Source: a virus. From it: a stretch of 30,745 nt of DNA. Location: positions 1 through 30,745 of IMG/VR virus record IMGVR_UViG_3300048554_000021; one strand, written 5' to 3'. The translations under genes and the position numbers were made by a program. Below, one piece after another: positions 1-30,745 of this stretch; the first letter of the stretch is position 1, and each line of letters starts with the position of its first letter. The notes below the pieces were generated by a model, which did no database searches, was not told where the DNA came from, and saw nothing but the letters and a program-made list of their open reading frames with translations.

Positions 1-167
1 ATCAACTAAGGCTTGTTTAAAATTTCTAAATTTATTTAATCTTGGTAAACCTAATTGGAAAACCATATGGGTTACACATTCTTTTATATTATCGTCTACT
101 TCCATACCCTCGCAGAACTTTTCAGCGTCATTAATGGCAACATATAAATCAACTTCAAAACATTCAT
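1..167. repeat. Left copy of a 167-base terminal direct repeat (95.8% identical to 30579-30745)
   Basis: Bases 1-167 align without gaps to 30579-30745. They differ at seven sites: 3, 58, 61, 73, 109, 127 and 154. Six of the seven are third codon positions of the lysozyme frame; five changes are silent and two are conservative (Glu/Asp and Asp/Asn). This pattern fits two natural haplotypes joined at the ends of a circular or redundant assembly rather than sequencing error. Confidence 0.9.
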
Positions 168-336
168 CAACTCTTTCCTTAGATACTTCTGTGCCTACTT
201 CCATATCATTTTCTGGGTCTGTAGCCCTTACTAAATGCCCTACACCAAATGTTTTATATCCAAGGTGGTCATTATAAACTTCATACTTAACACCTTCCTC
301 AAACATTATATCTTTTTTTAAATGCTCTATATCCAT
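1..336 (-). CDS. T4-type lysozyme (endolysin), N-terminal 112 codons; cut by window edge
   Basis: Endolysin that hydrolyses the peptidoglycan glycan strand at the end of infection. The first 34 residues contain the T4 lysozyme catalytic triad with the same spacing as in T4: E14, D23 and T29 (in T4 E11, D20, T26), inside FEEG, YNDHLGY and TFGVGH. There is no signal peptide, so release to the wall would need a holin. The ATG at 336 shares its A with the stop of the upstream holin-like gene (TAATG). The reading frame runs off the left edge. The right edge of the window holds the C-terminal half of a nearly identical gene, and joining them gives a complete protein of about 146 residues, a normal size for this family. 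Assignment is strong; that the two halves are one gene is an inference. Confidence 0.9.
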   Translation of the reverse strand, partial: MDIEHLKKDIMFEEGVKYEVYNDHLGYKTFGVGHLVRATDPENDMEVGTEVSKERVDECFEVDLYVAINDAEKFCEGMEVDDNIKECVTHMVFQLGLPRLNKFRNFKQALVD

Positions 337-542
337 TATTTATCCCCTTTATGTTCGTGACCCATCCAAATGCCAAACACACCTGTCATAACACCCATTA
401 CAACAGATACAAAAGCCGATTGACTAGCTGTAGGTGCATCTAAATCCATAAACCATTCAGCACATCTCCAAGACATTATGGTACTCGCAAGCATCATAAA
501 TCTTGGTAATATTTTCCATTTTAGAAATGTCTCAACACTCAT
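336..542 (-). CDS. Small two-TM membrane protein, holin-like
   Basis: A 68-residue protein with two hydrophobic segments, about residues 12-32 and 42-61, separated by a short polar loop (DLDAPTASQ) and ending in a charged tail (HEHKGDK). This topology, size and position directly before the lysozyme start, with which it overlaps in TAATG, fit a class II-like or pinholin-like holin that times inner-membrane permeabilisation. Its own ATG overlaps the end of the next upstream gene (ATGA at 539-542). A second, better recognisable holin of the three-TM family lies just after the lysozyme at the right edge, so this one may instead be an antiholin or accessory. No named family can be proved from sequence alone. 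Confidence 0.6.
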   Translation of the reverse strand: MSVETFLKWKILPRFMMLASTIMSWRCAEWFMDLDAPTASQSAFVSVVMGVMTGVFGIWMGHEHKGDK

Positions 543-745
543 TGTTTTAAAACCTCATTTAGTCCAAAACCCTCTAATAAAACTAGCGTAAAAAATAATA
601 ACAAAATTCCACCAGCTATAAGCTTACCAGAAAAATTAGTTGAGCCAATTTTAATAGCTACAAATTCATTACCCAATATTCTTAATGATAATTCAAAACT
701 ATTTTGACCAATATCTAAATTAACTATTTTTTTATCTTTTTCCAT
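539..745 (-). CDS. Small single-TM membrane protein, unknown
   Basis: A 68-residue protein with a charged N-terminus (MEKDKK), a beta-like middle and one strongly hydrophobic segment at about residues 42-58, followed by a short tail. It overlaps the holin-like gene downstream by ATGA and couples to the lipoprotein-like gene upstream by TAATG (743-747), so it is part of the lysis/membrane cassette. It carries no recognisable catalytic motif. It could be a lysis accessory such as an antiholin or spanin partner, but nothing in the sequence decides this. Confidence 0.6.
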   Translation of the reverse strand: MEKDKKIVNLDIGQNSFELSLRILGNEFVAIKIGSTNFSGKLIAGGILLLFFTLVLLEGFGLNEVLKQ

Positions 746-942
746 TAATAAACCCTCACTTTATCAGTATCTACAAAAGGGATTAGCTTACAAATACACT
801 CATAAGTCTGTGGTTTATTTTCCCTCATGTAAGTTTGATTATTTAGTTTATCTTTGTAATCAATACAGACATTTACATTCTCAAAGTATATACCACCAGT
901 AGCAATTCCATTTAATGTACAAGCAAGTAAAAAGGCTGTCAT
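745..942 (-). CDS. Short Cys-containing protein with possible lipobox
   Basis: A 65-residue protein that begins MTAFLLAC: a very short hydrophobic stretch ending in a lipobox-like LLAC with Cys at 8. Three more cysteines are at 26, 49 and 51 (the last two as CIC), and the C-terminus is KVRVY. It overlaps the upstream membrane protein by ATGA (939-942). The pair, a TM protein followed by an overlapping possible lipoprotein in the lysis cassette, superficially resembles i-spanin/o-spanin, but the signal has no positive n-region and is shorter than usual. I treat it as a conserved phage protein of unknown function; I have the impression that similar proteins occur in marine phages. Confidence 0.6.
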   Translation of the reverse strand: MTAFLLACTLNGIATGGIYFENVNVCIDYKDKLNNQTYMRENKPQTYECICKLIPFVDTDKVRVY

Positions 943-1409
943 ATTAAACCTTTCTTCTTAGCTATAATTGCAAGAACTGTAACAACACCAGATAATAATG
1001 CAGTAATAAGAATAGCTAATATTACTTTCATTATTGTATCTTTTATTTTTTCTCTTTGTTTTTCAGCTTTAATTTTGGCTTCTTGTCTGGATTTTCGAGC
1101 ATCAGCACAAAATCGGACATAATCATTATAAAGATTAGCCCTACCATATAATTGCATAAATTCTCTAAGTTGTTCGTTTTTGACCCTAATTTGTTCCAGA
1201 GCCATAAACTCCTCTAGGTCATTATCAGTTTTGCCTAGAAAGTTTGTCCAAATACTATTCTTTTTTTTATATAAATCTTGTTTGAGTTGTTCTTCAGCAC
1301 CTACGAATTTGGCGATTGCTGACCCTGCTGAAGATAGTTCACGACCATTTTGAATGGTCTGTTTGATAATTGCGAAAGCACTATTAGCGACCACTAGCAT
1401 TTCAAGCAT
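939..1409 (-). CDS. Phage membrane protein with C-terminal TM, unknown function
   Basis: 156 residues. The N-terminal 35 residues are mildly hydrophobic (MLEMLVVANSAFAIIKQ), the middle is charged and helical (KKKNSIW, LEEFMALEQIR, then DARKSRQEAKIKAEKQRE, likely coiled coil at about 104-124), and a clear TM helix spans about 126-149 before a KKKGLI tail. The pattern ending in EFMALE and YNDYVRF is one I associate with a family common in phages infecting marine bacteria, always near fibre and lysis genes, with no assigned role. The topology, with most of the chain N-terminal to the TM, is not that of a classical i-spanin. It overlaps its downstream neighbour by ATGA. Confidence 0.65.
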   Translation of the reverse strand: MLEMLVVANSAFAIIKQTIQNGRELSSAGSAIAKFVGAEEQLKQDLYKKKNSIWTNFLGKTDNDLEEFMALEQIRVKNEQLREFMQLYGRANLYNDYVRFCADARKSRQEAKIKAEKQREKIKDTIMKVILAILITALLSGVVTVLAIIAKKKGLI

Positions 1410-1413
1410 AGTG

Positions 1414-1575
1414 TCACCTCAATAATAAACCTGCCATCATCGCAAGCATTGTAGCTGTTGTTCCTAACATTATCTGCTCTAAACGCCTTAACCTAGCTAG
1501 TGTTTCACGCCACCTTTCAGCACAAACAGCTTCATGAGTATCAATCTGGGATTTTACTTCACTCGCTTTTACCAT
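1414..1575 (-). CDS. 53-residue XhlA-like membrane peptide
   Basis: An ATG at 1575 opens a 53-residue frame ending in TGA at 1414. Residues 1-34 are charged and helical (HEAVCAERWRETLARLRRLE), and residues 35-52 form a hydrophobic segment rich in Met, Ala and Leu. A short charged amphipathic helix followed by a C-terminal TM is the layout of XhlA/hemolysin-type accessory proteins that cooperate with holins; the assignment rests on layout, not on a diagnostic motif. It overlaps the end of the upstream DUF6447-like gene by 17 bases and lies 4 bases before the next gene, so it belongs to the same transcript. Confidence 0.6.
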   Translation of the reverse strand: MVKASEVKSQIDTHEAVCAERWRETLARLRRLEQIMLGTTATMLAMMAGLLLR

Positions 1576-1771
1576 TGTCTTCCTCTTTGATAAGTGATTT
1601 AGCTAGTTGGTCTTTGAAAAACAAATTTGAACCAGTCATTTGGTCTAGCTTAATTTTTAAAGTATCAGCTTCTTGCTGTGTAAGTTTTATTTGAGAATAA
1701 TAATATTTTTGACTTTCATCTAAATCTTCAAACTTAAATTCTTTATCATTAATTGTTACTGTTTCAGACAT
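1559..1771 (-). CDS. DUF6447-like small phage protein
   Basis: 70 residues from the ATG at 1771, which shares one base with the upstream stop (TAATG, 1769-1773). A TTG six bases further upstream is possible but less likely. The N-terminus SETVTINDKEFKFEDLDESQ followed by a helical segment rich in Gln, Leu and Lys matches, by memory of the family pattern, DUF6447 proteins found beside fibre genes in marine phages: a short beta hairpin then a long helix, likely coiled coil. Function is unknown. It ends AKSLIKEEDNGKSE. Confidence 0.6.
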   Translation of the reverse strand: MSETVTINDKEFKFEDLDESQKYYYSQIKLTQQEADTLKIKLDQMTGSNLFFKDQLAKSLIKEEDNGKSE

Positions 1772-2082
1772 TACCAAGATACTCCACTTGCTGTTGTTGG
1801 GTTAGCCTTTGCACTTATTTGACTAGCTATTCCATCTTCTATTGATGTAACTTGTTCTTCACCTAAAGCATCTTTTGCCCAACCTATTGCCATTTCTTCT
1901 GTAATATCAGCATAAGGTACTGGTGTGCCTACAAGTTCTACACCGACTGTGCCATAAGCTGACCCTGTGTTACCATCTGAGTCTTCATCAGATGCTCTCC
2001 AGTGCAAGATAGTCACAATATCTGTGTTGTCTCCCTGCACTAAGTCTCTTTCCATTGTTCCTATTGCCCAAGTTACTGCCAT
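1771..2082 (-). CDS. DUF7936-like structural/unknown protein
   Basis: 103 residues. The pattern is an N-terminal strand pair (VTWAIGTMERD), then DIVTILHWRASDEDSDGNTG, a short loop with PVPYADITEEMAIGWAKDALG, and a C-terminal QIS/ANPTTASGVSW. This order (beta strands, then a Y..(I/L)TE..A..WA helix) is what I recall for the DUF7936 family that accompanies tail fibre genes in many marine phages. A Shine-Dalgarno sequence (AAGGAG) stands 6-7 bases before the ATG, and the gene starts 21 bases after the fibre gene. Role unknown; possibly a virion or fibre-associated protein. Confidence 0.6.
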   Translation of the reverse strand: MAVTWAIGTMERDLVQGDNTDIVTILHWRASDEDSDGNTGSAYGTVGVELVGTPVPYADITEEMAIGWAKDALGEEQVTSIEDGIASQISAKANPTTASGVSW

Positions 2083-2103
2083 TTTATTCTCCTTTTGATT
2101 AAG

Positions 2104-4395
2104 TTAGGCTGTTTCTAATGCTGTAATTCTAGCTTCTAATTCTTGGATTGTTTTCACGAGTAAAGGCACTAACTTGCTTTGGTCTATGCCTTGATAATCT
2201 GGAATAGTATTCCCATCAGCATCTAGTTTATTATCTCCTACAGAAACACCATCAGGTAATTCATCTCCATCTACCCATACTTTTACTCCATCCTTTTTGC
2301 CAGTTACACACTCAGGAACTACGGCTTGTGCCTCATGAGCCAAAAAGCCATCAACAAGTGTATTTGTTTCATCAGATATAAAATTAAATCTGCAAGGCTT
2401 GAGTTGTTTTAGTCTTGTTGTTGCATCAAAATCGTATGTGATTGATTCTTTTAATCTGTAGTCTGAAGATGTTGCATAAACTGTTGAAGATTGAAGTATT
2501 GTTATTTTACCAACTTCACTGCCATCCCCTGAATTTACAAAGAATATAACATCCCCACCAGTTCCTCTTTTCAATAATGTTTGCCCATTATTACCAAAAA
2601 AGATACCTTGTTGTGTTGAAGAAGAAGTTGTGTTTATTAATACATTGCCTGAGCTATCAATTTGCAAACGTTGTTGTAATGAACCACTAGCTGGTCTTGT
2701 AAAAAAAAGTAAATCTGCTGAATCAGTAGAACTTGCTCTTCGTGCTTGTACCCTAGCATTATTTTCAGTGCCATCATAAAAAGCAAGAATACCAAGTATC
2801 TGTGTGTCACTAGCAGTACCATTATTGCCTATTTGAATAGTTGCATAATCTTGTGAGCCAGTGCCTTGTAAAACTAAACTTGTACGACCCTCTCCAAAAT
2901 CAAAAAGCTCTGAGGTTCTGCCTATTAGAACATTGCCATCGCTATTAATTCTCATACGTTCATTATTGCCATTAGTATAAAATTCAATACCAAGACCTGA
3001 GTTGGCTCTTAAATAAAGATTGTTGTCTGAATTTCCTAAAAAGTAACCTTTTGTACCAATATAAGAATTATCTGTGCCACTTCTATTAAATTTAACTACA
3101 GAACCACCATTAGCATTATCTGTTTGTAGTTTAAGTTCTGCATTTGAGCTATCAGCAACATGAAGTTTATCATCAGGATTACTAATACCAATACCTACAT
3201 TACCTGCTGTATCAATATTAATGCCACCAGTTCCATCATTTGTTATTTTTCCTGATAGGTAGAGGTCTTTCCAACGTGCAGAAGCACTACCTAAATCAAT
3301 AGCATTATCTCTTAATCCACCTGTTGTTGTAACTGGTACAACAGTACTGTTACCAACACGCAAACCTGCATCCGTACCATCTGGCGATGCAATATAAAGG
3401 GCTGAACCAAAAGTACCAATACTTCCTACAACAGTATTATCTTTTCTAAACTCAATTAAATTACCATCACTTGTTTTTCTATTAAGAAACATATTAGTAT
3501 TGTTGTCTCTTGTAGAAATTATAGTACCACTTCCCTCAATTTCAGTTCCTGCAACATTTGCAGTTTGGTCAGTCTTACCCACCAACACGTTGCCATCTGC
3601 TCCAACGTGCATTTTTATAGCATCAGTACCTGCTCTTAGAGTTAAATTGTTTTGGTCATCAGAACGAATACCTGCCCGTATTCCACCACTTGTTTCAAAC
3701 ATATACCCACTAGATGCTCTATCAGCTAATAAACTTTCAGCACTAGCATCCCAAAATAACTTTGGTGTTGTGCCTGTGTCTTCGTAGAATGAGATATCTC
3801 CGCCACTAGAAATATCCATACGTTTTGTACTAGAGCCAGTTCTGAATATAAGCTCTCCTGCTCCAGAGTTGCCACCAAAAATCAAACCACCATTAGCATC
3901 AGAAGATATAGTTGCTTCTTCTGTAACACTACCAGAATCCATAAGACGTATTTCTCCAGCCGTTGTTCCATCTACACCGACTTGTAGAGTTCCCACTATA
4001 TCAACATTCTGACTAGCATCTATGGTAATCGCATCTGTTCCTGCTGTTACAAACTTTAATATGTCTGTTCCACCTCTATAGATACCCATATTAGTATCAG
4101 AATTAAATGTTAAAGCAGGTGCTGATACTGTTCCATCATCTAGTTGTAATGTGCCACTTAAAACGAATTTATCATTAGTCTGGTCTAATTCTGCAAACTT
4201 TATCCAAGCATCATTATCTTCGTTTCTAATATACATAATATTGTTTGAGCTATCATACCACCACATATTTGCGAATGTTGTTGATGGAGCAGTTGCACCA
4301 GAACTATTAGATGCTAGTGCTTGTAATGCTGAATTTAAATCTGCTCTAAAACTAGGGAAACTTTGGTTTGCTAACGTAAAATCATTTTGTGACAT
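2104..4395 (-). CDS. Tail fibre with C-terminal S74 intramolecular chaperone
   Basis: 763 residues. The N-terminus (NDFTLANQSFPSFRADLNSA) is a short virion-attachment region, followed by a long beta-rich shaft with repeated blocks of the type GNVLIGRT, GNVGIGISNP, GNVLVGKT and GNVLINTT. The end is an S74 (endosialidase-type) chaperone: SSDYRLKESI at about 643-652, then a conserved KPCRFNF, FLAHEAQAVVPE and a terminal helix VPLLVKTIQELEARITALE. In this family the chaperone trimerises the fibre and cuts itself off before the Ser of the SD motif (S644), removing about 120 residues. It is expected to be a trimeric receptor-binding fibre. It is the last large tail gene of the block, 9 bases from the hub gene. 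Confidence 0.9.
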   Translation of the reverse strand: MSQNDFTLANQSFPSFRADLNSALQALASNSSGATAPSTTFANMWWYDSSNNIMYIRNEDNDAWIKFAELDQTNDKFVLSGTLQLDDGTVSAPALTFNSDTNMGIYRGGTDILKFVTAGTDAITIDASQNVDIVGTLQVGVDGTTAGEIRLMDSGSVTEEATISSDANGGLIFGGNSGAGELIFRTGSSTKRMDISSGGDISFYEDTGTTPKLFWDASAESLLADRASSGYMFETSGGIRAGIRSDDQNNLTLRAGTDAIKMHVGADGNVLVGKTDQTANVAGTEIEGSGTIISTRDNNTNMFLNRKTSDGNLIEFRKDNTVVGSIGTFGSALYIASPDGTDAGLRVGNSTVVPVTTTGGLRDNAIDLGSASARWKDLYLSGKITNDGTGGINIDTAGNVGIGISNPDDKLHVADSSNAELKLQTDNANGGSVVKFNRSGTDNSYIGTKGYFLGNSDNNLYLRANSGLGIEFYTNGNNERMRINSDGNVLIGRTSELFDFGEGRTSLVLQGTGSQDYATIQIGNNGTASDTQILGILAFYDGTENNARVQARRASSTDSADLLFFTRPASGSLQQRLQIDSSGNVLINTTSSSTQQGIFFGNNGQTLLKRGTGGDVIFFVNSGDGSEVGKITILQSSTVYATSSDYRLKESITYDFDATTRLKQLKPCRFNFISDETNTLVDGFLAHEAQAVVPECVTGKKDGVKVWVDGDELPDGVSVGDNKLDADGNTIPDYQGIDQSKLVPLLVKTIQELEARITALETA

Positions 4396-4404
4396 ATTTT
4401 ATCC

Positions 4405-7400
4405 TCATGATGCTAGTTCTCCGTATCCTCTTACCACATAATCAAATGTTCTGTCTATTGTGGCATTGGAACTGTTAAAAAATTCTATAGTAAATCCAGT
4501 AGCACTTTTACTAGTTATAGCATAATAATCACCACTAGCCAAGTTACTAGCAGAAATACCTACACCAGATATTTCCTTAAATGCAGGACTAAATGTTATT
4601 GCTTTTCCGTTTGTGTCTGTTCCGCTTGATACATCTTTTTCTGAATATACCCTTTCTGGCATATCTACTTGGACTGATAACCCTGTAACTTTAGGAGTTG
4701 CTTCAACATCATCACTTAATAAAACAGCCCTAAATTTAAATCCTCTACCAGTATAATCGCCTACATTAAACTTTTGAAATGGTGTGTAATCAGCAGTTGC
4801 AGGGTCTCCGTCTGTTTTAGCTATCTGTAGCTGTACATTTACATCACCAAAGGTATCATTAGCTCCATCAAATAAACCCTCTCTAGCATCAAAATTACCT
4901 TGTGCATCATCAAAAAGATTTACATAATCCAATCTTTCCATATTAACTGTTGCGGTTATCCTACTACTGTAAACACCTCCTGCATCAATATATGTATCAA
5001 AATCATATGTTCCAGTAGATAAAACAGTACCACCACCACCATCAAAGTTACCTACTGCATCATCAAAATCACCAGATACACTATCAAACAAGGCTGTCTC
5101 TAATATTAAAGCATCATCAACAATAATCACATCTGTTTTTGTGCCTGTAAAACTAGGGTCTTGTGTAGAACTTGCAACAAAGTTTAGGTTTTTAACATTG
5201 TTTATAAGGGCTACGTTACTAGTTGCATTAAGTGATTTTAAGCCAATTTTATCAACTGACCTTATAAAATAAGTACCAGTTAAGGCAGGAACTGTCACAG
5301 TATTCGCAGGTCTTGATACTTTATCAATTAAGGTTATGGCATTTGAAAATATTGCACCACTAGTTAAAGGGCTGTGTCTAATTATGTAATGTGACAAATC
5401 CAAATCTGGCACTGGTGTCCAACTTAAATGAGCTTCTGTATCTACAATATTGACTTGAAAGTTTGTTACATCAGCAGGTGGTGCAGTTTTACCAACTACT
5501 TGATGTTGTGCAGATACAAATACAGACCTACTAATAGATGAAACTGACCTAGCCCTAACATCATAAATAGCATTATCTTCTACGTTAGCAAGCTCAAACT
5601 TAGAACTAGCACCCCTACCCAAGTTAATATAAGCAGTATCTGTGCTTTTCTTGGCTTGCACCTCAAAATCTACTATAAATTCATCTGTAGCCTCTACATC
5701 AACTAATAAAACACTAATAGCTTCCTCATTTAAGGCTCTTAGCTCATCTGATACTTCTATAACTGGTGCTTGAACTATAAATGGGTTTGGTAATGTAGTA
5801 TCAGCTATTGTTGCGATTGGGTTCTTTTCATTAAATGTATAAAAATTATCTTGGTGTTCGAACAACTGGACATTTACTGTTAAATCTTCATTAATTGTTA
5901 AACCCAGAACTCTAAATGGCTTTGCATCAAATCCACCAGTAGGATAAGTAATAGCCACAATATCCCCTATTTCTAATTCTAAAAATTCTGAAGTTAATGT
6001 TAACTGTATCTGTAATTGGTTTCGTGAACGCCTTAATATAATCTCACATAAGGCTTCAGCGTTATATGTGTTGGTTACGTTAGGAAACTGGAAATTACCC
6101 TCTAATAATGTGCTGTTGTCTTCTGCAAGCATTGTAGCGTGTTGAAAATCTGTTTCTACGTTACTATCATCAGCAGGGGGGAAACTTACTGTGTCATTTT
6201 GAAAATTTTTAAAAGGATTTACATAAGTTCCTATAACCCTGTTATATTTTTTATTTTTTCTTTCACCTAATACTTTTGCACCGCCTACAACGTGGTCTGC
6301 TGTTATTGTTTTGATAGATGAACCAGTACCTTCTATTTTTACTTTATAAACCCCATTATTGTAGGTAAATAAAGCAGACATAGGATTTAATAGTTTTTTT
6401 ACGTTTTCTAATACTTTTTGGTCTGTATCTAATACAGCATTCGTTTCAAACTTAATAATTGCAGGTACTTCGTCTGTTGCATATTCACCATTTGAAAAAA
6501 TTGTTGATAAGTCTGTAGAATAAACACCACCACTTACACGCCATCTAAAAGTTAAACTTCCTCCGCTTGGTGCATTACCATAATAAATAACTATAGGATA
6601 TATACCACCACTAGTTAATGCCTTACTTCCAGACCTTGTAGTATTAGCGTGTAAACCACCATTATTTACAATAAGTTTAGCAGTTCTATCAGCTTCTATT
6701 TCTTTTATTAAATTATCTACAGTTTGACCATCATCACCAATATAAACGTGACTAGCATCATCTGAACTTGTTTGAAATTCAAAAGTTTCTGAAGATGGTG
6801 CATTTATATAACCAAAGTATCTATCTGAGCTATAACTTGCAGTTCCAACGCCATTTATTGATGTAATTTTATCTGTGCTACTAAATGACCTATTTAAAAA
6901 GAAAGTTGTTTTATCATTATAATAACCATTAAAGTCTTGTTTAGTTATTCCTGCAACTGGTGTTACCACCTCTGTTCTTGGAACTATTAAAGTATCAGCT
7001 TCATTTGCTGAGGTTTGAAAAGATGCAAAGTTAGCCTCAAAAGCATCATCTGGTAAGCCCTTGCCATATCTTGTATTTCTTAAATAATCCAATAAAACTA
7101 AAGCAGAATTTTGTGAATATTTGGTTGTGGTATCTCTTGGGTCGTAAACCTTTTTGCCTTTTAAAACCACCTTAATATCTGGAATAGAACTAAATATATC
7201 TTGATTCCATTTTAATCTAAAAGCTAGATAACAAACACCTCTTAGCCTATGATTTGCAGTCCAATTAATTGAGGGTGTTAGGACTGAAGATGCTACTTGG
7301 TCATCTGTTCCATAAAATGCTTGTATTTGTACATAAGAAGTACTTCCTTTATAAAAGTTTAAATCTCCATAACTTACTTCTCTAACAACACCATCATCTA

Positions 7401-7710
7401 ACTCACCATCAAAAATAACTTTTTTATCATCAAGGTATATCTCTTCTATTTCTTGAATTTCTCCTTCACAGACAACACCTGCAATATATAAATATTCGTT
7501 ATCTGAACCAGAAGATTCAACAAAAACACGAGTAATACCTACTTTTCTTCTTCCATAAACTACTGGTATTTGAGCATTATTAGACTGTTTGTTGATTAAT
7601 ACACCACGAACTTGCTCAGAAGCTCCAAACTCTGGCACATCTGGAATAGGTAACAGCCAACCAATAAAGTCATTTACGACATTGACAACAGCATCTACGA
7701 CACTACCCAT
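4405..7710 (-). CDS. Central tail hub / tip protein with PA14-like insert
   Basis: 1101 residues. The N-terminal part (VRGVLINKQSNNAQIPVVYG, GDNEYLYIAG-like strands, DPRDTTTKYSQNSALVLLDY at about 190-215) is typical of lambda gpJ- or GTA g15-like tip proteins. At about 257-405 sits an inserted beta domain with SSDRYFGYINAP, FEFQTSSDDASHVYIGDDG and GGIYPIVIYYG...LTFRWRVSGG, the pattern of PA14/GLEYA carbohydrate-binding modules. After it the hub resumes (DTDQKVLENVKKLLNPM), and a fibronectin III-like module follows near 740-830 (PADVTNFQVNIVDTEAHLSW). It starts in TAATG (7708-7712) with the HlyC-like gene. It likely forms the tail tip that plugs the tube and touches surface glycans. Confidence 0.85.
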   Translation of the reverse strand: MGSVVDAVVNVVNDFIGWLLPIPDVPEFGASEQVRGVLINKQSNNAQIPVVYGRRKVGITRVFVESSGSDNEYLYIAGVVCEGEIQEIEEIYLDDKKVIFDGELDDGVVREVSYGDLNFYKGSTSYVQIQAFYGTDDQVASSVLTPSINWTANHRLRGVCYLAFRLKWNQDIFSSIPDIKVVLKGKKVYDPRDTTTKYSQNSALVLLDYLRNTRYGKGLPDDAFEANFASFQTSANEADTLIVPRTEVVTPVAGITKQDFNGYYNDKTTFFLNRSFSSTDKITSINGVGTASYSSDRYFGYINAPSSETFEFQTSSDDASHVYIGDDGQTVDNLIKEIEADRTAKLIVNNGGLHANTTRSGSKALTSGGIYPIVIYYGNAPSGGSLTFRWRVSGGVYSTDLSTIFSNGEYATDEVPAIIKFETNAVLDTDQKVLENVKKLLNPMSALFTYNNGVYKVKIEGTGSSIKTITADHVVGGAKVLGERKNKKYNRVIGTYVNPFKNFQNDTVSFPPADDSNVETDFQHATMLAEDNSTLLEGNFQFPNVTNTYNAEALCEIILRRSRNQLQIQLTLTSEFLELEIGDIVAITYPTGGFDAKPFRVLGLTINEDLTVNVQLFEHQDNFYTFNEKNPIATIADTTLPNPFIVQAPVIEVSDELRALNEEAISVLLVDVEATDEFIVDFEVQAKKSTDTAYINLGRGASSKFELANVEDNAIYDVRARSVSSISRSVFVSAQHQVVGKTAPPADVTNFQVNIVDTEAHLSWTPVPDLDLSHYIIRHSPLTSGAIFSNAITLIDKVSRPANTVTVPALTGTYFIRSVDKIGLKSLNATSNVALINNVKNLNFVASSTQDPSFTGTKTDVIIVDDALILETALFDSVSGDFDDAVGNFDGGGGTVLSTGTYDFDTYIDAGGVYSSRITATVNMERLDYVNLFDDAQGNFDAREGLFDGANDTFGDVNVQLQIAKTDGDPATADYTPFQKFNVGDYTGRGFKFRAVLLSDDVEATPKVTGLSVQVDMPERVYSEKDVSSGTDTNGKAITFSPAFKEISGVGISASNLASGDYYAITSKSATGFTIEFFNSSNATIDRTFDYVVRGYGELAS

Positions 7711-8108
7711 TAATGAAAATCCCTTTTAAACTTTTGACCAACTCTATAAACACCATTATCAACTCTAACCCAGTTAATAGAATTATTTATTTTTAGCTCT
7801 TTTTTAAAATAATTATATACCCATCTCATCATAGCAAAAGTATTATGAATTGATAAGATATCTATTAACCATAAATTATTACCAGAGTTCCATTCAGTAT
7901 GTTTAATTTTACCTGTTAATCTAAATCTTTCTTGGACTAAATTATGCAGATAAGCCCAGTTTACAAACCCTACAATGCTATATTCATCATAAAACATTCT
8001 ATATTGGTTAAGTTCTATTGAGGGCTGTAAATAACGCTCTAATTGCCTTGTAGATTGGTTTTGATATTTCTCAAATTGTTTAAATAACCCTACAATATCT
8101 GCAATCAT
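7710..8108 (-). CDS. HlyC-like (toxin-activating acyltransferase family) tail-module protein
   Basis: 132 residues aligning by eye to E. coli HlyC over most of the length: YLQPSIELNQY (HlyC LPAI.ANQY), YSIVGFVNWAYL (HlyC YPVAYCSWANL), EWNSGNNLWLID (HlyC DWTSGDRKWFID) and WVRVD (HlyC AIRVD). HlyC acylates lysines of RTX toxins using His23 and Asp92. Here D83 matches Asp92, but the site of His23 falls on Tyr15 and there is no His at all before residue 55, so ordinary catalysis is doubtful. An in-frame TAG just upstream of the ATG rules out a longer N-terminus. No RTX protoxin is present. It sits between DUF2163-like and hub genes, the slot that NlpC/P60 peptidases hold in related tail clusters, so a virion role is inferred. 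Confidence 0.75.
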   Translation of the reverse strand: MIADIVGLFKQFEKYQNQSTRQLERYLQPSIELNQYRMFYDEYSIVGFVNWAYLHNLVQERFRLTGKIKHTEWNSGNNLWLIDILSIHNTFAMMRWVYNYFKKELKINNSINWVRVDNGVYRVGQKFKRDFH

Positions 8109-8659
8109 GACCTACCCCATTTAATGTCTTGCACAGTTTGTGAGGCAAATTCAAAGCCTAAATCATCTGAAAAGTGTAATTGTTGTGAGCCAGTATTGGT
8201 TTTTCTGCCTTCTACTTTACTAAAGTCAGCCCAATGAGAAGCAATAGAAACATTAACCCTAGAATTATCAAGGCTTTCATTAATACTAAATGACTCTATT
8301 CTTCCCTTAAATAATAAAAATGGGTCTGCAATAAGAGCTTCATTACCATCTATAAAACCCTTATATATTTCAGCATCTTTTTCTAAATATGGATTGCTAA
8401 GAAATAATGAAGTTATAGTTTGGTCTGCACCTGTAAAAGTAACTGTTATATTACTTACTTGTATTTCTGAGGACTCAGTAACGCTTGATAGCTTAGTAAA
8501 CAATGATGAGGCTGTATAAGTGTTAGAATCATAGGTAATGTCTTTATAATGGTCTGTAACTCTTAAACCTGTTCCTACATTGATATAAATTAAATTAATA
8601 GGCTGTAGGCTATCAGTTGCTATTTCATTTTTGACTGCGGTTGTAAGATTTCTAGCCAT
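8105..8659 (-). CDS. DUF2163/baseplate hub-like tail protein
   Basis: 184 residues, beta rich. It opens with a helical MARNLTTAVKNEIATDSLQP, then INLIYINVGTGLRVTDHYKDI and a run of strands (SSEIQVSNITVTFTGADQ; LLFKGRIESFSI), ending HWADFSKVEGRK and DIKWGRS. Order and size fit the DUF2163 hub component (GTA g13-like) that bridges distal tail protein and tip. It lies immediately after the distal tail gene (no spacing) and overlaps the HlyC-like gene by ATGA (8105-8108). The family call is from pattern and position, not a measured match. Confidence 0.7.
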   Translation of the reverse strand: MARNLTTAVKNEIATDSLQPINLIYINVGTGLRVTDHYKDITYDSNTYTASSLFTKLSSVTESSEIQVSNITVTFTGADQTITSLFLSNPYLEKDAEIYKGFIDGNEALIADPFLLFKGRIESFSINESLDNSRVNVSIASHWADFSKVEGRKTNTGSQQLHFSDDLGFEFASQTVQDIKWGRS

Positions 8660-9262
8660 TTATAAACTCTCTATTAAATCCACCTCATAATTATAAAGGT
8701 CGTTAGTTATAATAGAATATTCTTGAACGTCACTTGCAAGCCTTACAAAAAATGGCACATTGTCATATGTTAAAGTAATATCATCAGCCACGTCTTCCCT
8801 CAAAGGTGGTTCAAAAGTTAATGTTCCACTTCCTGTGCCGTCAGCATCTAAATCCTCTACTGCCATATATACTTTTTCATGACTGGCAAATTTAAAGTAA
8901 TCTCCTGCCTTTAATATATCATTAGTGCTTGTAGCCATGCCGTCTATAGTGCAAGTTGTAGCTCCTGCACTTATAGCACCATCAACACTTATCGTTCCTG
9001 TAGCAACGCCCTGTGCATTGGAAACAACTGGTGGTATAATTGTGAATGTGTTTAATCTTGCCCTTTGTTTCATTAAAAATGCTTTGATAGGTGCAAAGTC
9101 TGTCCTTCTCATAGGTGGATAAGATAATTTTAAAGTAAATTTTTGACCATCAATCTGTCTAGTTTGAACCCTACCAGAAGTTGTGGTTGTTACTATAGTT
9201 TTCTGCTCTGAACCTACATCTGCATTACTTGCTTGAGGGCTTGTTGGGAATTGACCAGACAT
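8660..9262 (-). CDS. Distal tail (Dit)-like protein
   Basis: 200 residues. N-terminal half: QFPTSPQASNADVGS, SGRVQTRQIDGQKFTLKLSY and a helix FAPIKAFLMKQRARLNTF, a belt-forming pattern typical of distal tail proteins. The central part (VDGAISAGATTCTIDGM) is an inserted beta module, and VPFFVRLASDVQEYSI closes the belt. It stands directly after the tape measure (TAATG, 9260-9264) and before the DUF2163-like protein, which is where Dit or GTA g12 homologues lie. It would form the hexameric ring at the tail end onto which the hub assembles. Confidence 0.7.
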   Translation of the reverse strand: MSGQFPTSPQASNADVGSEQKTIVTTTTSGRVQTRQIDGQKFTLKLSYPPMRRTDFAPIKAFLMKQRARLNTFTIIPPVVSNAQGVATGTISVDGAISAGATTCTIDGMATSTNDILKAGDYFKFASHEKVYMAVEDLDADGTGSGTLTFEPPLREDVADDITLTYDNVPFFVRLASDVQEYSIITNDLYNYEVDLIESL

Positions 9263-11343
9263 TATACAAGCACCTCTTTTCCTTTTTCATTTAAGGCTTG
9301 ATTAATAACATTAACAATAGTTGCTCTACTATTAACTAATAATTCACTAAACCCAGTAGCGTCTACTGTTGTTATATGGAAATTTACATTAACTTGTTTA
9401 CCCATATTCCCTAATTGACCATTAGGAACAACATTTGAAGCCTTATCTGGAACAACTAATTCTGGTCCTGCTTCACCAACTAAATAAGGTTGGTCTTGGT
9501 TCATTCTACCACCTAGTTTTCTACCACTTATACCTAAAGAAGCAAAAGCATTTGATAAAATTACAGTTGAGCTAATTCCTGCCATTGCGGGTATTGCATT
9601 TGTACCTGCTGTTGCTAAAGATACAAGTGCCGCAGGTGTCGCATAAGCACTTGCTATAGTATTAGCCACCATTACTGAAGTTGCTGTTGATGCTGTTTGT
9701 AGTGCTTTTCCAATAGTTGCATTTATCAACATTTTTACACCAATTTGAACTAATGAAGAAACTAATTGACCAACAACTTGTCGTGCCGCATTTCCAAAAG
9801 CATCTTTAAAACTTTTCCCAAAAACTAATGCTTGAGATACTGCATCGCCTATTGCTCTTGTTACACCCATCATAGAATCAAATAAAGCATTACCAACTTC
9901 TTTTCCTGCATTAAAACTCTCAAAAAACTCTGAATATTTTACTTTTAAGTTTTCAATAGCACTATTTTCTCTATTTAAAGATTCAAGTTTCTTTTCTCTG
10001 TATTCTTCCATTTGTTGAGCAACAGACAACTCAGTATTAGCCATATCAAGAATACCTGCCCTAGCAGATAATTCAGCATCTAAAAGCTCTGAACCACCCA
10101 TACCTTGTTGCAGAATGTCTTGTCCTTTTATTCCCATTTCCTGCCCTGTCATGCCAGTAACATTAACTGGTTTAGGTATAGGAAATGCCTTAGGTAGTTT
10201 ATCTTGCTCTTCTTTTAATTTTTTTAATGCTTTCGTTTCTTCTTCTATAGCTTTAGCATTAATTTTACTTATTATTATTGACCTTTCTTTTCCTGCTCTA
10301 GCTTGAGCATCAGCAGTCTGCATATCTTTAATTGATTGTATTAAATTTCTTGTAACTTTTAATTCATTGTTAAGGGTGTTTCTTGCTCTTTTGTCTACAA
10401 CTTTATCTAATTTATCTAATATTTGAGCTTCTTTGGAATATAATCTTGCTATTTCTTCATTTTGTTTAATGACTGTACTTAAATCTTTAGGAATAAGACC
10501 AATAACTCTTAAAAAATCTTGCGTAGCTTTAACCGCATTTGTTAACCCCTTAACCATGTCTGTTAAAACAGGTAACATTGGCATCATTACCGCAACAGTT
10601 AATTCATCTAGGGCTGAACTTAATGCCTTAGAGGTATTTGCAAAACTACCAGAAGTTTCTATTGCATCGCCATGAGCATCTGCCGTACCTGCAATAATGA
10701 GATTTAATCTAGCTTGTACTTTTTCAGCATTTGTAACATCTTCAGCGGTTTTATTAATGCCCATTCTAAGAAGTTCTTGTTTTAATGTTGCTTCAGTAAT
10801 AACAACTCCAAATCTTCTGACTGTCTCATGATTACCAACCAAAGCACTTTGAAAAGCCATCATAGTTTCTACATCACTAGCATTATTAAATGATGCAACG
10901 TCTACTGCTAATTTAGTTAATTGAACTGCTAACTTTGAAGCTTCACCTCTAGCGAATCCCATAGGCACAAATGTATCTTGTATAGAAGATGCCATGCCCT
11001 CTAATTCAAAAGTGCTTCTACCAACAGCATCGCCAAATTTCTCTAATTCACCTCTTACACTTTCTACAAACCTACCAAAAACAACTGAAGATTTTGACTG
11101 CATTTCTTCAACAGAACTAGCCATATCAACCATTTGTTTTGAAAATCTTAGTGCTTGGTATACAATAACACCACCAATAACATTGCGGACAGTATTGCCT
11201 AAAGCATTAAATGAAGCTTGTTGTTTTACTACTGATTGTTGGACATTATCTTTAAGTCTATTTACATTGCTAGTAGCAGACCGCATAGCTTTTGCAGTCT
11301 TATCATTGGCTAGTATATCTATGTTTACTTGTTTTGTTGCCAC
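9262..11343 (-). CDS. Tail tape measure protein
   Basis: 693 residues from a GTG start at 11343 that overlaps the TAG of the frameshifted chaperone (TAGTG, 11341-11345). N-terminus: VNIDILANDKTAKAMRSA, with coiled coil. Middle: a TMP core with hydrophobic helices (RNVIGGVIVYQAL; AGTADAHGDAIETSGS). Residues 300-480 are charged coiled coil. A long hydrophobic region at about 515-610 (VGQLVSSLVQIGVKMLINAT, then Ala/Thr rich) would cross the inner membrane. The C-terminus has GGRMNQDQPYLVGEAGPELV, the conserved tape-measure tail motif. It sets tail length and helps DNA entry. The rare GTG start could tune its amount relative to the chaperone. Confidence 0.93.
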   Translation of the reverse strand: MATKQVNIDILANDKTAKAMRSATSNVNRLKDNVQQSVVKQQASFNALGNTVRNVIGGVIVYQALRFSKQMVDMASSVEEMQSKSSVVFGRFVESVRGELEKFGDAVGRSTFELEGMASSIQDTFVPMGFARGEASKLAVQLTKLAVDVASFNNASDVETMMAFQSALVGNHETVRRFGVVITEATLKQELLRMGINKTAEDVTNAEKVQARLNLIIAGTADAHGDAIETSGSFANTSKALSSALDELTVAVMMPMLPVLTDMVKGLTNAVKATQDFLRVIGLIPKDLSTVIKQNEEIARLYSKEAQILDKLDKVVDKRARNTLNNELKVTRNLIQSIKDMQTADAQARAGKERSIIISKINAKAIEEETKALKKLKEEQDKLPKAFPIPKPVNVTGMTGQEMGIKGQDILQQGMGGSELLDAELSARAGILDMANTELSVAQQMEEYREKKLESLNRENSAIENLKVKYSEFFESFNAGKEVGNALFDSMMGVTRAIGDAVSQALVFGKSFKDAFGNAARQVVGQLVSSLVQIGVKMLINATIGKALQTASTATSVMVANTIASAYATPAALVSLATAGTNAIPAMAGISSTVILSNAFASLGISGRKLGGRMNQDQPYLVGEAGPELVVPDKASNVVPNGQLGNMGKQVNVNFHITTVDATGFSELLVNSRATIVNVINQALNEKGKEVLV

Positions 11344-11863
11344 TATCTTCTAGACCTTGCTAATCGTTCTTGTCTTTCTCTTTCGTCACTTTGTAAAGCA
11401 AAATACGCTATCCACATATTAAACTCACTAACTGACATTTGCAATATTTCAGAAACAGACTTATGAAGTTTTTCGGCTAACCCAAAAAGGTTATGAAGTT
11501 CTGGGTCATTCTTTAGTTTTTTTTATTCTCTTGAATATCATCGTTACCAGTACCCATAATCTTCGTAGCAACATCAGCAATTACATTTGTGTCAGCTTTG
11601 GTCTTAAATGCCAAAACATGAGTAGCATTAAACATTTTATCGCCATCTTTTGTTAATGCTTTCTCTATAATTACATCAATCAAAACTATGAGGTCAGTAC
11701 CAGAAGCACCCTTAAAAATTTTCTGTTTTTCAAGCATGTTAAAAGGTTTGCAGTATATAGCTTTATCACCTACTAAACCCCACTCTGGCACTTCGATTAT
11801 TTGAGTTTCTAATGTACTAAAATGCTCTCTAACACCATCAAAGTAGTCTATTTTTTCTGACAT
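11343..11863 (-). CDS. Tail assembly chaperone fusion (gpGT-like) made by -1 frameshift
   Basis: If ribosomes slip back one base at AAAAAAC (11522-11516), the 116-residue chaperone is extended by 57 residues to 173. The extension begins LKNDPELHNLFGLAEKLHKS and contains SVSEFNMWIAYFALQSDERE, the pattern expected of gpT-type C-terminal domains (a short helix with W-x-A then charged residues). This frame has no start codon with a ribosome site of its own. It ends exactly at the tape-measure start (TAGTG), so frameshifting would also deliver ribosomes to the tape-measure gene. The fusion is known in lambda-like tails to bind and chaperone the tape measure. Confidence 0.85.
11513..11863 (-). CDS. 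Tail assembly chaperone, zero-frame product (gpG-like)
   Basis: 116 residues. The fold pattern is that of short tail-assembly chaperones: DGVREHFSTLETQIIEVPEWG, CKPFNMLEKQKIFKG, LIVLIDVIIEKALTKDGDKM, ending QENKKN and TAA at 11513. It sits between the major tail protein (3 bases upstream) and the tape measure, the standard location. It is expected to coat the tape-measure protein during tail assembly and be absent from the virion. The stop lies immediately after a run of eight A residues that provides the slippery site. Confidence 0.88.
   Translation of the reverse strand: MSEKIDYFDGVREHFSTLETQIIEVPEWGLVGDKAIYCKPFNMLEKQKIFKGASGTDLIVLIDVIIEKALTKDGDKMFNATHVLAFKTKADTNVIADVATKIMGTGNDDIQENKKN
11516..11522 (-). 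promoter_or_regulatory. Programmed -1 frameshift slippery heptamer A AAA AAC
   Basis: On the minus strand the zero-frame codons are AAT AAA AAA AAC TAA. The last seven bases before the stop form the canonical X XXY YYZ heptamer A AAA AAC. Slipping by -1 opens a 57-codon frame with the sequence of a tail-chaperone extension. I did not identify a clear downstream pseudoknot or an upstream stimulatory Shine-Dalgarno sequence. Confidence 0.88.
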
Positions 11864-11866
11864 ATC

Positions 11867-12253
11867 TTACACAGTACCTACAGTTAATGCACCAGTACCT
11901 TGAAATGACACAGTTCTAGTAATTGCTCCATCTAAAGGAGTAGTTATTGACATACCTGTAATAATGCCTGTACCACTAAAACTCTCATCTCCAGATGTAT
12001 TGCCCTCTGGTAAGAATACAAAAGCTAAACTTGCACCAGTAACCAATAAACCTTGCTCCGTGCTTTCTTCATCATAGTTCATATCAATGCTTCCTGTAAA
12101 AGAACCTCTGCCAACAAGATATGTCTTATTTGTATCTGAAAGCTGTGTGTCCTCTACTGTATCGTGTGTAGTATCTATTGTGAAGCCTGTTACATTATCT
12201 ATGGCTGTACCGCCAACTGTAACAACTGCCTCTTTTCCGTGATGTGTAGCCAT
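11867..12253 (-). CDS. Major tail tube protein
   Basis: 128 residues, almost all beta, with the pattern of siphovirus tail tube proteins: GKEAVVTVGGTAIDNVTGFT, then VEDTQLSDTNKTYLVGRGSF, TGSIDMNYDEES, SGTGIITGMSI and RTVSFQGTGALTVG. It assembles as hexameric rings into the tail tube. It is followed 3 bases later by the chaperone gene and preceded 3 bases earlier by a 52-residue protein. Size is at the short end for the family. Confidence 0.85.
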   Translation of the reverse strand: MATHHGKEAVVTVGGTAIDNVTGFTIDTTHDTVEDTQLSDTNKTYLVGRGSFTGSIDMNYDEESTEQGLLVTGASLAFVFLPEGNTSGDESFSGTGIITGMSITTPLDGAITRTVSFQGTGALTVGTV

Positions 12254-12256
12254 GCT

Positions 12257-12415
12257 TTACTCCTTATCTTTGATTTCTGATTTATCGCTTTTTTCGGCTT
12301 TATTTGCAACTTTTTTTTGAGCCTGTTTGTATCCAAGCTTTTCAAAATGTTCCAAATTCTCTGCTGTAATGGTAATTGTATTTTTACCCTTAGTCATTTG
12401 AATGTCTTTAGCCAT
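12257..12415 (-). CDS. 52-residue basic protein, unknown
   Basis: ATG at 12415 sharing one base with the tail-terminator stop (TAATG, 12413-12417); TAA at 12257. N-terminal strands (DIQMTKGKNTITITAENLEH) lead to a Lys-rich tail (KLGYKQAQKKVANKAEKSDK). Its frame is open for 52 codons, lies exactly between two tail genes and ends with an SD (GGAG) usable for the tail tube gene. Function is unknown; small proteins at this position are seen in other phages. Confidence 0.6.
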   Translation of the reverse strand: MAKDIQMTKGKNTITITAENLEHFEKLGYKQAQKKVANKAEKSDKSEIKDKE

Positions 12416-12858
12416 TATGAATCTCCTCTAGTATATTCGTATATAACCCTTGCTGTAATTCTAACACCACCATAAGGATAAATAGTTCCCTCATCAGTTG
12501 ATGCCTCAATAACTTGAGTATCTATAGCATTGCCGTTTCTTGTTACATCATTATCTAATGTTTCTTCAATAACTTCAATTAATTGATTTCTAATTGTATC
12601 AATATTTGTAGTTGTACCCTTACCAAAAGCCACAATTAAAAAATCTATTGTACCCCTATAAGTTCCAGAACCTGTGTCACCTATGCTTTGAACTTCCCTT
12701 GTCTCGTCACCACTTTGTACAAACATTGCAGGAAATTGAGCATCTGATAATTCTTCTACTTCAAAAGGCTCTCTAGTAATCTTTTTAAACTCAATAGGAA
12801 TGCTTACAGCATCAAGTACAGTTATTATATTACTAGCTATGTCTTCTCTTTTGCTCAT
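12415..12858 (-). CDS. Tail terminator / minor tail protein-like
   Basis: 147 residues. The layout, an N-terminal helix (REDIASNIITVLDAV), a strand PAMFVQSG, GTYRGTIDFLIVAFG, a helix (NIDTIRNQLIEVIEETLD) and terminal strands (VRITARVIYEY), is that of tail terminator proteins (gpU-like) that cap the tube. It overlaps the neck-type gene by ATGA (12855-12858) and precedes the tail tube region, the standard place for a terminator. The call is structural-pattern based. Confidence 0.7.
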   Translation of the reverse strand: MSKREDIASNIITVLDAVSIPIEFKKITREPFEVEELSDAQFPAMFVQSGDETREVQSIGDTGSGTYRGTIDFLIVAFGKGTTTNIDTIRNQLIEVIEETLDNDVTRNGNAIDTQVIEASTDEGTIYPYGGVRITARVIYEYTRGDS

Positions 12859-13319
12859 AATCTCATTTCTTTAAAATAAAATTTTGAAAACTCTGCTCTT
12901 AACTTATCTTCTTCTTTATCACCTATAGCAAAAAAAGGTCTTGTTATCTTTCTTCTGCCTACACCAAATGTGTCATGATAACTTGCTATTTTAGCTCTTT
13001 CCTTGTTAGCAAAAAACAATGTGCTTTTAAATCCACCAGTTCTAAAGTCTAAACTTCTAAACATTTTGCCAGTATCAGTTAAATCTACAAAACCAGTCTG
13101 CCTACCCCTCTTTTTTCGCCCTCTGACAGTCGAACTTGCATAAGGTCGCATATTACCACCATCTGGTAGCTTTCCGCTCTGTGTACGCTTTGTAATCATC
13201 AGAACAGCCATATTTGAAACTCTTTTTAAACCCTTATCAATAACTGACTTTTGTTTACGAGTTATATTTTTTAAAAAGTTTGTAACCTCAATACTATTTA
13301 TCTTGGCTGATACTTCCAT
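12855..13319 (-). CDS. Neck / tail-completion protein (HK97 gp10 or Mu gpG-like)
   Basis: 154 residues, basic. KQKSVIDKGLKRVSNMAVLM forms a helix, GNMRPYASSTVRGRKKRGR is the basic loop, FVDLTDTGKMFRSLDFR matches the L.DTG.L..S pattern, SYHDTFGVGRRKITRPFFAI matches the H..G....RPF pattern. These are hallmarks of gp10/gpG-type virion morphogenesis proteins that complete the head-tail interface. TAATG coupling (13317-13321) to the preceding connector supports co-assembly. Confidence 0.75.
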   Translation of the reverse strand: MEVSAKINSIEVTNFLKNITRKQKSVIDKGLKRVSNMAVLMITKRTQSGKLPDGGNMRPYASSTVRGRKKRGRQTGFVDLTDTGKMFRSLDFRTGGFKSTLFFANKERAKIASYHDTFGVGRRKITRPFFAIGDKEEDKLRAEFSKFYFKEMRL

Positions 13320-13795
13320 TATCTCACTAATCTAAGGCTGTGCAGAGCTTCTTTCTCGCTATCTGATATAGTGCCACCACCATCTTCATCATATTCGACA
13401 CCATCTCTTAAAATAGCTTGAAACTCCTCTTCATATCTATCCCTATAAAAGTCTATCTGTACTTGGAATGTATCTTTACCCTCGCCTGTGTCTGGGTCTC
13501 GCCATTTAGTTAAGATTGGATAAATATATTTCCATAAAGACAAATAAACTACTGATTGTGTCCATTGTGAATTAGTAAGCTTGCTATTAGTCATTTCAAC
13601 AGAAGTTATTTTAGTAATATCCTTGTATCTGACTTGATGCCTATATCTTTCCCACCATTCTTCTCGAATACGTCTTAAAACATCATTTTCAGCAAATTGT
13701 AACTGGTCTGCAAAATCAGCAATGCCAAACCCTAAAATGTCTGGCTGTATCTTTTGTAAATCTGTGTTAGCTACTGCAAATTCTGTTGTTGCCAT
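13319..13795 (-). CDS. Head-tail connector (adaptor)-like protein
   Basis: 158 residues, largely helical. DILGFGIADFADQLQFAEND is followed by an RRIREEWWERYRHQVRY helix, SVVYLSLWKYIYPILTKW and an FYRDRYEEEFQAILRDGVEYD segment. The Asp-rich loop EYDEDGGGTISDSEKEA resembles an EF-hand-like metal loop (D-E-D-G-G-G-T-I). Placed between the short basic protein after the capsid gene and the gp10-like gene, it fits a gp6/DnaB-like head-tail adaptor. The exact family is uncertain. Confidence 0.65.
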   Translation of the reverse strand: MATTEFAVANTDLQKIQPDILGFGIADFADQLQFAENDVLRRIREEWWERYRHQVRYKDITKITSVEMTNSKLTNSQWTQSVVYLSLWKYIYPILTKWRDPDTGEGKDTFQVQIDFYRDRYEEEFQAILRDGVEYDEDGGGTISDSEKEALHSLRLVR

Positions 13796-14010
13796 TATTT
13801 AGCTTTCTTTTTAGATTTTTTCTTTTTTTTAGGTGCTTCTGGTTGCCACTCTGGGTCACCACTAGGCTCTATCTTTGTTTCTACTGGCTTTGGCTTGCCC
13901 TCATAAATAGACCAACCTCTTTCAGCCCAAATCTTTTCATTAGGCTCATATTGTATTTTTAATCTTTCAATAATATCGCCTTTTTTACTTATTAATTTAA
14001 CAGTTTCCAT
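13795..14010 (-). CDS. Small protein with Lys-rich tail, head module
   Basis: 71 residues. The N-terminal 35 residues (ETVKLISKKGDIIERLKI then IWAERGWSIYE) look like a small folded beta module. It is followed by a Pro/Glu-rich stretch and ends in a Lys-rich tail (KKKKKSKKKAK) whose repetitive lysines could touch DNA. It is the first gene after the terminator that follows the capsid gene and couples to the connector by TAATG (13793-13797). Function unknown. Confidence 0.7.
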   Translation of the reverse strand: METVKLISKKGDIIERLKIQYEPNEKIWAERGWSIYEGKPKPVETKIEPSGDPEWQPEAPKKKKKSKKKAK

Positions 14011-14026
14011 TTTAACCCTCTTAGAT

Positions 14027-14048
14027 AAAAAGGGAGGTTTCCCTCCCT
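14027..14048 (-). terminator. Intrinsic terminator after the major capsid gene
   Basis: On the minus strand the RNA reads AGGGAGG, loop GAAA, CCUCCCU, then UUUU: a seven-pair G/C-rich stem closed by a GNRA tetraloop with a T run at 14031-14027. It starts 8 bases after the capsid stop. Being the strongest terminator-like hairpin I noticed in an otherwise continuous block, it probably lowers transcription of the downstream neck and tail genes relative to capsid or protects the capsid mRNA end. Confidence 0.88.
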
Positions 14049-14055
14049 AGTTAAA

Positions 14056-14901
14056 TTAGTTTGCTAAGCTATCTGCTGTTAACTTAACTCCATAGCTGTC
14101 ATGTAGTTCACCAACTCCATAAACTGCTGTAGCTACGATTTCATCTGCTCTTAATGAAGCATCTCTTTGTGACTCAATCTTAAGGTCTTGCATCATTGCA
14201 ACTCCTAAAGCGTCTTGTGAGAATACACCACCAATAGAATCATCTGAGCCATCTACAGAAATGTTTGAAGATTCAAATATCTGAATACCTGCAATCTGTC
14301 CTACAAATCCTGCTCTCATAGCTTCATTACCTAAGTCTGGTATATTAGATGTTCCTGCAAAAGTATTTGTTAATGCTTTCTTAACATTAAAGATTTGCTT
14401 TGGGTGGAATACACCATAGTAAGGTCCAGGTGCATTAGCTGACCTTAACTCAGTACCTGCTTCAAATAAATCTTGGATTGTTAATTCAGCACCTGCTCCA
14501 GGTCCTTTTTCTGTTGAGAAACCTGTAAATAGTGCAGATAAATCAGCGTCCATTTTTCTGGCTATGGCTTCACCAAATAACCTGCCAATATCCCCTGCAA
14601 CATTTCTTGATGCTGAGTTTCTAGCTAGGTCTGTTAGTGTCGTCATGATACCTACTTCAGAAGCTGTAATAGTTACTGAACTTGGGTTTACTGCTGTGTT
14701 TGATAAATCTGTTGCTTCTGCTACTGCTGAGGCTGATACAGTTGAGTATATTGGTACTTCTACTGATTTTCCACCACCTACAATAGTATAGTTGCGGACA
14801 AGATTTCTCATAATTGACTGTTCGCTTGCCACAAATAATGCTTCAGCGACTATCTCGGTATATAGTTCCGAAATGGTGGTTGAGGTTGTTTCATTAGCCA
14901 T
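14056..14901 (-). CDS. Major capsid protein
   Basis: 281 residues. It opens ANETTSTTISELYTEIVAEA, then SVEVPIYSTVSASAVAEATD, VGIMTTLTDLARNSA, a spine helix region IGRLFGEAIARKMDADLSAL, NAPGPYYGVFHPKQIF and a C-terminal SLRADEIVATAVYGVGELHD. The order (N-arm, E-loop, spine helix, P-domain, A-domain) and the RADEI..TAVYG ending are typical of HK97-fold capsid proteins of the N4-gp56/short siphovirus kind. It follows a scaffold-like gene, with AAGGAG upstream of the ATG, and is followed by a strong terminator. Confidence 0.88.
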   Translation of the reverse strand: MANETTSTTISELYTEIVAEALFVASEQSIMRNLVRNYTIVGGGKSVEVPIYSTVSASAVAEATDLSNTAVNPSSVTITASEVGIMTTLTDLARNSASRNVAGDIGRLFGEAIARKMDADLSALFTGFSTEKGPGAGAELTIQDLFEAGTELRSANAPGPYYGVFHPKQIFNVKKALTNTFAGTSNIPDLGNEAMRAGFVGQIAGIQIFESSNISVDGSDDSIGGVFSQDALGVAMMQDLKIESQRDASLRADEIVATAVYGVGELHDSYGVKLTADSLAN

Positions 14902-14930
14902 TTTTTAACTCCTTATAAATATATAGCCAT

Positions 14931-15635
14931 TTAATTATTAATTACTATCCGTCTTGATTGGGAATCTCTTTGCTTTCTGTATTCAGCATACTTCTTCCTA
15001 TCATTAGGATTAGTCATATCTAAATCACTCAAATTTAAAGGTTTATTGAGTTCTGTCCTATCCACATTTGACACAGAGCCAGAGCCACTAGGAGTAGCAC
15101 TAACAAAGTGCGGGTTATGTGTTAAAAACTCCTGTACTAACTCGTCAGTTGACAAAAGTTCCCCATTGCTATTGTACCTTGGTAATCCCTTAGAATCAAG
15201 TATTTCTACATTTCCACTTTCATTTAGCTTAATTTGTGGCTGTAAAAGGCTTACAACTTGGTCTGGATTAATGGCTTTGTTCTTAGATGCAGAAGATAAT
15301 AAAGATTTATTTATCTTAATATCTTTTAACTGGCTCTCTAAGTTTGACCTTTCTTTGTGCCATTCTTGGGTCTTATTTTTAAGTATTTCCTCAAACTCGC
15401 CCTTTTGAATCTTTTGCTTTTCTTCTAATTCTTTTTGAGTTTTGACAGCATTTATAGCTATATCTAAATCCTCTACACCTAGTTTTTTGTAAACTTGGCT
15501 TCTTTCTTGGGCTAACCTACTTTTAACCATTTCTGCAACTTGGTCTTGTGTATATTTTTTTTCAACTTTAACTTCTTCAACTTCTGTAGTTGGTTCTGTT
15601 ACTTCAGCAGATTGCTCAACTTTATTTTCTTCCAT
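14931..15635 (-). CDS. Capsid scaffold protein
   Basis: 234 residues, acidic N-terminus (VEQSAEVTEPTTEVEEV) then a long coiled coil (about 25-120: TQDQVAEMVKSRLAQERSQ; EKQKIQKGEFEEILKN; EWHKERSNLESQLKDI), a region VSLLQPQIKLNESGNVEILD and a basic C-terminal hook (DRKKYAEYRKQRDSQSRR). This is the standard phage scaffold layout: disordered acidic start, helical core, basic tail that contacts the capsid protein. It lies directly before the capsid gene. It would guide procapsid assembly and be lost on DNA packaging; I see no separate prohead protease. Confidence 0.82.
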   Translation of the reverse strand: MEENKVEQSAEVTEPTTEVEEVKVEKKYTQDQVAEMVKSRLAQERSQVYKKLGVEDLDIAINAVKTQKELEEKQKIQKGEFEEILKNKTQEWHKERSNLESQLKDIKINKSLLSSASKNKAINPDQVVSLLQPQIKLNESGNVEILDSKGLPRYNSNGELLSTDELVQEFLTHNPHFVSATPSGSGSVSNVDRTELNKPLNLSDLDMTNPNDRKKYAEYRKQRDSQSRRIVINN

Positions 15636-15644
15636 TTTAGTCTC

Positions 15645-16547
15645 CTATATATCCCAATCTGGGTTGGTGGGAATCCAAGTATGTCGGCATCTATATCCAC
15701 CTCGAACTATAAAAGGGTCTCCAGTAGATTTACCTGCCCAACCTTGGTTATTCCAAATATCCCGAATTTCTTGCTCGGTTAATACTCTATTTAGCATAGT
15801 CTGGCAAAAAGGTCTACTATCCCTAACTAGTGTACCAGTATACCTATAATGCTCTAATCCTGCCTCTTTAGCCTTAGATACTGTAAATTGTCCATGAAAC
15901 TGCATAACTGAGTCATGAGCTATTTGGCTTGCATATCTTCTTAGGTTATTCCCTGCTCTATCTGAAGCATATTGTGTATGTAGTTTACTTATAGCTTCAT
16001 CAACTTGGGTTTTTTTAGCATTATCAAATTTATTCTCGTTAATAAAATCAACTAATTCATTTATCTCACGAGTATTAGATTGTTGATAAACACCATTAAT
16101 ATGCTGTCTAATATTCTTAACCATATCTTCAAAGGGTCTACCTGCTATTGTGCTTTGGTAAACTTCATCATTTATAACTTTTAAAAACCTTTCAGCTATA
16201 TCTTCAAAGCCACTAAATGCTTGTGTTTTAAGTGCATTAATTGTAGCTAGGTCAACCTCTGTTAAAGATTTAAATTTATTAGGGATTGGCATCTCACCAA
16301 AGGTATCAAGAACAACTTTAGCTATTTTATTATATTCTTCATTAATAATTAAATCAGCTTCATTTAAAAATGTAGTTTCAATTAAGTTTCTTATTCTAGG
16401 CTGTAACTGGATAGCTAATCTTTGGGATACAAGCTGACCTTTAGTGGCTCTGGTAACTTCTTTAATAACATCTTCTTCTAAACGATATAAAACATTGATT
16501 ATTCGTTCTTCATGTTGGTCAGCTAGTTTATCTAATATTCTTGACAT
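15645..16547 (-). CDS. Minor head protein (Mu gpF / SPP1 gp7-like)
   Basis: 300 residues. The N-terminal 200 are helical (ERIINVLYRLEEDVIKEVTR...). The C-terminus has the Mu gpF-like signature: HYRYTGTLVRDSRPFCQTML, RVLTEQEIRDIWN, GWAGKSTGDPFIVRGGYRCR, HTWIP. The Cys and His of SRPFC and YRCRH suggest a bound metal. The helical region YASQIAHDSVMQFHGQ precedes it. These proteins sit inside or at the portal vertex and help ejection. It lies two genes after the portal group and before the scaffold, as expected. Confidence 0.88.
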   Translation of the reverse strand: MSRILDKLADQHEERIINVLYRLEEDVIKEVTRATKGQLVSQRLAIQLQPRIRNLIETTFLNEADLIINEEYNKIAKVVLDTFGEMPIPNKFKSLTEVDLATINALKTQAFSGFEDIAERFLKVINDEVYQSTIAGRPFEDMVKNIRQHINGVYQQSNTREINELVDFINENKFDNAKKTQVDEAISKLHTQYASDRAGNNLRRYASQIAHDSVMQFHGQFTVSKAKEAGLEHYRYTGTLVRDSRPFCQTMLNRVLTEQEIRDIWNNQGWAGKSTGDPFIVRGGYRCRHTWIPTNPDWDI

Positions 16548-16550
16548 TTA

Positions 16551-16838
16551 TCATAATGGAAAGTCCTTTTTCCATGCCCTTATAGACCAATATGCAGGAC
16601 TTAATGTTTTTTGCCCTTTTACTTCTTTTAAAACACCACCCATACGAGCTAGAAAAGATTTTTGCCTTGCAGGTATATTCTTTTTAATAGACATACCTCT
16701 AGCACCAAAAGTAACCTTTTTAACATTACCAGTAGATTTGTTTTTAACATATACACCAAACTTTTTCCGCTTAGATTCAGCAGTAGATAGCCTAAAAGGT
16801 TTATTTAATTTAACTTCTCTGCCTCTATACTTCGCCAT
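16551..16838 (-). CDS. Small basic head-module protein
   Basis: 95 residues, basic: KYRGREVKLNKPFRLSTAES, KKFGVYVKNKSTGNVKKVTF, GARGMSIKKNIPARQKSFLA and a terminal SPAYWSIRAWKKD. I recall the order KYRG..V.LNKP, KKF.V(Y/F)VKN, KKV.FG...M, R..SF.AR and YWS as a domain common in marine phage head regions and also fused to some prohead proteins, without a demonstrated role. It starts within the overlapping zinc-ribbon gene (GATGGCG). Function unknown; a capsid-associated or DNA-binding role is possible. Confidence 0.7.
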   Translation of the reverse strand: MAKYRGREVKLNKPFRLSTAESKRKKFGVYVKNKSTGNVKKVTFGARGMSIKKNIPARQKSFLARMGGVLKEVKGQKTLSPAYWSIRAWKKDFPL

Positions 16839-16962
16839 CTTCTTTCCTGTCGTCTAATCTTTCGTTAATAATTAAACCGCAAACAACACACTTAAAAACA
16901 TCTTTAAGGTCAGTTTCTTGGGCATGAGATTTACATTTAGGGCATAATTTAAAATCATTCAT
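16825..16962 (-). CDS. 45-residue zinc-ribbon protein
   Basis: ATG at 16962, TAG at 16825. LCPKCKS near residues 6-12 and KCVVCGLIINE near 24-34 supply two CxxC pairs about 14 residues apart, a minimal zinc ribbon. The start overlaps the preceding gene by 8 bases and the end overlaps the next by 14, so it is squeezed between two head genes. It may bind nucleic acid or a protein partner. Confidence 0.7.
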   Translation of the reverse strand: MNDFKLCPKCKSHAQETDLKDVFKCVVCGLIINERLDDRKEDGEV

Positions 16963-17662
16963 TTTTATCTTGCAGAATTAGCTCAAACCCTGCGGAAATA
17001 GCAGAAGTTGCACTAGCTTTGCCCTGTAACTCAATGTCTGTTTTTTCTTCTATCTTTACTGGCACAATATAATTTTTTTCTATAAATCCGCCTCTAGTTG
17101 TAACAAATGCTTTTGTATTCCAAACATTACCACTAGATATTTCTTTTGTTATAAACCTTATTTCATTTTCTAAATCTTTAGAGCTTCCCACGTCTATCTG
17201 CATAAGATAAGCAACGTAGTTTCTAGGAACTGTATAAACACACATAAGGGTCTGACCATACCCTGCTTGTATCTTGGCTACAGTAGTAGATGAAACTGTT
17301 ATAGTTATATCTCCAACATTAGCATCACCAGTATTGGCAGTCTTCATAAAAACCCTAAACACCCTGCTAAATGTTGTGCTTCCTGCACTACCACCTATTG
17401 TTAATGTCTCTGTAGCCAAATCATAATTTTCATCTAAACCTTGTATTTCAACTGTGCCTGTATTGTCATCAGTATCACTTGAAGTAGCTGTGGCTGTTCC
17501 TGCTGAAGCATAGGTATAAACGTTATTGCCATCCCAGATAGTTTCAAAACTTGAACCTACAGCAGTATTTAAACCAAACTTATGTATACCACTAAATCTA
17601 TTTACAAGACCTTGCTGTAGCCCTAGACCAAAAGGTGCATTATTTAAACTTGCAAAAGTCAT
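16955..17662 (-). CDS. Beta-rich structural protein of the head module
   Basis: 235 residues rich in Thr, Ser, Gly and Val. SLNNAPFGLGLQQGLVNRFS, then a beta-rich core: GTVEIQGLDENYDLATETL, TTFSRVFRVFMKTANTGDA, KIQAGYGQTLMCVYTVPRNY, and ISSGNVWNTKAFVTTRGGF. The pattern (Q.G.., VPRNYVAYL, W...AFVTTRGGF) is one I remember from structural proteins of marine podo- and myoviruses. A decoration, head fibre or neck protein is likely. The gene overlaps its upstream neighbour by 4 bases. Confidence 0.65.
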   Translation of the reverse strand: MTFASLNNAPFGLGLQQGLVNRFSGIHKFGLNTAVGSSFETIWDGNNVYTYASAGTATATSSDTDDNTGTVEIQGLDENYDLATETLTIGGSAGSTTFSRVFRVFMKTANTGDANVGDITITVSSTTVAKIQAGYGQTLMCVYTVPRNYVAYLMQIDVGSSKDLENEIRFITKEISSGNVWNTKAFVTTRGGFIEKNYIVPVKIEEKTDIELQGKASATSAISAGFELILQDKNE

Positions 17663-17928
17663 TTCTTTTTCCTCTTTCTTTTACTAGCCCTTGAAATAAT
17701 ATCTTTATCAAATGTTCCAGACCTACCTTTGCTTATTAACTTATTTACTCTAGCCATAGCCCACGCTTGCATTGGTATTTTAGGTCTACTGCCACTTGAA
17801 AGAAAAGCACCTTGACCCCTGCGGAAAGATGCCTTTAAATCAGCTAAATTAAATAGTTTAGATTTCTTTGCTTTAGCTTTTAAAGTATTTAGAGTTGTTG
17901 CTGACAATGGTTTTCTTTTAACAGCCAC
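17659..17928 (-). CDS. 89-residue basic protein, head module (GTG start)
   Basis: GTG at 17928 shares a base with the TAG of the previous gene (TAGTG, 17926-17930). It is basic throughout: ends KDIISRASKRKRKKK and contains a conserved-looking segment RPKIPMQAWAMARVNKLIS (residues about 48-66). Similar small basic proteins with IPMQAW..ARV are frequent near portals of marine phages. The role is unknown; such proteins might bind DNA during packaging. Confidence 0.65.
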   Translation of the reverse strand: MAVKRKPLSATTLNTLKAKAKKSKLFNLADLKASFRRGQGAFLSSGSRPKIPMQAWAMARVNKLISKGRSGTFDKDIISRASKRKRKKK

Positions 17929-18104
17929 TAACCAGTTCTCCTCTTTAATAGTGCTAAAGGTATTCTTGCACCAGACTTATACAAAGAACTTACTTGCTTT
18001 ATAAGACTAGCTCTTTGATTTCTTTTAGCACCCTTTAACCCAGATAAATATTTCTTGGGTATCTTGGTTTTTTTATCTTTTGGTACTTTACGTTTCTTCG
18101 CCAA
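17928..18104 (-). CDS. 58-residue basic protein with TTG start
   Basis: The open frame begins at a TTG at 18104 (an in-frame TAG stands 15 bases upstream, and no ATG or GTG lies between). A purine-rich AGAGGG sits about 8 bases before TTG. The protein begins (M)AKKRKVPKDKKTKIPKKYLS and continues GLKGAKRNQRASLIKQVSSL with RIPLALLKRRTG. It overlaps the portal end by 17 bases. Its KKYLSGL...R..LI pattern resembles other small Lys-rich phage proteins of this position. Confidence 0.6.
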   Translation of the reverse strand: MAKKRKVPKDKKTKIPKKYLSGLKGAKRNQRASLIKQVSSLYKSGARIPLALLKRRTG

Positions 18105-19512
18105 CTGTTTGACCCTCTACTTCTGTGGTTTGAAATTGACCTCTAACTGTTCTAGTAGCATCTATTTCATCATTAATAGTTTTCATAGTATCATTATCAT
18201 CTATGACTGCTTCAGCTATCTGTTTATCTATTTCTTTGTTAAATGTTTCTGATTTTATACCACTAGCTTTAGCCATCTGTAAGTATTGGAGGTCATTAGC
18301 CCAATCTCTAATATCAAAAGTGTCTGGATAGTTTACTGAGCCATTCCATTGTTTATCTTGCCATTTAGCGAATAAATCCCAGATTTGTTCTTCTGCATTT
18401 TCTAAATAATCTGCTTTTTCTGATAACCTTGCATTTAATAATTGGAACTCAGTTTGTAAGGCAATTCCACTAGCTATCTGTGTACCTGTAGCCCTAACTG
18501 AACCCATGTGGGTTATTCTATCAATAGCATCAACCTTGCTTTGAATACATTTCATAATGCCCTCTAGGTTTTGTCCACTAGGCTGTATTATATAAGGCTT
18601 TAAAGATGAATCTAAGTCTTCTGGTATTTCTATAATAGCTCCTGCACCTGCACTAGCTTCAACATTAGGAGTTTTAACTAAACTAGGGTGGTTAGCTAAT
18701 CTAATTAATTGTTCTTTTTCTGAGTAATCATTATAAATAGATTGCTGTAAATAGGCTACATCAGCCAAATCACTTATACCTATAGGTCTTTTAGCACCTC
18801 TAAGATTATAAACATTAACAGCAGGGATAACCCCTATAGCATTAGGTACTTCCTCAATAAGTTTAGGTTCTTTGTCTGTGTATTCTTCTGTGTAGTCTTC
18901 AAATTCATATGTGAGTATACTTTCCTCAGTAAAAACCTTGATAATAGCTCTTTGAGAATTTACATCTTCTATGACAACCAATAAATCTAAATAAAACCTA
19001 CCACTTGCTGACCTTTTATAATTCCAATTAACAATATTCTCTGGTGTATATATTGAAACATAAGGTCTTATATCTTGTGCCAATTCTTCTGCTCTTGTCT
19101 TAGCATTAGACTGAGGTTTATCAATCACAACCCAACAATTACCATAAATACTAGCGTTCATCTGAACTTCTCGCATTACAGTATTAAAGTTTCTTCCGTC
19201 TAAATCAGCATCTTCTATAAATGAAGCTAGTTGTGGGTCACCATCTAAATCGCCATAATTTCTTGTAGGTGGTACTCTCCATAGGAAACTAGTGTAAATC
19301 TGCACAACATTCTTACAATGATTGTCTACTGGAGTATGTCTTATTCTTTGGTCATATTCTTCTGGTGTTTCTAATATGTATCTGTGAAGGTAATAGCCGT
19401 TTTTGTAATCATTACCGCCTAAATAACTGCGGATATAAAATTCCCAGTTAGATATATTTTGATGCCATAAATCGTGTTTATTGTGTAGAAATTCTTTGTC
19501 CATCAACTCCAC
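18088..19512 (-). CDS. Portal protein
   Basis: 474 residues. KHDLWHQNISNWEFYIRSYL, HTPVDNHCKNVVQIYTSFLW (conserved helix-and-loop of portals), GNCWVVIDKP, YVSIYTPENIVNWNY, VNVYNLRGAKRPIGISDLAD and a C-terminal DIRDWANDLQYLQMAKASGI define an SPP1/DUF4055-like portal, the dodecamer through which DNA passes. It starts inside the last bases of the terminase gene (10-base overlap) and ends overlapping a small basic gene. Its length is near the middle of the family range. Confidence 0.9.
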   Translation of the reverse strand: MELMDKEFLHNKHDLWHQNISNWEFYIRSYLGGNDYKNGYYLHRYILETPEEYDQRIRHTPVDNHCKNVVQIYTSFLWRVPPTRNYGDLDGDPQLASFIEDADLDGRNFNTVMREVQMNASIYGNCWVVIDKPQSNAKTRAEELAQDIRPYVSIYTPENIVNWNYKRSASGRFYLDLLVVIEDVNSQRAIIKVFTEESILTYEFEDYTEEYTDKEPKLIEEVPNAIGVIPAVNVYNLRGAKRPIGISDLADVAYLQQSIYNDYSEKEQLIRLANHPSLVKTPNVEASAGAGAIIEIPEDLDSSLKPYIIQPSGQNLEGIMKCIQSKVDAIDRITHMGSVRATGTQIASGIALQTEFQLLNARLSEKADYLENAEEQIWDLFAKWQDKQWNGSVNYPDTFDIRDWANDLQYLQMAKASGIKSETFNKEIDKQIAEAVIDDNDTMKTINDEIDATRTVRGQFQTTEVEGQTVGEET

Positions 19513-20720
19513 CTCTTAGGAGGGCTTGCAACAAAATTCCGTCTAAGTGGGAAATTTAACTCAACTAAATAACCAAGAGCATCATTCATGTGGTCGTATC
19601 CACTATCCTTATCTGGTATATGTGTTCCCTCTTTATATATCTGTCTTTCTATGCTTTTTATTACATTTTTGCAAGATTTTAGAATAAACAGATTATTTTT
19701 GCCATTTACATTTTTAAGTTTTGAATTAACAGAATTAATCCTATCCCTCACAAGAGGTGCTGTATTTCTACATTTTACATCAAATCCTGCATTTTTCAAT
19801 ATACTTATGTCAGTAAATCCTCCTGCGGAGGTTTTTCTTTGTCTAGCACTAGGGTCTGGGTATACAATTATCTTTTTATTTTGGTATCTGTTTCTGATTT
19901 CTTCACACATTTCTTGGGTATTTGAAGAATATATTTGTATTTCATCAACAACAATAATTATTTCTCTATCAATATAACAAACAACAGCAGTCATTGGGTC
20001 TACGTTAAAATCTAAACCAATATGTAAAACTGGGTATTCTCTATCAAACTTATCTATTATATTTTTTTGCCTATTAAAATTATAATATATCATACCAGAA
20101 TAATTTACAAAAGTAGCTTCATATTCCTGTTGGAATGTTCTTATATCTAAATCTTGTTTGGCTTGCTCAACTTCTTTATCACTTACTTGACCACCCTCTA
20201 AAGTGGTATATTTAAATGAAGCCCATTCTTCACTACTTTCGCCTTGTTTAAATAATTCATATGACCAATTACCAAAACCTCTAGGACTACCGCAAAACAA
20301 AGCATGACCACCTGTGTCTGATAATGTGGGTCTTAATACCTCATACCATGCTTCTTTATGTATATCTGCAAACTCATCTAAAACTATAAAATTTAAGCCA
20401 ACACCTCTAAGTGACTGTTCGTTATCCGCACCCCTTAAAGTAATTCTAGAGTTATTTTTTAAAGTTATAGTTAAATCACTATTATTAATGTTTTTGACCC
20501 ATCTATGGTCTATTAATCGCTCTTTAAGCTCATTCCAACATATTTGTTTAGCTTGCCTATAAGTTGGAGCAACATACCAAACTTTTTGATTGGATTTGCT
20601 TGCAAACTTAGCTAACTCATTTATTGCTAAATATGTTTTACCAAATCTTCTGCCTGTAATAAGAACCCTAAACCTAGATTCATCACTAATAACTTCTGAT
20701 TGTGGTTTGGTTAATGGCAT
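19503..20720 (-). CDS. terL: Terminase large subunit (ATPase and nuclease)
   Basis: 405 residues. ATPase: Walker A GRRFGKT at 23-29, Walker B NFIVLDE at 110-116, coupling motif CGSPRG at 143-148. Nuclease (RNase H-like): HIGLDFNVDP with D237, D289 of VYPDPSARQR, and GYDHMNDALGYL near the end. This is a compact, complete TerL of the siphovirus type. Its ATG overlaps the small-terminase stop (TAATG, 20718-20722). It drives DNA into the prohead and cuts concatemers. Whether packaging is cos or headful cannot be told; the apparent circularity favours headful with permuted ends, but a circular assembly could arise otherwise. Confidence 0.93.
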   Translation of the reverse strand: MPLTKPQSEVISDESRFRVLITGRRFGKTYLAINELAKFASKSNQKVWYVAPTYRQAKQICWNELKERLIDHRWVKNINNSDLTITLKNNSRITLRGADNEQSLRGVGLNFIVLDEFADIHKEAWYEVLRPTLSDTGGHALFCGSPRGFGNWSYELFKQGESSEEWASFKYTTLEGGQVSDKEVEQAKQDLDIRTFQQEYEATFVNYSGMIYYNFNRQKNIIDKFDREYPVLHIGLDFNVDPMTAVVCYIDREIIIVVDEIQIYSSNTQEMCEEIRNRYQNKKIIVYPDPSARQRKTSAGGFTDISILKNAGFDVKCRNTAPLVRDRINSVNSKLKNVNGKNNLFILKSCKNVIKSIERQIYKEGTHIPDKDSGYDHMNDALGYLVELNFPLRRNFVASPPKRWS

Positions 20721-21022
20721 TAGCTAGTCCAAGGCAATGGTACATCTAGCTCTGTTTCTTCTACTCTATCTTGTTGACCTAACATATTTTTTCCTAAGAA
20801 TATGAGCATACTTACGTTTCCGTTCTCACAAGCTTTCCATTGAAGCTGTCTCAATCTCATTTTTTGCTCTGCCCTGCCTTTTGTCAGAAATTCCGAATAA
20901 CTCTTTTCTAATAAATCTGCTGAACAGCCAAAAAAGTCTGCCATTTCTTTATTTGTACATCCTAATGTTGCTAACTTTTGTAATTGAATTGTATCTATTT
21001 GATATTTTTTTGGTCTTGCCAT
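20720..21022 (-). CDS. terS: Terminase small subunit
   Basis: 100 residues. An N-terminal DNA-binding helix-turn-helix (LQKLATLGCTNKEMADFFGC, then LEKSYSEFLTKG) is followed by an RQLQWKACENGNVSMLIFL oligomerisation helix, KNMLGQQD and a short acidic tail for contact with TerL (EETELDVPLPWTS). Layout and the GCTNKEMADFFG motif are typical of TerS. It immediately precedes terL. It selects packaging-start DNA. Confidence 0.88.
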   Translation of the reverse strand: MARPKKYQIDTIQLQKLATLGCTNKEMADFFGCSADLLEKSYSEFLTKGRAEQKMRLRQLQWKACENGNVSMLIFLGKNMLGQQDRVEETELDVPLPWTS

Positions 21023-21054
21023 AATCCTCTTTTTTCCTTTGAGTAAAAGTAATT

Positions 21055-21942
21055 TTAATTTTTTATGGTTTTAAGTTTTAATCCGTATTCATTAATACCC
21101 TTTTTTTTAATATAATCATCACGAAATATAAGTTTATTTTCTTTTTTAAATTTATTGTAATTTACATAATGATGATGTCTACCATATCGCCATACAAGTT
21201 TTGTAACATCTGGGTGCAATTTCATTTGCATATTAGATTTAGGGATTGTTCCCTCTTTTGCATAAAATTCGTCTGTATTGCCACCTTTTAATGTTTGAGT
21301 ATTAGCTTTTTCCTGTAAAAATACATTAAATTGAACTGTACACCACCCTTTTTTTAAAATTCTTAACGATAAATCTGTATCTTCATTATATCTACCCCTC
21401 CATCTATCTGGTAAAGGCAAATCATTTCTAATAAGGTTACATGAGTATATTCTGGTATTAACTGTAAATGGTGTATATTGATGCCCCCATTTATCTATAA
21501 CAAAAAATGTATAATTTGGTCCCGCCATTCCTATATTTTTATATCTTAATACAAAATCTTCCATAACTTTAAATGGTGTAGCATCTGTACATTTGACTTC
21601 AATGTTATTTTGCCATCTTCTAAAACATTTAATATTATCGTCCATAACCCAATGCCATTTGTAACCTCTATCTATAGAATGTTGCCAAATAAAATTTCTA
21701 GCGGGTCCAGGTCCTTTTGATTTTTTATCGCCTAAATCGTCGCAGGTATCGTAATCTTTCTGGTAGGTCTTATCTAATACAACTATTTTTTTCTTATCTA
21801 TAACCTTCGCATAGTCTGAGTATTCTTGTTCTTCTACAACAATGCTATATGAAACACCCATTTGTTCTAGTACTTTTGCTGTTAACCTTGAATCTGCTCT
21901 GCCTTTTGATGGAATATAAATTGGAAATTGATTACTTTTCAT
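21055..21942 (-). CDS. TET-associated-type glycosyltransferase (TAGT family)
   Basis: 295 residues. FPIYIPSKGRADSRL (6-20), SYSIVVEEQEYSDY (31-44), GPARNFIWQHSIDRGYKWH (79-97) and WVMDDNIKCFRRW with the sugar-nucleotide DDN at 101-103 are the hallmark order of TAGT glycosyltransferases, which in characterised phages transfer sugars to hydroxymethylated pyrimidines in DNA. Then RYNEDTDLSLRILKKGWCTV contains a second acidic cluster, and HHHYVNYNKF lies near the end. I see no TET/JBP dioxygenase or hydroxymethylating enzyme in the window, so the target is unclear. It overlaps the ParB-like gene by 11 bases and lies 32 bases before terS. Confidence 0.85.
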   Translation of the reverse strand: MKSNQFPIYIPSKGRADSRLTAKVLEQMGVSYSIVVEEQEYSDYAKVIDKKKIVVLDKTYQKDYDTCDDLGDKKSKGPGPARNFIWQHSIDRGYKWHWVMDDNIKCFRRWQNNIEVKCTDATPFKVMEDFVLRYKNIGMAGPNYTFFVIDKWGHQYTPFTVNTRIYSCNLIRNDLPLPDRWRGRYNEDTDLSLRILKKGWCTVQFNVFLQEKANTQTLKGGNTDEFYAKEGTIPKSNMQMKLHPDVTKLVWRYGRHHHYVNYNKFKKENKLIFRDDYIKKKGINEYGLKLKTIKN

Positions 21943-22552
21943 AATACTTATCTTTGATTACATTTTTTTCTATAAAAGGAAACCAAATATATTTTGTTTT
22001 TTCTGTATAATCTTGCTTAATTAATTGAAAGAATTTTTCAACAGCATCTTGGTTTACAAAGTTAACTGTTAAAGACCTAAATGGTGACTGGTCTGAATGT
22101 TCAAAACTAGGCATATCTTGCCAATGTTCTTCAGTATCAAGCCAATTCCTTGAATTATGGTCAGATTGAAATATTATTGTTTCTAATTCTTGCTCCTCAA
22201 AACCTAACTCATCTATATTAAAATTTATTTCTTTAAGAGCATCTATTTCAAGTTTTAATAAATCATAGTCCCAACCTGCATCTTCTGATATTCGATTATC
22301 TGCTATACGATATGCTTTTGCTTTTGCTTCAGATAAATCAGCCATCAAAACTGGAACTTTTTTTAGACCTAATTTTTGTGCTCCTAAAAGTCTAGTATGA
22401 CCAACAATAACAACCATATTTTTATCAACTACAATAGGTTGCTGAAAACCATATTCATTAATGGAACTTGCAACTTTATCAATATCTTGGTTTTTTCTTG
22501 GGTTATTATGATAAGGTATTAACTTATCTGTTTCTATTTCTTGAATATTCAT
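21932..22552 (-). CDS. ParB-like N-terminal domain protein
   Basis: 206 residues. KLIPYHNNPRKNQDIDKVAS, NEYGFQQPIVVD and IVGHTRLLGAQKLGLKKVPV (GHTRLLGA at 51-58) are the ParB/sulfiredoxin-fold N-terminal motifs that bind nucleotide (CTP in ParB). KAYRIADNRISE follows. The C-terminus (FRSLTVNFVNQDAVEKFFQL; YIWFPFIEKN) is a separate small domain I associate with phage ParB-like proteins. There is no ParB DNA-binding HTH or methyltransferase domain. It overlaps both neighbours, so it belongs to the glycosyltransferase operon. A role in DNA modification, partition-like binding or transcription is inferred, not shown. Confidence 0.85.
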   Translation of the reverse strand: MNIQEIETDKLIPYHNNPRKNQDIDKVASSINEYGFQQPIVVDKNMVVIVGHTRLLGAQKLGLKKVPVLMADLSEAKAKAYRIADNRISEDAGWDYDLLKLEIDALKEINFNIDELGFEEQELETIIFQSDHNSRNWLDTEEHWQDMPSFEHSDQSPFRSLTVNFVNQDAVEKFFQLIKQDYTEKTKYIWFPFIEKNVIKDKYYEK

Positions 22553-22808
22553 AAATTCCTCTGTAATTATAATTAGGATTTTCAGCAGTCACACCAGATG
22601 GCGTCGGTCTATAATCACTTGAACTATTTTGTGCCGTTTGATGAAAATCGGTATAAGGTTCATAATGCACTTTTCCTATCCTATCAAGTTCAGCAAGTTC
22701 TTCTGAAACATCTTCAAACCTTGCATTTTCTTCTTTGCTAAGTGCTTTTGTTTCTTTATGCAGTAACTTTAATTGTGTGTAATTGTCTCTTATTTTATTA
22801 TATTTCAT
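22524..22808 (-). CDS. 94-residue protein, unknown
   Basis: Helical N-terminus (KIRDNYTQLKLLHKETKALS; ENARFEDVSEELAELDRIGK) followed by a Ser/Pro/Tyr/Asn-rich, probably disordered tail (NSSSDYRPTPSGVTAENPNY) ending RNRNR. It overlaps the ParB-like gene by 29 bases and the upstream gene by 4 bases (ATGA, 22805-22808). No family recognised. Its coupling to the ParB-like/TAGT genes suggests shared timing. Confidence 0.6.
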   Translation of the reverse strand: MKYNKIRDNYTQLKLLHKETKALSKEENARFEDVSEELAELDRIGKVHYEPYTDFHQTAQNSSSDYRPTPSGVTAENPNYNYRGIYEYSRNRNR

Positions 22809-23020
22809 TTAGCCCTCGCTTGTTTAAGCATTTTAAAACAATCTTTTCTGTTAAAATTATACCTATTTATTAGGTATTTGTGTAACTTTTTTATATTTGT
22901 TTTTGCTCTAATGCAAAGTTTATAGCCATAATAAAATCTCTGTATATCCCTTTTGACATAAGCATCGCCAATACATTGAAATATAGTTGTTTTCCCTTTA
23001 ATTAAGCTCATAGTTGTCAT
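22805..23020 (-). CDS. 71-residue basic protein, unknown
   Basis: I start at the ATG at 23020 (MTTMSLIKGKTTIFQCIG) because GAGG lies 6 bases upstream; a longer frame from 23053 has a weaker start. The sequence DAYVKRDIQRFYYGYKLCIR and NIKKLHKYLINRYNFNRKDC is basic and aromatic, helical, and could bind nucleic acid. It overlaps both neighbours. No family recognised. Confidence 0.55.
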   Translation of the reverse strand: MTTMSLIKGKTTIFQCIGDAYVKRDIQRFYYGYKLCIRAKTNIKKLHKYLINRYNFNRKDCFKMLKQARAK

Positions 23021-23201
23021 TTTTAACCTCACTTTTAGGATACATTTCATCATGTAAATCTTGTCTAATTAGCTCTAAATCATAAATAGCATCATTTAAA
23101 CAATCCATTTGAATAGTATCTGGCATTTTAAAATAATCTTTTGTGAATATCGTCTCTGCTTCACAAGTTTCAGAATTATAAACTATTTCTATAATTTTCA
23201 T
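22998..23201 (-). CDS. 67-residue acidic protein, unknown
   Basis: KIIEIVYNSETCEAETIFTK is a beta-hairpin-like start; DCLNDAIYDLELIRQDLHDE is an acidic helix; the tail KSEVKNDNYELN is polar. The gene begins 2 bases after the replication initiator stop, downstream of a GGGGATAAAC ribosome site, and overlaps the next gene by 23 bases. Small acidic phage proteins of this kind often inhibit host factors, but no specific motif is visible here. Confidence 0.55.
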   Translation of the reverse strand: MKIIEIVYNSETCEAETIFTKDYFKMPDTIQMDCLNDAIYDLELIRQDLHDEMYPKSEVKNDNYELN

Positions 23202-23203
23202 GT

Positions 23204-24040
23204 TTATCCCCTAAAATCTAAATATTTTTTAGCTTGGTCTTTAGTAAATTTGCCTTCACCTATTGCTCTTTCAACATCACTTGAATACCTTTGAGCATAA
23301 CCTTTAATAAATGAACTGCCTTTTTTAGCATCTACAGCTTCCTTAAACATCTTTAATCTCATAACGTAAGGGTCAGCAGTACTTGTATTTTGTTTCTTGG
23401 GTTGTTCATCTAAATACTTTTTAGCTGATAACCAAAATGCAGGCTGTTTAGCAAATTGCTTGTCTTCAATAGAATTATAATAAGTTGAATACATATCTGC
23501 TAGTTTTTCTGGGTTTTCTAACCATTCTTTTTCTATTTTTAAATAGTTCTTTTCAGCTATACCCTTACTAACTTTATTAGGTATCTTTTCCCAAAATTTA
23601 TTAAAATAAGAAGTATTATTTATCTTGGTTTTGGTATTGGTAGGGGTAGGGGTAGGGGTAGGGGGGTTTTGGCTAGGTTTTTTTGGTCTTCCTCCTAACT
23701 TGCCATTTACCTTAGAAGCCTCTATTCTTCCTGTAATATATAAATATTCTTGTAGCTGTCTTTCGTTCTGATAATGCGAACCAATTAAAACAAAAAACTG
23801 CTCTAATATATTTTTACAGCCTTCTTTTTCACTATCTGTTATGCAATTACCAATTCTATAATAAGTATTTTCGTTATTTAATATCCCAGAACATCTTTTA
23901 TTCCAGTTCCAACAAAGTAATCGAATATATATCCCTATTTCTTCGTTAGAGAGGTGTTGAGTACCCGCAATGAAATCTTCTGTGAAAAGATACCATGCTT
24001 TTAATTTCTCTTTTGGCTTTGAATTTTTTTCTATGAACAT
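23204..24040 (-). CDS. DUF1376-type replication initiator-like protein
   Basis: 278 residues from the ATG at 24040, chosen because TTGGAG stands 6 bases upstream (a TTG 12 bases earlier is the only alternative). N-terminal DUF1376 pattern: AWYLFTEDFIAGTQHLSNEE, IGIYIRLLCWNWN and ASKVNGKLGGRPKKP. A Pro-Thr linker at about 124-140 is encoded by a CCCCTA-type repeat. The C-terminal half is helical (KFWEKIPNKVSKGIAEKNYL; QFAKQPAFWLSAKKYLDE; SDVERAIGEGKFTKDQAKKYL). Such proteins are the O-like initiators of small phages that borrow the host replisome. No polymerase or helicase is seen, so this is the best replication gene in the window. Confidence 0.8.
   Translation of the reverse strand: MFIEKNSKPKEKLKAWYLFTEDFIAGTQHLSNEEIGIYIRLLCWNWNKRCSGILNNENTYYRIGNCITDSEKEGCKNILEQFFVLIGSHYQNERQLQEYLYITGRIEASKVNGKLGGRPKKPSQNPPTPTPTPTNTKTKINNTSYFNKFWEKIPNKVSKGIAEKNYLKIEKEWLENPEKLADMYSTYYNSIEDKQFAKQPAFWLSAKKYLDEQPKKQNTSTADPYVMRLKMFKEAVDAKKGSSFIKGYAQRYSSDVERAIGEGKFTKDQAKKYLDFRG
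23643..23666 (+). repeat. G-quadruplex-forming hexanucleotide repeat inside the initiator gene
   Basis: Plus strand: four runs of at least four G separated by TA (GGGG at 23643-46, 23649-52, 23655-58, and six G at 23661-66). This fits a canonical intramolecular G4 with two-base loops. On the coding strand it writes alternating Pro-Thr codons (ACC CCT). It is the most G-rich stretch I noticed in an AT-rich genome. Confidence 0.9.
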
Positions 24041-24115
24041 AATTATCTCCAATCTAATTATTTTTAATATATATAAATTAACCTAAAATGAAACCTATTT
24101 TTAATTATAGGTTAA
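24041..24115 (-). promoter_or_regulatory. AT-rich intergenic region before the initiator, with AACCTA repeats
   Basis: About 71 bases separate the PD-(D/E)XK stop from the initiator ATG. It contains the inverted pair TTAACCTA (24078-24085) and TAGGTTAA (24108-24115), plus an extra direct AAACCTA at 24091-24097. On the minus strand CCTATAATTA gives a -10-like TATAAT. A promoter or operator for the initiator is plausible. The AACCTA/TAGGTT motif recurs upstream of the early block at 29023-29044. Confidence 0.45.
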
Positions 24116-24903
24116 AAGCCCCAAACTTCTTTCCTTGCATTTAAAACAGTTTCTTCTTTCCATATCCAATTATCTGGATTAGGAATTAGAGCCATTTTAA
24201 CATCATCTTTTGAATTAACATTTTTTAGAAAATTACCCATAACTTTTACAATATGTTTGCAAATATTTAGGTGATGGTCATATGAAGCTAATTCTAACTG
24301 TGTAAATTCAGCAGATTTTGTTTTTGTTGGTGTTTTTAAATACCATAGCATTTGTCGAACATTCGTGGCTCTATTATAAATGGCTTGTTGCATTGCATGA
24401 CTAGTGCTTATTTGCATTGGATTTGTTTTAGAGGTTTTTAAATCAATAAAAAAATCTTCTTTAGTGTTTTTATCTTCAAAATGAAAATCTGTATAACCAA
24501 TAAAGGGTATATCTTCTATAGATACCTCAACTTTCTTTTGATAATTTAATAATTTCCATTGAAAAGCACGTTCTTTAAACTCATGAGCACCAAGTTCTAA
24601 TAATGGAACTAAATTAGTTCTTTCTTCATCTATTTTAGGGTCTGTAAGACTAAAGCAATTATCATCAAACTCAGCTATCATTTTTTCACTAGCTTCTTTA
24701 AATGACATACCATTTAAAATCATATTTAAGCCAGATTCAACAGCACTTCCTCTATTAGCTGAAGCACCACCGGGAAATTCATAACCAAATATTCTTCTTA
24801 AAGCCCATCTTTCCCTATAAAATGCAAACTCATTTAAATGACTAAAAGACAATGGCAGTAGACTCTTACTGCCATCATCAAACTTTTGAAAATGTTCAAT
24901 CAT
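24112..24903 (-). CDS. PD-(D/E)XK (RecB/Cas4-like) nuclease
   Basis: 263 residues. Motif order of the RecB-type nuclease fold: FSHLNEFAFYRERWALRRIF, ANRGSAVESGLNMIL (with E56), DIPFIGYTDFHF (D139), FFIDLKTSK (D154, K156) and AMQQAIYN (Q172/Q173, Y176). No Cys cluster of the Cas4/AddB iron-sulphur type is seen. In phages such proteins act in recombination or DNA end processing, similar in role to lambda exonuclease. The SSB-like gene is a few genes upstream. It overlaps its upstream neighbour by ATGA. Confidence 0.85.
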   Translation of the reverse strand: MIEHFQKFDDGSKSLLPLSFSHLNEFAFYRERWALRRIFGYEFPGGASANRGSAVESGLNMILNGMSFKEASEKMIAEFDDNCFSLTDPKIDEERTNLVPLLELGAHEFKERAFQWKLLNYQKKVEVSIEDIPFIGYTDFHFEDKNTKEDFFIDLKTSKTNPMQISTSHAMQQAIYNRATNVRQMLWYLKTPTKTKSAEFTQLELASYDHHLNICKHIVKVMGNFLKNVNSKDDVKMALIPNPDNWIWKEETVLNARKEVWGF

Positions 24904-25121
24904 ATCTTATTGACCCAATCTTGCAGGTGGTCTCGATTTTTAATCACCTGTGCCTTTAAATCAAAGCATTGGTCATGAACATTACTAGTTCTACCAAATC
25001 GTATAAGATACTCATTAATAGCACTAATTAACTTGCTCATAACTTTTATGTCACTCATATGCTTGGCAATGGCTTCTTCTTTTTGCCTATCTACTTCCTG
25101 CTCTATTTCTTGGTCAGTCAT
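24900..25121 (-). CDS. 73-residue helical protein, unknown
   Basis: Acidic-basic helical protein: TDQEIEQEVDRQKEEAIAKH, SDIKVMSKLISAINEYLIRF, then TSNVHDQCFDLKAQVIKNRD. Likely coiled coil in the first half. It couples to the HTH gene upstream by TAATG (25119-25123) and overlaps the nuclease by ATGA, making a tight group of three. Such a small protein before a nuclease could be a partner or regulator, but the sequence does not show which. Confidence 0.6.
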   Translation of the reverse strand: MTDQEIEQEVDRQKEEAIAKHMSDIKVMSKLISAINEYLIRFGRTSNVHDQCFDLKAQVIKNRDHLQDWVNKI

Positions 25122-25327
25122 TATTTACTCCCTTTAATAAGGGTGTATTCAGCAAATCTTTTACCATTATCAGCAGTTTGCATTACTGACATGATGTCGT
25201 AACCATATCTTCTTAAATTGTAGATTATAGCACTTAATCTGGTAGCCCTAAATTTATGGATAGCTTCCCATGAAGTGATTTTGTTGCCTTGCTTTAGGTA
25301 GTGTAGTATTTGTTCTGTCTGGTTCAT
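25121..25327 (-). CDS. Small winged-helix (HTH) protein
   Basis: 68 residues. NQTEQILHYLKQGNKITSWE, AIHKFRATRLSAIIYNLRRY and GYDIMSVMQTADNGKRFAEY form the helix-turn-helix-wing layout of small phage winged-helix proteins (LKQG.KITS.EAI..F..TRLSA.I..LR..G). It is expected to bind DNA; a regulator of the early genes is one option. It is the only clear HTH apart from the terminase small subunit. Confidence 0.8.
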   Translation of the reverse strand: MNQTEQILHYLKQGNKITSWEAIHKFRATRLSAIIYNLRRYGYDIMSVMQTADNGKRFAEYTLIKGSK

Positions 25328-25339
25328 AACAATTCCTTT

Positions 25340-25693
25340 CTATAAATGTTTTGCCAGTTCTCTTTCATTAACAACCTTAGTTCTTAGGTCATCTCTAAAA
25401 GACTTAAAGGATTCAAATCTTATCTTAGACCTGTTCCTTTCTTTAAGGGTTCTTTGGTATCTATCCAAATAGTCCTTAAATTTCGTATTAGAGTAAATTA
25501 ATCCATTTAACTCTGTCATATTTTTATAATTGGCTTGTCGTGAATAGTAAATCGTTAATTCAGCAATAATCATTTTTTCTTCTTTTTTCATTAATTCGCA
25601 AGCAGTATCTAAGTCTGCGAACCTCATTCCCAGTTCTTCTTGCTGATATGATAATTTACTAGGGTCAAAATCTATTGTGTAAATATCAGACAT
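25340..25693 (-). CDS. 117-residue helical protein, unknown
   Basis: SDIYTIDFDPSKLSYQQEEL, ELMKKEEKMIIAELTIYYSR, KFKDYLDRYQRTLKERNRSK and FESFKSFRDDLRTKVVNERE give a long helical, charged protein ending AKHL. The ATG overlaps the upstream gene by 8 bases. Its location between the HNH group and the HTH gene puts it in the replication/recombination block. Function unknown; no catalytic motif seen. Confidence 0.6.
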   Translation of the reverse strand: MSDIYTIDFDPSKLSYQQEELGMRFADLDTACELMKKEEKMIIAELTIYYSRQANYKNMTELNGLIYSNTKFKDYLDRYQRTLKERNRSKIRFESFKSFRDDLRTKVVNERELAKHL

Positions 25694-25931
25694 AATAATC
25701 CTCGTTACCTATATCAAACTCATGTCTTATTTTCCACATAGCAGTATTCATATCTCTTATATCTGATAAATAAATATCTTCCATGTCTTGAATATTTCCT
25801 AAAACATTTACTAAAGATTGATGAGCTAACTTAATAGCTTCTTTTTGCTCATTAGAAAGAGCTTTTAACCCATTTTTTCTATTAATTAAAATTTCTTCTT
25901 GTTTTAATTCGAATTCAGTTTTTTTAGTCAT
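25686..25931 (-). CDS. 81-residue helical protein, unknown
   Basis: I start at ATG 25931 (MTKKTEFELKQEEILINRKN) because GGGGA lies about 10 bases upstream and the longer frame from 25994 overlaps the HNH gene heavily. GLKALSNEQKEAIKLAHQSL and VNVLGNIQDMEDIYLSDIRD are helices, ending in HEFDIGNEDYYV. No known family. It overlaps both neighbours by 8 bases. Confidence 0.55.
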   Translation of the reverse strand: MTKKTEFELKQEEILINRKNGLKALSNEQKEAIKLAHQSLVNVLGNIQDMEDIYLSDIRDMNTAMWKIRHEFDIGNEDYYV

Positions 25932-26229
25932 TGTAAAGTTTTCCCCATTCTTTATCTGATATTTTCTGTAATAATTTAGCTTTCCATTCCTCATTTATAG
26001 ATTTGTCTCTATGAGCGTGGTCATGACAAGACCTACAAACTGGGAATAAATTATCTATTCTATTTAATCGGTTGTTTTTTACCCCACCCATACCCTTAGG
26101 GATTAAATGGTGTATATCTACAGCTTGCTGTCTATTGCAACCCCAACAAATGGGAATATCGTATTCGTGATACCCCCAAAAGTCGGCAAATAGTTTTTTA
26201 TAATTTTTTAAGGTTTTCATTGAAAGCAT
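25924..26229 (-). CDS. HNH endonuclease-like protein
   Basis: 101 residues (start at ATG 26229; the in-frame ATG at 26220 is an alternative, neither has a good ribosome site). Motifs: C28-x-x-C31 (ICWGCN), DIHHLIPKGMGGV (D39, H40, H41), C65-x-x-C68 with CHDHAHRD (H71, H73): the zinc-stabilised HNH fold. It could cut at the terminase or replication stage, or be a homing-type nuclease. Packaging HNH proteins usually sit beside the terminase; this one is five kb away in the replication block. It overlaps the SSB-like gene by 32 bases. Confidence 0.85.
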   Translation of the reverse strand: MLSMKTLKNYKKLFADFWGYHEYDIPICWGCNRQQAVDIHHLIPKGMGGVKNNRLNRIDNLFPVCRSCHDHAHRDKSINEEWKAKLLQKISDKEWGKLYND

Positions 26230-26641
26230 TTACAGCATTTCTGGTTAATTCCGCAATATCATGTACAGAAAATTGACCAGAACCCATAGACCGACCAACT
26301 ATACCTGTAACAAATATATCAAGCCTTTGTGTATCGCTTTTACTAAAGCCATTTGAAGCAGATTGCATAGGTACAGATTGCTCATATTGGTTTTGCTGTT
26401 GTGCTTGTTGCTCTGAAGATTCACCACCTGTTACAATTTCAACGTCTTTAACATTAGTGTATGAATTGCCTTTTTCAGAAGTTTTTGTATTAATAATATT
26501 ATATTTGATAATATCGCCAGATTTTGGGACTGGATATAAAGGAACACCTCTTGTATATAGCCTTTTCCCATCAATAGTATCTATTGAATAATTAGGAATA
26601 CCATCTTTTGTATTATCGTAAATTTTATCTATTGTAACCAT
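26198..26641 (-). CDS. OB-fold/SSB-like candidate
   Basis: 147 residues. N-terminal beta part: VTIDKIYDNTKDGIPNYSID, RLYTRGVPLYPVPKSGDIIK, NSYTNVKDVEIVTG, consistent with an OB fold that binds single-stranded DNA. A Gln-rich linker (QQAQQQNQYEQ) follows, then a C-terminal helical segment RLDIFVTGIVGRSMGSGQFS, VHDIAELTRNAVNAFNENLK. The G.SYTNVKDVEI pattern and linker recall phage SSB-like proteins, although the usual acidic C-tail is absent. It sits beside the nuclease genes as recombination SSBs do. Confidence 0.55.
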   Translation of the reverse strand: MVTIDKIYDNTKDGIPNYSIDTIDGKRLYTRGVPLYPVPKSGDIIKYNIINTKTSEKGNSYTNVKDVEIVTGGESSEQQAQQQNQYEQSVPMQSASNGFSKSDTQRLDIFVTGIVGRSMGSGQFSVHDIAELTRNAVNAFNENLKKL

Positions 26642-26660
26642 TGTTTTAACTCCAATTTTA

Positions 26661-26972
26661 TTATTTATTAAGTACGTTATAACCTCTGCCCTCTAAGCAA
26701 TTATTAATTAAATCTCGCCTAGTTTGTGCTTTAGGACTTAGCCATAACACTTTGAATCGTAACAAATTATATACTATTTTACCCTGTTCTAAAACAAAAT
26801 TTGTTTCATCTTTAACTAAGTCTCGACAAGTATATAAATCGTCGTGATATCGGTTCATATCGCCTTTAATATTTGCCGATGATTTACCTCTACTATCTAC
26901 TATTGGTGTTGTTGAACAGCTACTTACAACGACCAATAAAGTACATATAGAGAATACTTTAAATATTTTCAT
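26661..26972 (-). CDS. Lipoprotein in the early block
   Basis: 103 residues beginning MKIFKVFSICTLLVVVSSCS: a classical lipoprotein signal with positive n-region, hydrophobic core and lipobox VSSC at residue 19. The mature part (SRGKSSANIKGDMNRYHDDL; YTCRDLVKDETNFVLEQ; LSPKAQTRRDLINNCLEGRG) has two extra Cys that could form a disulphide. I recall such lipoproteins in other marine phages. Being among early genes, it may be a cell-surface change or superinfection-exclusion protein; this is inference. It overlaps the upstream gene by 14 bases. Confidence 0.7.
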   Translation of the reverse strand: MKIFKVFSICTLLVVVSSCSTTPIVDSRGKSSANIKGDMNRYHDDLYTCRDLVKDETNFVLEQGKIVYNLLRFKVLWLSPKAQTRRDLINNCLEGRGYNVLNK

Positions 26973-27225
26973 AATAATTCTCGTTTATTTTTTTTAGAAC
27001 CAATTTATTTAAATCTTTTCTAAGACCATAAATAATCTTTAATTCTATTTTGTTTGAATCTTCGGTTTTAAGTTTTCTTGCATTTCTTTGTCTGGCTTTA
27101 TGAAGAAGTTCTGCATATTCTTTAAAAACTCCATAATACTGTGCCACAGACATATTAAGAACTCTAGCTGTATAAAGCTCAGTACAGCCTATTTTTATTG
27201 GTTTATCTATCATTATCTGCTCCAA
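26959..27225 (-). CDS. 88-residue protein, unknown
   Basis: EQIMIDKPIKIGCTELYTAR, VLNMSVAQYYGVFKEYAELL, HKARQRNARKLKTEDSNKIE and IIYGLRKDLNKLVLKKINEN are mainly helical and basic. A later start (MIDKP, 27213) is possible. It overlaps the upstream gene by 23 bases or less and the lipoprotein gene by 14. No function can be assigned. Confidence 0.5.
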   Translation of the reverse strand: MEQIMIDKPIKIGCTELYTARVLNMSVAQYYGVFKEYAELLHKARQRNARKLKTEDSNKIELKIIYGLRKDLNKLVLKKINENYYENI

Positions 27226-27406
27226 TATTGTTTATTCCATATTCTTTAATTAATTCTCTAATTTCCAGACCATCATCAAAGCCCCTCTTGTAATAAGCAG
27301 AAAATAAATTATCTGGATTTTTCTTTTGGTTAAGAATGGCATCTTTAATGCCATCCTTGTAAAATGTTAGGTAATTTTGCCTTTTCTTTTCTAGTGGATT
27401 AATCAT
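27203..27406 (-). CDS. 67-residue protein, unknown
   Basis: From ATG 27406 (a GTG three codons upstream is possible): INPLEKKRQNYLTFYKDGIK, NPDNLFSAYYKRGFDDGLEI, RELIKEYGINNIG. The YKRGFDDGLE segment is common in small phage proteins of the form Y..GF.DG. No enzyme motif. It overlaps both neighbours. Confidence 0.55.
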   Translation of the reverse strand: MINPLEKKRQNYLTFYKDGIKDAILNQKKNPDNLFSAYYKRGFDDGLEIRELIKEYGINNIGADNDR

Positions 27407-27569
27407 TATTATCACTACAATTATTATCTATATTTTCTATAGCGTAATGTAAGGCTATCATTATAGCTTTATCTGTTTTATAAGTTCCTTGATACGATGC
27501 TATTTTATTAATCAATCTATCAATATTTTTTTGGTGATGATAAATTAACTCTATATATCTATTAGCCAT
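27399..27569 (-). CDS. 56-residue protein with strong ribosome site
   Basis: ATG at 27569 preceded by AAGGAGG at the ideal distance (about 5-6 bases), among the best Shine-Dalgarno sequences in the window; TAA at 27399. NRYIELIYHHQKNIDRLINK, IASYQGTYKTDKAIMIALHY, AIENIDNNCSDNND is a helical protein with an acidic tail. It overlaps the next gene by 8 bases. Unknown function. Confidence 0.6.
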   Translation of the reverse strand: MANRYIELIYHHQKNIDRLINKIASYQGTYKTDKAIMIALHYAIENIDNNCSDNND

Positions 27570-27579
27570 TATTACCTCC

Positions 27580-27678
27580 TTAAAATGCTATTAGTGAAAA
27601 ATAAGCAAACCCAAAAAACATTAGGCAAAAAATCCCATAAATTGTGTAAACACCATAGTTTTTAATAAATTTAAGCAT
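27580..27678 (-). CDS. 32-residue membrane peptide
   Basis: ATG at 27678 (8-base overlap with the previous gene), TAA at 27580. KFIKNYGVYTIYGIFCLMFF then GFAYFSLIAF is one TM helix. It has no clear ribosome site of its own and would depend on coupling to the preceding gene. Small membrane peptides in the early block may alter the host envelope; this one is too short to assign. Confidence 0.4.
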   Translation of the reverse strand: MLKFIKNYGVYTIYGIFCLMFFGFAYFSLIAF

Positions 27679-27868
27679 TGAAACCTCTTTCTTTCATGTG
27701 TTCTTCGTATTGTTCATAAGACATATTTTGAATTTCAAATTCTGTTATTTGTTTTTGCTTTTCATCAATCATATCTTGAATATATGATTTAATAGTAGAA
27801 GCACTAAACTGTCCTACAGCATTTTGAATTTCTTTTAATTGTTCTATATCATGTAAAATATTGTTCAT
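27671..27868 (-). CDS. 65-residue helical protein, unknown
   Basis: MNNILHDIEQLKEIQNAVGQ, FSASTIKSYIQDMIDEKQKQ, ITEFEIQNMSYEQYEEHMKE. Likely helical with a coiled-coil end. It has an AAGGAGG ribosome site and follows a terminator-like hairpin at 27881-27906. It may therefore be expressed at a level set by read-through of that hairpin. No family recognised. Confidence 0.55.
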   Translation of the reverse strand: MNNILHDIEQLKEIQNAVGQFSASTIKSYIQDMIDEKQKQITEFEIQNMSYEQYEEHMKERGFNA

Positions 27869-27880
27869 TAATTCCTCCTT

Positions 27881-27906
27881 AAAAGAAGCACCTGTTAAGA
27901 TGCTTC
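27881..27906 (-). terminator. Terminator-like hairpin at the end of the 28.4-kb gene
   Basis: On the minus strand GAAGCAUC, loop UUAACA, GGUGCUUC, then UUUU. It is an eight-pair stem with one G-U pair, starting inside the last codons of the upstream gene, with only four U. It is weaker than the capsid terminator; partial termination or processing is likely. Confidence 0.6.
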
Positions 27907-28434
27907 GTATGGGTTATATGCTTTTCTTGAAAAATCTCTGTGAATAAAATCTTTTAATACCAAATGGTCAGTATTTTTTTTGACATATTCTTTAGCGTAT
28001 TCTTTAAGATGATTAGTTGGGGTAATATAATTCTGTTCTACATAACCAATGATATCTGCATATTGTTCATCATTTGACCAGTAATCTTCTCTTGGGCAAA
28101 ACCTATAACAAAATAATTCTTTTTTTAAACCACCATCAGAAATTACATCTCTGACTTCTAAAGTATAAGGAACTTTCCAAGGGTCGCATTCTTCTTCATT
28201 ATCTTTAATAATACGAATATCACATATATAAGATTGCATTTCATATTCTTTAGTAGGTGGTAAACCAGTATATGAAGTATTAAAATGGTTTTCTAAGAAT
28301 TCTTTAAAATAAACATTATCATATTTATCAATTTGCGATTTATGAATATCACGGATAACATAAGTGTCACCACCTGCATATTTCCATCTATCGCCACGAG
28401 CTTCTAAATCTTGAGTGTGTATACAAATTTTCAT
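27895..28434 (-). CDS. 179-residue protein of the early block, unknown
   Basis: Start at ATG 28434 with GGAG about 8 bases upstream (the longer frame to 28506 overlaps the previous gene). KICIHTQDLEARGDRWKYAG, GDTYVIRDIHKSQIDKYDNV, SYICDIRIIKDNEEECDPWK, FCYRFCPREDYWSNDEQYAD. Four Cys and several aromatic residues; mixed alpha/beta. It is one of the largest unidentified proteins in the early block. Its last codons form the first arm of a terminator-like hairpin. No family recognised. Confidence 0.65.
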   Translation of the reverse strand: MKICIHTQDLEARGDRWKYAGGDTYVIRDIHKSQIDKYDNVYFKEFLENHFNTSYTGLPPTKEYEMQSYICDIRIIKDNEEECDPWKVPYTLEVRDVISDGGLKKELFCYRFCPREDYWSNDEQYADIIGYVEQNYITPTNHLKEYAKEYVKKNTDHLVLKDFIHRDFSRKAYNPYEAS

Positions 28435-28436
28435 AA

Positions 28437-28679
28437 TTAAACTCCTATCGCTATAGAAACAATTTCTTTTGAATGTGGTGGCTTTGATATTCCATAAACA
28501 ATACATCTAGCCAAAGGATTAGCAGATTTTACATTATTTCTATAATCAACTGCATCATTAAGATTTTCAAAAGCAACTTTTCCATATTTACCTCTGCCTT
28601 TAAAAATGGTTACGATATAATGTTTTATATGAGTTTTTAAGTAATTATCATATTCGTTTGAGTTATTAATATTTTCCAT
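28437..28679 (-). CDS. 80-residue protein, unknown
   Basis: NSNEYDNYLKTHIKHYIVTI, FKGRGKYGKVAFENLNDAVD, YRNNVKSANPLARCIVYGIS. The beta-alpha-beta appearance (HYIVTIFKGRGKYGKVAF, then RCIVYGIS) suggests a small ferredoxin-like fold; this is only pattern reading. A good ribosome site (AAGGAG) precedes it. It stands 2 bases before the next gene. Confidence 0.55.
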   Translation of the reverse strand: MENINNSNEYDNYLKTHIKHYIVTIFKGRGKYGKVAFENLNDAVDYRNNVKSANPLARCIVYGISKPPHSKEIVSIAIGV

Positions 28680-28713
28680 TAGTTTCTCCTTATTATTATG
28701 AAAATATAGTGAG

Positions 28714-28731
28714 AGAGTGCCTAAGCACTCT
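28714..28731 (-). other. Hairpin at the stop of the ArdC-like gene
   Basis: AGAGUGC, loop UUAG, GCACUCU: a perfect seven-pair hairpin whose loop is the stop codon region of the ArdC-like gene. No T run follows directly, so it is not a classical terminator; it may be an RNA processing or stability element. Confidence 0.6.
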
Positions 28732-28987
28732 GCTCTTGTAGTTGTGATTTATGAAATACTGGGAAAAGTCTACCAGACATTTGAACTTTTGAAGAACCAT
28801 CTGATTGCTCTTTAAATTCTTCCATAGGTCTGATTATCTTGGCTATTGCCTTGGTACCCTTAGGTACTTTATAACCAAGTTCAATGGCTTGTCTGAAAGT
28901 TAAGAAACCACCTTTCAAACCAGTAGCTTCTAATATCTCAATGTTTTTGCCAGAATATGGTCTTTTTGTTTTTTCGTTATAGTACAT
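28721..28987 (-). CDS. ArdC-like N-terminal domain protein (putative antirestriction/ssDNA-binding)
   Basis: 88 residues from the ATG at 28987 (TTGGAG 6 bases upstream; the in-frame TTG further up is part of that site). YYNEKTKRPYSGKNIEILEA, FLTFRQAIELGYKVPKGTKA, IAKIIRPMEE, RLFPVFHKSQLQEQSA. The order G..V.KG.K.(I)..., then F.VFH.SQ resembles the N-terminal, ssDNA-binding part of ArdC antirestriction proteins, without the metallopeptidase domain. As the first gene of the leftward early block, an antirestriction role would make sense, but the match is partial. Confidence 0.55.
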   Translation of the reverse strand: MYYNEKTKRPYSGKNIEILEATGLKGGFLTFRQAIELGYKVPKGTKAIAKIIRPMEEFKEQSDGSSKVQMSGRLFPVFHKSQLQEQSA

Positions 28988-29186
28988 TTTGAACTCCAAT
29001 TATTATTATTAAATTATCTTATAACCTACATTCTAATCTAGGTTTATTTCAAAGTAAACCAATAGTTTAATTTTTTTTGCATTTAATTTTTTTTTATGCT
29101 AATTATTAACTAATTCTCCGGTCGAGAAGTCTACAAGGTAATTTACTATGAACTCCAATTTTATAGTAAAACATAGGGGGTAGAAT
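28988..29186. promoter_or_regulatory. Divergent control region between early block and VRR-NUC gene
   Basis: About 200 bases without a gene, the longest such stretch in the window. It has long T runs (29061-29095) and three inverted repeats: AACCTA/TAGGTT (29023-29028, 29039-29044), TTTACTAT/ATAGTAAA (29142-29149, 29163-29170) and the 11-base repeat at 29172-29210. A weak rightward promoter is possible (TTGCAT at 29077 with TAATTA at 29100, 17-base spacing) and a leftward TATAAA at 29165-29160; neither is firm. The 12-base TGAACTCCAATT occurs twice (28990-29001 and 29149-29160). Confidence 0.6.
29142..29170. repeat. Inverted repeat TTTACTAT / ATAGTAAA
   Basis: Perfect eight-base arms (29142-29149, 29163-29170) around a 13-base spacer. 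The span of 29 bases with AT-rich arms is what a dimeric repressor operator looks like. It is one base from the next inverted repeat. Confidence 0.7.
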
Positions 29187-29210
29187 GTGCGGTACAAATT
29201 ACCCCCTATG
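29172..29210 (+). promoter_or_regulatory. Eleven-base inverted repeat enclosing the VRR-NUC start
   Basis: CATAGGGGGTA (29172-29182) and TACCCCCTATG (29200-29210) are exact reverse complements with a 17-base loop. In the rightward mRNA the left arm holds the GGGGG ribosome site and the loop holds the GTG start (29187), so folding would hide the site. In leftward RNA the same hairpin is followed by UUUU and could end late transcripts before the early block. Confidence 0.75.
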
Positions 29211-29567
29211 ATTAAAGAAGCCGATATACAAATAGCTTGTAACGAATATCTTAATTATTTATCTCAAACATATAACTTTAGACATTTTCATGTACCAAAT
29301 GAAGGTAAAAGGTCTATTCATTATCATGCTAAGATGAAGAAAATGGGTTTAAAGTCTGGCTGTCCAGATATTATTGTAGAATATCCAGAGGGTAAAATTT
29401 TATATATTGAATTAAAAGCCCCTAAAGGTAGGTTGTCTGATACCCAAAAGCTGTGGGCTGTACAATCAGAGATTTTAGGAACACCTCACTACATTGTGAA
29501 AGGGGAGGTTTCAGAATGTCTTGAGTTAGTTGGAGGCATAATTAAACAAAACATTCCTTTACGTTAG
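29187..29567 (+). CDS. VRR-NUC nuclease (only rightward gene)
   Basis: 126 residues from GTG 29187, chosen because AGGGGG lies 6 bases upstream; the ATG at 29208 (residue 8) is an alternative without a ribosome site. Motifs: KEADIQIACNEYLNYLSQ, FRHFHVPNEGKRS, SGCPDIIVEYPEGKILYIEL and KAPKGRLSDTQKLWAVQSE: the PD-(D/E)XK of VRR-NUC (G-x-P-D, then E-L-K, then Q..W). VRR-NUC proteins are structure-specific nucleases, often Holliday-junction or flap-like in phages. It converges with a leftward gene, overlapping by four bases (29564-29567). Confidence 0.88.
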   Translation: MRYKLPPMIKEADIQIACNEYLNYLSQTYNFRHFHVPNEGKRSIHYHAKMKKMGLKSGCPDIIVEYPEGKILYIELKAPKGRLSDTQKLWAVQSEILGTPHYIVKGEVSECLELVGGIIKQNIPLR

Positions 29568-29716
29568 TATTGTATCCCTTTTTTCTTTAATATCCGCTGT
29601 ACAGCCCTTAAATCGCCCTTATTGGGCATTCTATAACGTCTTCTACCCTTTCTTTTCTTCATAGGTCGCTTATCTATGAGTTCAGATAAAGTAGATGTAG
29701 TTGTAAAACCTTCCAT
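29564..29716 (-). CDS. 50-residue basic protein
   Basis: ATG at 29716 overlapping the previous stop (TAATG, 29714-29718); TAA at 29564. EGFTTTSTLSELIDKRPMKK, RKGRRRYRMPNKGDLRAVQR, ILKKKGIQY. Highly basic, likely nucleic-acid binding. It is coupled to the 24-residue peptide gene. The end overlaps the rightward VRR-NUC gene. Confidence 0.55.
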   Translation of the reverse strand: MEGFTTTSTLSELIDKRPMKKRKGRRRYRMPNKGDLRAVQRILKKKGIQY

Positions 29717-29790
29717 TATTTCTTTTTCATTTTTTTCTTTTTCTTTGGTCTTCCGACTTTTGAACCATAAGTTCCTTTTCCTTTAGGCAT
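29716..29790 (-). CDS. 24-residue Lys-rich peptide (PKGKGTYGSKVGRPKK type)
   Basis: ATG at 29790 with GGAG 6 bases upstream. It reads PKGKGTYGSKVGRPKKKKK and ends MKKK. I recall tiny proteins starting MPKGKGTYGSKVGRP as very common in marine phages, which supports translation although the gene is only 75 bases. It lies inside the 3' part of the gene at 29727-29903 in another frame. Confidence 0.6.
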   Translation of the reverse strand: MPKGKGTYGSKVGRPKKKKKMKKK

Positions 29791-29903
29791 GATATTCTCC
29801 TTTCTTCTGCACAATATCTACAATCAGTTTCGCATTTTCCTAAAATACAGTCAATGAACTCTTTGCCAAACTCTTCTACTAAATCATCTTTTCTTTTTGT
29901 CAT
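29727..29903 (-). CDS. 58-residue Cys-containing protein overlapping the peptide gene
   Basis: ATG at 29903, TGA at 29727. TKRKDDLVEEFGKEFIDCIL, GKCETDCRYCAEERRISCLK then a basic tail. Cysteines at 19, 24, 28, 31 and 39 (C....C...C..C) look metal binding. Its last 64 bases are shared in a different frame with the peptide gene at 29716-29790. A real overlapping gene is possible. Confidence 0.5.
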   Translation of the reverse strand: MTKRKDDLVEEFGKEFIDCILGKCETDCRYCAEERRISCLKEKELMVQKSEDQRKRKK

Positions 29904-29976
29904 TTATAGCCTTATGCCAGAAGTAATTGGCTATACCATTAAACAAATCATATAATTTCATATAAAACTTAGTCAT
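29884..29976 (-). CDS. 30-residue basic peptide
   Basis: ATG at 29976, TGA at 29884. TKFYMKLYDLFNGIANYFWH then KAINDKKKR: an amphipathic, aromatic helix with a basic end. It overlaps the next gene by 20 bases. No clear ribosome site, so it is uncertain. Confidence 0.4.
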   Translation of the reverse strand: MTKFYMKLYDLFNGIANYFWHKAINDKKKR

Positions 29977-29980
29977 TATT

Positions 29981-30085
29981 TTACTCGTGTTTTAAATTAT
30001 TTTTTTCTTTTTTCTCCCGAGTATGACATTTACAATTACATTCTTCTTTATCACACTCATACGCTTTACAAGTTTCACATCTCAT
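29981..30085 (-). CDS. 34-residue Cys-rich peptide
   Basis: ATG at 30085 overlapping the holin stop (ATGA). RCETCKAYECDKEECNCKCH then a Lys-rich tail: six Cys and a His in 20 residues, probably a zinc knuckle. Similar tiny Cys-rich peptides occur next to holins in marine phages in my memory. Confidence 0.5.
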   Translation of the reverse strand: MRCETCKAYECDKEECNCKCHTREKKEKNNLKHE

Positions 30086-30477
30086 TTTGTTAAACCTTTC
30101 TGCTTTTCATATGTCCTTAAACCACCCAAGCCAAGCATTCCCATTAAAACAGTCATTAATGAACCCATATCAAAGGCAGGTAATTCTGGTAATGTAAACC
30201 CAAATAAAACCGACAGAAACATTATTAATGGCTGTAGTACAAAATGCCATGCTAAAGCTATTCCGCAAGTCCAACCTATAAAAGGTCTCCAACCTGCTAC
30301 AAATATAGATTTATGCTGTGCTTCTGCTTTGTTTATTTCTAATTGCCCTTTAGCAAGCTCTTGGGCGTGTTTCTCGCTCATAGTCGCTATATCATGTGCT
30401 AATCTAGCCTTTTGGTCTTTATCCTCTATAAACTTATCTAAAAGCCCTGTAACAGGTCCTATTAATGCTTGTATCAT
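30082..30477 (-). CDS. Phage holin, three-TM family
   Basis: 131 residues. Amphipathic N-terminal part (IQALIGPVTGLLDKFIEDKD and a coiled region to about 56), the conserved GWRPFIGWTCGIALAWHF (62-79), a second hydrophobic part LQPLIMFLSVLFGF and a third MGSLMTVLMGMLGLGGL, ending RTYEKQKG. The GWRPFIGW and LG.GG.R..EK motifs are the mark of the holin_3TM family. It overlaps the lysozyme stop by ATGA (30474-30477), giving a lysozyme-holin pair. Confidence 0.9.
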   Translation of the reverse strand: MIQALIGPVTGLLDKFIEDKDQKARLAHDIATMSEKHAQELAKGQLEINKAEAQHKSIFVAGWRPFIGWTCGIALAWHFVLQPLIMFLSVLFGFTLPELPAFDMGSLMTVLMGMLGLGGLRTYEKQKGLTK

Positions 30478-30745
30478 AAACTTTTACCCATTTTCTCTAT
30501 GAGCCTTTCAGCCCTGTTAGTGGTTTGCCTATACCATAAACTATCTTTCATTTCAGCTTGTGCCTTTGCAATATCCCCATTAACTAAGGCTTGTTTAAAA
30601 TTTCTAAATTTATTTAATCTTGGTAAACCTAATTGAAACACCATATGGGTAACACATTCTTTTATATTATCGTCTACTTCCATACCATCGCAGAACTTTT
30701 CAGCATCATTAATGGCAACATATAAATCAACCTCAAAACATTCAT
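30474..30745 (-). CDS. T4-type lysozyme, C-terminal part; cut by window edge
   Basis: The frame is open from the right edge to 30474. It carries the C-terminal domain of T4-type lysozymes: CVTHMVFQLGLPRLNKFRNF, KQALVNGDIAKAQAEMKDSL and WYRQTTNRAERLIEKMGKSL (T4 has the matching SRWYNQTPNRAKRVI). The first 56 or so residues overlap in sequence with the left-edge copy. Residue differences are only Asp for Glu and Asn for Asp. Together the two partial genes make one endolysin. Confidence 0.9.
   Translation of the reverse strand, partial: ECFEVDLYVAINDAEKFCDGMEVDDNIKECVTHMVFQLGLPRLNKFRNFKQALVNGDIAKAQAEMKDSLWYRQTTNRAERLIEKMGKSL
30579..30745. repeat. Right copy of the 167-base terminal direct repeat
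   Basis: Matches 1-167 with seven substitutions and no gap. The repeat ends exactly at both window edges, as expected for overlapping ends of a circular map. Confidence 0.9.

Follow-up and report, generated by a model that had tools for sequence, protein, structure and literature searches.

On what acceptor does a TAGT-family glycosyltransferase act when no base hydroxylase is visible in the genome that encodes it, and what is contributed by the ParB-like protein whose gene overlaps its own? Both questions are raised by the window, by which we mean the whole stretch of DNA analysed, a 30,745-nt virus record of a small marine phage, with 33% GC. A 167-nt terminal repeat (96% identity) splits a lysozyme-like ORF at the window ends, and the gene content of the window is therefore probably complete. 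The earlier note on this DNA had spoken of a near-complete genome; the end repeat suggests more than this, a genome of about 30.6 kb that appears closed and circularly permuted. The minus strand carries, in order, a DUF1376 gene, three small ORFs, ParB-X, TAGT, TerS, TerL and the portal gene. The features are as follows.

1..167, no strand, 167-nt terminal repeat, left-hand copy (sequence comparison of ends)
30579..30745, no strand, right-hand copy of this repeat, with 96% identity to the left one
23204..24052, minus strand, primosomal-type DUF1376 gene that bounds the slot on the left (profile matches, slot census)
21932..22552, minus strand, ParB-X gene, 206 aa (ORF list, profile match)
22295..22549, minus strand, ParB_N (PF02195) domain, residues 2-86 (PF02195, 1.6e-9)
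21935..22132, minus strand, domain X, residues 141-206, about 66 aa (homology to the X-TAGT N-terminus)
21055..21942, minus strand, TAGT-family (PF20691) glycosyltransferase of the X-linked subfamily, 295 aa (profile matches, motif alignment)
21634..21642, minus strand, DDN codons, residues 101-103, a DXD-type motif whose third residue is Asn (TAGT alignment)
20720..21022, minus strand, terminase small subunit TerS, right boundary of the slot (profile match, slot census)
19503..20720, minus strand, terminase large subunit TerL, anchor of the slot census (profile match)
18088..19512, minus strand, portal gene

The ParB-X stop and the TAGT start overlap by 11 nt (21932-21942) and both terminase genes follow, an arrangement that had been described before and that the ORF coordinates bear out. 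The cassette occupies the slot between DUF1376 and TerS, as ParB-headed modification modules do, and the small ORFs between DUF1376 and ParB showed no specificity for X-TAGT phages. Elsewhere in the window, one of 42 ORFs, probably the 132-aa ORF at 7710-8108 on the minus strand in the tail region, matched PF02794, the HlyC lysine-acyltransferase family (1.1e-16), which is odd for a phage.

Partition ParBs have a GERR motif, a helix-turn-helix domain and a ParA partner. The window protein, which matched phrog_498 (8.4e-44), reads GHTR rather than GERR in its ParB_N domain, gave no helix-turn-helix match and is accompanied by no ParA family in the 42 ORFs. A fold search with its model returned Noc, ParB, sulfiredoxin and free serine kinase, and a ParB fold of the N-terminal domain is supported by this model, in which the fold of domain X was predicted without confidence (block pLDDT about 41-88). 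The sulfiredoxin and free serine kinase matches, together with the GHTR motif, would also fit a ParB domain that does chemistry instead of targeting, as a phosphotransferase activating the base for the TAGT. We regard this as very improbable, given that cultured-phage X-TAGTs and several bacterial loci keep X without ParB and that the same ParB heads methylases needing no base-activation step.

The last 66 or so residues of the ParB protein form the domain named X here, with the signature W..MP.F ... TxKTKxIWxP, which is homologous to the N-terminal part (about 100 residues) of cultured-phage TAGTs (hhalign 99.2%, E 2.3e-19, 67 columns). Such X-TAGT fusions are encoded by Aeh1, phiAS5, 65, PTm1, POP12, Kuja (twice) and Vibrio phages 1.076.O and 1.124.O, and two contigs encode ParB, X and TAGT in a single chain (L149, 515 aa; L278, 673 aa). 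Because the cultured X-TAGTs are without ParB, ParB is not indispensable. A search of phages with domain X alone as query gave no match. The L089 ParB is 74% identical to the window ParB over residues 1-127, yet it is fused to a methylase. In Vibrio phage henriette 12B8 (L068, 4639-5819), an X-TAGT is unannotated in the record and has a frameshift between X and TAGT, and X-like mini-ORFs of 59-66 aa stand directly after the X-TAGT in Aeh1, POP12 and phiAS5 (L071 3891-4091, L073 3849-4028, L075 3903-4103).

The TAGT itself matched PF20691 (E 1.4e-40, 139.9 bits against a cut-off of 27.5) and phrog_842 (5.5e-47), and the motifs PSKGRA, RNFIW and DDN, earlier called intact, are all present. Both genes are under purifying selection, with synonymous change dominating and a TAGT dN/dS of about 0.04-0.16 in five comparisons. 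The earlier note had named lack of DDN conservation in homologues as a finding that would speak against its proposal; among 88 distinct TAGTs, the motif is kept in all 79 X-linked ones (64 beside ParB-X, 11 with X and no ParB, 4 cut upstream), and none of the nine without an X link has it, eight reading DDD and one EDD. At the third position of its DXD-type motif, the window enzyme therefore has no acidic residue, unlike TET-linked members. Since the X-TAGTs form one subfamily, the DDN mark counts as one correlated trait and not as 79 events. A structure-profile search found no solved structure related in sequence to the X-TAGT profile.

How constant the pairing is was asked from several anchors. 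Scanning viral contigs with the window TAGT alone gave 64 loci, and ParB-X lies upstream of TAGT in 60 of them, the other four contigs starting within the TAGT ORF or right at its border; by this test of genomic co-occurrence, which the earlier note had proposed, the pair is conserved. In a ParB-anchored set of 80 loci, TAGT is next to or fused with 18/18 ParBs that have X, as against 1/62 ParBs without X, a divergent TAGT in L163 (Fisher 5e-17, on loci that are not independent). An X-anchored set of 80 loci, which shares many contigs with the 64-locus set, has TAGT downstream or fused in 79, and the remaining locus ends at the contig edge; X thus adjoins or lies within TAGT wherever downstream sequence is available (79/79), and TET was found in 0/80. 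Bacterial contigs anchored on TAGT (47 loci) have X by HMM in 38, ParB in 25 and TET by HMM in none; of the nine loci without HMM X, five are cut short or in fragments, and the other four resemble X when read by eye. These contigs are labelled Proteobacteria, Bacteroidetes, Acidobacteria, Planctomycetes and Chloroflexi. The three differently anchored searches (ParB-X, X, and TAGT in bacteria) concur on the X-TAGT linkage. The terminases beside the cassette resemble those of the window in some loci and have no detectable blastp relation to them in others, such as L016 (89% TAGT identity), which suggests that the cassette moves between phage backbones. Further enzymes stand inside some cassettes, namely SAM methyltransferase-like proteins (L019, L023, L025, L097), FkbM (L048), a radical SAM protein (L113) and sugar transferases (standing alone in L130, fused in L088), including neighbours of Gly_transf_sug type. 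To judge by their nature, they would serve to decorate an added group further, as an option.

What else occupies the slot was asked by a census anchored on the window TerL and blind to the modification module (80 loci). The contig ended before the slot was spanned in 22, and the 58 resolved slots comprise 18 without a recognised module and 40 with one. ParB heads 34 of the 40 modules, all 34 with modification-type enzymes, and six modules are without ParB. The ParB-headed modules include 11 N6/N4-methylase fusions (PF01555 1.1e-17 in L089), three further putative methylase fusions with a CPPY motif read by eye, five with Mom (PF25680 1e-49 in L175), five with TET/JBP and TAGT (L174, L179, L184, L202, L239), one C5 methylase (L242; the profile was run on the related L098, PF00145 2.3e-62), five X-TAGTs and three TAGTs of 240-243 aa without X or TET. 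One more is a probable deazaguanine set (L172 2916-6659), in which QueC, QueD, FolE and DpdA were read by eye and QueE was recognised as radical SAM (1.7e-7). Example loci of the classes were checked by profile, and the census is descriptive, because the loci that it counts also served to name the classes. For 145 ParB N-domains, a tree, to be read with its few columns and long-branch warnings in mind, needs 35 changes of effector when eight classes are labelled; 15 changes are required for the X-TAGT label by itself, five or more of them forced by well-supported branches.

DNA is the likely target of the window enzyme, because the same slot in sister phages holds N6/N4 and C5 methylases, Mom, TET with TAGT and the probable deazaguanine set; DNA as substrate would follow from this slot and from the known T2/T6 TAGTs. 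We consider it probable that the cassette encodes a DNA glycosyltransferase guided by ParB-X, and that its acceptor is produced by neither TET/JBP nor any hydroxymethylase recognisable in the phage. ParB-X would be a DNA-associated platform, with an N-terminal domain of ParB/sulfiredoxin fold common to other phage DNA-modification modules, and domain X a C-terminal adaptor that is matched to the X-linked TAGT subfamily and may dock and present, or activate, the TAGT. The TAGT would take its sugar from a nucleotide-sugar of the host and attach it to a nucleobase in the phage DNA before packaging, and the sugar would presumably shield this DNA against host nucleases. The acceptor may be a base that carries no modification, or one that has been oxidised by an unrecognised enzyme or by an enzyme of the host. 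Against this reading stand the dependence of the DNA target on gene context, the naming of the module classes from the counted loci, the 18/58 resolved slots without a recognised module, the oxygenase of prolyl-4-hydroxylase fold in three cassettes, the lack of ParB in cultured X-TAGT phages, the low-confidence model of X, what Petrov et al. infer for T4 relatives without gene 42 (taken up below), and Vibrio phage 1.076.O, where the X-TAGT lies between the portal and head-morphogenesis genes, a position that would also suit a virion protein target.

That last position belongs with an alternative in which the acceptor is a protein or otherwise not DNA; thus a prolyl-4-hydroxylase-like enzyme might hydroxylate a virion protein, which would then be glycosylated. 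Such an enzyme fold, known for protein substrates, does occur in three cassettes, and the FkbM and Gly_transf_sug neighbours are glycan-type enzymes. In the slot, however, DNA methylases, Mom and TET modules are found as well, DNA methylase fusions have the same ParB head, and FkbM also follows TET and TAGT there (L184, L239), so we hold a non-DNA acceptor to be unlikely; the capsid or ParB-linked targets suggested before are less likely than DNA on the same slot content. The suggestion that modification is tied to packaging is weakened as well, as an explanation of the gene's position, because the whole slot adjoins TerS whatever its module, and in cultured phages the X-TAGT gene has other locations.

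The absence of a visible base hydroxylase, as first noticed, was upheld in the window, where PF12851, PF00303, PF13640, phrog_2954, the TET alignment and PF00145 all gave 0 matches, so that families of TET/JBP, thymidylate-synthase type or 2OG oxygenases were all missing from the search results. A Pfam scan of the 42 further ORFs gave 24 families, none of them a hydroxylase or dCMP hydroxymethylase. TET/JBP enzymes are detectable in such loci, because they were recognised behind slot-type ParBs in L104 (2.1e-24) and L095 (1.1e-27). In X-TAGT records, the TET alignment matched 0/33 (controls 3/3 positive) and PF00303 matched 0/24 IMG/VR records (0/16, then 0/8 more). PF12851 matched 0/27 records and, in a second set, 1/17, this one being the CaiB control and below the cut-off. 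PF00145 was found in 2/16 X-TAGT records. There are fragments among all these records, which limits what absence means.

The classical chemistry would have the TAGT act on a 5-hydroxymethyl or 5-hydroxy pyrimidine, the enzyme for the precursor coming from the host or from a co-infecting phage, or being a phage protein that has escaped recognition. TAGTs do stand with TET/JBP in the same slot in five loci, PF13640 oxygenases occur in 5/33 X-TAGT records, located elsewhere than the cassette, and 7/9 cultured X-TAGT records hold a PF00303 protein, divergent in Kuja and 65. An Asn residue is the criterion for thymidylate synthase, and every PF00303 protein with readable motifs keeps it. In three loci (L024, L026, L064; E 1.7e-6), an oxygenase of prolyl-4-hydroxylase fold lies between ParB-X and TAGT; its HxD and distal His/Arg are invariant in four sequences, and its model has a pLDDT of 76. 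The PHROG label 'ferrochelatase' on phrog_2954 (L024 9440-9985) was rejected, as the fold search led to a prolyl-4-hydroxylase-fold 2OG oxygenase. An oxygenase as a constant part of the cassette was likewise rejected, with only 3/64 TAGT-anchored viral loci having one. No single hydroxylase accompanies the X-TAGT, and supply by the host or by co-infection would need to work across the several bacterial phyla with X-TAGT contigs. Aeh1 and 65 are moreover absent from the gene-42 phages listed in PMC2993671, where Petrov et al. infer that T4 relatives without gene 42 are probably without major dCMP modification. The classical chemistry is thus in our judgement rather unlikely for the window. A sparse ParB-guided mark, or a base other than cytosine, would fit such a lack of heavy cytosine modification, as a speculation.

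The ParB-X-guided glycosyltransferase can be drawn further, and here we speak tentatively of something possible: the X-linked DDN TAGTs may be stand-alone enzymes that place a sugar directly on an unmodified base, as an N-, O- or C-glycoside; X would be their obligate partner, ParB-X the DNA-guiding form and the ParB C-terminus an effector-specific plug by which modifications are swapped at one locus. If true, a glycosyltransferase that can do without hydroxylation beforehand would bring a new DNA chemistry and might serve as a labelling tool. From the effector-matched C-terminus and the ParB-X-TAGT single chains, a testable role for ParB can be drawn, the ParB being the platform and the C-terminal domain the plug, and the cultured phages Aeh1, 65, phiAS5, Vibrio 1.076.O and Vibrio 1.124.O make the base in question directly measurable.

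As compared with known systems, the nearest in family is the T2/T6 beta-alpha glucosyltransferase, which shares PF20691, acts on DNA and gives phrog_842 its PHROGs label. According to PMC13216743 and PMC2993671, gene 42 makes hmC in T2/T6 and an alpha-glucosyltransferase adds the first glucose; the TAGT then adds glucose to the already glucosylated cytosine (PMC13216743), so the earlier statement that known members glycosylate hydroxymethylated bases was too narrow. The window differs in having no PF00303 protein and, in the general Pfam scan of the 42 ORFs, no alpha-glucosyltransferase or other glycosyltransferase family. Phage TET/JBP and TAGT operons share the slot and the ParB head, with TAGT behind TET; the window is without TET, its TAGT reads DDN instead of DDD and its ParB ends in X, so that it departs from the TET/JBP association that gave the family its name. 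The 'glucosyl transferase, unknown base' predicted for Aeh1 in PMC8056088 (after Iyer et al. 2013) is presumably the Aeh1 X-TAGT; in Aeh1, X is fused to TAGT and there is no ParB head. ParB PF02195 domains beside or fused to DNA-modifying enzymes (methylases, CmoX contexts) appear in a 2025 paper, which states their function to be unknown (PMC12783734); the window effector is instead a glycosyltransferase, joined through X. Genes 1-5 of Gordonia phage CaiB, a ParB-like gene, TET/JBP and further modification genes, lie just before the terminase (PMC9302106); this system is TET-based, and its 9-kb locus has no blastp match to the window TAGT. From these sources, the TAGT family, ParB near DNA methylases, ParB with TET before the terminase and a predicted Aeh1 DNA glycosyltransferase are already known. 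The literature searched, with Iyer et al. 2013 and the PNAS 2021 phage TET paper outside its scope, yielded nothing on the ParB-TAGT pair or domain X as such, nor on X in the role of an obligate partner, on chains that join ParB, X and TAGT, on a slot with exchangeable modules or on the DDN mark.

Some loci of the collected sets hold other combinations. A Mom-like DNA modification protein (phrog_1384 4.7e-34 in L043) stands beside the X-TAGT cassette, between TerS and TerL, in L043, L044, L045 and L047. In two of the three putative methylase fusions of the slot (L177 1113-2748; L205), an AdoMet decarboxylase follows (PF02675 2.3e-26 in L177), possibly for a base modification with decarboxylated SAM. 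ParB with TET/JBP is accompanied by class II glutamine-amidotransferase-like ORFs, read by eye, in L095 (6590-9011) and L152 (1175-3844), and in L095 also by an amidoligase-like ORF, again by eye, and an amide hypermodification is possible in both.

Follow-up and report, generated by a model that had tools for sequence, protein, structure and literature searches.

The replication origin of phage lambda resides in the middle of gene O, where extra iterons lengthen the O protein (PMC7466680), and the Rac prophage of Escherichia coli carries an active origin, oriJ (PMC3945230), whose placement relative to the prophage gene ydaU was not found. The window analyzed herein, a whole stretch of 30,745 bases (33% GC) from a virus contig, carries a replication initiator gene of the DUF1376 family, and an original prediction made for this DNA proposed a lambda-like origin in the linker segment of that gene together with a G-quadruplex. 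Taken as a whole this interpretation was partly supported: an origin inside the linker is well supported by conservation at the DNA level, as judged from sequence comparison, and the G-quadruplex is considered below with its rivals.

The run in question, GGGGTAGGGGTAGGGGTAGGGGGG, was located exactly at positions 23643-23666 of the plus strand, and was confirmed to be unique and exceptional in this AT-rich record, as dinucleotide shuffling of the window is expected to yield three GGGG runs at the observed spacing only 0.02 times per shuffle. It comprises four runs of at least four G separated by 2-nt loops, and no single-strand secondary structure was predicted by a program that does not model G-quadruplexes. 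Read on the minus strand it encodes PPTPTPTPT (CCC followed by four CCT ACC codon pairs), and because the initiator gene lies on that strand, the G-rich strand is the template for transcription, as had been proposed. The encoded Pro-Thr stretch likewise proved to lie in the linker between the DUF1376 part and the C-terminal part. The run is the portion of a longer array, overlooked in the original prediction, in which the two free bases of the repeated unit are C, and the opposite strand therefore displays GGGGTA runs. The features discussed below are as follows.

23204..24052, minus strand: DUF1376 replication initiator gene (starting with TTG at 24052 or with ATG at 24040; Pfam PF07120, PHROGs).
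23759..23983, minus strand: DUF1376 domain, putative DNA-binding domain (residues 20-94 from the ATG).
23627..23679, minus strand: proposed iteron array of eight [A/T]ACC cores, the densest cluster in the record, with the core kept in three frames.
23625..23660, minus strand: six [A/T]ACCNN hexamers in strict tandem, which make up the regular core of the array.
23643..23666, plus strand: G-run and potential G-quadruplex, the G-rich strand of the array where it takes its CCCCTA form.
23561..23624, minus strand: AT-rich stretch 3' of the array on the coding strand, a possible (weak) unwinding element.
23207..23605, minus strand: ordered C-terminal helical domain, putative partner-binding part (replication-initiation PHROG matches over residues 97-223).

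The initiator matched the DUF1376 profile (PF07120) with 47.5 bits against a cut-off of 30.1 and thus belongs to this family, and it also matched PHROGs 9327 (primosomal), 270 and 9474 (both replication initiation). Folded alone, the DUF1376 domain was predicted to adopt a confident helical plus beta-hairpin structure (pLDDT about 84-98 over the core), and in the predicted structure of the initiator the linker residues 117-140 were disordered between two ordered flanking domains; the repeats at 23627-23679 thereby occupy a disordered linker between ordered domains, the arrangement expected of a lambda O-type origin. A structure search with the N-terminal domain returned only weak winged-helix-like matches (MarR, CAP, MotA and the DnaD N-terminal domain), none with an E-value below 0.3, and no solved structure was found among the sequence relatives of the initiator. 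When bacterial genomes were scanned for DUF1376 relatives, no locus could be confirmed. Genes for helicases or helicase loaders often lie 3' of the DUF1376 genes in several cultured phages. In the window no gene could be recognized as a helicase loader, and the annotation of phage HTVC112P lists none. A search that left most subscription journals outside gave five papers mentioning DUF1376, and no title or abstract among them concerned an origin.

In the window, the eight cores of the array occur in the order AACC, AACC, five TACC and AACC, with spacings of 11, 8, 6, 6, 6, 6 and 6 bp. Such a density, eight [A/T]ACC within 53 bp, was found nowhere else in the record, the next best place having three, and 23625-23660 was the sole case on either strand of at least three [A/T]ACCNN units in a row. 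Taken alone, the linker of the window was marginal (p = 0.003 by resampling and 0.08 by permuting), and the strength of the case comes from the relatives, which are not phylogenetically independent. The 60 bp following the array averaged 74% AT in the relatives, compared with a gene mean of 67% and with 73% expected from the protein alone, and hence showed no AT-richness above the synonymous expectation. A GC-skew minimum at about 23.6 kb, which had been suggested as a check, was absent, the skew being monotonic with its minimum at the end of the record; since the genes sit almost exclusively on one strand, GC skew is a weak and uninformative test here.

We then read the linkers of 80 IMG/VR relatives codon by codon (81 genes with the window), and compared word counts in the linkers of 40 non-redundant relatives with those expected from synonymous codons. 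Codon usage in the linker was quite distinct from that in the rest of the gene: ACC accounted for 70% of Thr codons in the former versus 9% in the latter, CCT for 81% versus 35% of Pro codons, and CTA for 85% versus 17% of Leu codons. Among the 593 Pro codons of the linkers, 445 were CCT followed by A and 104 were CCC, and by these counts selection favours CCT plus A over CCC, which is the opposite of what selection for G-runs would produce. The word CCTA was counted 261 times in the 40 linkers, whereas resampling gave 75 +/- 7 and permutation of the linker's own synonymous codons still only 203 +/- 5 (maximum 216). The conserved core is best described, from these word statistics, as [A/T]ACC, which occurred 348 times against 117 +/- 6 expected (maximum 134); AACC alone, outside the PT tandem, occurred 189 times against 95 (maximum 116).

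This conservation was independent of the reading frame. The [A/T]ACC words were distributed over the three frames as 55/117/176, and were read as NL, PS, PR, PI and TP codons in different relatives. Adjacent pairs exactly 6 bp apart occurred 128 times against 6.9 expected, and the frame-breaking spacings of 7, 8 and 11 bp occurred 91 times against about 7; in many relatives the cores lay 11-12 bp apart. The repeats are thus conserved as DNA beyond what coding needs, as expected of an origin of the lambda O type.

A similar picture emerged in the more distant HTVC112P clade (about 29% protein identity), which comprises HTVC112P gp14 and 45 relatives. All 46 genes carried exactly five CCTANN units. 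Each Pro was encoded by CCT (230/230, compared with 69/169 elsewhere), and the codon of the next residue always began with A, with the free bases varying. In further cultured DUF1376 phages, picked by protein similarity and not by repeat, the top enriched words relative to synonymous resampling were AACC, TAACC and TAACCA, the pooled count of TAACC being 25 versus 6.8 (maximum 13). Pseudomonas phage MR13 carried six AACC exactly 7 bp apart with each frame used twice, and AACC occurred in all frames in Methylophilaceae phage P19250A (spacings of 7, 7, 7, 15 and 7 bp) and Acinetobacter phage IME-Ap7 (8, 8, 8 and 8 bp). Among 18 cultured phages other than HTVC112P, 11 had direct repeats in excess of the synonymous null (p <= 0.03); AACC enrichment was individually significant in only 5 of 17, and none was detected in RHph_TM3, phiKX1 or Mwe-JY08. 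The linker of P19250A (L569:877-1542) also contains repeated CAACGGGCGTT words beside its AACC array.

The array was further revealed to accompany the type of initiator. Of 126 loci, 124 had their densest CCTA/TAGG cluster within the initiator gene. The terminase of the window is closest to those of Pelagibacter phages HTVC026P, HTVC112P, HTVC202P and HTVC111P (56-57% identity). The terminases of HTVC026P, HTVC202P and HTVC111P are 78-82% identical to that of HTVC112P, and these phages annotate a DnaD-type initiator, the gene for which lacks a CCTA array; the window, the terminase of which is only 57% identical to that of HTVC112P, nevertheless shares with it both DUF1376 and the array. These observations indicated that the array follows the initiator, since phages with similar terminases and a DnaD-type initiator lack it and the window with DUF1376 has it. 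A terminase or packaging site was accordingly rejected as a candidate, as the array does not track terminase similarity.

Some neighbouring observations deserve record. The DnaD-type initiators of HTVC026P, HTVC202P and HTVC111P (L551:5686-6252, L552:5014-5589 and L553:5278-5856) contain, at the equivalent place, CCACC clusters above the synonymous expectation, which are possibly intragenic iterons of their own. The window encodes on its minus strand a protein with a ParB-like N-terminal domain (21932-22552), found also as HTVC112P gp17 and in many, though not all, array-bearing loci, and a TET-associated glycosyltransferase (PF20691; 21055-21942) that suggests modified bases in the phage DNA.

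How the array should be explained was weighed against several alternatives. The G-quadruplex of the original prediction would act on the template strand, stalling RNA polymerase or opening the duplex and so serving as an origin or a regulator. The four runs of the window and their short loops speak for it, as do the two-G runs recurring in all relatives, which are however a by-product of the repeated CC. Four runs of at least three G were possible in only 25 of the 81 genes (window included) and in none of the 46 genes of the HTVC112P clade, and the number of G-runs varied among relatives, many having none. Relatives with G-quadruplex-incompatible linkers, the very result that the original prediction had named as refuting it, were thus found among close kin; considering in addition the selection for CCT-A and the wide core spacing of many members, a conserved or functional G-quadruplex is very improbable, and the G-quadruplex look is most likely a side effect present only in some relatives. 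A slippage-prone Pro-Thr repeat of variable length and without DNA function, also raised earlier, is no more probable. Slippage may add units, in keeping with the 0 to 4 tandem CCTACC units seen among relatives and with a 6-nt unit that preserves the frame, but it offers no account of a word kept in three frames: slippage of a Pro-Thr unit cannot yield a word that is read variously as Asn-Leu, Pro-Ser, Pro-Arg, Pro-Ile and Thr-Pro. Frame-breaking spacings and the fixation of five units with varied free bases throughout the HTVC112P clade also run counter to it, and as a complete explanation slippage is, on the sequence comparison, refuted by frame-independent conservation.

Selection on the mRNA, where a C-rich and G-poor coding strand with the rare Thr codon ACC would cause a translational pause between the domains, draws on the scarcity of ACC elsewhere in the gene, but leaves the fixed 6-, 7- or 8-bp spacing of the word in all frames unexplained, and we regard it as the most improbable of these readings. 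More serious, albeit still unlikely, is that the array binds protein without being an origin, serving as an autoregulatory operator, in packaging, or as the site of the nearby ParB-like protein. Binding of the array by the initiator is itself an inference, the window and HTVC112P each have a ParB-like gene nearby, and ParB-like matches were obtained in 88 of 133 loci. Conversely, the array occupies the middle of the initiator gene as opposed to a promoter, its occurrence tracks the initiator and not the terminase, and no ParB-like match was obtained for many loci that bear the array and include about 3 kb of downstream sequence.

The array is most likely a replication origin, because the relatives preserve the [A/T]ACC word in all three frames, and we consider it quite probable that it is a lambda O-like intragenic origin, the iterons of which serve as binding sites for the product of the very gene that contains them. 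In the proposed mechanism, short iterons spaced 6 bp apart, with the core 5'-[A/T]ACC-3' on the coding strand, would constitute the origin within the initiator gene, and the N-terminal DUF1376 domain of the encoded initiator would bind the array; the C-terminal domain would then recruit the helicase machinery of the host or the phage, and the neighbouring AT-rich stretch may open. Being disordered and permissive for many residues, the linker can accommodate such a DNA signal, and a 6-bp unit makes the array read as a dipeptide repeat (PT, PI or PS).

Scans of viral contigs for GGGGTA or CCTANN arrays picked up initiators from further PHROG families as well; in some of these the repeat sat on the opposite strand or was read in another frame (GV, GL, GR and PL). 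Initiators of this kind at L106:4716-5681, L126:5595-6404, L134:4333-5229, L158:873-1706 and L413:8619-9500 bear GGGGTA or TAGGNN arrays whose G-rich word is carried by the coding strand (GV, GR and GL). The habit of placing repeats in the linker would thus seem wider than DUF1376, as suggested by loci found by pattern and hence biased by selection. Such scans select on the repeat and also return Pro-Thr-rich structural proteins. The CCTANN scan gave 27 DUF1376 genes in 96 matches compared with 3 in 108 for the control CCATNN, which itself returns some initiators; this excess is a lead and not a result, because most of the 27 fall in one clade and were selected by repeat. We tentatively entertain, at rather lower confidence than for the window itself, the generalization that DUF1376 proteins are origin-binding initiators with 6-8 bp [A/T]ACC iterons in their own linkers, and that many dipeptide linkers of phage initiators in several families (PT, PI, PS, PL and GV) represent such origins. 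The array offers a concrete, testable candidate origin for pelagiphage-like marine phages, proposes a likely function and binding site for DUF1376, a family of unknown function, and points to frame-independent repeats in initiator linkers as a general route to phage origins. A further lesson is that a DNA signal can cast its shadow as a low-complexity protein linker or an apparent G-quadruplex.

Compared with known systems, the window resembles G-quadruplex origins in its four G-runs and differs from them in that these runs are not conserved in relatives. In the Rac prophage, ydaU is a relative and is followed by ydaV, a putative replication gene; unlike in the window, the repeats in the ydaU linker are weak and none has the AACC core. 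Among ydaU relatives (L567:826-1896 and L564:826-1683), the Eco683R6 linker contains TGTTCAAAC repeats and an inverted copy, a possible place for an oriJ-like origin. HTVC112P, MR13, P19250A and IME-Ap7 are alike in having a DUF1376-family initiator with short repeats in its linker, and the latter three share the AACC core with the window; they differ in their unit of 6, 7 or 8 bp, with HTVC112P keeping five CCTANN, and none of the four is annotated with an origin in the linker. As in lambda and the lambdoid phages, the repeats lie in the initiator gene between the DNA-binding and C-terminal domains, and in the lambdoid phages their number varies from phage to phage, lengthening the protein (PMC7466680). 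Unlike in lambda, the initiator domain of the window is DUF1376, and an AT-rich element is not clear beyond what the protein predicts. The window and its relatives also use short direct units of 6-8 bp with an [A/T]ACC core, whereas the iterons of lambda are longer. What is proposed herein is a new and well-supported variant of the lambda-type intragenic origin.
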